NCBI GenBank assembly: GCA_016713325.1
Contig: JADJPJ010000052.1
Coordinates: forward strand, 1-52,695
DNA length: 52,695 nucleotides
Source of the DNA: Candidatus Flexifilum affinis
GTDB taxonomy: Bacteria; Chloroflexota; Anaerolineae; Aggregatilineales; Phototrophicaceae
Reading direction: 5' to 3'
The translations under genes and the position numbers were made by a program. Positions 1 through 52,695 of this stretch are shown one piece after another; position 1 is the stretch's first letter; each line of letters begins with the position of its first letter. The notes beneath the pieces were generated by a model that was given only the letters and a program-made list of their open reading frames with translations, did no database searches and was not told the DNA's origin.

Positions 1-56
1 AACTGTTGGGGGCGATCTGGCCGGATTGCCCCTACCCGATTGACAGGATCATTGGC

Positions 57-482
57 TTAGACTTCTGGTTCGGGACAGGGATATCGGTCGAACTTGAGCA
101 GCAAGTCGCGTTGTTCGATACGTTCCTGATCATTCAGCCGCAGGACGAGTACGGTTGCGCGACCTTCGGGCGTGTTGGGCTCAATCGTCGCCCCATTGAG
201 ACGAAAATGATCGCTCCAGCGGTGGCGCCGCGGATGAAAAAGGAAGGTTGGCTCATCGGTAAGCGGATCAGCGGCGGCGATGTTTGTTCCCTTAAAGAGA
301 TTGCAGCGCAGACAGCTTAGCGCCAAATTGCTTTCAACGGTTTTCCCGCCGTGTGACTCCGCGATGATGTGCTCGACATGAAAGGCGACATCGCTGGACG
401 CCTGACTGACCCGGCAGTATTCACAGCAGTCGCCGGCGCGTTCATACGTCAGTTCGCGCAGTTTCGCCGGGACATAGCTCAT
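57..482 (-). CDS. HNH endonuclease
   Basis: This is a 141-residue protein of the HNH nuclease family, which cleaves DNA with a single metal ion held in a beta-beta-alpha fold. A first zinc pair (Cys20 and Cys23, in CCEYC) is followed by the HVEHI core at about residues 35-39, a conserved Asn at about 52 (SNLAL), and a second pair in CLRCN at about 57-61, so both the structural zinc and the catalytic His/Asn positions are present. The C-terminal 70 residues show no further domain. Its ATG overlaps the stop of the upstream small gene in an ATGA arrangement, so the two are translationally coupled. Stand-alone HNH genes of this size occur in genomes without nearby phage or restriction genes, and none is seen here. 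The biological target is unknown; the family call is secure. Confidence 0.85.
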   Translation of the reverse strand: MSYVPAKLRELTYERAGDCCEYCRVSQASSDVAFHVEHIIAESHGGKTVESNLALSCLRCNLFKGTNIAAADPLTDEPTFLFHPRRHRWSDHFRLNGATIEPNTPEGRATVLVLRLNDQERIEQRDLLLKFDRYPCPEPEV

Positions 483-733
483 GCTTTGCCTGCGAGCTTG
501 AGCTGCGCCTTTGTCTTGGCCAGCGTCATCACATGCGACACAGCCAGCAGTTTTTCCAACTCAAGCCGCTCATCCGTCGAAAGCGTACCTGTCCGGTTCT
601 TGTCCAGCAGATCTTCCAGGTGGCGCTGAATGCCCGAGGACATCTGGTAGGCAGCGATTGCTTCCAATGTGGGCTCGGAGACGAGAAAATCCGCCACTTC
701 CGTATACAAGGATTGCTGTATATTCACCGTCAT
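479..733 (-). CDS. Small hypothetical protein coupled to the HNH gene
   Basis: This 84-residue protein is predicted to be mostly helical. The N-terminal part resembles a short leader (LYTEVADFLVSEP), followed by a charged helical stretch around LLDKNRTGTLSTDERLELEKLL. There is no signal peptide, membrane segment or metal motif. It lies directly upstream of the HNH gene and shares 4 bases with it, so it is probably expressed in fixed ratio with the nuclease. Small acidic helical proteins paired with HNH genes recur in cyanobacteria and Chloroflexota, but I know no demonstrated role. An antitoxin-like or targeting function is only a guess. The coding call rests on the coupling and on plausible composition. 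Confidence 0.7.
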   Translation of the reverse strand: MTVNIQQSLYTEVADFLVSEPTLEAIAAYQMSSGIQRHLEDLLDKNRTGTLSTDERLELEKLLAVSHVMTLAKTKAQLKLAGKA

Positions 734-873
734 ACCAGTGACCTCAATCTCGAACGCTTCTATTGTACCTCCGATATGTCAGGCGATTGGATCAGCATGT
801 CAAGTCGCACAACTCCGCATGCCGATCGAGCGTATAGGCCACGAACACAGAACAAGCGAAGGAGATTCCGTTG

Positions 874-2250
874 ATGAAGCGTGTGATTGTACTGGCCTTG
901 ACCCTGCTGCTGTTCACCCTCCCGGCGCTGGCGCAGGAACCGCTCGACGCCGAAGCGCTGAAGACGGAGATCGAGCGCCTGCGGGAAGAAGGTGGCGCAC
1001 CTGGGCTGGCGGTGGCCGTCGTCTACGACGGTGAGGTGATCTTCAGCGAAGGCTTTGGCGTGCGCAACACGGAGACGAACGATCCGGTCACGGCCGATAC
1101 GCTCTTCCGCATCGGCTCGACGACCAAGCCGCTGACGGCGATCGGCCTGCTGATGCTGGTGGAGCAGGGGCTGCTCGATCTGGATGCGCCAGTGTCGAGC
1201 ATTGTGCCGGAATTTCAGGCAGGGGATGACATCACCGTGCGCCACCTGCTCTCGCACATGAGTGGCCTGAGCGACAACGCCGAGCCGTATGGGCGGCTTG
1301 ACCCGGAGGCGCTGCGCGATTATGTGGCTGCGTTGGGCGAAGGCGCTCGTTTCGCTCCCGCAGGCGAGGTGCTGAGCTATTCCAACCCCGGCTTCGACGT
1401 GGCGGGCCGCGTCATCGAGGTGGTCAGCGGGCAGCACTACGCCGATTACATGGCCGACAAGGTCTTCCCTGCGCTGGAGATGCGACGCACGACGCTCTAC
1501 CCCAACCTCGCCATGACCTATCCGCTGGCCGTCGGCTACTCACGGGGACTTCTGGGCAACGCGCCGGTGCGGCCGATGGTCGATAACGTCGCCGAATACC
1601 CGGCCGGTTTCATCTTCTCGTCGGTCAACGACCTGACTCGGCTGGCGCAGGTGGTTCTCGACAAAGGGATGCTCGACGGGGAGCCGATCCTCAGCGCCGA
1701 ACTCGCGGCGGAGATGCAGACGCCCGCCGCCATGCTGGGCACGACCGGGTACGGCCTGGGTCTGATCGTCGGCGACTACCAGGGTGTGCGCACGCTCGGG
1801 CATGATGGGGCAATCAACGGCTATTCGTCGTACTTCAACACGATCCCGGAGTACGGGCTGGGCGTGATCGTCCTGGCCAGCGTGGACGGTTTCGACGCTC
1901 TGCCGATCTTCGAAGAGATCGCCGACCTGCTCCTGGATCTGCCGAAGTCGACGATGGCCGCTGGCCCGAGTCTCCCGGCGGAGGCGCTGGCGGAGTACGC
2001 CGGAGAGTACGTCCTCAGCGATATCTATGGCGGGGAGGTGGCCAGCATCCGCATCGCCGTCGAAGAGGAGGATCTGGTTGCTACGGTGACGGGTCAGCCG
2101 CCGCTTCAACTGGTCCCCGCCGCAGCGGATGTGTTCGAGATCGCTTTCGGTGGCGTTCAGGTGGGCCAGCAGGCGATCTTCGTGCGCGACGCAGCAGGCG
2201 CAGTGCAGTACCTGAACGTCGGTTTCCGGGCAGCCGCGCGGGTGGAGTGA
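874..2250 (+). CDS. Secreted serine hydrolase, class C beta-lactamase family
   Basis: This protein of about 458 residues belongs to the beta-lactamase/transpeptidase-like family (class C beta-lactamases, esterases and D-aminopeptidases). A clear signal peptide (VIVLALTLLLFTLPALAQ) sends it across the membrane. The catalytic SxxK tetrad STTK is at about residues 82-85, the second motif is YSN at about 169-171, and an HDG motif at about 310-312 takes the place of KTG. The last 90 residues form a beta-rich domain like those that follow many of these hydrolases. The ATG at 874 follows GGAG at 861-864; a TTG one codon upstream is also possible. The real substrate could be a peptide or an ester, and antibiotic hydrolysis cannot be inferred. 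It has no operon partner: the next gene is convergent. Confidence 0.88.
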   Translation: MKRVIVLALTLLLFTLPALAQEPLDAEALKTEIERLREEGGAPGLAVAVVYDGEVIFSEGFGVRNTETNDPVTADTLFRIGSTTKPLTAIGLLMLVEQGLLDLDAPVSSIVPEFQAGDDITVRHLLSHMSGLSDNAEPYGRLDPEALRDYVAALGEGARFAPAGEVLSYSNPGFDVAGRVIEVVSGQHYADYMADKVFPALEMRRTTLYPNLAMTYPLAVGYSRGLLGNAPVRPMVDNVAEYPAGFIFSSVNDLTRLAQVVLDKGMLDGEPILSAELAAEMQTPAAMLGTTGYGLGLIVGDYQGVRTLGHDGAINGYSSYFNTIPEYGLGVIVLASVDGFDALPIFEEIADLLLDLPKSTMAAGPSLPAEALAEYAGEYVLSDIYGGEVASIRIAVEEEDLVATVTGQPPLQLVPAAADVFEIAFGGVQVGQQAIFVRDAAGAVQYLNVGFRAAARVE

Positions 2251-2305
2251 GCGAGAAAGCCGAGGCGGTCATCAGGAACAGGATTCCAGGGATGCCGTAG
2301 AGGTT

Positions 2306-2437
2306 TACCCCCACCCCAAACCCCTCCCCCGCTGGCGCAAGGGAGGGGCCTGTCATTCGGCTGTGTTATGGCTGCCAATCCGCGCAGCTTCCCTCTCCTG
2401 CGCAGTGGGGGAGGGACTAAGAGAGGGGGTGCGCGTC
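2306..2437. repeat. Intergenic hairpin repeat, CCCCTCCC type
   Basis: C-rich and G-rich arms alternate. CCCCTCCC at 2321-2328 pairs with GGGAGGGG at 2341-2348, and a second CCCTCTCC/GGGGGAGGG pair follows near 2392-2420. Similar elements occur at about 31815-31910 and 48717-48796. It sits between convergent genes and may also act as a bidirectional transcription barrier. Confidence 0.6.
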
Positions 2438-2465
2438 TCCCCAACGGGCTAGTTCATGAGGACCG

Positions 2466-3689
2466 CTAGACCGTCGCGGTGGCGGGGTGCAGCCGGCCGG
2501 TCTCGACGTACTGCGCCAGGAAGGTGCGCACCAGCGCGCCGTCGACCGTGGCGCAGCGCAGACCGGAGCCGGCCAGGGCGTCCTGGGTGAGGCGGGTGCC
2601 GAGCGCGTAGTAGGCGGTCTCGCTGACGCCCAGCATGCGCCCGGCGAATTGAATGTGGAAGAAGGGCAGCAGTGGGTGAAGCGGGTTTGTCTCCGGGTCT
2701 TCGTGTTCCTCGATAGCGTCCACCCATTCATTGAACGGCCGCTTGTCCACCGGGTAACCCGCTTCGATCACCGTGTCCATGATGTTGCTCCAGGTGATCG
2801 GGTCGGGGTTGAGGATGTGGAAGATCTGCCCCAGTGACTCCTGGCGGCGCGACAGGTAGACGATCGATTTGGCCGCGTAGTCGACCGGGGTCATGTCCAT
2901 AGCGTTCTTGATGTCCGGGCCGTACCCCGCCTGAATGCAGCCGATCAGGATGCGGGCCACAAAGTCGTCCTCGTTGGAGCGCCCATTCTTGCTGTCGCCG
3001 ACGATCAGGCCGATGCGGTGGATGGTCACCGGGATGCCGCGGTCACGGGCGTGGCGCACCACCCGCTCGGAGACGTATTTGGTCTGGAAGTAGCCGACCT
3101 CGGGGCACTTTTCGGCATCCAGCGTGTCCGTTTCCAGGCCGCCGTGGGGAATGACGCCAGGAGTCGATTTGAAGCCGAGCAGGATGCCGAGCGACGAGAC
3201 GAAATGGAGGGGCTTCGCTTTCGTGGTGACGGCCAGCCGCAGGGTTTCGACTGTGCCTGCGACGTTGGGCGTGCGCAGGAATTCGTAGGGGGCGATGTAG
3301 CTCAGCTTGCTGCCGACATGGTAGATCACGTCGATCCGCGCGGCCATCGCGTCAAAGTCGGCCTGGGAGAGCCCGAGCAGGGGGTGCTTGAGGTCGCCGA
3401 TGACGGGAGTGATGCGTTCGGCATACTCGTCTCGCCAAAGCCAATAGTGCGCCAGGTTTTTGCGGATGCGGTTCATTCCGTGTTCAACATTGTCGGCGCG
3501 AACCAGCGCGTGCAGATGCGCCGGTGTCGTCTCCAGAAGTTCCGCCATGATGTACGCTGCGACGAATCCGGTTGCGCCGGTGATGAACACATGTTCCGGT
3601 TCTTTCGTGAAATCCACCGGTTCGGGCAGCGGCTGGATATCATCCGGAAGCACCGCATCCCGATCGAGAAAACTGGCAGGTACAGTCAT
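2466..3689 (-). CDS. Thioester-reductase-like extended SDR (NAD(P)-dependent)
   Basis: This 407-residue protein is an extended short-chain dehydrogenase of the NAD_binding_4/thioester-reductase type, the family that includes fatty acyl-CoA reductases and the R domains of carboxylic acid reductases. The Rossmann motif TGATGFVA is at about residues 37-44, and the catalytic YxxxK is YFQTK at 200-204 with a Ser near 165. The start was set at the ATG at 3689 because GGAGTGAAGG precedes it; a longer TTG-start form reaching 3761 has no ribosome site. It lies divergently from the patatin and acyltransferase genes. A role in reducing an acyl thioester to an aldehyde or alcohol for wax-type esters is an inference from that context. 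A sugar-nucleotide or other epimerase-like activity is the main alternative. Confidence 0.75.
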   Translation of the reverse strand: MTVPASFLDRDAVLPDDIQPLPEPVDFTKEPEHVFITGATGFVAAYIMAELLETTPAHLHALVRADNVEHGMNRIRKNLAHYWLWRDEYAERITPVIGDLKHPLLGLSQADFDAMAARIDVIYHVGSKLSYIAPYEFLRTPNVAGTVETLRLAVTTKAKPLHFVSSLGILLGFKSTPGVIPHGGLETDTLDAEKCPEVGYFQTKYVSERVVRHARDRGIPVTIHRIGLIVGDSKNGRSNEDDFVARILIGCIQAGYGPDIKNAMDMTPVDYAAKSIVYLSRRQESLGQIFHILNPDPITWSNIMDTVIEAGYPVDKRPFNEWVDAIEEHEDPETNPLHPLLPFFHIQFAGRMLGVSETAYYALGTRLTQDALAGSGLRCATVDGALVRTFLAQYVETGRLHPATATV

Positions 3690-4006
3690 CGCCTTCACTC
3701 CAGGTTGATTCAAATGAGACTGATATTCAAAAATGTTGCCCAAAGGCCGCTGCCGAGACAACGCCGCCGAAACTGAAAAGGTTCACAGGACGACACTCGC
3801 CGCCCGTTGTTTAGGCAGCTAGGCCATGCTTTGATGGGCCACGCTCTGGTAGACCATGCATCACACAAAACACTTCTCTATATTTCTCATTATGTTGAGG
3901 AACAAATCTCGGCGTTGATGCTGATGATCGCCGTTTGACATGACATTGATCCGTAATTGAGGACCCCGTGACGAGACTAGAATAGAATTGAGGAGTCATT
4001 GACTCT
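3690..4006. other. Divergent intergenic region of the lipid locus
   Basis: This 317-base gap separates the SDR (minus) from the patatin gene (plus) and is clearly more AT-rich than the genes. A TTGACA at 3935-3940 and a TAGAAT at 3978-3983 are on the plus strand but are not spaced as one promoter. AGGAG at 3991-3995 is the ribosome site for the GTG at 4007. I see no coding sequence or convincing RNA here. Confidence 0.4.
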
Positions 4007-5080
4007 GTGAATTGGCCCTCAAAGGCAATCTGGATGCGTCGCGAACTTCCACTGCTGAAGAAGAAGCCGGGCGCTGCGCTTGTATTGAGCGGCGGCGCGA
4101 CCAAAGCGTTCTATTTTCATATTGGTGTCCTAAAAGTTCTTGACCTGGAAAACGTTACTTCGATTGTCGGGACAAGCGCCGGAGCGGTCGCCGGGACGCT
4201 GGTGGCCAGCGGCGTAGAAGCCGATGCACTGGTGGCATCGCTGTATCAGAAAGCGGTGTATGTACCACGCATCGACACGGTGGTGAAACGTTTGACGGCC
4301 ACGATGGTGTTCCAACCGGCGTTCGGGCATATGGCCAGCCAGGGGGCGCACACATTCCTCGCGGCCCTGCGCTTGATGCTGTCTCTGCCAATGGTGCATC
4401 GGGGTGACGTTGTTTCGGAGATCCTCGACCGGCTGATTCTGAGCCAGCGCCACGCACCGAGCTTCTTCAACGCCGCCGAGCTGGAGAACCTGATGCGTGA
4501 GCTGCTGCCCTCCAACGACTTCCGCGACACGCTGATCGATCTCTATGTCACCGCGACCAGCCTCGACGAACACAAGCGTGCCGTGTTCAATGCGCATGTG
4601 GACTATGACGATGGCGTCAACGCCTTCATGACCGACGTGCCGATTCATCGCGCGGTCCTGGCGTCGAGCGCCGTGCCCGGCATGTTCGAGCCCGTGAAAA
4701 TCAAGGATCGCTACTACATCGATGGCGAGGTCCGGCAGACGCTGTCGATGGATATCGGACTGGCCCTGGCCGACACCATCATCTGCTCGCACACCTATCA
4801 CCCGCTCTATTCCAGCAGCGATCGTTCGGTACGCGACGAGGGCTGGTACAACATCGTCAAGCAATCGGTGCACATCGCACTTTATGAACGTATTCTCGGC
4901 TGGCGCGAGGTGTACGAGCAGCAGTTTCCTGACAAACGCATGATCTGGATCGAGCCCGATCCGGACGATCGGGAGTTTTTCCTTGCGCCGGAGTTTTCAT
5001 TCCGGCCGGACTTGCAGCGGCGTCTGGTGGAAATCGGCGAGCGGGCAGCGCGTCGCGCGTTGGAAAACGCATTGACTTGA
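4007..5080 (+). CDS. Patatin-like phospholipase
   Basis: This 357-residue patatin family hydrolase is predicted to cleave acyl esters of phospholipids or neutral lipids. The oxyanion-hole segment SGGATKAF is at about residues 28-35, the nucleophile elbow GTSAG at 55-59 (Ser57), and the catalytic Asp in YYIDGEV at about 239, so the full Ser-Asp dyad is present. No signal peptide precedes them, and the protein is probably cytoplasmic or peripheral to the membrane or to lipid droplets. The GTG start at 4007 follows AGGAG; an ATG at 4034 would shorten it by nine residues. It ends 67 bases before the acyltransferase gene in the same direction. Pairing of a lipase with a WS/DGAT and a phasin-like protein suggests turnover of stored neutral lipid. 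Confidence 0.88.
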   Translation: MNWPSKAIWMRRELPLLKKKPGAALVLSGGATKAFYFHIGVLKVLDLENVTSIVGTSAGAVAGTLVASGVEADALVASLYQKAVYVPRIDTVVKRLTATMVFQPAFGHMASQGAHTFLAALRLMLSLPMVHRGDVVSEILDRLILSQRHAPSFFNAAELENLMRELLPSNDFRDTLIDLYVTATSLDEHKRAVFNAHVDYDDGVNAFMTDVPIHRAVLASSAVPGMFEPVKIKDRYYIDGEVRQTLSMDIGLALADTIICSHTYHPLYSSSDRSVRDEGWYNIVKQSVHIALYERILGWREVYEQQFPDKRMIWIEPDPDDREFFLAPEFSFRPDLQRRLVEIGERAARRALENALT

Positions 5081-5147
5081 GCTTGAGCGTGGCGATGGTC
5101 AGAGTGAGAATCTCGGAAAAATGATGAACTTTAGGGGGAAAAGCATC

Positions 5148-7523
5148 ATGCGCGGGTATACAGATATTCTTGGTTCTGTCGACTCTGCGTTCTATTATGC
5201 GGAACGGCCGGAAACGCCCATGAATCTCGGGGCGCTGACGATCTTCGATGGGACGATCGCCTACGAGGATCTGGTCCGCTTTGTCGAGTCGCGGATCCCC
5301 TTGTGTCCCCGCTATGCCGAGCGCATCGTCCAGGCCCCCTTCCACCTCGGCCAGCCCACCTGGATCAAGGACCCGAATTTCTTCGTGCGCGATCACATTC
5401 GGACGGTTCACTTCGACTCTCCGGGCGATCTCGGAGCGCTGCGGCAGCTCGCCGGCCGCCTGGCCGCCGAACAGCTCGATCGCGGCCGCCCGCTGTGGGA
5501 AATCATCATGATCGAAGGGCTGCCCGGCCAGACAGCGCTCCTGTTCAAGGTCCACCACTGCATGGTGGACGGGCTGGCGGCGGTCGATCTGTTCAACTTC
5601 CTGATGGATATTGCCCCGCGCGATCTGCCCGTCGAGCGGCGCTTCATCAACACCGCTCCGGCGCTGCCCGGCGCCCTGACCCTGCTCACCGATTCGGTCA
5701 CCCGCGACCTGGGGCATCAGTTCAAGCTGCTGCGTAAGATCGGCGGCGAAACGTTCAAGCTGCTGGGCAACCTGACGCACGATCAGGAACGCCTGAACAT
5801 GTTGGTGGCGGTGGCGCACCTGATCAGCAACAACGTCAAGCCGATCCAGAAGCTGGTGATCAATGGCCGCAACACCGGCGACCAACGGCTGGTCTGGGCG
5901 GAATTCGCCCTGGACGACATCCACGCTATTCGTGCCAGGCGCAAGGCCTCGGTCAACGAGGTCATGCTGACGATTATGTCTCGCTCCGTCGAGCGCTATA
6001 TCAACGATCACGGCGGCACGCGCCAGCCGTTCCTGCGAGCGCTGGTGCCGTTCAACGTGCGCAACCAGGAAGAGAAGGGCGAGCATGGCAACCGGATCTC
6101 GGTGCTGCCCATCGACCTGCCGTTCGGCGTGGCCGACCCGCTCGATCATCTGGCGGCCGTGCAGAAATTCAGTAAAGTCATGAAGGACTCCGGGCTGGCC
6201 TTTTCGATGGATTTGCTGCTGACGCTGCCGTCGATGCTGCCTGCCGTCGCGCACAAGCCGATCTGGGGGCTGGCGCCGGTCGCCTTCTCGCTGCTGGCGC
6301 ACACCTGGTGCACCAACGTGGCCGCGCCGCCGATCCCGGTCTACCTGCTGGGGCACGAACTGAAACAGGTCTTCGGCTTCTTCCCGCTCAACCCGTCGAT
6401 GGGTCTGGCCAGCGTCATCGTCAGCTACAACGGCCACATCTCGATCACCATGGTGGCCGACGAGGGCATCCTGCCGGATGCCGACATCCTCGGGGCGTAT
6501 GCCAACACGGTCTTCGGCGAGCTCTGCCGCGCGGCCGGCATCACCCCGACGCCGCTGAATCCGGTCAAGGCTCCCGTGCCGGCCGCGGAGCCGCCAGCCA
6601 CACCCGTCGCAGCAGATCCCGTTCCTGCGGCGTCCGCTCAAGTAGAACCCGCGCCGTCCACCGCTGCGCCGTCCGCGCCGGCTGCGAGTGCTCCCGCCGA
6701 ACCCGCCGCACCGATGGAAGCCGCTTCTGCGGTTCCGCCGGTTGGCGATACCCAGGCGGCTGCGCCAGTTCTCCCGACGCAACCCCCCTCGTCGGCTCCG
6801 GCCCCACTGCCCGCCGGACAGCCGCCTTCGATCCCCTTCGTCAATGGGAAAGATGCGTCGGCGCTCGGGATGGATGGACATGTCGAGGCAGTCGTAGTGC
6901 CGCACACGGCCGAAGCCGCGATCGCCGCCGCGCACGCCCATGCGGCAGTGAGCGACGCAGACGACACGATCGAGGTCCACGCCGCGCAAGTCAGCGGAGC
7001 CGCCGCGGCATCCGTCGCGCAGCCTCCGGTTGCACCCGCGGCGGCTGTCGTACCGCCCTCGGTGGTTGCTCCCGCGCCGGCGCCAGATTCGCCGCCCAGG
7101 CCCGTCGCCCACAAGTTGTTTTCGCCCGATTGGTCGGCAGCAATGCGCGAGGCGATCAACGGCAGCAGCGCCTACCGTGCCGCATCCACCGGCTGGACGG
7201 CCGGCGCGCTGGCGCTGGTGGTCGAGGCCGCGCCGAACCACGGCATGAATGAGCCAGCCGGGGTCCTGCTCGACCTGTACCGCGGCAACTGCCGCAACGC
7301 GCGTTCGGTCACCCCCGCCGAGGCGATGCGCGCAGCGTCGTTCGTCATTCAGGCCAGCTACGACGCCTGGATGGACGCGCTGGACGGCCGATTCCCGCCG
7401 CTGGTCATGCTCACCACCGGCCGGCTGAGTCTGAAGAAGGGGCTGATGCTCCGCCTGCTGCCATTCACCAAGTCCGCCACCGAACTGGTTCACTGCGCAC
7501 AGCGCGTCCCGCTGCAACGGTGA
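5148..7523 (+). CDS. WS/DGAT acyltransferase fused to an SCP2-like lipid-binding domain
   Basis: This protein of about 791 residues starts with a wax ester synthase/diacylglycerol acyltransferase domain, about residues 1-465. It shows the active-site motif HHCMVDG at 136-142, the PLW motif just before it, and a TNVAAPP segment where the family has NVPGP. These enzymes esterify fatty alcohols or diacylglycerol with acyl-CoA to make storage lipid. A Pro/Ala-rich linker of about 180 residues follows, then a C-terminal domain of about 135 residues (from about residue 653) with the Trp and Gly pattern of SCP2 sterol-carrier-like folds, including TAGALALVV and SLKKGLMLRL. The ATG at 5148 follows AGGGGG at 5133-5138; an ATG at 5121 lacks such a site. 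Stand-alone WS/DGAT proteins are near 450-500 residues, so this is a large fusion. The acyltransferase call is strong, the SCP2 call moderate. Confidence 0.85.
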   Translation: MRGYTDILGSVDSAFYYAERPETPMNLGALTIFDGTIAYEDLVRFVESRIPLCPRYAERIVQAPFHLGQPTWIKDPNFFVRDHIRTVHFDSPGDLGALRQLAGRLAAEQLDRGRPLWEIIMIEGLPGQTALLFKVHHCMVDGLAAVDLFNFLMDIAPRDLPVERRFINTAPALPGALTLLTDSVTRDLGHQFKLLRKIGGETFKLLGNLTHDQERLNMLVAVAHLISNNVKPIQKLVINGRNTGDQRLVWAEFALDDIHAIRARRKASVNEVMLTIMSRSVERYINDHGGTRQPFLRALVPFNVRNQEEKGEHGNRISVLPIDLPFGVADPLDHLAAVQKFSKVMKDSGLAFSMDLLLTLPSMLPAVAHKPIWGLAPVAFSLLAHTWCTNVAAPPIPVYLLGHELKQVFGFFPLNPSMGLASVIVSYNGHISITMVADEGILPDADILGAYANTVFGELCRAAGITPTPLNPVKAPVPAAEPPATPVAADPVPAASAQVEPAPSTAAPSAPAASAPAEPAAPMEAASAVPPVGDTQAAAPVLPTQPPSSAPAPLPAGQPPSIPFVNGKDASALGMDGHVEAVVVPHTAEAAIAAAHAHAAVSDADDTIEVHAAQVSGAAAASVAQPPVAPAAAVVPPSVVAPAPAPDSPPRPVAHKLFSPDWSAAMREAINGSSAYRAASTGWTAGALALVVEAAPNHGMNEPAGVLLDLYRGNCRNARSVTPAEAMRAASFVIQASYDAWMDALDGRFPPLVMLTTGRLSLKKGLMLRLLPFTKSATELVHCAQRVPLQR

Positions 7524-7627
7524 TTGTGATATTCATCACAAAGTGGCAGTGATGTTCGACATAGATTTGACACCGCCACCAGTGATACGTTCATGATAGA
7601 GCGTAAACATAAACTGGAGGAGTTACT

Positions 7628-8062
7628 GTGCCTACGAAAAAAGCAGCTCCGGTCGAAGAAGTGGTCAAGCCGGTTGAGGAAGCCCTCGAAGAAGCGAAGA
7701 AGGCCACTGCTTTTGACGAGTTCATGGAACACCAGAAGGCATCGCTGAGCGAGTTCGGCAAGGCCGTCGAGACTCTGATTCCACAGGGCCTGCGCGAACA
7801 TGGTGAGGCGGCTCTGCGCGAAAGCGTTGAAGGCTACCGGAAGTTCTTCAACTCCGCGCTCGACAACCTGATCGAGCGCATCGAGAAGGCCAAATTGACG
7901 GAAGAAGAGCCGATCGCCGAGAAGGTCGACAAGGCCGTCAAGATCGTCAAGGAAACCGTCAAGGATGTGACGCCGCAGATGAAGGTTGACGAGCCGATTG
8001 CTGAGAAGATGGACAAGGCCGTCAAGCAGATGCGCGAAACCGTCAAGGAAGTCGTTTCGTAA
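7628..8062 (+). CDS. Phasin-like coiled-coil protein
   Basis: This 144-residue highly charged Lys/Glu/Val-rich protein is predicted to be almost wholly helical. It has no signal peptide or membrane segment. The C-terminal half contains two near copies of a 21-22-residue amphipathic unit: EEPIAEKVDKAVKIVKETVK and, about 30 residues later, DEPIAEKMDKAVKQMRETVK. The GTG start at 7628 follows an excellent GGAGGAG at 7616-7622. It lies 104 bases after the WS/DGAT gene and before a strong terminator, so it could be the last gene of that unit or have its own promoter. Composition and context suggest a granule- or lipid-droplet-coating protein (phasin-like), but this is inference. An apolipoprotein- or LEA-like stress protein is an alternative. 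Confidence 0.7.
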   Translation: MPTKKAAPVEEVVKPVEEALEEAKKATAFDEFMEHQKASLSEFGKAVETLIPQGLREHGEAALRESVEGYRKFFNSALDNLIERIEKAKLTEEEPIAEKVDKAVKIVKETVKDVTPQMKVDEPIAEKMDKAVKQMRETVKEVVS

Positions 8063-8247
8063 AAGACGTTTCGTGGATGAAAGTCTCGTCAACGAGGGGG
8101 CGTCAACGACCTGGCCTCGTCATGAGACTTCAGATGTTCAGACACTGAATCAGCCGCCGCGACGACGGTTGTTCCGGGGAAGCGCGCGACCTCACCGGTC
8201 GCCATCTACGCCGCAGCGACCTCAGTTTCCTTTCCGCTGTGGCGCCA

Positions 8248-8281
8248 CCCGCTCACTGCACAGCCAGTGAGCGGGTTTTTT
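8248..8281 (+). terminator. Rho-independent terminator after the lipid locus
   Basis: A perfect 11-bp stem, CCCGCTCACTG (8248-8258) with CAGTGAGCGGG (8265-8275), and a 6-base loop are followed directly by six T residues. It ends transcription of the phasin-like gene, about 190 bases after its stop. The stretch from 8063 to 8247 holds no gene. Confidence 0.9.
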
Positions 8282-8296
8282 GTTGTTCGCGCGAAC

Positions 8297-8317
8297 GGGC
8301 GACACGCGCCGCCCCTA
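8297..8317. repeat. Dispersed GGGCG/CGCCC palindrome with CCTAC flank
   Basis: An imperfect palindrome with GGGCG and CCGCCC ends is followed by CCTACAG. It belongs to the same class as the elements at 38053, 45939, 45983, 46842 and 48691. Confidence 0.55.
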
Positions 8318-8321
8318 CAGA

Positions 8322-11300
8322 TCAATCCTCGCCGGCCTGGCCGAAGCTGGCCGCCAGCATGGAGAAGTCGCTGATGCTCACCACCCCATCCTTGTTGAAG
8401 TCGGCGCGGTCGTCGTAGCCCGTCTGACTCGAAGATAAGCCGAACGACGCCGCCAGGATCGAGAAGTCGCTGATGGTCACGCCGTTATTGTCGTTGGCAT
8501 CGCCTTCGCGCAGCGGCTGAACGGTGTAGACGCCTGTGCCGTCGAAATCCTCGACGGACAACACGGTTGACAGGGTATGGTCGCCCTTGAACCAGAAGCG
8601 GTAGCTGCCGGCGGTGAGGCCGGGCACGGTGAACCCGCCGCTGCTGTCGGTGGTGACGGTGGTGTCGAGCAGCGTGGTGGCGCCGTCGGGGGTCTGAATG
8701 CGGATGTGCAGGTCGTTGACCCAACTGGCGTGCGGCGCGGCGGGGCGACCCTGCCACATCGCCTGGCCGACAAAGCTGACGGTCGGCGGCGCGGTCAGGT
8801 AGCGGAGCGAAATGTCGTCGAGGCTCAGGTTGACCAGCCCCTGGGATTGCATGATGAAGGTGAGGTCGTGCAACTGACCATCGGCGTATTCGCTCATGTC
8901 GAGGGTGACTTGCGTATAGCCGCCGGTAAAACCGGTGAAAGGCTTGTTGACGCGGTAGATTTCCGCGCCGTCCACGAAGACGGCGAATACCGCACCCGAC
9001 GAGGTATCCGCCCCAACCCAGACCCAGAAACGGAGTTCGGCGGTTCCGGGTGGAATGCGAATGCTCTGCTCTAGAGCGCTCAACTCGTCGGCCTCTGTAC
9101 CACCCATCCAGGCCCACCAGACGCCAGATCGCGGGCCGGCACTGCCGCCGCCATTGCCGCAGGACGAGTCGCAGAGGGGCGAACCAAAGCGCCGAGAGTA
9201 TTCCAGCCAACTGGTTGAGACGTCCGGGAAGCGGGTCATGCTGCCGTCCTCGAAGCCGCCGAAGATGAGCATCTCGTCGCCTTCCTTGAGCAGCGGCAGC
9301 GCCTGCCAGCGGCTGACGAATACGTCTTCCATGTTGTTGGTATCGCCGGTCACCAGATTGGCGGCCCAGGAGCCGAACGCCGCGTACTGCCCATCGGCGG
9401 TGATATTGCCGAGTTCACTGTTGCCCCAGGTGTTCTGCGCGTTGAGATCGACCGTGATGGCCTCGGTATAGCCGGTCTGCATGTCGCGGACGAACACGTC
9501 GGTATCGTCGCCATCGCCGAGCGGGATCAGGTTGGTGGCATAAGAAATAAACACCAGATAGCGACCGTCAGGAGTGATGAGGAAATAGGGCGACTCCTTG
9601 TCGCCGATGAGTCCGCCGGAGGAGACAGAAGCCATAATCGTCTCCCCGGTAAGGCGGTCGTAGCGGAAGATGTCCGAAACTTCGTTGATGTCGCCTTCGA
9701 CCAGATCACTTGCCAGCGACTCGAAGAACACGTAGCGGCCATCGGCGGTGATCTGCGGACTTGCGCGCCCGCCGCTCATGGCATTGCCTCCAGACCCGGT
9801 AACGCTCACCGAGACCAGCGTGTACCCTTGTGTCTGGCGTTCCTCGAGGTAGAGGTCGCGCATGCCGCTGTTGTCTTGAGGCAGCAGGAAGGCGCCGGTG
9901 GCGAAGACGGCGAAGCGGAAATCCTCCGACACATCCATCCCGTAGACGTCGTACTGCGACGTGATGACGGGCATCGCGATCAGCATGAGCTGGCCGGTCG
10001 TCACTTCATAGGCGTACAGATCGAACCGGGAAACGCCTCCGGGAAGCAGGCCAGTGCCGCCGCCGAAGACGAGATACCTCCCGTCCGCCGTCCATTTAGC
10101 GTCCACCCCCCCACTGCCGTGGCGCGTCCCGTCGGGCGACTGCGAGACACGAATCGTCTGGCGCGTGTGCAGGTCATGAAGGAAGAGATCGAAATCAGCC
10201 ACCGTATCGTTCGGGACGAGGTTCGTCGCGTCGGTGACGAAGGCCACATAGCGTCCGTTGGGCGAGATCGACCCTCCGTAGGATCGACGGTTGGCCTGCA
10301 CGCCGGCGGTGGAGACCGAGACGAGCAGCGTCTGGCAGGTGTAGCGGTCGTGCACAAAGACGTCGGCTCGTTCGTTGGTGTCGCCCTGCACGAGATTGGT
10401 CGCGGACGAAGCGAAGCTCACCCAGCGGCCATCGGTCGACACGGTTCGGCCCCCTTCACTGCGCTCGTTCGCCTGCTGGCCATCTGACGCGACGCTGACG
10501 CGCTGAATGATCTGCGCAAGTGGGTCGAAGGCGCAGACGTTGGGCATGGGCGTGATGGTCGGAGACGGCGTGAAGGTGGGTGTCGACGTGGGCGTGTTCG
10601 ACGGGGTGGGCGTCATAGTCGGCGTAGAAGTGCTGGTCGGCGTTTCGGACGGGGTTGGTGTATGTGTCGGGGTATTCGTCGGCGGAGGCGGCAGCAGACT
10701 TGTCCGCACGACGTAGATACTGCCGGCATTGCCTGGATGTGGCTCTCCACTAATTAGGTTGGTGGCCCGGGTGAAGAAGGCGATCACCTGCCCATCGTCG
10801 GATAGCGACGGATAGTGCGAAATCGCATCGCCCTGCATCAGCGTGTCGCTGACCGACACGCGCTGGATGACCGAGTTGAGGTGATCGTGCAGGAAAACGT
10901 CGTGGACGCCATTCGAATCGCCCGGGACGAGCGACGGGATGCCTGATGCGAAGACGGTGAACCGCCCGTCGGCAGACACGGTAGGCGATCCCGAGTTCGT
11001 GTCGAAAAGCATCGGCGTGATGGCGGTGACGGAGTTGCCCGCCCGGTCGAAGCGGAAAATGTCGTCGGAATTGGCGGTGTCGCCGGAGACGATATCGGTG
11101 GCGTTAGAGCGAAACACAACCGTCCCGCCGTCGTCGCTGATGTCCAACTGCTCGACGCGGCCGGTGGACGCTTCGCCATCGGGCGTGCGCGACGCCAGCC
11201 AGACCTGGCCGGTGGCGAGGTCGCGGAGAAAGACATCTTCGTTGTTGGAACCGGGCGCCTCGGTGAAGCCCATATTGCTGGAGACCGAGACGTAGGCCAG

Positions 11301-12020
11301 GTAGCGCCCGTCCTCCGAGAGCGCCGGGTTGAAGCCACCGGCCGCCTGCCCGGTCACGGGCGAGATCGAGACAACCTCCGTGACGCCGGTCTCCCGCGCA
11401 TAACGGTAGATGTCCGGCGCGAGGTTGGAATCCAGGGCATCGAGGTTGTTGGCGTCGCTGGTGTAGACGACGAAGCGTCCGTCCCCGGAGATGTCGATGG
11501 CCGGGTCGCCGTTGAAGAAGTAGGGGCCGGCATTGGGTTCGACTCCGCCGTTGCCCACCAGCCGAGTCGTCGTGCCCGCCGTGCGATCGTGCAGGAAGAC
11601 GTCGGGTCGGCCATTGCTATCGCCGCTGACCAGGTCGCTGGCGGCGGAAACGAAGGCAACATAGCGTCCATCGTCGGAGATGACCGGACTGTAGGACTCG
11701 CCATCCGTGCTCAGGTTGGACGTATCGCGGGAGATCAGCTCCATCTGGCAGAGCTGCAAGTCGAATACGAAGACATCCCTGCCAGAAAAGTTCTCATCGG
11801 GCACGAGCGTGTTGTCGTAGGACTCGAAGGCGACATAGCGGCCATCGCCCGAAAGATCGGGGCCGAGCGAGTGCTGGCTTGTGGAGCGCGTCACCGCCGT
11901 CACCGGCGCGTTCGGGTCGCAGACCGCGAGGACCGGCCCGGTGGCGGTGATGAACAGCGAAAGGCCGAAGAGGCAGGCGGCCAGGGCGAACAGGAGGTGG
12001 GCAAGTCGATGAGCGCTCAT
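8322..12020 (-). CDS. Giant secreted TolB-propeller protein with dockerin-like C-terminus
   Basis: This 1232-residue secreted protein has a signal peptide at about 1-32. Two long arrays of TolB/PD40-type beta-propeller repeats follow, at about 33-440 and 495-880, with recurring phrases such as DGRYVAFVS and DVFVHDR. A Thr/Pro-rich linker of about 50 residues separates them. After these come a jellyroll-like domain (about 900-1075), a Cna-B/carboxypeptidase-regulatory-like beta domain (about 1080-1165), and two calcium-loop helices, GDANDNNGVTISDF and ADFNKDGVVSISDF, typical of dockerin type I. Dockerin-like ends are common in Chloroflexota without cellulosomes, so cell-wall or protein-protein attachment is only inferred. 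The ATG at 12020 follows GCGGGG. It is a single-gene unit, divergent from the chelatase gene. The substrate or ligand is unknown. Confidence 0.85.
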   Translation of the reverse strand: MSAHRLAHLLFALAACLFGLSLFITATGPVLAVCDPNAPVTAVTRSTSQHSLGPDLSGDGRYVAFESYDNTLVPDENFSGRDVFVFDLQLCQMELISRDTSNLSTDGESYSPVISDDGRYVAFVSAASDLVSGDSNGRPDVFLHDRTAGTTTRLVGNGGVEPNAGPYFFNGDPAIDISGDGRFVVYTSDANNLDALDSNLAPDIYRYARETGVTEVVSISPVTGQAAGGFNPALSEDGRYLAYVSVSSNMGFTEAPGSNNEDVFLRDLATGQVWLASRTPDGEASTGRVEQLDISDDGGTVVFRSNATDIVSGDTANSDDIFRFDRAGNSVTAITPMLFDTNSGSPTVSADGRFTVFASGIPSLVPGDSNGVHDVFLHDHLNSVIQRVSVSDTLMQGDAISHYPSLSDDGQVIAFFTRATNLISGEPHPGNAGSIYVVRTSLLPPPPTNTPTHTPTPSETPTSTSTPTMTPTPSNTPTSTPTFTPSPTITPMPNVCAFDPLAQIIQRVSVASDGQQANERSEGGRTVSTDGRWVSFASSATNLVQGDTNERADVFVHDRYTCQTLLVSVSTAGVQANRRSYGGSISPNGRYVAFVTDATNLVPNDTVADFDLFLHDLHTRQTIRVSQSPDGTRHGSGGVDAKWTADGRYLVFGGGTGLLPGGVSRFDLYAYEVTTGQLMLIAMPVITSQYDVYGMDVSEDFRFAVFATGAFLLPQDNSGMRDLYLEERQTQGYTLVSVSVTGSGGNAMSGGRASPQITADGRYVFFESLASDLVEGDINEVSDIFRYDRLTGETIMASVSSGGLIGDKESPYFLITPDGRYLVFISYATNLIPLGDGDDTDVFVRDMQTGYTEAITVDLNAQNTWGNSELGNITADGQYAAFGSWAANLVTGDTNNMEDVFVSRWQALPLLKEGDEMLIFGGFEDGSMTRFPDVSTSWLEYSRRFGSPLCDSSCGNGGGSAGPRSGVWWAWMGGTEADELSALEQSIRIPPGTAELRFWVWVGADTSSGAVFAVFVDGAEIYRVNKPFTGFTGGYTQVTLDMSEYADGQLHDLTFIMQSQGLVNLSLDDISLRYLTAPPTVSFVGQAMWQGRPAAPHASWVNDLHIRIQTPDGATTLLDTTVTTDSSGGFTVPGLTAGSYRFWFKGDHTLSTVLSVEDFDGTGVYTVQPLREGDANDNNGVTISDFSILAASFGLSSSQTGYDDRADFNKDGVVSISDFSMLAASFGQAGED

Positions 12021-12110
12021 AGAAAACCCCGCGCAATGGTAATGTCATGTCGATTCTAGCCGCTTCTGTCGCTTTGGGCCTGTGAAGATCGACATGGACT
12101 GGATGGACGA

Positions 12111-12139
12111 TTGTTCGCACTCTGACCAACCGTTATAAT
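12111..12139 (+). promoter_or_regulatory. Sigma-70-type promoter of the chelatase gene
   Basis: TTGTTC (12111-12116), a 17-base spacer and a perfect TATAAT (12134-12139) lie 62 bases upstream of the ATG at 12202. The inferred transcript start is near 12146. The leader is too short to hold a cobalamin riboswitch. Confidence 0.65.
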
Positions 12140-12201
12140 GCACTCTGGACACCGTCCATATCCGTTTTTCTCAAGAAGCAAAGCCCACTGAGAAGGTAAG
12201 T

Positions 12202-13317
12202 ATGTCCAGACGTCCACCGGTCTATCCATTTACCGCCATCGTCGGCCAGGAGCGCATGAAGATTGCGCTGATCTTGAACGCTATCGATATGCGTATCGGC
12301 GGCGTTCTGATTCGTGGAGAGCGCGGCACCGGCAAGTCGACCGCCGCGCGTGCCCTGGCGGCCCTGCTTCCCGAGATCGACGTGATTGCCGAGTCGCCTT
12401 TCAGCGACGATCCAAAGCAACCGGAGACGTGGTCGGATGTGATCATGGACCGCAAAGAGCGGGGCGATGAGCTGCACACGACGCGCCGCCGTATTTCGTT
12501 CATCGATCTGCCGGTGAGCGCGACGGAAGATCGCGTGGTCGGCACGCTCGACATCGAACGGGCCATTCAGAAGGGCGAGAAGCGCTTCGATCCGGGCGTG
12601 CTGGCTGCGGCTAACCGCGGCATCCTGTACGTCGACGAGGTCAACCTGCTGGACGACCATGTCGTCGACCTGCTGCTGGACTCGGCGGCGATGGGCGTGA
12701 ATGTGGTCGAACGCGAGGGCATCAGCTTCTCGCACCCGGCGCGCTTTATTCTGATCGGCACGATGAACCCGGAAGAGGGCGATCTGCGCCCGCAGCTTTT
12801 GGACCGCTTCGCGCTCTCCGTCGAGGTGCGCGGCATCACCGACGCTCGCGAGCGTATGGACATCGTCGAGCGGCACATTGCCTATGAAGATGACCCCGAG
12901 ACGTTCCGTCAGGCCTGGGCGCCCGAAGAAGAGAAACTCACCAACGCGATTGCCTCCGCCCGCGAGATAATCGACGAGGTGGAGTACAGCCGGCGCGATC
13001 TGTACATGATCGCCACGCTGACCAGCGCGCTCAAGATCGACGGCCACCGCGCCGACCTGGTCATCCTCAAATCTGCCCGCGCGCACGCCGCCTTGCAGGG
13101 ACGCCGCAACATCGCTCCGGAAGACATCCGCCTGGCCTTCGAGCTGACCGTGCCGCACCGTCTGAAGCGAGGGCCGTTCGCCGATGCGCAGATGAGCATG
13201 GCGGAAGTCGACAAGCAGATGCAGCAGGTGCAGTCCGAATGGGGCGAGGGCGATGAGTCCGACGAGCGCGCCAGTGAGGGCGAACAGGAAGCAGTGAAAA
13301 AAAAAGCCCTTCCGTAG
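12202..13317 (+). CDS. chlI: Metal chelatase AAA+ subunit (ChlI/BchI-like), zero-frame product
   Basis: This 371-residue AAA+ ATPase is of the magnesium/cobalt chelatase I family, which forms hexameric rings that drive metal insertion into a tetrapyrrole. Walker A GERGTGKS is at 39-46, Walker B ILYVDEVN at about 142-149, and the sensor segment DRFALSVEVRG at about 202-212. A Ser/Glu/Asp-rich tail follows the lid domain. The ATG follows GAGAAGG. The reading frame ends four codons after a run of nine A (13297-13305), and the VWA half of ChlD continues in the -1 frame with no canonical start codon of its own. This protein is therefore probably one of two products of a single chlD-type gene: this short ChlI-like form and a 689-residue ChlD-like fusion. 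No large subunit (ChlH or CobN) is in the window, so the tetrapyrrole and metal are undecided. Confidence 0.85.
   Translation: MSRRPPVYPFTAIVGQERMKIALILNAIDMRIGGVLIRGERGTGKSTAARALAALLPEIDVIAESPFSDDPKQPETWSDVIMDRKERGDELHTTRRRISFIDLPVSATEDRVVGTLDIERAIQKGEKRFDPGVLAAANRGILYVDEVNLLDDHVVDLLLDSAAMGVNVVEREGISFSHPARFILIGTMNPEEGDLRPQLLDRFALSVEVRGITDARERMDIVERHIAYEDDPETFRQAWAPEEEKLTNAIASAREIIDEVEYSRRDLYMIATLTSALKIDGHRADLVILKSARAHAALQGRRNIAPEDIRLAFELTVPHRLKRGPFADAQMSMAEVDKQMQQVQSEWGEGDESDERASEGEQEAVKKKALP
13297..13305 (+). promoter_or_regulatory. A9 slippery site for -1 frameshifting in chlD
   Basis: Nine consecutive A residues are read as three Lys codons in the zero frame. A purine-rich AGGAAG (13286-13291) that could pair with 16S rRNA lies five bases upstream, and the zero-frame stop TAG is at 13315-13317. 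A -1 slip puts ribosomes into the open frame that encodes the VWA half. Transcript slippage adding one A would give the same product, and so would an assembly error of one A. Confidence 0.6.
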
Positions 13318-14270
13318 CCACGATTAGCGACGACAATACGCCGGATCTCGGCCAGACCGATCCCTCCCCCCAGAATGTCTTCGACAACCGGGATGCCTAC
13401 TGGTGGGAGGGCGGCAAGAAGGTCGAGACCGGCAGGGAATTTATCCCCCGCAAGCTGCAAACCACTCTGGACCAGATGACCCGCCGTCAGGCGGGACGAC
13501 GCAGTCGCACCCACACCGATCGCAAGCGCGGCCGCTACATCAAGGCGCGCCCTGTCGGCGGGGAGCGGCCCAGCGATATTGCCTTCGACGCGACCCTGCG
13601 CGCCGCCGCGCCCTACCAGCGCGCCCGCGAGGAGATCAAGCGCGTTTCTGGAATGGCCTACGCCATCCAGCGGCGCGACTTGCAGCGCAAGGTCCGCGTG
13701 CGCCGCACCGCCAACCTGATCCTGTTCGTGGTCGATGCCTCATGGAGCATGGCCGTCAGCGAGCGCATGAGCGCCACCAAGGGCGCGATCATGTCGCTGC
13801 TCACGGACGCCTACCAGCGCCGCGACCGCGTCGGGCTGGTCGTCTTCCAGAAGGACCGCGCCCAGATGGTGCTGCCGCCGACCAATTCGGTGACGCTGGC
13901 CAAGCAGGCGCTGACGGTGATCCCGGTCGGCGGCAAGACGCCGCTGTCCGCCGGGCTGATGCTGTCGTTGGAGTGCGTGCTGCGCGAGAAGGCGGCGCAT
14001 CCGGACGTCATCCCGCTGGTCCTGATCCTGACCGATGGCGCGGGCAACGTGTCGTTGGGCGAGATGCCACCCCAGGAAGAGGCGCACAAGATCGCCGATC
14101 AGTTCCGTTATGAGCACATCAAAACGGTGGTGATCAACATGGAGCATCAGGCCTTCGACCAGGGGCTGGCGCAGAAGCTGGCCGACCGGCTGGGCGGACC
14201 ATGCTACTCGATCGGTCAGATGAAGGCTGAGGCGCTGCTCGACACGGTGCGCAGCGAAATGACGAAATAG
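13305..14270 (+). CDS. chlD: ChlD/BchD-like VWA half, reached by -1 frameshift
   Basis: This is the -1-frame continuation of the chelatase gene, 321 codons. It begins with an acidic/Pro-rich segment, then the conserved ChlD basic region (RQAGRRSRTHTDRKRGRY), then a VWA domain with the metal-ion-dependent adhesion motif DASWSM (near 13734-13751) and the later TDGAGN. In ChlD, this domain docks the AAA+ ring on the large chelatase subunit. The frame is open from 13278, but there is no ATG, GTG or TTG until 13476, which lies inside the conserved basic region, so independent initiation would remove part of it. Fusion through the A9 site gives 689 residues, a normal ChlD length. A separate short protein from 13476 is the alternative. 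A strong terminator follows. Confidence 0.8.
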   Translation, partial: SPSVATISDDNTPDLGQTDPSPQNVFDNRDAYWWEGGKKVETGREFIPRKLQTTLDQMTRRQAGRRSRTHTDRKRGRYIKARPVGGERPSDIAFDATLRAAAPYQRAREEIKRVSGMAYAIQRRDLQRKVRVRRTANLILFVVDASWSMAVSERMSATKGAIMSLLTDAYQRRDRVGLVVFQKDRAQMVLPPTNSVTLAKQALTVIPVGGKTPLSAGLMLSLECVLREKAAHPDVIPLVLILTDGAGNVSLGEMPPQEEAHKIADQFRYEHIKTVVINMEHQAFDQGLAQKLADRLGGPCYSIGQMKAEALLDTVRSEMTK

Positions 14271-14299
14271 GCGAGTTTGCCTCCCCTGAGGGTGAAGCA

Positions 14300-14336
14300 A
14301 GCGGCCCGGCTGCCCTGCGCGGTCGGGCCGCTTTTT
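14300..14336 (+). terminator. Rho-independent terminator after chlD
   Basis: A 9-bp stem, AGCGGCCCG (14300-14308) with CGGGCCGCT (14324-14332), is followed by a run of T ending at 14336. It overlaps the last codon of the convergent VIT gene, so the two units share this site. Confidence 0.85.
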
Positions 14337-15033
14337 ATGCCACGGTGGTGCCGAAGAGCGAACCGACGACGGCCGTTGCGGCCATGGCCAGCGCGCCCCA
14401 GAAGGTGATGCGGAGGCTCGCCTTGAGGGTGGACGATCCGCCAATGCGCGCCGCCAAATAGCCCAACAGCGCCAGGAAGATTAGCGACGTAGCCACCACC
14501 GCCGGGACGATCGCGCCATCTGGCGCCAGAAAGACCGTCAGCAGAGGCATGGTCGCGCCGACCGCGAAGGAGCCGGCCGAAGCCAGCGCCGCCTGCACGG
14601 GTCGGGCTGTCATCACCTCGGAGATGCCGAGCTCGTCGCGAGCATGGGCTTCCAGTGCGTTGTGGGCCGTCAACTGCTGGGCGACCTGCTTTGCCAGGGC
14701 CGGCTCCAACCCGCGCGACACGTAGATGGCGGTCAGTTCTTCCAGTTCATAGGGGCCGTCCGTCGCCAGCTCCCGCCGTTCCCGCGACAGATCGGCCTGC
14801 TCAGTGTCCGACTGTGAACTGACCGAGACGTACTCGCCAGCGGCCATGGACATGGCGCCGGCCACCAGACCGGCCACGCCGGCGATCAACACGTCGCCTC
14901 GAACCGCCGAGGCCGCCGCCACGCCGACGACCAGACTCGCGGTGGAGACAATTCCGTCATTCGCGCCCAAGACGGCGGCGCGGAGCCAACCAATACGGCC
15001 TGTGCGATGCTGTTCTCGATGGTTTACGGACAT
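14335..15033 (-). CDS. VIT family transporter (Fe/Mn)
   Basis: This protein of about 232 residues is of the VIT1/CCC1 family, membrane carriers that move ferrous iron or manganese, in bacteria usually out of the cytoplasm. The family signature GWLRAAVLGANDGIVSTASL is near the N-terminus, a second conserved helix carries AGAMSMAAGEYVSVSSQ, and a charged cytosolic segment of about 85 residues rich in Glu precedes the last three membrane helices. Five membrane segments are predicted in all, as in the family. The start at 15033 follows GGGGATTG; ATGs at 15045 and 15063 would add 4 or 10 residues. It converges on the chelatase gene. A small membrane protein gene lies just upstream. A role in metal balance is likely from the family; which metal is unknown. 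Confidence 0.88.
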   Translation of the reverse strand: MSVNHREQHRTGRIGWLRAAVLGANDGIVSTASLVVGVAAASAVRGDVLIAGVAGLVAGAMSMAAGEYVSVSSQSDTEQADLSRERRELATDGPYELEELTAIYVSRGLEPALAKQVAQQLTAHNALEAHARDELGISEVMTARPVQAALASAGSFAVGATMPLLTVFLAPDGAIVPAVVATSLIFLALLGYLAARIGGSSTLKASLRITFWGALAMAATAVVGSLFGTTVA

Positions 15034-15100
15034 TTCAATCCCCATCTGGCGGTTCCCATCCATGATTGCATGATAAGCGGTGCGGGGATCAGATTGAAGG

Positions 15101-15265
15101 CTAGATTCTGCGTGAAATGGCGATGCTCACAACACCGATCACGGCGAAAGCGACTGCGCCTGCCGTGGCAAAAGTTCCCTGCCCGAAGACGAACATGAGC
15201 ACGGCCACCAGCACCAGGGACATGCCAACAATGAACCGGGACTGACTTAACTGAGAACGGGCCAT
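15101..15265 (-). CDS. Small two-helix membrane protein
   Basis: This 54-residue protein (MARSQLSQSRF...) has two predicted membrane helices, about residues 12-28 and 31-48, joined by a short Gly-rich turn and ending in the basic tail SRR. The ATG at 15265 is preceded by GGAG at a good distance (7-8 bases). A longer form starting at 15352 has an N-terminal extension unlike a protein of this type. It lies about 68 bases upstream of the VIT gene in the same direction and may be cotranscribed with it. No family was recognised, and function is unknown. Confidence 0.6.
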   Translation of the reverse strand: MARSQLSQSRFIVGMSLVLVAVLMFVFGQGTFATAGAVAFAVIGVVSIAISRRI

Positions 15266-15411
15266 GACGAATCTCCGTGGGCGGCACCCGAATACGAGGG
15301 TGGACCGGAGACGCGATTCAGTCGAGTGGCTCAGAACGATCGACGCTCGCACCCGCGCACAGACACTTCCTGGAGAACAAGGCTTACTTCCGGGTCTCGA
15401 CGCAGGTTCGC

Positions 15412-16224
15412 TCAGGCGTCGCGCGGCACCGACCCATCTACAATCATTGTAGACCTATTTTCCTTGACCGGATCGCCCTGTGCGATCATGAAGGGGAACT
15501 GTAAGCGAAACGTGCTGCCCGTGGGACCGGTTTTGCCGAGCGAAATCCACCCGTTCAGCAGGCGCGTGAGCGCATCGGCGACGGCTAGCCCGAGCCCCGC
15601 GCCCGCAGATGTCACTGCGGGTGCCCCTGAGGGCATACTCACCGCCTGCGGCCGCTCGTCGCCCTGCCAGAACGGCTCGAAGAGGTGCGGCTGATGCTCG
15701 GCGGGGATACCCGGACCGGTGTCCCGCACGGTGATGTGCCAGGTCCCGTTCGCCCGCGTCCATGAGCTTTCGACCGACACCGAGCCGCGCATCGTAAATG
15801 TGGCGGCATTCCACAGCACCGGCTGCACCGCTCGCACGATGATCTCCGCAGGCCCGAACAGGGTTTTCGGCACATCATAATCGGTGGTCACATGCAGCGT
15901 CACGCCTTTAACACGACAAGTCTCTTCGAGTGCGCCGCACCAGGCGGAGAGCGCAGACCGAGGATCGAACGCTTGTTCCTTGACGTCGATCTGACCAGCA
16001 TCCGCTTTCACATAGGTGATGAAGTCATCGAGGATCGCCAGCGTCCGCCGGCTGGCCCGCCGTGCGCGTTCATTGGCGCGGGTCTGCTTGGCATTCAGCG
16101 GTTCGTAAACACCCTCGGCCAGCATATCCAACGTCGAAATCACCGAGGCCAGGGGTGAACGCACGTCGTGCGCCATCCTGCGCAGCAGTTCCAGCAGTGC
16201 GTCGGCGGTCAGACTCTCAGGCAT
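15412..16224 (-). CDS. Sensorless cytoplasmic histidine kinase
   Basis: This 270-residue histidine kinase has no sensor or membrane segment. The phosphoacceptor H-box AHDVRSPLASV places His19 almost at the N-terminus, then come the dimerisation helices and a HATPase domain with G1 box DTGPGIP and G2 box GAGLGLAV. The N-box is unusual (VLWNAATFT instead of NLLxNAxKFT) but keeps the Asn. With no input domain it must be controlled through partners, probably the receivers encoded just upstream: its ATG lies four bases after the stop of the 16229-16708 receiver gene. It is the last gene of the six-gene signalling operon. It could be a kinase or a phosphatase of the receivers; the sequence does not decide. 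Confidence 0.85.
   Translation of the reverse strand: MPESLTADALLELLRRMAHDVRSPLASVISTLDMLAEGVYEPLNAKQTRANERARRASRRTLAILDDFITYVKADAGQIDVKEQAFDPRSALSAWCGALEETCRVKGVTLHVTTDYDVPKTLFGPAEIIVRAVQPVLWNAATFTMRGSVSVESSWTRANGTWHITVRDTGPGIPAEHQPHLFEPFWQGDERPQAVSMPSGAPAVTSAGAGLGLAVADALTRLLNGWISLGKTGPTGSTFRLQFPFMIAQGDPVKENRSTMIVDGSVPRDA
15437..15453. promoter_or_regulatory. AT-rich palindrome near the end of the kinase gene
   Basis: TCTACAATCATTGTAGA is a perfect 17-base palindrome with an odd centre, AT-rich in a GC-rich gene. The TACA/TGTA half-sites resemble winged-helix repressor operators of the BlaI/CopY type. It lies about 170 bases upstream of the small membrane protein gene on the minus strand. 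Function is unproven. Confidence 0.3.
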
Positions 16225-16228
16225 CGGC

Positions 16229-16708
16229 CTATCCCCTCGTATCGAGCGAAAGTGTGAGCGGCAGAGGTGCGGTGGGCACGACTACAACGCTCGGGTGGAG
16301 CACGGGCTGGGCCGGCTCCTGGGCTGACACTGGCGTCTGTGCCAGCTTGATGGGATCGACAAAGCGCTCGACGATCATGCGGAGCTGCGAGTTTGAGATT
16401 GGCTTGGTCAGAATGACATCCGCCGCTTCCGCCAGACCAAAGTTGGCCATTTCGGAATGGCCGGTGACGACGATGATCTTGACGTTCTTCAACAGCGGTG
16501 AGCTGCGGGCATGTTCCAACACCCGCAGCCCTGAACCGCCCGGCAGGCCCAGATCGAGGACGATCACGGCCGGAGGCGTGATTGAAATGAGCGCAATGGC
16601 TTCCGCAGCACTGGAGGCGTTTGCCACTGCATGACCACGCGCTTCAAGCAGATCGGTGTACGTCTCCACCAGATCGACATCGTCTTCAACAATAAGTATC
16701 AGCGACAT
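16229..16708 (-). CDS. Stand-alone response regulator receiver with Pro/Val tail
   Basis: This 159-residue CheY-like receiver carries the acidic pair Glu8/Asp9-Asp10, the phosphorylated Asp52 (VLDLGLPG), the switch Thr82 and Lys102 (TKP). After the receiver fold there is only a 45-residue tail rich in Val, Pro and Ala, with no DNA-binding or enzyme domain. It is therefore a phosphotransfer or protein-interaction receiver. The ATG at 16708 is preceded by GAAGGG; extending to 16876 adds non-receiver sequence that overlaps the upstream gene. It follows the previous receiver by 34 bases and precedes the sensorless kinase by 4 bases. Confidence 0.85.
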   Translation of the reverse strand: MSLILIVEDDVDLVETYTDLLEARGHAVANASSAAEAIALISITPPAVIVLDLGLPGGSGLRVLEHARSSPLLKNVKIIVVTGHSEMANFGLAEAADVILTKPISNSQLRMIVERFVDPIKLAQTPVSAQEPAQPVLHPSVVVVPTAPLPLTLSLDTRG

Positions 16709-16742
16709 GGCTGAGTGCCCTTCAGAAGGCAATGAATACCTT

Positions 16743-17120
16743 CTAGTCTCCGACAATCCCCTGGAGCTCTCTGACGAACGAGGTGGCATCGATCGGTTTG
16801 GCGAAATAGGCGTCAAAGCCGGCGCTGATCGCTTCTTCTGCCAGTTCCGGCGAATGGAAGGCGGTGATCGCCACACGTGGCACGCGGCTGAGGCGGTGAT
16901 CCGCTTTCAGTTGCTTGAGGACCCCCCAACCGTCGACGCCGGGCAGCGCGAGATCGACGATGATCAGCGTTGGAGACATTCGTTTCAGAATCTCCAGGGC
17001 CTCTTCTCCGGTGAGCGCGCCCACCGAGTTGATTCCGTAGTAGGTCAGCAGACCCTGCACCAGTTCCATGCTGTCCGCTTCGTCTTCAATGACCAGGACA
17101 TCCCAGTCGGCCAGCGTCAT
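16743..17120 (-). CDS. Stand-alone response regulator receiver
   Basis: This 125-residue single-domain receiver shows Glu12/Asp13, phosphoacceptor Asp56 (VDLALPGVDGWG), switch Thr86 and Lys108 (KPI). It has no output domain. Its start overlaps the stop of the upstream receiver by four bases (ATGA), so the two are translationally coupled and probably made in equal amounts. It is the middle of three receivers in this operon. In such chains single-domain receivers often carry phosphate between kinases or bind a downstream effector protein. No DNA-binding protein is encoded in the operon. Confidence 0.87.
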   Translation of the reverse strand: MTLADWDVLVIEDEADSMELVQGLLTYYGINSVGALTGEEALEILKRMSPTLIIVDLALPGVDGWGVLKQLKADHRLSRVPRVAITAFHSPELAEEAISAGFDAYFAKPIDATSFVRELQGIVGD

Positions 17121-17539
17121 ATCGCTTTATCCTCCACAACTTTGGTCTCAGGCACCACCAGGGCCGCTCGAATATCATCGAGCAGAGTATTAATGTTGAC
17201 GGGTTTCGTGATGTAGCCGTTGAACCCGGCTTCGATCGCGCGTTCCCGGTCGCCTACAATCGCGTGGGCAGAGAGCGCCATGATCGGCACCTCGGCGAAG
17301 GCCGGGTTCCGTTTGGCATTGGCGCGCATCTGCCAGCCATCCATGACGGGCATCGAGAGATCCGTCAGGATCAGGTTCGCCATAAACGCTTCGAGTGCTT
17401 CGAGCGCTTCCTGACCGTTCTGAGCGGTCTTGACCTGCGCACCCAGATATTCGAGGGTTTCCGCGACGACCTCGAGATTGTCCGGTTCGTCGTCGACCAC
17501 CAATACCTGCCATGAATTGATATCCTGCCAATCGATCAT
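17117..17539 (-). CDS. Stand-alone response regulator receiver
   Basis: This 140-residue receiver has Asp16/Asp17, phosphoacceptor Asp60 (LTDLSMPVMDGWQ), switch Ser90 and Lys112 (TKPVN). It is of the type often fused to, or encoded beside, hybrid kinases. A 20-residue charged tail follows the fold. It begins 11 bases after the stop of the membrane kinase, the most likely phosphate donor, and overlaps the next receiver by four bases. It has no DNA-binding domain. Confidence 0.87.
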   Translation of the reverse strand: MIDWQDINSWQVLVVDDEPDNLEVVAETLEYLGAQVKTAQNGQEALEALEAFMANLILTDLSMPVMDGWQMRANAKRNPAFAEVPIMALSAHAIVGDRERAIEAGFNGYITKPVNINTLLDDIRAALVVPETKVVEDKAI

Positions 17540-17550
17540 GATCAGCCTTT

Positions 17551-19084
17551 TCAGTTCACCAGAACCGGCCGGAGGGTCCCGGTAGAGACCTTCTGCGCGA
17601 CTGGCGTGACCAGGGGCAGCGTTACCGTGAAGGTGCTGCCGCTGCCGACTTCGCTTTTGACCGTGATTTTCCCACCCATCGTGCGGACCAGATTGCGCGT
17701 GATGGCCAGACCCAGGCCGCTGCCCTTGTAGGCGCGGGAGTAGCTGCCGTCGAGCTGGCGGAACTCCTCGAAAATGATATTGAGCGCGTGCGGCGGAATG
17801 CCGATGCCGGTATCGATGACCGAAAGTGTCCAGGTGTCGTCGGCCGGGTGTGCGGCAAGGCAGATCGACACCGAACCTTCCTTGGTGAACTTGATGGCAT
17901 TCGAGATCAGGTTGACAATGACCTGTTCAACACGCTTTTCGTCGCCAACGACCATGGGCGGCATCAAGGGATCGACCACCGCCTCGAATTTGAGGCCGCT
18001 GGCAGCAGCCAGACTTTCCATCTGGGCGGACATGCGCTGCACCAGCCCCTGTGGCGCATAGGGCTTCTCGATCATCTCGACACGGCCGGCTTCAATGCGG
18101 GTCAGGTCGAGCAGGTCGTTGATCAGATTGAGGAGCCGCGCCCCGTTGTCCTTGAGCCGGGTGAGCTTGTGCTGCTGCTTGTCGTTGAGCGGCCCGCTCA
18201 TGCCGGCGAGAAGCATGTCGCTGAAGCCGATGATGGCGTTGAGCGGGGTTCGCAGTTCGTGCGAGACGTTGGCCAGGAACTCGCCTTTGACGCGCGCCGC
18301 TTCCTTTGCTTTCGCCGTCGCAATACGGAGCGCTTCCGCCTGTTCAGTCAGCTCCGTCTCGCGCTTCTGAATCGCGTCCAGCATGCCGTTGAAAGCCTGG
18401 GCGAGCTGACCAATTTCGTTTCGTGACTCCAGATTGACGCGCGTGGTGAGATCGCCGCCGGTGATGCGCCTGGCAACGCCTGCGATTTCCTGAATTGGGC
18501 GGGTGAACGCTCGGCTGACGAGCAGCGCGATGCCCGCGCCGGCAACCACGGCCATCAGCGCCACCAGACGCCCCTGCTGGATCGCCTCGCGAAGCCGGGC
18601 ATCCAACTGTGCAGTCGAGACCTGAAGGCTGACCGCGCCGATGGACTGCCGGCCGACGAGCACGCTGGCCAATTTCCAGATACGCCGACTCCCAGCGCAC
18701 GATCGGAGCAGAGCTATCCGCCAGCTCCTGACCGAACGGATCCGCGTCGACGCTGAAGCTGAGACTCTGTTCCTGTGCGCTGTCGGCGACAACACGACCG
18801 TCAGCATCGTAAATGCGGGCTTCGATACCGGCCTGGGTGGCGCCCAGCGATTCCATGGCGGTGGTCAGCGAATCGGTGTCGAGCGTGTAGAGGGCGTTTG
18901 CCTGCGTCGCCGACAGAGTCGTCAGTAGGATCTCGGCCTGATCCAGCAGCTCTCGACGCGCATTCTCCTGCTCACGAAAAACGTTGACCCACGTCACCAA
19001 CATCACCGCGACGGCGACCACGACGGCAATCGTCAGCGTGAGTTGGACAGTAAACGGCCAGTTCTTCCAAAAAGTGATCTTCAT
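17551..19084 (-). CDS. Membrane histidine kinase (HAMP-HisKA-HATPase), frame break near 18673
   Basis: This sensor kinase of about 510 residues is split by one frame change. The first part encodes an N-terminal membrane helix (FTVQLTLTIAVVVAVAVML) and an extracytoplasmic sensor of about 120 residues. The second part carries membrane helix two (LVALMAVVAGAGIALLV), a HAMP domain, the H-box NVSHELRTPLNAI, and HATPase boxes NLISNAIKFT, DTGIGIPP and GSGLGLAI. Removing one A of an AAA in the coding strand (TTT at 18673-18675) restores a continuous protein through YLELASVLVGRQSIG. Both halves are otherwise intact, so sequencing error is likelier than loss of function. It lies 11 bases after the binding-protein gene, whose product may present a ligand to the sensor, and 11 bases before the first receiver. 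Confidence 0.82.
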
Positions 19085-19095
19085 CCGCGGCTCCC

Positions 19096-20034
19096 CTAGT
19101 CCTGTACCAGGTCGAACAGGTTCTGCAACTTGTCGAGCGCTGCTTCCGGCCCCTCGGGGAACTGGTCGAACCGCGCGGTCTCGATCCCTTCGAGAATAGC
19201 CTGTCCGGCTTCGTCTTCATCCAGGTTGGCCAGCAGCTCCATGATGGCCTCCTGCAGCGCACGGTCCATACCCGGACGCAGGATCACGACATGGCGCGGG
19301 ACATCGATCGTCTCGGCCAGGATCACCATGCGCTGGCGAGCCCCCTCCGGGATTTCGGCATAGATGTTGTTGTCGACCACGCCGGCGGCCACCCGGCCGC
19401 TGATGACCCACTGAATGGTGGTCTCGTCCGATTCCGTGAAGATGTAGCCGATTTCGTCGTCGGCCACGTTGGCGTTCGGTTCCGCGGCTTCCACAGGGGT
19501 CAGCCCTGCTTCGAGGAGATAGGCTTTGGGCAGCATGTAACCAGAAGTAGACTGCGGACTATCGAAAGCGACCACCTGCCCCTGAAGATCCTCGATCGAG
19601 GTCAGATCGCTCGTTTGCATCGCGAAAAAGACCGAATGGTAGGCCTCCACGCCATCTTTCCAACGGCGCAGCACCGGCACGGCGCCCGCCTCCTGGCGCA
19701 TCACCATGGCCGGGTAGGGGCTGTCGAAAAGGACGTCGACCTCATGGTCGGCCAGCCACGTGATCATGGTCTCCATATTGGGCGCGACCATGACGTCTCC
19801 GGCATCAATGCCAAAGTCGGCCAGGCCCACCGCCAGATAATCGGCCAGGGGCTGGAGCAGCTCGATGACCTCGACCGCATTGTCATCAATGTCGGAGAGG
19901 ATGATGGTCGTTCGCTGACCGGCGCCGTCATCCTGTGCATGGATGGCTGCCGACAAGGAGAAGAGCAAGGAGAAGAGCAAGAGGGAAATCAGAGAGACCA
20001 GCAGGATCTTTCTGGGCAGACTAGCAGGGTTCAT
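19096..20034 (-). CDS. PhnD-like periplasmic phosphate/phosphonate-type binding protein
   Basis: This 312-residue secreted substrate-binding protein is of the PhnD/TransferrinB-like family that binds phosphonate, phosphite or phosphate. A long signal segment (LLVSLISLLLFSLLFSLSAA) precedes a type-2 periplasmic-binding fold with the typical segments VDVLFDSPYPAMVM and FDSPQSTSGYMLP, the latter a ligand-binding Ser/Thr turn. The ATG at 20034 follows GAGGAGAA; an upstream in-frame start at 20103 lacks one. No ABC permease or ATPase gene is nearby. Instead it heads an operon with a membrane histidine kinase 11 bases downstream, so it may work as the ligand-binding part of the sensor. The exact ligand cannot be read from sequence. 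Confidence 0.85.
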   Translation of the reverse strand: MNPASLPRKILLVSLISLLLFSLLFSLSAAIHAQDDGAGQRTTIILSDIDDNAVEVIELLQPLADYLAVGLADFGIDAGDVMVAPNMETMITWLADHEVDVLFDSPYPAMVMRQEAGAVPVLRRWKDGVEAYHSVFFAMQTSDLTSIEDLQGQVVAFDSPQSTSGYMLPKAYLLEAGLTPVEAAEPNANVADDEIGYIFTESDETTIQWVISGRVAAGVVDNNIYAEIPEGARQRMVILAETIDVPRHVVILRPGMDRALQEAIMELLANLDEDEAGQAILEGIETARFDQFPEGPEAALDKLQNLFDLVQD

Positions 20035-20194
20035 CAGTATGTTCTCCTCGATGTGTGCTGCTGCGGTGAAGCGGTTTCCTATCATTGGTCGTGACACAAG
20101 CACTTCGTTTTACGAACCTGTGACATCCTTAGGCATGTCATTAATACTCGTGCATTCAAGTCCAAAATTGTTTCATTGATACCATATCAGTTAT

Positions 20195-20223
20195 TTGACA
20201 CGTTTTGAAGCCGCTAGTATGAA
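20195..20223 (+). promoter_or_regulatory. Promoter-like sequence with no known gene downstream
   Basis: TTGACA (20195-20200), a 17-base spacer and TATGAA (20218-20223) read on the plus strand, but the next plus-strand gene is 6 kb away. It may drive a short RNA or be chance in an AT-rich region. Confidence 0.3.
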
Positions 20224-20344
20224 AATTGCGTGAAATCTCGACAGAAGATGTTCGGGCCAGGTTAGAAGTCGATTTGCGGATGGATAGAGGACATCGGCAC
20301 GGTTGCAGCCGCAGTCTCACAGTGGAAGGGCAGAGTCGTATACA

Positions 20345-20363
20345 GCGCCAGTCCGTCTGGCGC
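20345..20363. terminator. Hairpin after the YVTN/cytochrome gene
   Basis: GCGCCAG (20345-20351), a 5-base loop and CTGGCGC (20357-20363) form a 7-bp stem without a T tract on either strand. It lies just past the end of the minus-strand gene and could help termination or 3' end stability. Confidence 0.35.
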
Positions 20364-20391
20364 GGGAATACTTGAGTGGTGAGCGGCGGGA

Positions 20392-22284
20392 CTACGACTC
20401 GATGGAGAAGGCCAGGAGGTAGGTGACCAGCGCGTCGATGTCTTCCGGCGGGAGGACGTAGATCAACTGGTGCGCGCCGGCCAGCTCGAAGACCTGCCGC
20501 AGCGTCGTCGCCGACCCATCATGGTAGTAGGGGGCGCTCAACCAGAGCCAGCGCAGCGACGGCGTGTCGAACAGCGCGCCGGTGCCGACATCGTGCCCTT
20601 GAAGATCAGTGCCGGCGGGGCCGACATGACAGGAGGCGCAGTCCAATTCGGCAAAGACCTCGCGGCCGCGGGCGAATGCTTCCTGTGGCGCTGCCGGAGA
20701 CGCCGAAGGGGGCTGCAAACTGCGCAGGTAGTTGGTCAGCAGATCGAGATCGGGCGACTGCCCGGCCATTGGCTGACCCAGCAGTTCCGGAAGCGCGAGG
20801 GTTTCGGCCAGGCCCGCGCCGGCTTGCAGCCAGCGAATCTTGTGCTCGACATCGGCCAGTTCATCCCACGATCCCGTCCAGGTGTACGGCACCGTCTCGG
20901 GAAGCTGGTAGAGCAGCGGAGTGTTGCGCGGTCCGCCGGGGAAGCCCATCCAGACATTGCCGTCGGACATGCCGTCGAAGTGGCAGGTGGCACAGCTCAG
21001 CCAGCCGTCGGCGGCCAGGCGGGGGTCGCCTGCGCTGTGGAACAACTGCGCGCCGAGGAGGACCTCCAGCGACTGCTGCAAGTCGATGATCGGCAGGACC
21101 TGAGTGGGCTGGAAAGAGCGCGTGTCGACCGTGGTGACGGTGCCATCCAGCGCGTTGTGGACGTAGAGCAGCGTGTTGTCGCGGCTGAGCAGCAGGCCGC
21201 GGGGGTTGGCACCCACCTGAACATGCGCGCGCGCCTGGCCGGTGTTCAGGTCGATGACGGTGACACTGTCGCTGCCGGCGTTGGCGACGTACAACCGGCG
21301 GCCGAAGCGGTCCAGGGCCGTCGCAAAGGGCATATTCACCGGTTGGTCGGCGGTATCAAGGGCGATGCGCGAGCGCCGGCTGAGGGTCAGATCGGACAGC
21401 GTGACGACGTTGACGATCGGCAGCGCGGTGGTGTCGAAGGTGAGCGACGGATTGCCGTCATTCAGGCGCGTCTGCGGCAGGTAGGCGATGCCGCGGGTGA
21501 TATCGATCTCGATGGACTGGAAGAGGGCCGTGCCGGCGCCGGTGGAGACGGTCTCGAAGGTGCGAGCGCGCGGCAGATAGACCAGGCTGACGTCGCCGCT
21601 CCAGAAGTGGGTGACGTAGAGGAAGTCGCCCCACAGCGCCAGACCGGCCGGCGCGTCCGGCACGTCGATCAGGGTGCGCACGGCGCCGGCCACCAGATCG
21701 ACGACCGCGATCTGGTCGCTGCCCATAAGCGACACATAGGCGATTTCATTCGACGCGGCGACCACTCCATAGGCCCAGGCGCCGCCCAGCGGGATGGTGA
21801 CGACGACGACGTGCTGGTTGATGTCGATGACCGACAGGCTGCTGTCAAGCCGGTTGGTGATGAGGGCGCGGGTATTGTCCGGGGTGATGGCCGCGCCGCG
21901 CGGATCGCGCCCGACGGGAATTTCGGCGACGACCTGATCGAAGGCGGGAATGAAGATGGTCGCCGAATTGTTGATCATGTTCGCCGAGACGAACGTCCGC
22001 CCGTCGCCGGCCATGGCGATGGTGCTGCTGCCGGACACCCGATTGATGCGCGAATCCGGCAGCGCGTACAGGGGCAGCGGCGTCGGCGTGGCAGCGGTCT
22101 GTGCCTGCGTTGCCGTCGGCGCCGGGATGGCGGCCAGCATCAGCCCGAACAGCATGACGAGCAGCCCGATCAACACGCCGGCGCGGGGCATGCGTCTCGA
22201 CGTTGAAGGTCGGGACGACGCGGGTGCCTGCTCCGCCGGTGGGCGCTCCGCGGGGTGTCTCGATGCTGAAGGTCGGGTGGTCAT
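20392..22284 (-). CDS. YVTN-type beta-propeller fused to cytochrome c domains
   Basis: This 630-residue exported protein has a cytosolic N-terminus rich in Arg, Pro and Ser followed by a signal-anchor-like helix (VLIGLLVMLFGLMLAAI). A YVTN/NHL-type beta-propeller spans about residues 70-400 (repeats such as NNSATIFIPAFDQVVAEIPV and VTVIDLNTGQARAHVQVGA). The last third has two haem c motifs, CATCH near residue 430 and CASCH near 548, in a layout like the di-haem peroxidase/MauG-type proteins often found with YVTN propellers. Haem is attached outside the membrane, so an electron-transfer or peroxidase role at the cell surface is likely. Its ATG overlaps the stop of the upstream 1239-residue gene by four bases, so the two are coupled. 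The exact reaction is unknown. Confidence 0.85.
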   Translation of the reverse strand: MTTRPSASRHPAERPPAEQAPASSRPSTSRRMPRAGVLIGLLVMLFGLMLAAIPAPTATQAQTAATPTPLPLYALPDSRINRVSGSSTIAMAGDGRTFVSANMINNSATIFIPAFDQVVAEIPVGRDPRGAAITPDNTRALITNRLDSSLSVIDINQHVVVVTIPLGGAWAYGVVAASNEIAYVSLMGSDQIAVVDLVAGAVRTLIDVPDAPAGLALWGDFLYVTHFWSGDVSLVYLPRARTFETVSTGAGTALFQSIEIDITRGIAYLPQTRLNDGNPSLTFDTTALPIVNVVTLSDLTLSRRSRIALDTADQPVNMPFATALDRFGRRLYVANAGSDSVTVIDLNTGQARAHVQVGANPRGLLLSRDNTLLYVHNALDGTVTTVDTRSFQPTQVLPIIDLQQSLEVLLGAQLFHSAGDPRLAADGWLSCATCHFDGMSDGNVWMGFPGGPRNTPLLYQLPETVPYTWTGSWDELADVEHKIRWLQAGAGLAETLALPELLGQPMAGQSPDLDLLTNYLRSLQPPSASPAAPQEAFARGREVFAELDCASCHVGPAGTDLQGHDVGTGALFDTPSLRWLWLSAPYYHDGSATTLRQVFELAGAHQLIYVLPPEDIDALVTYLLAFSIES

Positions 22285-25200
22285 CGATAGGTCACCAGAC
22301 GGTCATGCAGCAGGGTAAAGGTGCGCGTGCGCAGGATCAGCTCGCCATTTTCGTTGCGGCCACTGGCGACGAAGGTCAGGGTGCGCACGTCCGACACCCA
22401 GTTGCCGCCGGTGCGCGTCTCCGTCTCCAGAATCGAGATGTCGCGGCCCAGCGCCGGCGCGGCGTACTGGTAACTGAAGCTGCGGCCATTGACCCGCAGC
22501 GCCTCCGACTGGAGCACGTAGCCGGGCGTGGTCATGGTGAAGGTGGCCTTGATGTCGGTCCAGCCCTCCGGCAGCGTGAAGTTGAAATTGTAGGGTAGAC
22601 CGATGGCGATGACGGAGTCGGTCAGCGCGCTGTTCCAGGGGAGCGGCTCGGAGTTGGGCGGCAGGACGTAGAAGTCGAAGCGGCCGTCGGTCAGACCGGC
22701 GATGCCCCCGCGCAGACCCGGCTGAGCGATCATCCCTACCGAGGTACGCCCCTCGTAGATCAGGTCGACCTGGGCCGACCAGACGCCCGGCTCGTTGGCG
22801 ATCTGCTGATCGGCCGGGTGATAGAAATAACCGAAGGGGCTGGCTTGCGATTCGATGGTGAACGTCTGGCCAGAAGGCCGGGTGTAGGTCACGCGCACGA
22901 CCATGGGCAAAGTCGGCACAACCTGGCCGGTGAAGCCGAAGGCATCGCCGGCATCGAGCACGTCGCCGGGCTGCAAGCCCGTCGGGACGATGACCGCGTC
23001 GTACTCGATGTCCCTGTAGATCAGCAGGGCGCCGCCATCTCCCCCGCCATCACGTCCACGGCCGGGCGGGTAGATGCGCTCGCCCGGGTCGCTGTCCGGA
23101 TCGATGACGACGGCCGCGGAAGCGTAGCCTGCTGCCGCCGGTTCGCCGCCGGGCGTGCGCACGATCACGCCGCCGAAGAGGAGGATCAGGTCGTCGGGCA
23201 GCACACCGTCGATGCCCGCGCCGATCTGACGGTTGAGCGGATCGTCGTTGTGCCAGTCGGTCTCCAGCGTGCCCAGTGGTTCGCGCCCCGAGACGCTGAT
23301 GAACTGCCGCACAGTGGCATTGGGACGTACGGCGCTGATATAGGCGTAGCTGGTGTCCGGCACGATCGGCATCTCCTGCCGCGCGATCTGCTGCTCCACC
23401 TGCGCCGGGTCGCCCAGGTCGCCGACGCTGGCCAGGCCGCGGAGCGCGGCGGTGTAGCTGCCATCGTGGTCGAACAGGGTCAGTCCAGGGCGCATGTCGC
23501 CGTCCACCCCATCGGGCAACCAGGCCACATCGCCGCTGTTGTAGGGGAATGGAAGCAGCAGTTCGTCCGCATCCAGTTCGTTGGCCTCGGCGTAGCGCGC
23601 CAGATCGAACCAGGCGGGTTCATAGCCGGCCGCCGTACCGTCGGTCACGACCAACGCCCCGCGCTGGCCCCTGGCCTGAAGCGCGGAGACGCGCGGGGCC
23701 ACTACCCCGGCGCTGCGCAGACTGCCCGCCCACAGGCTGCCATCCGCCGCCCGGTAGCGCGCCTCGTAGTCAATCACGTATTCTCCGGGCTGCTCGAAGG
23801 TCATCGGCGCTTCGCGCGGGAAGAAATGACCGGACCGATTGGACCTGCCCGTCAGCCTCTGCTCTACAACCGGCGAACCATCCAGCGGATAGAAGCGAAT
23901 GGTCACGCTCACGTCGGCAGGGAAGGCCGGCGCCACGCGCAGACCGGCATTGACGGCATCGCCCACGGTGAAGGGCGTGCCCGGCAGTGCTCCCGGCGTC
24001 ATGTCGAACTGCTCCGCGACCAGGACGCTGTATTCGCCGCCGCCGGTGTAGGTGTTGCCCCACACGTCCTGCAATGAGGCGTTCAGGGTGATGCGATACT
24101 CGCCGTATTCGTCGAAGGTGTACTCGGTGAAGCGCGGCTCCAGCGTCGTCAGGCGGAACATATCGACGGGCGACGCTTCGCCGAAGAGCGCGGTCTCGTC
24201 AACCTGTGGCGTGGAGAGACGGTTCTGCTGGAAGGGCGCTGTGCCCAGGTTATCGACGCGCCCGGAGGGATGGCGGACACTGCCGGTCCACCCGCCGCCG
24301 GGAAGCGCAAAGGGGATGAGCGGCGTACTGTTCTGATCGACGCTGTTGGGCATCAGGTTAGGCAGGTAGGGTTCGAGCGCATAGCTGATGGCCTGGCGCG
24401 GCACCGTATTGGTGTAGGGCGGCAGGATGAGCGTGGCGCTGTTGGTGCGCACCCGGTTGGAGAGCGCCGCCTCCTCGCCGATCGGCAATACGCCCCGGCT
24501 GCCATCGCTGGCATCGTCGACGAAGAGCGCCATAGGCAGACGCGCCTGATCGATGCCGCCGACACTGAGGACGACAGGCAGACGCGTCAGCAGGACGGCG
24601 TCGGGCTGATCCCAGCGCTGCTCGCCTTCGAACGAGAGGATGCGACCGTGCAGAACGGGGACATACAGGCCGGCGGGCAGGCCGCGCGGAATGGCCGCGC
24701 TGAAATCGAGCGGGAACAGGGTGACCTCTTCGCGGCGCACAATGTCGCTGGCCAGCGCCTCGGACGTGTCGAAGGCGATCAGCGTCGACTGCCCATCGAT
24801 GGGTAGGCCGCTCGGCGTCAGGCGGTGCGACCATCCGTTGTTGGTGGAGGCCGTGCTGATGGCGGTGGCGATGGCTTCGTTCGACGCGACGACTGGATCA
24901 TCCCGAAGCTGCGCGATCGGCAGCAGCAGCAGTTCGGTGAGGATCCGGGCGTCGGCCGGCGGATCGACCCCGGCCAGGGTCACGTCGATCTCCGTTTTCC
25001 AGATCTCCCCTGCCTCGATGGCTGCGCTGCTCATGCGGCCGTGCGCCAGCCAGGCGGCCGGCTCATCGCCTTCGTCGAGTACCGGCGTGCCGCCAACGGC
25101 GAACGAGGGATCGCCGGCGGACAGGGCCGATTCGGCGCGGACAATGCCATCCTGCTCGGCGATGGGATTCAGCAACTGACCGACGGCATCGACGGTTGTG

Positions 25201-26000
25201 AGCGTACCCGTCTCGTCCAGCCAGCGTACGTCGTTCAATGTCACCACGTCAGCGCGCTCGGTGAAGTGCAGGGGGATACGCATCTCCAGCGCACCCTGCA
25301 TCACCGACGCGATCGGCGTCACGCCCAGATCGCGCTGATTGGGGCTGATCTGCCTGACGGCGGCCGTGGCATCGAGACTCGGATTGAAACGGAGGGAATA
25401 GACGAAGGTGTCGATGGTCAGCGCGATCTCGATATTCGCCGTCGCGCGCAGCGCTTCCATGTCTTCGATGGCTAGATACAGCGACTCGCTGTTGCGCAGC
25501 GCCAGAATCCGCCCGCCATCGACCTCCACCTGCACCGCGTCGGTGTAGAGCGCCCAATCGTCGAGTTTGCCATCCAGCGCGATACGGGTGATGGCCTCCG
25601 GCGTTGGGTCGAGGTCGGCTGCGGCGGGATAGAGAATCGCGCCAGGGCCGCCGGGAATCGATCCGGGGTGGTCGCGCAGGTCGCGTGGTGTGTCCAATCC
25701 GGACGGGCTGATCCAGAACGGGGTGTCGAGCGTGCCGGCGATCTGCGCCGTAAAAATGCCGGTGATCCCTGCCCGGGTATAGGCAGTCTCGCCGGTGTAG
25801 AGATTGCGAATGGTGATGTAGGCGTTGGGGAAGACCGCGCCGGATGATCCGGTGATCGTCACCAGCCCGAAGCGGTCGGGCGGCAGGACCTCGATACGGG
25901 ACAGCACCGGCGGATCGCCCACCTGTGCGGGGGGAGTCTGCGCGGAGACCTGGACGGCAAAGGCGCACAACATCAGGAGGACGATCAGCATACGGGACAA
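22281..26000 (-). CDS. Large secreted multi-domain protein, function unknown
   Basis: This 1239-residue protein has a signal peptide (MLIVLLMLCAFAVQVSAQ). The first 110 residues look like an Ig-like/Cna-B type domain with a TGxxGxF-style turn. Residues about 135-270 resemble a CBM9/DOMON-type beta sandwich (LDGKLDDWALYTDAVQVEV). The rest is a string of beta domains, probably Ig-like (phrases such as FEQPGEYVIDYEARY and FDEYGEYRITLNA), with no catalytic motif that I recognise. The TTG start at 26000 is favoured by GGAG eight bases upstream and by a near-consensus promoter; an ATG three codons later is possible. It is translationally coupled to the downstream YVTN/cytochrome gene. DOMON-like and cytochrome domains occur together in extracellular electron transfer, which hints at a haem- or sugar-binding role, but this is speculative. 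Confidence 0.78.
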   Translation of the reverse strand: MSRMLIVLLMLCAFAVQVSAQTPPAQVGDPPVLSRIEVLPPDRFGLVTITGSSGAVFPNAYITIRNLYTGETAYTRAGITGIFTAQIAGTLDTPFWISPSGLDTPRDLRDHPGSIPGGPGAILYPAAADLDPTPEAITRIALDGKLDDWALYTDAVQVEVDGGRILALRNSESLYLAIEDMEALRATANIEIALTIDTFVYSLRFNPSLDATAAVRQISPNQRDLGVTPIASVMQGALEMRIPLHFTERADVVTLNDVRWLDETGTLTTVDAVGQLLNPIAEQDGIVRAESALSAGDPSFAVGGTPVLDEGDEPAAWLAHGRMSSAAIEAGEIWKTEIDVTLAGVDPPADARILTELLLLPIAQLRDDPVVASNEAIATAISTASTNNGWSHRLTPSGLPIDGQSTLIAFDTSEALASDIVRREEVTLFPLDFSAAIPRGLPAGLYVPVLHGRILSFEGEQRWDQPDAVLLTRLPVVLSVGGIDQARLPMALFVDDASDGSRGVLPIGEEAALSNRVRTNSATLILPPYTNTVPRQAISYALEPYLPNLMPNSVDQNSTPLIPFALPGGGWTGSVRHPSGRVDNLGTAPFQQNRLSTPQVDETALFGEASPVDMFRLTTLEPRFTEYTFDEYGEYRITLNASLQDVWGNTYTGGGEYSVLVAEQFDMTPGALPGTPFTVGDAVNAGLRVAPAFPADVSVTIRFYPLDGSPVVEQRLTGRSNRSGHFFPREAPMTFEQPGEYVIDYEARYRAADGSLWAGSLRSAGVVAPRVSALQARGQRGALVVTDGTAAGYEPAWFDLARYAEANELDADELLLPFPYNSGDVAWLPDGVDGDMRPGLTLFDHDGSYTAALRGLASVGDLGDPAQVEQQIARQEMPIVPDTSYAYISAVRPNATVRQFISVSGREPLGTLETDWHNDDPLNRQIGAGIDGVLPDDLILLFGGVIVRTPGGEPAAAGYASAAVVIDPDSDPGERIYPPGRGRDGGGDGGALLIYRDIEYDAVIVPTGLQPGDVLDAGDAFGFTGQVVPTLPMVVRVTYTRPSGQTFTIESQASPFGYFYHPADQQIANEPGVWSAQVDLIYEGRTSVGMIAQPGLRGGIAGLTDGRFDFYVLPPNSEPLPWNSALTDSVIAIGLPYNFNFTLPEGWTDIKATFTMTTPGYVLQSEALRVNGRSFSYQYAAPALGRDISILETETRTGGNWVSDVRTLTFVASGRNENGELILRTRTFTLLHDRLVTYR

Positions 26001-26030
26001 AGGCTTGGCTCCGTAGGTGCGACAGGATGG

Positions 26031-26059
26031 AGTATAGAGAAGACGGGAGGAACTGTCAA
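26031..26059 (-). promoter_or_regulatory. Near-consensus sigma-70 promoter of the cytochrome operon
   Basis: On the minus strand, TTGACA (26059-26054), a 17-base spacer and TATACT (26036-26031) match the bacterial consensus at 11 of 12 positions. The predicted start is near 26024, about 24 bases before the TTG start codon at 26000. It is the best promoter in the window. Confidence 0.8.
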
Positions 26060-26191
26060 TTTTCCCGTGGAGTATCCAGACAAGCGCGTCAGAGATCTGG
26101 ATGCGACTTCTGTCGCCCTTCTGTCACTGAGTTGTCACGGTGGTTCTCTATACTGCTCAATAGGTGTTCAGGACAATTCAGGAGAATCCCA

Positions 26192-26686
26192 ATGTCAAGG
26201 CGCTTGCTGACCTTCATCTCGCTCTTGCTGCTGCTGGCAGCGTTTAGCGTCGCCCAGGCCCAGGATACGACGTCCGACGGACCGCGCTTCGTTCTGACGG
26301 AAGAGCAGATCAATGCCGACTTTCGCATCGCGAATACCGCTACCCGCCAGATTTCCAATCTCGACGTCAAGGTGAAAGAGGATGGCCTTCACGTCTCGTT
26401 CCAGATGACCGTGACCCGTGATGGCACTTCCAACACGCTGAGCATCATCGCCATCCTGATCGGCCTCTTTGACCAGCCTCGTGTTTCCGCAATCGAGCTG
26501 GAAAACACGCTGATCAGCAACTACATCGTGCCGGCCAGCCTCCGGCGAGAGGTCACGAGCCTGCTGACCAGTTCGTGGCGCAGCTACGAGGCCGGCTTAC
26601 TTGCCGACCTGCAGATTGATGAGATTCCCGCAAATGGGTTCATTATGTCGGACGGACGTATCTGCAACCCCAGGTGGGGTTGCTGA
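26192..26686 (+). CDS. Small secreted protein, unknown
   Basis: This 164-residue protein has a clear signal peptide (LLTFISLLLLLAAFSVAQAQ). The mature part is an alpha/beta chain of about 140 residues with no Cys pairs until the C-terminal end (RICNPRWGC). It contains a predicted helix followed by beta strands (ISNLDVKVKEDGLHVSFQMT). The ATG at 26192 follows AGGAGA at a good distance; upstream in-frame sequence is non-coding in character. The stop codon lies directly after a 20-base palindrome, so a hairpin forms right at the end of the message. It is divergent from the 1239-residue gene. No family was recognised. Confidence 0.7.
   Translation: MSRRLLTFISLLLLLAAFSVAQAQDTTSDGPRFVLTEEQINADFRIANTATRQISNLDVKVKEDGLHVSFQMTVTRDGTSNTLSIIAILIGLFDQPRVSAIELENTLISNYIVPASLRREVTSLLTSSWRSYEAGLLADLQIDEIPANGFIMSDGRICNPRWGC
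26664..26683 (+). terminator. Perfect 20-base palindrome at the end of the small secreted gene
   Basis: GCAACCCCAGGTGGGGTTGC is fully self-complementary and directly precedes the TGA stop at 26684. It could act as a terminator hairpin or stabilise the 3' end, but there is no T tract. Confidence 0.4.
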
Positions 26687-26790
26687 TCACATGGGGATGA
26701 CGGAAAGCTCGTCATGACGATCCTCATGGGCCAGGGATGCGCGGCGGTGCTAAAATCCAGCGCATGCGCTACCTCTGAAGGAGAAGGTCC

Positions 26791-28292
26791 ATGTCCGATC
26801 GACTTGGGCGGAGCACGCCGGAAGCGCAGGGAGTGGCTTCCGGCGCCATTCAGAAGTTCATCGAAGCGGTTGAGGCCTCTGGCGAGGAACTGCATAGCCT
26901 GATGCTTCTGCGGCACGGGCAGGTGATCGCCGAAGGCTGGTGGTCACCTTACCGCGCCGATCGCCCTCACATGTTGTTTTCCCTCAGCAAGAGCTTCACC
27001 TCGACGGCCATCGGCCTGGCAGCGGCGGAAGGCCGGCTGACCGTGGACGACCTGGTCGCCGGCTACTTCCCCGACGATCTGCCGGAGGTGGTCAGCCCGA
27101 ATCTGGCCGCCCTGAAGATCCGCCATTTGCTGTCGATGTCGGTCGGGCACGTGACGGACAGCACCGAGTCGATGACCGCGTTTCCGAAGGGCCGCTGGAA
27201 ACAGGGATTCCTGGCCCACCCGGTGGAACGCGAGCCGGGCACGCACTTCGTTTACAACAGCGGCGCGACTTACATGCTGTCGGCCATCCTTCAGAAGGTG
27301 ACCGGCATGCGGCTGCTGGACTACCTGCGCCCTCGCCTGCTGGACCCGATCGGAATCGGGCGCGCGACCTGGGAACAGTCGCCGGAGAAAATCGACACGG
27401 GCGGCTGGGGGCTGCGGCTGGTGACGGAAGATATCGCCCGCTTCGGCCAGCTCTACCTGCAAAACGGCGTCTGGCAGGGGAAGCAGATCGTGCCGGAAGC
27501 GTGGGTACGCGAGGCGACGTCCTGGAAGATCGACAATGGGCCAGACCCAAACAGCGACTGGAATCAGGGCTATGCCTACCAGTTCTGGCGCTGCCGCCAC
27601 AAGAGCTACCGCGGCGATGGTGCGTTCGGCCAGTACTGCGTGGTCATGCCCGAGCAGGATGCCGTGTTGGTGATGACCGGTGCCATGCGCGATATGCAGA
27701 TTCCGCTCAACTGCGCCTGGGATCATCTGCTGCCGGCCATGAGCGAAAAGCCGCGGCGGGCGAACAAGACCGCCCAGACACGGCTGAACGAGACGCTGAC
27801 GACCCGGGCGCTGCTGCCGCCGGCCGGCGCGCCCGATTCGCCGATGGCCGACCAGATCGATGGCAAGACCTACAAGCTGAAGGGCAACTGGGTCGGCTCT
27901 CATTTGAGCGTGTCGGACTGAAAGCGCTGTCGTTTGAGCGGGAAGCTGAGCACGCCGGCGCGCGCTGGGTCGTTACTTTCCGCGGGCAGATGCTTGGGCA
28001 CCGGAGCAGACCTAAGAAGGGGGAGTGGCGCATCCCGTGCGGAATCGGCGTCTGGGCGGAGAGCAGCGAGTCCGCCTTCTCCATGGACAGCGGCACCACC
28101 GCCAGCGCAGTCTGGACGGCCGAGGATACGCTTCTGCTCACCATTCGGCTCTACGAGACGCCAATGCGCCTCACGCTGCCGTGCCGGTTCCAGGGCGACA
28201 CGCTAACGGTGGACGGGACCGTCATTGGGATCTTCGGGCCGCCGGAGGTGCGCTTGCAGGGGCGTCAGGTCGCGCCCAAGTCAGCAGGGTAA
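26791..28292 (+). CDS. Cytoplasmic serine hydrolase, class C family, frame break near 27890
   Basis: This beta-lactamase-family protein would be about 500 residues if one frame break is repaired. The catalytic SxxK is SLSK near residue 68 and the YNS motif (FVYNSGATY) is at about 152-154, where the family has YxN. It lacks a signal peptide, unlike the hydrolase at the start of the window. The frame stops at 27921, but similarity-like sequence (a C-terminal beta-barrel of about 130 residues, GIGVWAESSESAFSMDSGTT) continues in another frame to 28292. Adding one G to the GGG at 27890-27892 joins the two. Starting ATG at 26791 follows GAAGGAGAAGG. Substrate unknown. Confidence 0.8.
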
Positions 28293-28310
28293 GGCGCTCC
28301 TCAAGAATCA

Positions 28311-28347
28311 AAAACGAGGGGGGCTGCATCGCAGTACCCCTCGTTTT
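28311..28347. terminator. Bidirectional terminator between serine hydrolase and ftsH
   Basis: AAAACGAGGGG (28311-28321) pairs with CCCCTCGTTTT (28337-28347). The stem is bounded by A and T runs on the two sides, so it works for both convergent genes. Confidence 0.85.
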
Positions 28348-28393
28348 ATTCTTGTTCGACTGCCTGTCGCTCTGGGCGACGCACCCACCGTCC

Positions 28394-30337
<1,944 letters not shown>

Positions 30338-30455
30338 GCTCGAAATTCTCCGACATCAGGCTAACGATGAATGGACAGGTGGAAAATGATGTGGTCGGTT
30401 GAACGGTCGGTTGGGGATGCACGATCGATCAACCACAGACGTCTATCGTTTGACA

Positions 30456-30461
30456 ATTATA
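30456..30461 (-). promoter_or_regulatory. Candidate -10 element for ftsH
   Basis: The minus strand reads TATAAT here, about 120 bases upstream of the ftsH start, but there is no good -35 at the usual distance. On the plus strand TTGACA at 30450-30455 overlaps it and could belong to the FHA gene promoter. The surrounding region 30338-30524 has no gene. Confidence 0.3.
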
Positions 30462-30524
30462 CACGAACTGTCTTTCCAGAGTCCCAGGTCTCACCGTCTT
30501 CACTAGAATGAAGAGGTCGGTTGT

Positions 30525-31103
30525 ATGTTAGAATGTAACGGTTGGTATCGTTTCTCTTTTGTTACGAGCATCGTGAATTTGACCGCCTCGGATTCTCCAC
30601 GTCAATGCCCCTCCTGTCTTCGCCAGGTCGCACCTCACGAGGCGATCTGCCCCTATTGCGGGCACATTCTGATTGAAACCACTTCAACCGGGCTGCTGGA
30701 TGACAACGAATCACAGGACATTCTGTTGGGGCGACTGGGAACCGCGCGCTTCAACCAGAAGATGCGCCTTCTGCTCCGCCTGAACAACAGCAAGACCGAA
30801 TTCTCGTTTGACCCCGCCCAGATCGAAGCCCTGGTGATCGGGCGGCGCGACCCCATTACGGGTGACGCGCCCATGGTCGACCTGGCCGACTATGACGCCG
30901 AGGCCCTGGGGGTGTCGCGGCGCCACGCCACGATCCGGCGCGGCGAGGCGAACGCGCTGAGCGTGCTGGATCACGGCAGCGTGAACGGCACGTTCATCAA
31001 CGGGCAGCGACTCATCCCCGACCAGCCGCGCATTCTACGCGACGGCGATGAGCTGCGGCTGGGACGGCTGGTCCTCAGGGTCTTCTTCCAACCCCTTCAA
31101 TAG
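30525..31103 (+). CDS. Zinc-ribbon and FHA-domain protein
   Basis: This protein of 192 residues (176 if the GTG at 30573 is used) has an N-terminal zinc ribbon with two Cys pairs, CPSCLRQVAPHEAICPYCG, followed by an FHA domain at about 85-190. The FHA core residues are present: GRRD at the first strand, SRRHATI for the phosphothreonine-binding loop, and NGTFING. FHA domains bind phosphothreonine peptides, so this protein probably reads Ser/Thr kinase signals. A sigma-factor gene starts 12 bases downstream, so they share an operon. No kinase is encoded nearby. The upstream start has no clear ribosome site, so the start is uncertain. Confidence 0.85.
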   Translation: MLECNGWYRFSFVTSIVNLTASDSPRQCPSCLRQVAPHEAICPYCGHILIETTSTGLLDDNESQDILLGRLGTARFNQKMRLLLRLNNSKTEFSFDPAQIEALVIGRRDPITGDAPMVDLADYDAEALGVSRRHATIRRGEANALSVLDHGSVNGTFINGQRLIPDQPRILRDGDELRLGRLVLRVFFQPLQ

Positions 31104-31115
31104 ATCGGCTGCCCC

Positions 31116-31784
31116 ATGACCGAACGCACCACCGAACGCACCAATGAAGAATGGCTGATGGCCCTGCGCGGCGAGTCATCCGATCAGGCAGACGCGCTGG
31201 AAGATCTGCGCGGCCGGCTTCAGCGCGGCATCTACTACTATCTCAGTCGCGAACGCAGCGACCTGTCTGGCCTGTCCAACCACGACGTCACGCAGATGGC
31301 GCAGGACATGGCGCAGGATGCGCTGATGCGGGTGATCGAAAACCTGGACAGCTTCCGCGGCGACAGCCTGTTCACCACCTGGGCGATGCGCGTCGCGGTG
31401 CGGGTGGCCATCAGCGATCTGCGCCGCGCACGCTACCGCGACTTCAGCCTGGACGCGCTCACCGCCGACGGAGAACCGGCCTGGCTCTCGCTCAACCCGG
31501 TGGCCAGCGACAAGGCGCCGAACCCGGAGCGCGCCGCCGAACAGCGCGAGGTGGTCACACGCCTGCAGGACTCGATCCGCGAGGCGCTGACCGAACGACA
31601 GTATCAGGCGCTGGTGGCCGTGGCGGTCAACCACGTGCCGATGGAAGTGGTGGCCGAACGCATGAACACCAATCGCAACGCGCTTTACAAGCTGGTCCAT
31701 GACGCCCGTCGCAAGCTGCGCGCTCATCTGGAGACGCAGGGCCTGTCGATGGACTACATGATCCGGCTGTTTGAAGAGCGGTAA
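31116..31784 (+). CDS. ECF-like RNA polymerase sigma factor
   Basis: This 222-residue sigma-70 family factor is of the small extracytoplasmic-function type. Region 2 is recognisable in the segment AQDALMRVIENLDSFRGDSL and the following TWAMRVAVRVAISDLRR helix that contacts the -10 element. Region 4 is the helix-turn-helix near residues 155-205 (LTERQYQALVAVAVNHVP, then MEVVAERMNTNRNALYKLVH). No region 3 lies between them. It starts 12 bases after the FHA gene. A small Cys/His anti-sigma-like protein follows after about 300 bases, then thioredoxin reductase. Its target genes are unknown; redox stress is an inference from these neighbours. Confidence 0.88.
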   Translation: MTERTTERTNEEWLMALRGESSDQADALEDLRGRLQRGIYYYLSRERSDLSGLSNHDVTQMAQDMAQDALMRVIENLDSFRGDSLFTTWAMRVAVRVAISDLRRARYRDFSLDALTADGEPAWLSLNPVASDKAPNPERAAEQREVVTRLQDSIREALTERQYQALVAVAVNHVPMEVVAERMNTNRNALYKLVHDARRKLRAHLETQGLSMDYMIRLFEER

Positions 31785-32087
31785 GGCTGCTTCCTCAGCG
31801 CCCGCAAACGCGGAAGGGGTGACAGCGAACCCCTCATCCCCCGGCCCCTTCTCCCACGCAAGCGGGGCGAAGGGGAGCCGGTAGCGTAGAACCGGGGCAT
31901 ACCGGAGACTTCGGTCGCCCCTTCCGCCAGCCAATTGCCTCGCACGGAAGCGGAGATACTGCTCACGCAAGGCTAGGGCCGATAATGGTGCACCACGACT
32001 CTCTTCCGCCGACTTCGTAAGATCTTCCTCCTCGTCGCGTCCAAAGATGTAGATTGAGGGAACATCAACCCTGAGAAGAGCAAGACC
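31785..32087. other. Gap between sigma factor and anti-sigma gene
   Basis: About 303 bases without a gene. It is largely taken up by the hairpin repeat listed at 31815-31910; the rest shows nothing clear until GAGAAGAG just before the GTG at 32088. Confidence 0.5.
31815..31910. repeat. Intergenic hairpin repeat, CCCCTTCTCCC type
   Basis: Alternating arms such as CCCCTTCTCCC and GGGGCGAAGGGGAG form hairpins like those at 2306-2437 and 48717-48796. It separates the sigma gene from its possible anti-sigma partner. Confidence 0.55.
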
Positions 32088-32339
32088 GTGGATGAGCAAC
32101 TCCATAAACTGATCGCGTGTATTTTTGACCAGCACGCCGACAGCAACCCGATAGACTGCGAGACCTGCGGTCTGCATTTTCATCACCTCGCCGACCTGGT
32201 CGCCAGGGGCGCGTCGGTGAATCAACTGCTGCCGGAAGTCCAGCAGCACCTTGATTGCTGCCCGGAGTGCAACGAAGAATTCCAGGCGCTCATGTCCATC
32301 ATCATTGCTGAGAATAGAGGGCTGGTCACTCCGGAGTGA
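32088..32339 (+). CDS. Zinc-binding anti-sigma-like protein (ZAS type)
   Basis: This 83-residue small protein is rich in Cys and His. The HxxxCxxC motif HLDCCPEC near the middle is the zinc signature of ZAS anti-sigma factors such as RsrA, and an additional CETC pair with three His residues precedes it (IDCETCGLHFHHLADLV). In that family oxidation releases zinc and frees the sigma factor. The gene lies downstream of an ECF-like sigma gene and just before thioredoxin reductase, the classic target of the SigR-RsrA circuit, which supports that role. It has no membrane helix. The GTG start follows GAGAAGAG. An unrelated zinc-finger protein is the alternative. Confidence 0.72.
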   Translation: MDEQLHKLIACIFDQHADSNPIDCETCGLHFHHLADLVARGASVNQLLPEVQQHLDCCPECNEEFQALMSIIIAENRGLVTPE

Positions 32340-32417
32340 CCGTCTCCATGGACAGCAAGTCCACGTGACGCTGCCGTGCGGCCGCCCTCATGATTGAACT
32401 GAAGGATTCCAAACACT

Positions 32418-33421
32418 ATGAAACGAGTACGTGTCGTCATCATTGGATCCGGTCCCGCCGGGTTGACCGCGGCCATTTACACCTCTCGTGCGCAGTTGAG
32501 CACGGTGGTCATTACCGGAATCAGGTCGGCGGGCAGATCGCCACGACGCATGATGTCGATAACTTTCCCGGCTTTCCCGAAGGCGTCACCGGCCCGGACC
32601 TGACCGACCGTATGCGGGCGCAGGCCGAGCGCTTCGGCACGGTGTTCGACTATGACATCGTGACCGAAGTCGATTTCACGACCGGCACGCCCTTCCGCGT
32701 CAAGACCCATGGCAGCGAGTATCTGGCCGATTCGGTCATTGTGACCATCGGCGCCAGCCCGCGCCGGCTGCATGTGCCGGGTGAGACGGAATTCACCGGG
32801 CGAGGCGTGAGTTGGTGCGCGACCTGCGACGGCTGGTTCTTCCGCGGCAAGGACATCCTGGTGGTCGGCGGCGGCGACTCGGCGCTGCAGGAGGCGATCT
32901 TCCTGACCAAGTTCGCCGACAAGGTGACGGTGGTCCACCGGCGTGACGAGTTGCGCGCCAGTGTCGCCCTGCAAACGCGCGCCTTTGCCAACCCGAAGAT
33001 CGCTTTTGTGTGGGATACGGTCATCGACGAGATCAGGGGCGAGGATGGCCGGGTGACCGGTACGAAGCTGCACAACCTGAAGACCGACGAAGTGACCGAC
33101 CGCCCGACGGACGGCGTGTTCATCTTCATCGGCTATGATCCGAACAGCAACCTGTTCAAGGATCAGCTCAACATGGGGCCGCAGGGCTACGTCATCGTCG
33201 ACGACCGCATGGCGACCAACGTCGATGGCGTGTTTGCAGGCGGCGAGATTCACGACGACGTGTTCCGCCAGGCGATCACGGCGTCCGGGCAGGGCTGCTC
33301 GGCGGCGCTGATGGCGATCAACTGGCTGGGCGAACGTGAGGGCCTGGGCCTGCTCCAGGATCTGAGCGCTGATGAGGCCACGGCCGTGACCACCCCGGCG
33401 ACCGCCGCGACGAACGTCTGA
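32418..33421 (+). CDS. trxB: Thioredoxin reductase, frame break near 32520
   Basis: This flavoprotein of about 335 residues reduces thioredoxin with NADPH. The FAD-binding start is VVIIGSGPAGLTAAIYTSRA, the NADPH site is VVGGGDSALQEA, and the redox-active pair is WCATCDGWFF. The first 33 residues are in a different frame from the rest: after VVITG the frame must change by one base, near 32517-32522, to reach VGGQIATTHDVDNFPGF, the normal FAD-domain continuation. All other motifs are intact, so an indel error is more likely than a pseudogene. The ATG follows AAGGATT. It sits immediately after the zinc anti-sigma-like gene and before a strong terminator, as expected of the last gene of a redox operon. 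Confidence 0.87.
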
Positions 33422-33445
33422 TCCGCCGCCAAAACAAGAATGTTG

Positions 33446-33478
33446 AAGGACGCGCCCGGTACCCGGCGCGTCCTTTTT
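33446..33478 (+). terminator. Rho-independent terminator after trxB
   Basis: AGGACGCGCC (33447-33456) pairs with GGCGCGTCCT (33465-33474), an 8-base loop lies between, and five T residues end the element. Confidence 0.9.
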
Positions 33479-33550
33479 GTTACCCAGGTGCTCGGTCTGC
33501 GTACCATGGGGATGGCTTTGGGTGGAGTCGGCTGCTGCGACTCCGAACGC

Positions 33551-33925
33551 TCATTTGATGGATGCCAGAGCCTCTTCGAGAGTTGGCGCCATCGCAATAT
33601 TGAGATTCCCAAATGCGTCGCTGGCCATGCCCTTTGAAGCCGCCAGCAGCAGCGGATCATCCGTGACCACGAAGACCTTCATGATGTTCGGATGATGCCA
33701 CGCAGCGCCTAAGCCCCGGCCAACACCGCTGGCCGCAGTCAGGATGTCGTCGAGTGACAGCAGGACCTTCAAAACGTTGACCAGGACCAGGGGTTCTTTG
33801 GCCTTCTCCAGGATAGCGGCCACAGCCTGCGTGGTGGATTCCATCTCCTTGGGCAGATCGTAATCGGCGTTGAGGGTGACGATGACAGCGGGCAGCTCGG
33901 GATGTTTTGCAGCGGTGAAAGACAT
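33551..33925 (-). CDS. Small cytosolic protein, possibly SpoIIAA/STAS-like
   Basis: This 124-residue alpha/beta protein has no signal peptide. Its pattern of strands and helices, an internal VFVVTDDP strand and a C-terminal TLEEALASI helix, resembles SpoIIAA/STAS-like proteins, in which the last helix packs against the sheet. This is a weak family call. The ATG at 33925 is preceded by GAAGAAGAACACC. It stands alone, converging on trxB. Function unknown. Confidence 0.6.
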   Translation of the reverse strand: MSFTAAKHPELPAVIVTLNADYDLPKEMESTTQAVAAILEKAKEPLVLVNVLKVLLSLDDILTAASGVGRGLGAAWHHPNIMKVFVVTDDPLLLAASKGMASDAFGNLNIAMAPTLEEALASIK

Positions 33926-34002
33926 GGTGTTCTTCTTCGTACTCTGCTTTCTAATAACTATACAGTAAGGTCTTCACGAATGCGGGTCAAGCAGGGCGCA
34001 TC

Positions 34003-34251
34003 TTAATTGTTTGTCACGGCAGTGATCTGTCCCAGGATGTCGCGCCAGCGGCTGTACGCCCGAAAATGGGCGGCCTCCGGCACCAGTTTCAATTCCGCGT
34101 TGGGAATGTGCTCGGCCATGGTGCGCGCCATGGCCGGCGTAACGCTCGGATCGTCTTCGCCCTGCCAGATGAAAACGCGCGTCCGAATGTCTTCCAGCCG
34201 AAAGCCCGGAGTCCGGATATCTCGCGGGTGCCGCCACGGCATCCCGGTCAT
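34003..34251 (-). pseudogene. C-terminal fragment of an alpha/beta hydrolase
   Basis: About 82 residues are the C-terminal third of an alpha/beta hydrolase: the catalytic Asp loop is in GEDDPSVTPAM and the catalytic His in EAAHFRAY. The nucleophile elbow with the Ser is missing because upstream sequence is replaced by a transposase remnant and WD40 DNA. It is therefore almost certainly a broken gene. Lack of a start codon with ribosome site supports this. Confidence 0.75.
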
Positions 34252-34261
34252 GATGTCCGCG

Positions 34262-34565
34262 ACGATGCATGGTGCGCGTCTGACTTACAAAAGAGTTATC
34301 ATTAGCCGAGGCAAAACGGCCAAACCGACGATAAATTCTGGTGGTGACAATCTCGTTTGGTGGCTCAAAGCCGTACTCAATCCAGGTGCGCAGACGATGG
34401 AAGTTGCCCAGTGTGTGGCTAAGATTTCCTGGAAGATTGGTCATGGCCAAACAGGTCGTTGCCGCGGGCAGTGTGACTGGATCAGTGGTCAACTGATAAT
34501 AGCGCAGGGTTCCTCCCTGGCCGAAGATGACTTCCCGGAGATACCGGGTGTGGTGGGGCGCATCG
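34262..34565 (-). mobile_element. Remnant of an IS701-like transposase
   Basis: On the minus strand the segment near 34367-34537 encodes a conserved tail of a DDE transposase: YYQLTTDPVTLPAATTC, then MTNLPG, then LRTWIEYGF. The phrase RTWIEYGF is typical of IS701-family transposases. Only this C-terminal part remains; the catalytic Asp residues are absent, and inverted repeats could not be defined. It lies exactly between the truncated hydrolase and a truncated WD40 gene, and probably caused or accompanied the rearrangement. Confidence 0.6.
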
Positions 34566-34569
34566 GAGA

Positions 34570-34633
34570 AGGGACGCTGCTGGCTTCTGGAAGCAACGAC
34601 GGCACGATCAGCCTGTGGGGTATTCCGGGGTAG
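34570..34633 (+). pseudogene. Tail of a truncated WD40-repeat gene
   Basis: The last codons of a WD40 protein (LLASGSNDGTISLWGIPG, stop) are read on the plus strand directly after the transposase remnant. The same type of ending closes the intact WD40 gene downstream, so at least two tandem WD40 genes once existed here. Confidence 0.6.
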
Positions 34634-34635
34634 AG

Positions 34636-36537
34636 ATGACAAATATGACGACAAGATTCCTTCAATGGCTTGCACTTGCAGTGAGTCTTTCACGATCCTG
34701 AGCCGGGTTTCTGCACAGGCAGCCACCCGTCCAGAAATTACCACTGAAAATGCTGATCAAGTGGTCGCTATTCGACAGCTTAGCTATGGCTCGATTGCCG
34801 ATATTGCTTTTTCACCTGATGGTCAATATCTTGCCGTTGGCACGGGTATAGGGGTTGCCTTATATGACGTGCATGATTTTCCGTAGAACCACGCTTTTTG
34901 AAGGTGGTGGAGGACGTATTGCCTTCGGCCCGGCCAGTAATGTGTTGGCATCAAGAGATCATCTGTGGGATGTGGCAACAGGGGACATCCTCTACGAATT
35001 TGATGGATACAGCCCCGTCTTTAGCACGGATGGGAGTCGCATCATCTTTGCTTCTGGACAGGAAATCGTTGAGCTGGATAGAGAAACAGGCGAAGAACTT
35101 CTGCGTCATGCAGTGGGTGAAGATATTTACGAAATTCGCTTGAGTGCCGACGATGTGACACTTGCGCTTGATTTGCCGGGTGCCATCATGCTGTGGAGTT
35201 TAGAAACGGGCACACAGACAGTTGAATTAGGCGCAGCCCAATATCCAACGATTTTCAGCGGTGAAACAGCATTTAGCCCAGATGGAAGCATGATCCTTCA
35301 CGCAGGCTTCGATGGTTATGTGTTGTGGGCTGTCGATACAGGTGAGGTGATTCGTTTCCAGGACACTTGGTTCAATCCTGTTTTGGACTCGGCAGATTTT
35401 AGCCCCGATGGAAGCCAAATAGCCATTGGTGACGCAAACGCAGGCATCAGCATATATGATGCCGCAACAGGCGAATTCGTGAGTAGTCTCAGACATGAAG
35501 ACGAGGTGTGGAGCGTCGCTTTTAGTCCCGATGGCACGCTGCTGGTAGCGGCGGGAGCCAATGGCATTATCCATATTTGGAATACACGTACAGGTGAAGC
35601 ATACGCCCAACTCACAGGCTACAGCGGCATTGCTACGGTGCTGGGGTTCAATGATACCGATACCGTTTTATCTGCTGCTTCTATTGGCGGTGCAGCCTGG
35701 CAGTGGGATGTGAACACCGGAGAACAAATCAGAGCCGCTCAAGGATACAAGTTTTCCTTGAGTCATGGCACAGTCCCTTACCCAAATACGATTGAATTGA
35801 ACCAGAACGGCAACCTGTTAGCAACCGGAAGCGTTATTGATGGACGTATTCATCTGTGGAACCCTAACGGACAGTCTCGCGGAAATCTCGAAGTCGGTGC
35901 AGGCCAAAATGTGTTAGATATCGCCTTCACTCCGGATAGCAGCATAATCGCTGCACTTTCTTTTGGAAACGTTTATATGTGGGAACTCCAAACCCGATCG
36001 CGCATCACTGGGCTTCGTGTGCATGATCGTTTCGCAACGAGTATAGCAATCAATCCTGATGGCATCGAGGTGGCAATGGGGGATCAATCAGGGTGGACGA
36101 CAGTGCAAGATAGAATCACAGCAAACATTATCGCAGAGTTTCAAGGCGCTGAAGGGGATGTCACTAATCTGACTTTTAGCCCAGATGGAACGATTGTTGC
36201 GTTCACCAACTACTGCTGGAGATGCTCCCCAGACGGCTACGATTACATCATTCGGCTTTGGGATGCGAATACAGGGGAACTGCTCCATCGGTTAGAGGGG
36301 CATACAGGATTTGTTGAAGGGCTTGCCTTCAACCCGGACGGATCTGTATTGGCATCTGTGGCGAGAGACGGCACGCTCCGATTTTGGAACCCGATTACAG
36401 GCGAAGAATTAGCAGATGTAGAAGCGTCGGCATCTGCGCTCGCCTTTAATAGGGCGGGAACAATTCTGGCAACCAACAGTACCAACGGCACGATCCGTAT
36501 ATGGGGTATCACAGTTGATGAGGAGGCTGCGGAATAA
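34636..36537 (+). CDS. Secreted WD40-repeat protein, two frame breaks near its start
   Basis: The protein would be about 633 residues if two frame changes are repaired, near 34690 and 34885. It starts with a signal peptide (RFLQWLALAVSLS) and consists almost entirely of WD40 repeats with phrases such as FSPDGTLLVAAGANGIIHIW and FNPDGSVLASVARDGTLRFW, ending DEEAAE. WD40 propellers are protein-binding scaffolds, and no catalytic domain is fused. The second break removes one T from TTTT at about 34878-34882. The gene is visibly more AT-rich than its neighbours, which suggests acquisition from elsewhere. It is flanked by parts of other WD40 genes. A cell-surface binding role is inferred only from export. 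Confidence 0.78.
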
Positions 36538-36560
36538 TTGTAGTTCGCACACTGGTTGGT

Positions 36561-36650
36561 ATGATTCTGTTGCTGTTTACTGCTGTACCTCTTGCTGCTC
36601 AAGAGGATTTGACGAGTGAGGTTATTTCTAGCACGGTGCATCAGCGCAGG
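36561..36650 (+). pseudogene. Start of another truncated secreted gene
   Basis: MILLLFTAVPLAAQEDLTSE resembles a signal peptide and the start of a mature protein. It begins 24 bases after the WD40 stop and runs into GC-rich DNA where its frame loses coding character, near 36640-36660. It is probably the head of a third WD40-type gene cut off at that junction. Confidence 0.45.
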
Positions 36651-36701
36651 GTCACCCGCTCAAATTGGAGAGCTTTCTGGCGATCTCCGGTTGCGGCAGC
36701 G

Positions 36702-36732
36702 TTGCTGATCCAACCGCCCTCGGCGGTATACT
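36702..36732 (+). promoter_or_regulatory. Candidate promoter of the acyl-CoA dehydrogenase gene
   Basis: TTGCTG (36702-36707), a 19-base spacer and TATACT (36727-36732) precede the ATG at 36802 by 69 bases. The spacer is longer than ideal. Confidence 0.35.
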
Positions 36733-36801
36733 CCGTGGACGTTCAGCGCTCAGTCGAACGCCGTTTATTGCGCAGTAGAGATTTGAAAAGAGATCGCCAT
36801 C

Positions 36802-38016
36802 ATGGATTTTTCGCTTACTCCCCACATCGAGGCGCTGGTCGCTCGCGTCTGCCAGTTCATCGAGGCCGAAGTCATCCCGCTCGAAGCCGGGGCCAACGAC
36901 CACCCGGACGGCGTGCCGCCGGAGGTGCTGGCCGATCTGCGCGCCAAAGCGAAAGCCGCCGGCATCTTCGGCCCGCAGATCCCGACCGAGCTGGGCGGGC
37001 TGGGGCTGTCGCTCAGCGAGATCATTCCAGTCTTCGAGGCAGCGGGGCGCAGTCTGCTCGGGCCGGCGGCGCTCAACTGCTCGGCGCCCGACGAGGGCAA
37101 CATGCACCTGCTGCATCTGTACGCCAACGAGGAGCAGCGCCAACAGTTCCTGGAGCCGCTGGCCGCCGGTACCGTTCGATCCGGGTTCGCCATGACCGAG
37201 CCGCCCCCCGGCGCGGGCAGCGACCCGACCATGCTGCTGACCACCGCCGTACCGGACGGCGACGACTGGATCATCAACGGGCACAAGTGGTACACCACCG
37301 GTGCGGATGGCGCGGCCTTTCTGCTGATCATGGCGCGCACCGATCCGGATGTGCCGGCCCACAAAGGCTCGACCATCTTCCTGGCCGACATCCACACGCC
37401 GGGGATTGACGTGGCGCGGCGCATCCCGGTCATGGACGCCAATCTGCCCGGCGGGCACGGCGAAGTCTACTTCCGCGACCTGCGCTTGCCGTCCAGCGCC
37501 GTGCTGGGCGAGTTTGGGCATGGCTTTGCGCTGACTCAGGCGCGGCTCGGCCCGGCTCGGCTGACGCACTGCATGCGCTGGACGGGCATCGCGCAGCGGG
37601 CGCTGGAGATCGCCACCGCCTACGCCGTCGAGCGGCAGGCGTTCGGCAAGACGCTCAGCGAGCATGAGGCGATCCAGTGGATGCTGGCCGACAGCGCCAT
37701 GGAACTGCACGCCGGCCGGCTGATGATGCACCACGCGGCGTGGCTGCTGGAGAAGGGCGAACGGGCGCGCTCGGAGACGTCGATGTGCAAGGTGTTCGTG
37801 GCCGAGTCCATCAACCGGGTGCTCGACCGTGCCATCCAGATCACCGGCGGGCTGGGCATTTCCCGCGACATTCCGCTGAGCACCTGGTACCAGGCGGCGC
37901 GCGCCTTCCGCATCTACGACGGCGCGTCCGAGGTGCATCGCATGGTGGTGTCGCGCGGCGTGATCAAGCAGTACGGCGGGGCCGGGATCAAAAAGTCAGG
38001 AGAGCCAGGGGTGTAG
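36802..38016 (+). CDS. Acyl-CoA dehydrogenase
   Basis: This 404-residue flavoprotein of the acyl-CoA dehydrogenase family oxidises an acyl-CoA to the 2-enoyl-CoA, passing electrons to electron-transfer flavoprotein. The N-terminal helical domain is followed by the FAD-binding middle domain with FAMTEPPPGAGSDP, a segment that also contacts the substrate, and KWYTTGADGA. The C-terminal domain contains RQAFGKTLSEHEAIQWMLAD and the ending IYDGASEVHRMVVSRG, a family signature. The equivalent of the usual catalytic Glu lies in YDGASEVH, as in the long/branched-chain and FadE-like groups. It stands alone between WD40 remnants and the LuxR-type regulator. The exact chain length is unknown. Confidence 0.9.
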   Translation: MDFSLTPHIEALVARVCQFIEAEVIPLEAGANDHPDGVPPEVLADLRAKAKAAGIFGPQIPTELGGLGLSLSEIIPVFEAAGRSLLGPAALNCSAPDEGNMHLLHLYANEEQRQQFLEPLAAGTVRSGFAMTEPPPGAGSDPTMLLTTAVPDGDDWIINGHKWYTTGADGAAFLLIMARTDPDVPAHKGSTIFLADIHTPGIDVARRIPVMDANLPGGHGEVYFRDLRLPSSAVLGEFGHGFALTQARLGPARLTHCMRWTGIAQRALEIATAYAVERQAFGKTLSEHEAIQWMLADSAMELHAGRLMMHHAAWLLEKGERARSETSMCKVFVAESINRVLDRAIQITGGLGISRDIPLSTWYQAARAFRIYDGASEVHRMVVSRGVIKQYGGAGIKKSGEPGV

Positions 38017-38052
38017 GGTCAACCCCTGGGTCGTACAAGTTGATCAACGGAC

Positions 38053-38075
38053 GGGCGGTTCGTGAACCGCCCCTA
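38053..38075. repeat. Dispersed palindrome, GGGCG/CGCCC class
   Basis: GGGCGGTTCGTGAACCGCCC is a 20-base inverted repeat with a 2-base centre, followed by CTAC as in the other copies. It lies between acyl-CoA dehydrogenase and the regulator gene, just upstream of that gene's promoter. Confidence 0.7.
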
Positions 38076-38076
38076 C

Positions 38077-38104
38077 TTGCCTCAAGAACATCCTGCATTA
38101 TAAT
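38077..38104 (+). promoter_or_regulatory. Promoter of the LuxR-type regulator
   Basis: TTGCCT (38077-38082), a 16-base spacer and a perfect TATAAT (38099-38104) give a start near 38111, about 30 bases before the ATG at 38141. Confidence 0.55.
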
Positions 38105-38140
38105 GACTCTCTAAAGCCTACTGGCGTGAGGGGACGTCGT

Positions 38141-40675
38141 ATGCTGCGTTTACCCGCCCACTTCACACCCTTCATCGGCAGAACCAAAGAACTGAATGAA
38201 CTGGCGGGTCTGCTGGCCGATCCCAGGTGCCGGCTGATCACGCTCGTCGGGCCGGGCGGCAGCGGTAAGAGCCGCCTGGCAGCCGAAGCGGTGCGCGCCA
38301 ATGCCGAACTTTTCACCGATGGCGCTTTTTTCATCTCCCTTCAACCAGTGTCCTCCAGAGCCTTCCTGGTCTCGGCCATTGCCGATGCTCTGGGCTACAC
38401 CGCCCGCGGTGTGGACGACCAGACTCAACTGCTGGAAGCCCTGCGCGACAAGCAGGCGCTGCTGGTGCTGGACAACTTCGAGCATCTGAGCGATGCCGCC
38501 GACTTCCTGGACAACATTGTGGAATTCGCGCCGGGCGTCGATCTGCTGGTGACCTCGCGCGAGGTGCTGAATCTGCGGGAAGAGTGGCTGTACCCGGTGC
38601 TGGGGATGCCGTTTCCGCTCGACGCGCACGACAGCCGCCTGGAAACCTACGACGCGGTGCAGTTGTTCGTGGAACATGCGCAGCGCGTGCGCCGTGACTT
38701 CGCGCTGCATGCCGACCGCGTCCACGTGGTGCGCCTGTGTCAGATCGTGGAAGGGATGCCGCTGGCGCTGGAACTGGCGGCATCATGGCTGAAGTCGCTG
38801 ACATGCGGTGACATCGTCCGCGAGATCGAGCGGAGCCTGGACTTCCTGAGCACCTCGATGCGCAACGTGCCCAGCCGGCATCGCAGCATGCGCAGCGTCT
38901 TCGATCAGTCCTGGAAGCTGCTGGCCGAGGACGAGCAGCAGACGTTCGAGCGCCTCTCGGTCTTCCGCGGCGGTTTCTGGCGTGAAGCGGCCGAACAGGT
39001 GGCCGGCGCGTCGCTCGGTGTGTTGTCGACGCTGGTTGACAAGTCGCTGATCTGGCGCGAATCCGGCGGACGCTACCAGATGCACGAACTGCTGCGCCAG
39101 TATGCCGAGGAAAAGCTGGCGGTCAGCGCCGAGGAGGTGCGGCAGGCCCAGCGCGCCCACGCCGCCTACTTCATGGACTTTCTGGAACAACGCGAAATCG
39201 CGCTGCACAGCGACCGCCAGCGCGAGGCGGTCCGCGAACTGGATGCCGAACTGGACAACATCCGGGCCGGCTGGCGCTGGGCAGTGGAGGCGGCAGATAT
39301 CACGACACTCCCGAAAGGTGCCTGGGTCTACTACGATTTCAGCGATATGCGGGGCCGCTACCAGGAAGGCATCACCTCGATGTTTCAGGGCATCGAGCGC
39401 CTGAAAGCGATCGATCGGACCGAGGAACGCGATTTCACGCTGGCCGTCATGTATGCCGGCGCCGGTCATCTCTCCATTCGCCTGGGCCGCTTTGACGAGG
39501 CGCAGGCGGCGTTTGACGAGAGCAGTCGGCTCTTTGAGGGGATCAATCGACTGCCACCACCGGGTTTCGGTATGGAGCCGATGACCTGGCACGGTCTGCT
39601 CTCGGTCACGATAGGGCGTTATGACGAGGCTGCCTTGTTCGGGCAGGAGGCGGTCAAACGCGTCGAGGCACGTGGCGACCGGCTGGGCCTGTCCTTCGCA
39701 CTGTACGTGCTGGCGACCGCGACCTATTCGCAGGGGCGGCTGGACGAGTCGTTCCGCCACGCCCACCGGGCTTACCAGGAGAGTCTGGCGATGGGCGACC
39801 GCTGGTTCGCCGCCTACTCGCTGATCGTGATGGGCGACACGCAGCGGGCGGCGGGCGATTTCGACCGCGCGCAGGAATACTACCGGGCGAGCTACGAACT
39901 GAAAGAGCAGTTCGACGACCTGGGTGGCATGGCCTTTGCCGTGAACTGTCTGGCGCGCATCGCCTGGCTGCGCGGCGACTATGCTGAGGCCGCACGGCTC
40001 TTCCAGCAGGGTTACGATCTGTACCGCGAGGTCAACGATCCGGGTGGACTGGCGACTTCCCTCTTCGGTCTGGGCGATGCGTCGCAGGGGATGGGCGACT
40101 TTGCCAGCGCCCAGGCGCGCTTCGAGTCCGCGCTGCGAATGGCGATCGACATCCACTGGTCACCGCTGATTCTGCTGATTCTGACCGGGACGGCAGACAT
40201 CCTGCTCAAGACGGGACGCGTCGAAGCGGCTGCGGAGCTGCTGGCGCTGGCCGCCCAGCACCCATCTAACGATCCGCCGAACCGACGTCGCGCCGAGGAC
40301 CTGCTCCAGCGTGCCAGAGCGATGCTGCCGGCGGATGTCTTCGAGCAGGCGAACGTCCGCGGCGAGGCGTTGGATCTGGAGACGGCAGCGGCCTCAGTGC
40401 GGGAGCAAATGGCGCTGTCGGCGCTCTTCCCGGCACACCCTCATCGCCACGCGCATTCCGCGCCGCTCCACCAGGATCTGATCGAGCCGCTGTCGGACCG
40501 CGAGCTGGAGATCCTGCAATTGATGTCGGACGGTCTGACCAACCAGCAGATCGCCGAGAAGCTGACGATCGTGCTGGGCACCGTGAAAGCGCACAACCAC
40601 AACATCTTCGGCAAGCTTGGCGTGGGCAACCGCGTCCAGGCCATCGCCCGGGCACGGGCACTCAACCTGTTGTAG
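38141..40675 (+). CDS. Large ATP-binding LuxR-type transcription regulator
   Basis: This 844-residue regulator is of the LAL/STAND type. The N-terminal NTPase carries Walker A GPGGSGKS (37-44), Walker B ALLVLDNFEHL (about 104-114) and the NB-ARC-type winged helix region. The middle third is helical TPR-like repeats that bind a ligand or partner. The last 60 residues form a LuxR helix-turn-helix (LSDRELEILQLMSDGLTNQQ, then AEKLTIVLGTVKAHNHNIF). Proteins of this class wait inactive until a signal binds, then switch on nearby genes. The start at 38141 follows GAGGGG; a GTG at 38126 is possible. It is in a single-gene unit. Targets could be the flanking oxidative genes, but this is inference. Confidence 0.9.
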   Translation: MLRLPAHFTPFIGRTKELNELAGLLADPRCRLITLVGPGGSGKSRLAAEAVRANAELFTDGAFFISLQPVSSRAFLVSAIADALGYTARGVDDQTQLLEALRDKQALLVLDNFEHLSDAADFLDNIVEFAPGVDLLVTSREVLNLREEWLYPVLGMPFPLDAHDSRLETYDAVQLFVEHAQRVRRDFALHADRVHVVRLCQIVEGMPLALELAASWLKSLTCGDIVREIERSLDFLSTSMRNVPSRHRSMRSVFDQSWKLLAEDEQQTFERLSVFRGGFWREAAEQVAGASLGVLSTLVDKSLIWRESGGRYQMHELLRQYAEEKLAVSAEEVRQAQRAHAAYFMDFLEQREIALHSDRQREAVRELDAELDNIRAGWRWAVEAADITTLPKGAWVYYDFSDMRGRYQEGITSMFQGIERLKAIDRTEERDFTLAVMYAGAGHLSIRLGRFDEAQAAFDESSRLFEGINRLPPPGFGMEPMTWHGLLSVTIGRYDEAALFGQEAVKRVEARGDRLGLSFALYVLATATYSQGRLDESFRHAHRAYQESLAMGDRWFAAYSLIVMGDTQRAAGDFDRAQEYYRASYELKEQFDDLGGMAFAVNCLARIAWLRGDYAEAARLFQQGYDLYREVNDPGGLATSLFGLGDASQGMGDFASAQARFESALRMAIDIHWSPLILLILTGTADILLKTGRVEAAAELLALAAQHPSNDPPNRRRAEDLLQRARAMLPADVFEQANVRGEALDLETAAASVREQMALSALFPAHPHRHAHSAPLHQDLIEPLSDRELEILQLMSDGLTNQQIAEKLTIVLGTVKAHNHNIFGKLGVGNRVQAIARARALNLL

Positions 40676-40717
40676 GGTAACGGACGCGCATGACCGCATT
40701 CTTGCTGTCCCTACAAC
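40669..40717. repeat. Inverted repeat over the end of the regulator gene
   Basis: GTTGTAGGG (40669-40677) and CCCTACAAC (40709-40717) form a 9-bp stem whose left arm contains the TAG stop. The interior GCATTCTTGC recurs in the repeat near 45839. It may serve as a terminator and belongs to the dispersed CCCTAC-flanked family. Confidence 0.55.
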
Positions 40718-40934
40718 CTCGATCCGGGCCCATGCTGTACCAGTCTATATCTTTGGATAGAGCTGCTCCGTCGTTCTCCCTCGACGCTTCAATAACCCCA
40801 CAAGATCTAACCAAGGGCAGATGACCTCCTGCCGGGATTACGGATACCTTTGGTTCTGTAAAACGGCGGCACAACGACACCCTTCATCGAACTTGCCGCC
40901 AGATCTCACCCGGTCATCCTGATGGAGGCAAGAA

Positions 40935-41510
40935 ATGATCCGCAATCGTGTGTTCAAAGGCATCGTTCTGCTCGTCGTCGCGCTGCTGGCTCTGGGCGCG
41001 GTCGCTGTGGTCCTGGCCCAGTCCGAGACTGCTCCGCAGACCATTCGTGTCGAAGTGGCTGAAGACGGCATGCGCTTCGTCTTCGGGCAGGACCACCTGT
41101 TCGACGACGGCATGCCCGCCTATGGCACCCCGTTCGTGACGCAGGGCTACCTGTACCCGGAAGGCACGCTGAACGGCAGCAACGGCGTGAATGAAGACGG
41201 GTCGCCGGAATTCCCGGACCAGGTCATCGGCCAGTGGAACTGCTATGGCTACATGATCGGTGACGGCGCGCCTTCGACCACCGGCCAGTGGGTGATCTCC
41301 ACCCAGATCTACACGCTGTACGAGCACGACAACGCCATTGTCGTCACCAACGGCTATGAACTGGCCGACCTGAACGTCCCGGCGGCGCGCGCTATCTCTG
41401 GCGGCACGGGCGCCTTCAGCACCGCGCGCGGCGAACAGTCGCAGACCCTGCTGGGCTTCACGCCGGCCATGGGCGTCAACCTGAGCGTGGAATTCCAGTT
41501 CGCGCAGTAG
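40935..41510 (+). CDS. Secreted dirigent/allene-oxide-cyclase-barrel-like protein
   Basis: This 191-residue exported protein has a signal peptide (KGIVLLVVALLALGAVAVVL). The mature chain of about 155 residues is all beta strand with the GGTGAFSTARGE motif near the end, characteristic of the dirigent/allene oxide cyclase-like barrel superfamily. Plant members control stereochemistry of coupling or cyclisation. Bacterial members are mostly uncharacterised. The ATG follows GGAGG. It lies in front of a flavin oxidase and a vanadium haloperoxidase, separated from them by a repeat-like spacer. A role as a scaffold or in oxidative coupling is suggested only by these neighbours. Confidence 0.72.
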   Translation: MIRNRVFKGIVLLVVALLALGAVAVVLAQSETAPQTIRVEVAEDGMRFVFGQDHLFDDGMPAYGTPFVTQGYLYPEGTLNGSNGVNEDGSPEFPDQVIGQWNCYGYMIGDGAPSTTGQWVISTQIYTLYEHDNAIVVTNGYELADLNVPAARAISGGTGAFSTARGEQSQTLLGFTPAMGVNLSVEFQFAQ

Positions 41511-41521
41511 CAGTAGAAGAA

Positions 41522-41690
41522 GTGATGAGAAATGAGAGATGAGTCACGAGGAAATGCGTTTTGTGCGACCTTCAGGCTGTTGGCGGGCACAGGTTCCGCC
41601 ACTAGACGGAAGCTGACTGTCGCGACGTGGTCGCTGAACGAAGTCCTTCTCATTTCTCGTTTCTCATCTCTCATACCTCGATAGGAACCC
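41522..41690. repeat. Intergenic inverted repeat of TGAGAAATGAGAGATGAG type
   Basis: ATGAGAAATGAGAGATGAG near 41525-41545 is mirrored by CTTCTCATTTCTC and CTCATCTCTCAT near 41647-41675. The interior contains GGTTCCGCC and GACGG arms. It resembles a small palindromic (MITE-like) spacer element and occupies the whole gap between the barrel protein and the flavin oxidase. Confidence 0.4.
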
Positions 41691-41694
41691 AACC

Positions 41695-43124
41695 ATGGTG
41701 AATCCGACTCTGAATAACACCGACCTGCATGCGCTGGAAGCGAACGTTCGGGGGGAAATCATCCGCCCCGGCGACGCGCATTACGAAGAAGCGCGCAAGG
41801 TGTGGAACGGCATGATCGACCGGCGGCCGGCGCTGATCGTCCGGCCCGCGACGGTCGAGGGGGTGGTGGCGAGTGTCGACTTCGCCCGCGAGCACGGCCT
41901 GCTGGTGTCGGTGCGGGGGGCGGTCACAACGTCGCCGGCCACGCCACCAACGACGGCGGCATAGTCATCGACCTGTCGGCGATGAAGCGGATCGCGGTCG
42001 ACGCGGAAGGGCGCACGGCCACGGCCGAAGGCGGCGTGACCTGGGGCGAACTGGACGCAGCGACGCAGGTCTACGGCCTGGCAACCCCCGGCGGCGTGTA
42101 CTCCAAGACGGGAATCGCCGGCCTGACCCTGGGCGGCGGCTACGGCTGGCTGCGCAACAAGTATGGCCTGAGCGCCGACAACCTGCTGGCCGCAGAAGTG
42201 GTGACCGCCGACGGCCGGGTGATCCACGCCAGCCAGGACGAAAACCCGGATCTGCTGTGGGGACTGCGCGGGGGCGGCGGCAACTTCGGAATCGTCACAT
42301 CCTTCACCTACCAGTTGCATCCGGTCGGCCCCGAAGTGATGTTCGTTTTCGCCTTTCATGACGGGAAGACGGTTGAGGACATGAAGCGGGCGCTGCGCTT
42401 CTATCGCGACTTCACCGCGACCGCGCCCGACGAAGTCAGCACCATCCTGGCGCTCGGCCAGATTCCGCCCGACGAGCACTTCCCGTGTGAACTGCACCGC
42501 GCGCGCTTCGTGCTGTTCGGCGGTCTGTACGCCGGCCCGGTTGAGGAAGGGCGCCGTGCTCTTCAGCCGCTGCTCGATTTTGGCGTTCCGTTGATCGACG
42601 GCAGCGGAGTTATGCCTTACGTCCGGGCGCAGCAGGCGTTCGACAGCGACTATCCCGACGGCATGCGCTACTACTGGAAGTCGCTCAACCTGACGCACCT
42701 GGACGAGGATGCAATTGACTTGATCGTCGGCCATGCGCGTTTGCAGCCTTCGCCCTTCAACACGACCGACCTGTGGCATGTGGGTGGGGCGGTGGCGCGG
42801 GCCGGCGCCGAGACGAGCGCCTTCAACGGACGCGGGGCAGCTTTCCTGATCAACCCGGAGGCCAACTGGGTGGACCCTCACGACGACGGGGTCAACGTGC
42901 AGTGGGTGCAGAACTTCATCCACGACATGGCGCCGTTCTCGGACGGCAGCCGCTACCTCAACTTCGCCGGCTTCCAGGAAGACGGTGAGTCCATGATGCG
43001 CAAGGCGTTTGGTCCGCAGTACGAGCGTCTGCGGGCGCTCAAGCAGCAGTACGACCCGACCAACTTCCTGCGTATGAATCAGAATGTCCCTCCCGCTGCG
43101 GAAGATCCCGCAGCAGCAGAATAA
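41695..43124 (+). CDS. FAD-linked oxidase (berberine-bridge-like), frame break at 41915
   Basis: This flavoprotein of about 476 residues is of the FAD-binding-4/BBE family, enzymes that oxidise sugars, alcohols or alkaloids with covalently held FAD. The FAD-linking His is in GGGHNVAGHATNDGG, which appears only when the frame is corrected: one G must be added to GGGGGG at 41915-41920, giving VSVRGGGHNVAG. The second segment GGGYGWLRNKYGLSADNLL is typical of FAD domains in this family, but no Cys lies in it, so flavin is likely held by His alone. The C-terminal BBE segment YDPTNFLRMNQNV is present. No signal peptide. It is followed after 17 bases by the haloperoxidase gene, so the two form an operon. 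Confidence 0.85.
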
Positions 43125-43141
43125 GACGAAAGGAAAGCACC

Positions 43142-44490
43142 ATGAGCCGAATTCTGACGAGAGGCGGCAGGCTGCTCAGCCTGACCCTTGCCCTGATCTT
43201 TCTCCTGTCGGCCGCTGGTCTAATCCAGGCGGCGAAACCCGCACTTCCGGCCGCCCTCGATGCCGACGTGGCGCGCGCCTGGTTCAGCCTGCAACTGAAG
43301 CTGGTGAAGAGCACGCCCGGTTTCTCGCCGCCGGTGGCCTCTCGCGCCTTTGGCTACACCGGCGTGACGCTCTACGAAACGGTGGTGGCCGGTATGCCCG
43401 AGTATCAGCCGCTGGCCGGCCAGTTGAATGAGCTGACCGCGCTGCCTCAGCCGGACGCAGCAGAGGAAATCGACTGGGGCGTGGCGGCCAACAGCGCCCT
43501 GGCGGCGATCACTCGCGTGCTGTTCGCCAACACCACGGATGCCGGTCAGGCGGAAATCGCGGCCCTGTACGCGCGCTTCTCCCGCCAGTATGGCCTGATG
43601 CTCGATGGGGCCGTGTTCTCCCGCTCCGACGCTTACGGTCGCGAGGTGGCAGCGGCCATCTACGAATGGTCGATGAGCGATGGCGGGCATGAGGGATACC
43701 GCCGTTCATTCCCGTCCGACTACGTCAGCCCGACCGGCGTCGGCTTCGGGTGCCGACCTCGCGCACCGGCGGCGATCCGCAGCCCGCGCTCCCGCCGTTC
43801 TGGGGGAACAACCGGCCGTTCGCGCTCGACTCTGGCGCGACCTGCATGCCGTCCGCGCCGCCGGATTATTCGGAGGAGGCGCAGTCGGTCTTCTATCGCG
43901 AGGCCGCCGAAGTGTACGAGAGCACCCGCGCGCTGACGCCGGAGCAGGAAGCGATCGCCCTGTTCTGGGCCGACGATCCGGGGCAGACGGAGACGCCTCC
44001 GGGGCATTCGATCTCGATTCTGACGCAGGTGCTGGCGCAGGAGAAGGCATCGCTGGCGCTGGCGGCCGAAGCCTACGCCAGGCTCGGCATCGCGGTCGCC
44101 GACTCATTCATCGGCTGCTGGTACGCCAAGTTCCAGTTCAACCTGCTGCGGCCGGTCACCTACATCCAGTCGATGATCGACGCCGAATGGATGCCGCCGA
44201 TCAACACGCCGCCGTTTCCGGAGTACACCTCGGGACATTCCGTTCAGTCCGCTGCATCCGCCCGAGTGCTCACGGATTTGTTTGGGGAGCACTACGCTTT
44301 CACCGATCACACGCACGATGCGCGGGGTCTGGCGGCGCGGAGCTTCAGCTCCTTCGCAGAATACGCCGAAGAGGCGGCTATCTCCCGACTGTACGGCGGC
44401 ATTCACTACCGCGCCGCGATCGATCAGGGGATGGATCAGGGGGAGTGCATCGGGGAGCGTGTCAGCAGCCTGCAGTTTCGAATCGATTAA
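43142..44490 (+). CDS. Vanadium-dependent haloperoxidase/PAP2-like protein, frame break at 43748
   Basis: This exported protein of about 449 residues has a signal peptide (LSLTLALIFLLSAAGLIQAA). The vanadate/phosphate-binding motifs are in its second half: KFQFNLLRPVTYI, EYTSGHSVQSA and SRLYGGIHYRAAID, which supply the Lys, Arg, Ser-Gly-His and Arg/His residues. The first half and second half are in different frames; one base must be changed near GGG at 43748-43750 to join YVSPTGVGF to VPTSRTGGDPQP. Vanadium haloperoxidases oxidise halide with peroxide and often modify natural products; some members are acid phosphatases, so either activity is possible. It starts with AAAGGA, 17 bases after the flavin oxidase, which produces hydrogen peroxide. 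This suggests a coupled pair. Confidence 0.85.
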
Positions 44491-44524
44491 GCGCGGGCGC
44501 CGTGCACGATCGCCAGACAACACA

Positions 44525-44564
44525 AAAGGGCGCCCCACCGGTGCGTGACCGGAGGGCGCCCTTT
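44525..44564. terminator. Bidirectional terminator between haloperoxidase and USP gene
   Basis: AAAGGGCGCCC (44525-44535) pairs with GGGCGCCCTTT (44554-44564), with a second stem inside the loop (ACCGG near 44537, CCGG near 44549). Convergent genes on both sides share it. Confidence 0.75.
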
Positions 44565-44597
44565 ACGAGTCCAGGCGCGGCGCCTGTCGAGCGCGGT

Positions 44598-45083
44598 CTA
44601 TTCGACGTATTCCTCGACTTCCGGCGTCCAGTCGACATCGACAACCGGCTGGTGTTCCATCGTCAGCAGATGGTGCTGATGAGTCTCCAGCAGGTGGCCC
44701 AGGTGGCGGACGTGACGCGAGTGCAGGAACGGCAGCGCGGAGGGCGCGATCTCGACGAGGACATTGTGGATTTCCAGCTTATCGGCGATGTTGACGACGC
44801 CTTCGTCGAATTTATGCTCATTGTACTCGAAGGCATGCACGCTCAAGCGCATGCCGCAGTCTTCGGCCAGCTTCTTGTAATTTTCGATGTCTTCGAGTTC
44901 GGGTTCTGTGAAATGGTATTCTTTGGCCTCGTCTCCGGTCCAGTGAAGCATATCCGAGGGCAGCATGCGCACGAGCGCAATCCACTTGCCGATCTCGATA
45001 TGTTCATGGGCGAATGTGCAGGCGGCCTTCACTGCGGCGGTCGTCCATTTGGTGTCGGCCATGTGAACCATGATGCCATTCAT
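44598..45083 (-). CDS. Universal stress protein-like, first of a pair
   Basis: This 161-residue alpha/beta protein resembles the UspA family, but the usual ATP-binding G-2x-G-9x-G(S/T) is not visible. It ends in a His- and Glu-rich tail (THQHHLLTMEHQP). The start at 45083 has GGAG eight bases upstream, while the ATG at 45089 is too close to it. Its paralogue lies 145 bases upstream in the same direction; they share MxGIxVxMxDxxWTxxAVKAA at the N-terminus. Members without ATP motifs act as protein partners in stress or growth arrest. The His cluster could bind metal. Function unproven. Confidence 0.7.
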   Translation of the reverse strand: MNGIMVHMADTKWTTAAVKAACTFAHEHIEIGKWIALVRMLPSDMLHWTGDEAKEYHFTEPELEDIENYKKLAEDCGMRLSVHAFEYNEHKFDEGVVNIADKLEIHNVLVEIAPSALPFLHSRHVRHLGHLLETHQHHLLTMEHQPVVDVDWTPEVEEYVE

Positions 45084-45227
45084 ATGCATGTCTCCAGGAA
45101 TGTCTTCTGCAACACCCCTATTGAAAACGTTCTTGCCGATTTTCCATAGTGATTATCGACAGTAATGTAGGCTGAAGATCGACATAAGCATCTTGATCGT
45201 TCTCGTAATGGATAATATTCGGCGTTT

Positions 45228-45653
45228 TCAGGCCGGCAGAGTCATTAGTTCGTGATGGTAATGGTCGAGCAGGGCGTTCAACTGGAAGATCTGCCGCAGG
45301 CGCGCCGGGCGTGATTTCTTCTCCGGCAGCTTGACCAGGACCTTCTCGACGCCGAGATCGTTGGCCGCGCGCACCACACCCAGGTCGAAATCGCTGTCTT
45401 CGACCTCGACGACGCGGACGACCAGGTGAACGCCGAACTCCGCCGCGATGCGCTGGTAGGCGGCGATATCGAGCTGCTCGGCTTCGTTCAGCCGGTAGTT
45501 GCGGGCCAGTTCGCCGCACCAACGCGGGGTGGCAGTGGGCAGCATGCGCGCCAGCACGATCCAGGTCCGGTGTTCTGCGGCGTACTCAGCGGCCGCTTTC
45601 ACGGCGTTCATCGTCCATGCGCGGTCCGTCATTTGCACCAAAATGCCGTCCAT
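45228..45653 (-). CDS. Universal stress protein-like, second of a pair
   Basis: This 141-residue paralogue of the neighbouring protein keeps the same order of strands (GILVQMTDRAW, WIVLARMLPTA, DFDLGVVRAANDLGVEKVLV). It lacks the ATP-binding signature and ends HYHHELMTL, a His-rich tail like that of its neighbour. The two genes probably arose by tandem duplication. The ATG at 45653 has a weak ribosome site (GGATAAAAAAC), and upstream sequence is AT-rich. Confidence 0.7.
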   Translation of the reverse strand: MDGILVQMTDRAWTMNAVKAAAEYAAEHRTWIVLARMLPTATPRWCGELARNYRLNEAEQLDIAAYQRIAAEFGVHLVVRVVEVEDSDFDLGVVRAANDLGVEKVLVKLPEKKSRPARLRQIFQLNALLDHYHHELMTLPA

Positions 45654-45827
45654 GTTTTTTATCCATATTTTCTATACCGGTTCGTCTGAAAAACATCCTA
45701 CAGCGGAATTTGTGTAGAGACAATAGAGATAGGGTTTGTGAAGTTGGGCACATTGCCCAGGGGTAGCGCCTGTGCCGAATCTCCTGTGAGGTGCGTTATG
45801 TGGTGTTTGACTCTGGCCTGCACAGGG

Positions 45828-45896
45828 TTGTAGGGACGGCATTCTTGCCATCCGACGCCCCGGAAGCGAAAAAACGCGTCCCTATACGCCTGTTGT
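45828..45896. repeat. Dispersed repeat with GTTGTAGGGACGG start
   Basis: GTTGTAGGGACGGCATTCTT is followed by GACGCCCCGG and, after a spacer, by GCGTCCCTA. It shares GCATTCTTGC and the GTTGTAGGG arm with the repeat at 40669-40717. Confidence 0.5.
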
Positions 45897-45938
45897 AAGC
45901 ATCGTTCACGTGGGGGAGCATTCGGATTTGGTGGCGTC

Positions 45939-46004
45939 GGGCGAACACATGTGTTCGCCCCTACAAACCGCGCAGGTTGTAGGGGACGACCAATGTGTCG
46001 TCCC
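45939..46004. repeat. Two adjacent palindromes of the GGGCG/CGCCC class
   Basis: The first is a perfect 22-base palindrome (45939-45960) followed by CTACAA. The second has GGGACGAC at 45983-45990 and GTCGTCCC at 45997-46004, preceded by GTTGTA. The two are inverted relative to each other around CTACAA/TTGTAG. Confidence 0.65.
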
Positions 46005-46128
46005 GCAGGAATGCAGCGCCTGCCCTTGATTCCAAATACCCCCCCTCACGCGGCCGGGTTAGCTCCGAAACCTCACTCCGGGTTATACTGCGCCGCAGTA
46101 CTCTCCGATCCGTGTTTCGTGGAACGCC

Positions 46129-47664
46129 ATGACGCCAAAGATCTTTATCTCCTACCGCCGCATCGACAGCCAGGATTTTACCGATCGCCTGTTTGAGCAT
46201 ATGGCGAAGCACTTTGGCGCGGAGAATGTCTTTCAGGATGTCGGCGACAACGGCAAGATCCCGCCCGGCGTCGACTTCGTGGAGTATCTCGCGGCGCAGG
46301 TGCGCGCCTGCGATGTGGTGCTGGTGGTCATCGGCGAGGGGTGGACGCGCATCCTGAAGGAGCGTGCCGGACGCGACGACGACTATGTGCGCATCGAGGT
46401 GGAGAGCGCGCTGGCCCAGGGCAAGATCGTCATCCCGGTGCTGAAATCCGCCACGCCCATGCCGACCAGCGCCGACCTGCCGGAGCGTATGAAGAAGCTG
46501 GTGCGCCTCAACGCCAGTCGGGTGCGTCCCAATCCCGATTTCGCGCGCGACTGCGAAACCCTGGCAGAGGGCGTCCGGGTGGTGTTTGAGATGCGCCAAG
46601 CCGACGCGGCCGCTGCCTCTGCGGACCGGGAGCGGCTGGCGGAGCAGGAACGGATCGCACGTGAGAAGGCCGAGCGCGAACGCCTCACCGCGCAGCAGGC
46701 GGAACAGAAACGGATCGCGGCGGAGAAGGCTGAGAAAGAGCGTATTGCCAAAAGAAAACTGAGTGGGAGCGCATTGTCAGAGAGGGAAGCCGAGCGAGAT
46801 CGTCTTGCCTCACAGCAGGTGAAACCCTCCCCCGGTTGTGGGGGCGTCTCGTGAGACGCCCGCCCGCCCACTGGTCCCCTCGCGAAAACTGCTGCCCGCG
46901 CCATTCGCCTGGATCGGGATCCCCGGCGGGAGCGGGACGCTCAAGACAAGTGATCCCAATGTCACGCTTTCCATCCCGACGGAGCGCTACTGGATCGCCA
47001 AATACCCTATCACCAATGCGCAGTACGCCAAGTTCGTCGAGGCGGGCGGCTACACGATGGAGCGCTGGTGGACGGCGGCCGGTGGGAACAACGAGGCAAG
47101 AACCAGTGGTCGGAACCGAGACACTGGCGGGACTCAAAATGGAATGGCGCGGAGCAGCCGGTTGTCGGCGTGTCGTGGTACGAAGCGGTCGCTTTCTGCC
47201 GGTGGATGAGCGAAGCATTGGGCGAGCGGATCCTGCTGCCGACGGAAGCGCAGTGGCAGTACGCGGCCCAGGGCGGCGACGGGCGCGCTTATCCGTGGGG
47301 CGAAAAATGGGACGGGACGCGCTGCAACAACAGCGTGGTTGGCCTTCTGGGATTCCTGCGATCCAAGCCACCCGGACATGGCGAGCGTACAACTCCGGTG
47401 ACGGCCTACGAAGGGCGGGGAGACAGTCCATTCGGCGTGGCGGACATGGTCGGGAATGTCTGGGAATGGTGTCTGACGGACTACTATGACGGGACAAATG
47501 ATCCGAGCAAAAGTTCTAATAATCGCGTGCTGCGGGGCGGTTCGTGGGACTACGAGGATACAGGGCACTTCCGCTGCGTTTCCCGTAGTTGGGGCCTCCT
47601 GGTTTGGGGGATCATCAACAGGGGTTTCGCCTTGCCCTCTCTTGAATCTTTGCTGAATTTCTGA
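46129..47664 (+). CDS. TIR-domain protein with coiled coil and FGE-sulfatase domain, two frame breaks
   Basis: If two frame changes are repaired, about 510 residues are encoded. The TIR domain (about 1-150) starts MTPKIFISYRRID and keeps the catalytic-type Glu segment (VRIEVESALAQ), so NAD hydrolysis is possible. A charged coiled coil of about 80 residues follows (repeats of AEKERIA type). The last 240 residues are a formylglycine-generating-enzyme/SUMF1-like domain: YPITNAQYAKFVEAGGY, PVVGVSWYEAVAFCRWMSE, LPTEAQWQYAAQGGDGRAYP, VGNVWEWCL and RVLRGGSWDY. Breaks lie near 46826-46845 and at about 47081. The first coincides with a palindromic repeat at 46842. TIR and FGE-like domains recur together in conflict or signalling proteins of Chloroflexota and cyanobacteria; the function here is unknown. 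Confidence 0.78.
46842..46861. repeat. Palindrome of the dispersed class inside the TIR/FGE gene
   Basis: GGGCGTCTCGTGAGACGCCC has the same build as the palindrome at 38053 (GGGCG, variable arms, centre GT, CGCCC). It lies exactly where the frame of the TIR part ends (TGA at 46852) and the FGE part begins. Confidence 0.6.
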
Positions 47665-47788
47665 GTTCTGAACTTCTGTCGTTCTGATTTTTCTGCGGGG
47701 TCTGGGGCGCAGCTTCATAGCGGCGCGCATGCACTACGCCTTCGGCGTTAGGAGATGGGGATAACGGCGGCTCAACCAAGCGCCTCTG

Positions 47789-48079
47789 TTACGACGGTTG
47801 GTCGCCAAGCCGACGTTCCCGCTCTTCGCGCCGGAGCGTTTTCACCCACTCGACGGGATCTTCGATCTCCGGGTGAACCAGCTCGATAGGCCCGATTTCA
47901 TCCAGCAAGCGCAGAAGGTTTCGCCCCCAGTGTTCTTCAGACGGTGGTTCAACGGCGGCAGGCGCGGCGATTTCATCCCCTACAGAGGCGGCTACCCGCT
48001 CAATCAGTTGAAGCCGCTCCCTGGGCGCAAGCCGGAGTGCCAATGCCAGCGCTTCTTTGAGTTGAGGTGTGTCGTTCAT
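47789..48079 (-). CDS. Small acidic protein, antitoxin-like
   Basis: This 96-residue protein starts with a helical segment (KEALALALRLAPRERLQLIERVA) that resembles the N-terminal helix-turn of small addiction-module proteins. It has an acidic Pro-rich centre and ends in a basic region (RREERERRLGDQ). It follows the HicB gene by 39 bases in the same direction and may belong to the same unit. The start codon has only a weak ribosome site. No toxin domain is visible in it. Confidence 0.6.
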   Translation of the reverse strand: MNDTPQLKEALALALRLAPRERLQLIERVAASVGDEIAAPAAVEPPSEEHWGRNLLRLLDEIGPIELVHPEIEDPVEWVKTLRREERERRLGDQPS

Positions 48080-48118
48080 GCGATTCGCCTGTATGCGTCT
48101 TCCACATTATACGCCGCA

Positions 48119-48352
48119 TCACGATGACATAACCCCGGTCGGTTCTGGGATGGAAATGCCTTCTTCCAAAGCCGTTTCCAGCCAGAGGTCCCTGGCTTCG
48201 TCGATCATCGCCAGCGCTTCTTCGCGGCTGTCGCCCTGCGTCATACATCCTTTCAGAAGGGGAATCGCGGCGAACCACACCCCGTCTTCGTCGGGGGTGA
48301 GTTCGATGGTGTATGGCAGAGACTTGTAGTACTCAAGTGTCTTGTTCATCAT
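48119..48352 (-). CDS. hicB: HicB family antitoxin
   Basis: This 77-residue HicB-type antitoxin contains the family core YTIELTPDEDGVWFAAIPLL and GCMTQGDSREEALAMIDEAR, a partial RNase H fold that covers the HicA active site. There is no C-terminal DNA-binding domain, which is common in short HicB proteins. It overlaps the upstream HicA gene by 20 bases, the usual HicA-HicB order. Confidence 0.85.
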   Translation of the reverse strand: MMNKTLEYYKSLPYTIELTPDEDGVWFAAIPLLKGCMTQGDSREEALAMIDEARDLWLETALEEGISIPEPTGVMSS

Positions 48353-48671
48353 GTTCAGTATCGCTTTCCGCTAACGTTTCATCCACGCTGAGCGATTCGA
48401 GCTTCTCCAGGATGGCAAGCGTGTTCTTGACGTAGATTTCTTGAAGCGGCTTGCGGAATGGGATGACCACTGTGACTTTTTCATCCCCTATTATGCCCAC
48501 AAATGAATGATGGCTGCCTTTGGTGCGCTTGAGTTCAAATCCATAATCCTCAAGCAGTCGCTTCAAGTCCTCGAAACGGATGTTCTTGGGGTTTTGGGCA
48601 ATCTTTCGAAAGCGCTTTCGTCGTCTGCTTTGATCACTCAATCCGCCACTACCTTGCGCGCGACCATCCAC
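48333..48671 (-). CDS. hicA: HicA family mRNA interferase toxin, extended
   Basis: This 112-residue protein contains a HicA-type double-stranded-RNA-binding-like fold: KNIRFEDLKRLLEDYGFELK, then KRTKGSHHSF with the catalytic-type His, then VTVVIPFRKPLQEIYVKNTL. Typical HicA toxins have about 60-80 residues, so both an N-terminal basic extension of about 25 residues and a C-terminal acidic tail of about 25 are unusual. HicA cleaves mRNA and halts growth when HicB is lost. A TTG inside the extension could be the true start. Confidence 0.82.
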   Translation of the reverse strand: MDGRAQGSGGLSDQSRRRKRFRKIAQNPKNIRFEDLKRLLEDYGFELKRTKGSHHSFVGIIGDEKVTVVIPFRKPLQEIYVKNTLAILEKLESLSVDETLAESDTEHDEQDT

Positions 48672-48690
48672 GATTTTACGTTAGCACGGC

Positions 48691-48796
48691 GGGCCGGTCG
48701 CGAACCGCCCCTACGCGTACCTCACCCCGGAACCTTACGGTTCCTGCCCCTCTCCGCGCGGAGAGGGGCGGCTGAGCGGAGCGAAGCGGGGTGAGG
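48691..48796. repeat. Mixed repeat between HicA and ALDH16
   Basis: A GGGCCGGTCGCGAACCGCCC palindrome (48691-48710) with CTAC flank is followed by a CCTCACCCC/GGGGTGAGG hairpin element with inner GCCCCTCTCC/GGAGAGGGGC arms. Both repeat classes of the window meet here. It may also terminate the ALDH unit. Confidence 0.6.
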
Positions 48797-48799
48797 TTT

Positions 48800-51220
48800 C
48801 TACTCCCCCGTCGGCACCCAGATATTCTTGACCTGCGTCGCTTCGTGCAGGAATTCTTCACCCGCGCCCTGCTCGGCGTCGAACCAGTCGCGGCGGATGC
48901 CGTAGCTGACCCAGGTACGCTTCATGTTCCCCGCCGACAGCTTCTCCACCTGCTCGCTGCCCGCCGACCCGCCGAAATACCACACGGATTCGATGGCGTC
49001 GTGCTCGGCCAGGGTTTTGGTCAGGACGTCGCGCGCGCCGGTGACGATGTTGATCACGCCGGCCGGCACGTCGGAGGTCTCCAGCACCTGGTAGAAGTCG
49101 GCGGCGACCACGGCATGGCGTTCTGACGGGATGACGACGACGGCATTGCCACGCGCGACGGCCGGGGCGACCAGCGAGACGAAGGCCAGCAGCGGAGTCT
49201 CGTCCGGGCAGACCACGCCGATCACGCCGACTGGCTCGTGCAGGGCGATGGTCAGGCCGCGCAGGGTCGTCTCCTGCACTGTGCCGCCGAACTTGTCGGC
49301 ATAGGCGGCGTAGGTGAACAGCCGGTCGATGGAGGCCTCGACCTCGCGCTTCGTGGCGTCAGCGTCGCCAGTCAGGGCGGCGAGGCGCTGGACGAATTCG
49401 TCGGCGCGGGCGCTCAGGTTCTCGGCGATGTAGTAGACGATCTGCGCTCGGCTGTGGCCGTTCTTCTTGCCCCAGCCCGGCGCGGCCTTGACGGCGGCCT
49501 CGACGGCGTCGCGGATGTCCTTGCGGTTGCCATCGGCGACCTGGGCGATGACATGCCCATCGGCGGCGTAGATCGGGCGGCTGTAGTTGCCATCCGGGCG
49601 CTTCTGCGCGCCGCCGATGAACAGCTTGGCGGTGCGGTCGATGGTCGGCAGGCCGGGGAGGATCGGCCGGCCGTTGATCGGCGCGGGCAGGGGCCGGGAT
49701 TTGGCCGTGAACTCGGCGCGCGGGCCATCGGCGACCGGGCGGGGGCGGGCCTGCCATGCCGGCCGGACGTACTCGAACAGCCCTTCGCGGCCGCCTTCGC
49801 GCCCATAGCCGCTTTCGCGGTAGCCGCCGAAGCCGGAGGCCGCATCGAACAGGTTGGTGCAGTTGACCCAGACCGAGCCGGCTTTCACCTTGTGGGCCAC
49901 GTCGAGGGCGAGGTTGACGTTCTCGCTCCAGATGCTGGCCGCCAGCCCGTAGCGGGTGTTGTTGGCCAGGGCGATGGCCTCGCTCGGCGTGCGGAAAGTC
50001 ATGGCGACCACGACCGGCCCGAAGATCTCCTCCTGGACAACGCTGGAGGCCGAGCTGACGTTGGTGATCAGCGTGGGCGGGTACCAGCAGCCCTTGTCCG
50101 GCAGAGGGCATTCGGCCTGGAAGACGTCGGCCCCTTCGGCGCGGCCGCGCTGCACCCAGCGGTCGATGGTCTCGCGCTGACGGGCGTCGACGATGGCACC
50201 CATGTCGATGCTCTTGTCGAGCGAGTGCCCGACGCGCAGCTGGCTCATGCGGCGGCGCACTTTGTTCAGGAAGGTCTCGGCGACGCTCTCCTGCACCAGC
50301 AGGCGCGAACCGGCGCAGCACACCTGCCCCTGGTTGAACCAGATGGCATCGACCAGCCCCTCGATGGCGGCGTCCTGGTCGGCGTCGTCGAAGACGATGA
50401 ACGGCGACTTGCCGCCCAGTTCCAGCGAGAGACGTTTGCCGCTGCCGGCGGTGGCGCGGCGTATGATGCGGCCCACTTCCGTCGAGCCGGTGAAGGCGAT
50501 CTTGTCGAAACCGGGGTGCGCCGTGATCAGCGCGCCGGTCTGGTCGCCGCCGGTGACGATGTTGACCACGCCCGGCGGCAGCCCGGCCTCGACCAGGATT
50601 TCGGCGAACAGCAGGGCGGTCAGGCTGGTGGCCGGCGCCGGCTTGATGACGACGGTGTTGCCCATGGCGATGGCCGGGGCCACCTTCCAGGCCAGCATCA
50701 ACAGCGGGAAGTTCCAGGGGATGATCTGGCCGATCACGCCGACCGGTTGGTAGCCGTCCAGCTCGCGTTCCATCAACTGCGCCCAGCCGGCGTGGTGATA
50801 GAAGTGGCGGACGACCAGCGGCACGTCGAGGTCGCGCGTCTCGCGAATCGACTTGCCGTTGTCCAGCGCCTCCAGCACGGCCAGCAGGCGGGCGTGCTTC
50901 TGCACCACGCGGGCGACGGCGTACATGTGCCGGGCGCGGACGTGGCCGGGCGCTGCTTTCCAGGTCTGGAAGGCTACCCGCGCGGCGGTCACGGCGGCGT
51001 TGATGTCCTCTTCACCGGCGTCGGCATACTGGGCGAGCCGTTCGCCGGTGGCCGGGGCGAAACTTTCCAGATAGCGGCCGGACTTCGGCGGCGTCCACTG
51101 GTTGTCGATGACCAGGTCGAACTGGCGCTCGTGCCGCTCCAGCCAGGTCTGGGCGATATCCGCCGCTTCGGGGGCGGGACCGTATGACATCGTCTTGAAG
51201 ATCTCTGCCACGGTGACCAT
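48800..51220 (-). CDS. Two-domain aldehyde dehydrogenase, ALDH16 type
   Basis: This 806-residue protein consists of two aldehyde dehydrogenase domains in a row. The first (about 35-505) is complete: PWNF (Asn170), general base Glu267 in LELGGKSPF and the nucleophile Cys301/Cys302 in NQGQVCCAG. The second (about 530-800) lacks the Cys and Glu and is probably structural, as in the ALDH16 family. ALDH16 proteins oxidise aldehydes with NAD. It starts 20 bases after the stop of deoC and is in the same direction. DERA releases acetaldehyde from deoxyribose phosphate, so this enzyme could remove it to acetate. The substrate is inferred from that neighbour. Confidence 0.88.
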   Translation of the reverse strand: MVTVAEIFKTMSYGPAPEAADIAQTWLERHERQFDLVIDNQWTPPKSGRYLESFAPATGERLAQYADAGEEDINAAVTAARVAFQTWKAAPGHVRARHMYAVARVVQKHARLLAVLEALDNGKSIRETRDLDVPLVVRHFYHHAGWAQLMERELDGYQPVGVIGQIIPWNFPLLMLAWKVAPAIAMGNTVVIKPAPATSLTALLFAEILVEAGLPPGVVNIVTGGDQTGALITAHPGFDKIAFTGSTEVGRIIRRATAGSGKRLSLELGGKSPFIVFDDADQDAAIEGLVDAIWFNQGQVCCAGSRLLVQESVAETFLNKVRRRMSQLRVGHSLDKSIDMGAIVDARQRETIDRWVQRGRAEGADVFQAECPLPDKGCWYPPTLITNVSSASSVVQEEIFGPVVVAMTFRTPSEAIALANNTRYGLAASIWSENVNLALDVAHKVKAGSVWVNCTNLFDAASGFGGYRESGYGREGGREGLFEYVRPAWQARPRPVADGPRAEFTAKSRPLPAPINGRPILPGLPTIDRTAKLFIGGAQKRPDGNYSRPIYAADGHVIAQVADGNRKDIRDAVEAAVKAAPGWGKKNGHSRAQIVYYIAENLSARADEFVQRLAALTGDADATKREVEASIDRLFTYAAYADKFGGTVQETTLRGLTIALHEPVGVIGVVCPDETPLLAFVSLVAPAVARGNAVVVIPSERHAVVAADFYQVLETSDVPAGVINIVTGARDVLTKTLAEHDAIESVWYFGGSAGSEQVEKLSAGNMKRTWVSYGIRRDWFDAEQGAGEEFLHEATQVKNIWVPTGE

Positions 51221-51239
51221 GTGCCTGTATCCTTTCCCC

Positions 51240-52272
51240 TTAGCCCATCGGCATGTAGTGTTCGGCGGCGTAGCGTCCGGTGACGTTGTGCGAAAGCTGG
51301 CGCTCGATGTCGGTCAGCAGGGCGCTGGCCCCCACCCGAAACAGATTCGGGAACAGCCAGTCGTCGCCCAGCTCCTCTTTCATGAGGATCTGCCAGTTCA
51401 TCACCTGCTTGGCGGTACGGATGCCGCCCGCCGGCTTGAAGCCGATCTTGTGGCCGGTCCGCTCCTGGTAGGCGCGGATCATGCGGCACATGGTGAGCCC
51501 GACTTCCAGCGTGGCGTTGACGCTCTCCTTGCCGGTCGAGGTCTTGATGAAGTCAGCGCCGGCCATCATGCAGACCAGGCTGGCGCGGGCGACGTTGCGC
51601 AGGGTGCCCAGGTCGCCGGTGGCCAGGATCGACTTCATGTGCGCCGGTCCGCAGGCCTCGCGGAACTGCTGCACCTCGTCGTAGAGCGCTTCCCAGTTGC
51701 CGGTCAGGACGTGCTCGCGGCTGATGACGATGTCGATCTCGCGGGCGCCGGCGGCCACCGACTCGCGGATCTCCTGAATGCGTAGGTGGAGCGGGCTGAG
51801 GCCGGCCGGGAAGCCGGTCGAGACGGCGGCAACCGGAATGTTCGTCCTCCAGCGCCTTGACGGCATCGGCGACACGGGCGTGATAGACGCAAACGGCGCC
51901 GGTGGTGATGGTCAGATCGGCGTCTCCTGCCCAACGATGCCCTGCCCAACGATGCCGAGCGCTTCCAGCAGATCCGGGCGGACGGGCTGGCGGGCTTTGG
52001 CGCACAGCCGGCGGACGTTGCCGGGAGTGTCGTCACCGCTGAGGGTGGTCAGGTCGATGCAGGTGATGGCCCTCAGCAGCCAGGCCGCCTGCCATTCCTT
52101 TTGACGGACCGGCGCGTGCCCAGGTGGCGGCGCGGCGTTCGGTGGCGCTCAGGTTGACGTGGGCGTCCATCACCCAACCGAGGTCGAGCGGCATACCGGT
52201 GCCGTGCGGTTGCGCGCCGTTCTGCGAATAGCTGCTTTGGTCTGCTGAAGTAGGCGACGTAAAGGAGAGCAT
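51240..52272 (-). CDS. deoC: Deoxyribose-phosphate aldolase, broken by three frame changes
   Basis: This aldolase (about 340 residues when repaired) splits 2-deoxyribose-5-phosphate into acetaldehyde and glyceraldehyde-3-phosphate. The intact C-terminal 200 residues contain AREIDIVIS, the Schiff-base Lys in FIKTSTGKESVNAT and the second Lys in KIGFKPAGGIR. The N-terminal parts EWQAAWLLRAITCIDLTTLS and TTGAVCVYHARVADAVKALE lie in other frames, so changes are needed near 52112, 51922 and 51845. The family resembles eukaryote-type DERA, with GDDTPGNVRRLC conserved. The ATG at 52272 follows AAAGGAA. Breaks of this density in a gene next to an intact partner suggest sequence errors; true decay cannot be excluded. 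Confidence 0.82.
51926..51955. repeat. 15-base tandem duplication in deoC
   Basis: CCTGCCCAACGATGC occurs twice without a gap. It adds five residues in frame (repeat of IVGQG) to the aldolase, next to one of the frame breaks. Confidence 0.75.
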
Positions 52273-52330
52273 GATCCAATTCCTTTAAACCCACTGCCGG
52301 TTGGTGGCGAATGCGACGGTGTTTTCTGAC

Positions 52331-52336
52331 ATTATA
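52331..52336 (-). promoter_or_regulatory. Candidate -10 element of deoC
   Basis: The minus strand reads TATAAT about 59 bases upstream of the deoC start. No matching -35 was recognised. Confidence 0.3.
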
Positions 52337-52430
52337 GAACATCCCGCGGCGATTCAGCGCACCCGTCCCTGAAGCGGAGTATGATGGTGTTGTAGTCTTC
52401 GCCGCCGCCCACCTCAGGAGCCGCCGCGCT

Positions 52431-52695
52431 ATGCCTCGCCTTCGCGCAATACTCGCCCTTCTTGTCCTTACCACCTTCTCGATTGGCCCTTTCGACTGCC
52501 GCACAGCCCGTCTTGCAGGATCTGCCGCAGGACGCGCTGTTCGTCTCCACCGGGGGCGACCTGTACGTCTACCGTACCTCCACGGAGATGCTCACCGTCT
52601 ACGACGGCTGTGACTTCGGCGCGGACAACTCGCTGGTGCCCTGGCAGCCTTCTGCGCTCGCCTGACCGCCGCTGGCTGGCCTTCTACGTCTTCGA
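52431..52695 (+). CDS. Partial secreted protein at the window end, two frame breaks
   Basis: The gene begins with a signal peptide (LRAILALLVLTTFSI). The mature chain continues in another frame as LPQDALFVSTGGDLYVYRTS and, after a second change near 52655, as SPDRRWLAFYVF. Such phrases are typical of TolB/WD40-like propeller proteins. The gene runs off the window. It is divergent from deoC. Confidence 0.6.

Follow-up and report, generated by a model that had tools for sequence, protein, structure and literature searches.

The DNA stretch analyzed in this work (52,695 bases, GC 0.626; hereafter, the window) harbors a frameshifted chlD gene of the TIGR02442 type, from a bacterium of the Chloroflexota close to Anaerolineae. 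The strong conservation of the run of nine A residues (A9) at the junction between its two frames, and of the layout around it, makes us confident that, as the sequence-only reading had proposed, this one gene would give two nested products via slippage at the run, either ribosomal or transcriptional. The predicted products are a 371-aa ChlI-like protein and a 689-aa ChlD-like protein with a VWA domain, the AAA+ domain being common to both. In the class of sites with nine or ten A residues (A9-10), which includes the window, we moderately favor RNA polymerase as the enzyme that would do most of the slipping; the ribosome is a strong competitor in this role and may also share it.

Organization of the Chelatase Gene

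The features of the gene and of its surroundings are reported in Table 1. The coordinates given previously for the A9 run ending the ChlI-like frame and for the ChlD/VWA part in the -1 frame were re-read in the sequence and are all correct. The frame-0 ORF contains GERGTGKST and GILYVDE, which we take to be the Walker A and B motifs, and the DASWS of the VWA domain is presumably a MIDAS-type motif. The TIGR02442 model (641 positions) matches both halves of the gene, at positions 1-354 with frame 0 and at positions 384-640 with the -1 frame; the ChlI-like and VWA frames are, in other words, one TIGR02442 gene split over different frames, which is what characterizes a frameshifted chlD (fs-chlD). 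Joining them at the A9 run reproduces the length of 689 residues (368 + 321) previously calculated for the fusion. The ORF reading also bore out the absence of an early start codon in the -1 frame, whose first ATG, GTG, or TTG is the ATG at 13476, 57 codons in. The two frames that would not give the long product are closed three and seven codons after the A9 run.

Table 1. Features of the chlD locus and of neighboring genes in the window.
Feature	Position	Strand	Remarks
Frame-0 ORF, ChlI-like AAA+ small subunit	12202..13317	+	371 aa, ends KKKALP, then stop
TIGR02030 (BchI-ChlI) match	12223..13230	+	profile match, model positions 1-335 of 337
AGGAAG, Shine-Dalgarno-like, weak and unconserved	13286..13291	+	five bases 5' of A9
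A9 slippage site (putative)	13297..13305	+	frame-0 codons AAA AAA AAA, phase 0
Frame-0 stop TAG	13315..13317	+	fourth codon past A9; GCC CTT CCG TAG
Third (+1) frame stop TAG	13325..13327	+	7 codons from A9
-1 frame: acidic linker, basic region, and VWA domain of the predicted ChlD-like long product	13305..14270	+	
VWA domain, PF00092 (PF13519 = first part)	13719..14168	+	contains DASWS
VIT1 family (PF01988) protein	14335-15063	-	adjoins the chelatase gene, convergent
1232-aa protein, PD40 propeller repeats and C-terminal dockerin type I domain	8322-12020	-	
630-aa protein, lactonase/YncE-like propeller joined to a MauG-like cytochrome c part	20392-22284	-	

No neighbor is conserved across the relatives: the largest neighbor family (its representative has S1 domains) occurs at 23/81 loci, the window not being among them, and no VIT1-type gene was found near the other chlD loci.

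Rarity and Conservation of the A Run

The relatives were collected by scanning species genomes with the short product and keeping the best 80 of the 590 loci encoding a relative; they are labelled Chloroflexota or groups within this phylum, the sole exception being L003 (Bacteroidetes). Further loci were added from part of the matches in a phylum sample (201 genomes) and in a class sample (298 genomes, 254 of which match the ChlI query at E 1e-110). The resulting 285 sequences correspond to 262 unique loci with adjacent ChlI and ChlD parts, including the window. A hairpin was called downstream of the run when z was below -1.5, and a frame was counted as closed if a stop occurred within ten codons of the run.

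Apart from the A9 run, no stretch of A or T in the window reaches seven bases; 0.011 A runs of nine or more are predicted from the composition of the window. In the loci of the 80 relatives (872,316 bases), 71 out of 74 A/T runs of at least nine bases sit at the chlD junction, and six whole related genomes contain from two to five distinct A9/T9 runs apiece, one of which is at chlD in 6/6. The alignment of relatives, which the sequence-only reading had suggested as a check, revealed an A7-A10 run at the same position in all of the best 80 of 590 loci. A -1 layout with at least seven consecutive A residues at the junction is shared by 170/262 unique loci, the run being present in all but one of the 171 -1 loci; the -1 relation is also the commonest one in run-bearing loci (170/212).

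The same reading had warned that several other genes in the window have homopolymer frame breaks. As far as runs of at least seven bases are concerned, this caution is narrowed to two C7 runs, located at positions 10106-10112 and 46039-46045, the first of which falls inside the uninterrupted 1232-aa ORF and breaks no frame.

These data bear on three alternative explanations. A single homopolymer base does set the frame, as an assembly error (or the loss of one base from the gene) would require, but the run in 80/80 relatives and the -1 layout in 170/262 loci lead us to exclude a one-base assembly error as the general cause; moreover, the carriers include contigs of several million bases (e.g., G027, G134, and G188), and we regard this explanation as extremely improbable. 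The same can be said of phase variation, that is, changes in the DNA run length by which cells switch between the short and the long protein: L014 and L178 (91.8% identity) do differ by one A and have reversed polarity, but 163 loci have a run of either nine or ten A residues, and both other frames soon meet a stop, whichever the polarity. Lastly, the downstream frame might be translated separately, through a restart or an internal start, giving ChlI and a free VWA protein without any fusion. In 48/170 -1 loci, the ChlD frame has an ATG, GTG, or TTG no more than 45 bases from the ChlI stop; however, the other 122 have no such start, that of the window lies far inside the -1 frame, and the A run would be left unexplained, all of which makes a separate translation very unlikely.

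Two Classes of Sites

The run comprises seven or eight A residues (A7-8) in 49 of the 262 loci and nine or ten in 163 (window included), while it is missing in 50, 47 of which have a continuous ChlD. All the A7-8 runs (49/49) share one codon phase, no run of seven or eight A residues being found in phases 1 or 2 among the 262 loci; the A9-10 runs are evenly distributed over the three phases (59/50/54, p 0.69). A hairpin was called in 37/49 A7-8 loci versus 18/163 A9-10 loci. In the -1 layout, the mean z is -2.81 for A7-8 and -0.32 for A9-10 (130 loci), and the cluster means of the two classes (clusters at 85% identity) differ with p 4e-6. The window gave no hairpin signal for a downstream stimulatory structure (z -0.56). 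In six loci (L053, L055, L056, L063, L065, and L066), a hairpin of 7 to 9 pairs is located right after an A8 run; a compensatory change occurs in L065, whose stem reads GCTGATCG/CGATCAGC versus GCTGACCG/CGGTCAGC in the A8 group.

Concerning the AGGAAG upstream of the A9 run, its presence is confirmed; as a Shine-Dalgarno (SD) element, it pairs weakly with the anti-SD (-4.3 kcal/mol) and is not conserved, the values in eight near relatives ranging from +0.3 to -7.1. Considering the whole class, an SD-like pairing of -6 kcal/mol or lower was found upstream of 25% of A9-10 runs against a background of 13%, and of 41% of the A9-10 runs with continuous ChlD against 24%. Strong SD-like sites are confined to the A7 loci with continuous ChlD (mean -10.1 kcal/mol, nine loci). 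One A7 clade of eight loci with continuous ChlD exhibits a hairpin below -1.5 in 5/8 cases, a -1 stop at nine codons in 8/8, and a +1 frame that stays open over 49 codons in 7/8.

The third frame is never read after a -1 ribosomal shift, whereas RNA polymerase slippage yields all three frames. In the -1 layout, it is closed within ten codons in 120/130 A9-10 loci (the background being 0.28 in the same genes, and 0.35 for the linker alone with a limit of eleven codons) and in 20/40 A7-8 loci (background 0.19). When clusters are counted, the figures become 59/66 for A9-10 versus 6/13 for A7-8 (Fisher p 0.0012); the latter is also above its own background (p 0.024), and this enrichment in stops weakens a clean split between the two classes.

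Polarity of the Gene and Continuous chlD

In 32 loci (16 clusters), an A9-10 run coexists with a ChlD that is continuous in frame 0. Their appearance is not that of plain fusions: stops within ten codons of the run close the -1 frame in 32/32 and the +1 frame in 25/32, the corresponding values for the run-less continuous genes being 6/47 and 5/47. A FastTree phylogeny built on 128 representatives shows 13 changes of run class, 16 of polarity (run-bearing rows), and 18 of phase (A9-10 rows). In near pairs, among them the already mentioned L014/L178, L080/L087, and L115/L225, polarity flips and the run persists, as expected if the run length alone matters. Tree-based independent pairs fit in direction and are not significant, being seven only, and mixed polarity was found in only 3/94 clusters. 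Some A10 cases may be assembly errors. L045 has an A10 run and yet its ChlD lies in the +1 frame, its near relative L038 (82.8% identity) having the -1 layout with A10; L045 represents either a true third polarity or a MAG error. In L135 and L146, ChlD is in the +1 frame relative to ChlI, and no A run of seven or more is present.

As to the copy number of chlI, a separate gene has been reported in some Anaerolineaceae in the available part of Kuznetsov et al. 2022 (PMC9227772), and in our phylum sample, at least 21 genomes have a continuous ChlD with a separate ChlI match no more than 3.3 kb away. The idea that run-less continuous genes are always accompanied by a separate chlI was nevertheless rejected, since thirteen genomes with a continuous, run-less ChlD (L109, L150-L152, L155-L158, L162-L165, and L168) lack a second ChlI-like match at E 1e-30. 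The converse idea, i.e., that run-bearing genomes hold a single ChlI, was weakened by 9/35 genomes with a distant second ChlI (260-288 bits).

Possible Mechanisms of Slippage

The existence of two classes of sites, the closed third frames, and the polarity flips with the run kept lead us to favor, with some reserve, RNA polymerase slippage in the A9-10 class. According to this model, the short protein would be read from transcripts with the templated nine A's and the long one from transcripts that have gained one A or lost two, and the remaining transcripts would end early in the third frame. Some points do not fit it easily. Any A9 contains A_AAA_AAA, so that ribosomal slipping is possible in every phase; the third frames of A7-8 loci are also closed above background; SD-like pairing is about twice the background upstream of A9-10 runs, as a ribosomal route would favor; the closed third frames could instead guard against mutations in run length; and the seven independent pairs do not reach significance.

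The serious competitor is a programmed -1 ribosomal frameshifting on A_AAA_AAA, with the 32 continuous genes shifting in the opposite sense, like E. coli dnaX. The prevalence of the -1 relation among run-bearing loci and the SD-like pairing agree with it, and the A7-8 loci fit it through their hairpin and the phase of the heptamer, to which one clade adds a strong SD. In the accessible portion of PMC3711429, E. coli cassettes with 11, 9, and 7 A's gave 63, 40, and 10%, respectively, values which, as presented there, do not separate transcription from translation. On the other hand, the A9-10 class as a whole, like the window, gives no hairpin signal, A7 or A8 runs never occur in phases 1 or 2, where the heptamer would fit, and a frame that the ribosome would never read is closed in 120/130 loci. 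For the A9-10 class, we thus consider ribosomal frameshifting, which the sequence-only reading had put forward, possible in view of the heptamer within A9 and rather less probable than not; phase, hairpin, and third frame do not make it the best fit.

We give even chances to a more comprehensive scenario for the chlD of Chloroflexota, in which an RNA polymerase slippage free of phase and polarity (A9-10) and a -1 ribosomal shift (A_AAA_AAA plus hairpin) would interchange, selection would keep the run length and the near stops while the frame relation is often flipped, some continuous chlD genes would make a hidden short subunit, and the pair of most carriers would lack CobN/ChlH.

The Role of the Chelatase Pair

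It had been supposed that the gene probably works with CobN for cobalamin. This idea is not supported by the genomes of the relatives, where (the counts refer to them and not to the window's own genome) a CobN/ChlH match (PF02514) occurs in 2/72 cases (0/22 plus 2/50, with 8 of the 80 not covered) and CbiC (CbiC/CobH, corrin ring synthesis) in 0/34. In 14 named genomes used as controls, PF02514 was found in 5/14 and CbiC in 7/14; PF02514 is present in 36/298 genomes of the class sample (35 over cut-off) and in 33/201 of the phylum sample. Single absences mean little because many genomes are MAGs of completeness not given; the pattern is consistent nonetheless. Hence, we think it quite likely that the chelatase pair has no CobN partner, and the gene in this Chloroflexota lineage is probably not part of a cobaltochelatase. 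The pair is probably an AAA+/VWA machine that operates with neither CobN nor ChlH, and on the basis of the analogy with other AAA+/VWA pairs, we expect an ATP-driven remodelling or metal-insertion machine. The same absence of CobN/ChlH has been described in a few Chloroflexi, with the function called unexplored, in the text available of Kuznetsov et al. 2022 (PMC9227772).

Compared with the aerobic cobaltochelatase (CobNST/ChlIDH), the organization into an AAA+ small subunit and an AAA+/VWA medium subunit is the same, and the TIGR02442 model is itself named putative cobaltochelatase; the difference lies in the lack of a CobN/ChlH match in 70/72 genomes of the relatives and of CbiC in 34/34. 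If this reading is correct, it points to a widespread ChlI/ChlD machine without the large chelatase subunit.

Comparison with Known Frameshifted Genes

Frameshifted chlD and its presence in Chloroflexota are already known. Herpetosiphon is a member of the Chloroflexota. It is named among the carriers of frameshifted chlD in the part consulted of Antonov et al. 2013 (PMC3711429), and fs-chlD is reported in Anaerolinea, Ornatilinea, Longilinea, Levilinea, and Brevefilum in that of Kuznetsov et al. 2022 (PMC9227772), so that the suggestion that it may have gone unnoticed in this lineage cannot be maintained. Insofar as these two papers were available, they term the shift programmed ribosomal or translational frameshifting, and the second one describes the signals as usually, though not necessarily, consisting of an AT-rich slippery site and a downstream RNA structure. 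The genes analyzed here share with fs-chlD the gene family, the A run between the ChlI and VWA parts, the -1 relation, and the near stop, Chloroflexota included; they differ in that the A9-10 class is without a structure signal and in that 32 relatives retain the run while their polarity is reversed. In the literature searched (Antonov 2020 lay outside it), we found neither a proposal of transcriptional slippage for chlD nor the two classes of sites, the closed third frame, and the run-keeping genes of reversed polarity.

Two dnaX systems are of help in interpreting this scenario. The signal of E. coli dnaX is made up of a slippery heptamer, an SD, and a hairpin, with the long product in frame 0. 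Its mechanism is a -1 ribosomal frameshifting, according to the available text of PMC5009743. The A7-8 relatives resemble it in their exact heptamer phase and hairpin, and the A7 clade of eight also in its strong SD and in the long product in frame 0; the window differs, being without a strong SD and without a hairpin signal. In Thermus thermophilus, dnaX undergoes transcriptional slippage on an A9, as stated in the portions available of PMC5009743 and PMC1088944. With this system, the window shares the A9, the stops that soon close both other frames, one gene for two products, short and long (predicted in the window), and no need for a stimulator; a run of about nine A or T residues, by which such a site is recognized together with near stops, is found in the window (A9) as in the whole class (9-10 in 163 loci). 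The differences are that the gene is another one, that slippage is known there and here predicted from the sequence, and that frame 0 encodes the long product in Thermus, like in the 32 relatives, and the short one in the window. On the whole, what we observe looks as if a single gene family combined a slippage of the Thermus dnaX type with a frameshifting of the E. coli dnaX type. If this is true, ordinary-looking continuous chlD fusions would also make a hidden short subunit, both routes would be found inside one phylum, with about two hundred natural variants to compare, and chlD would join dnaX in that different lineages reach the same outcome, some at transcription and others at translation.
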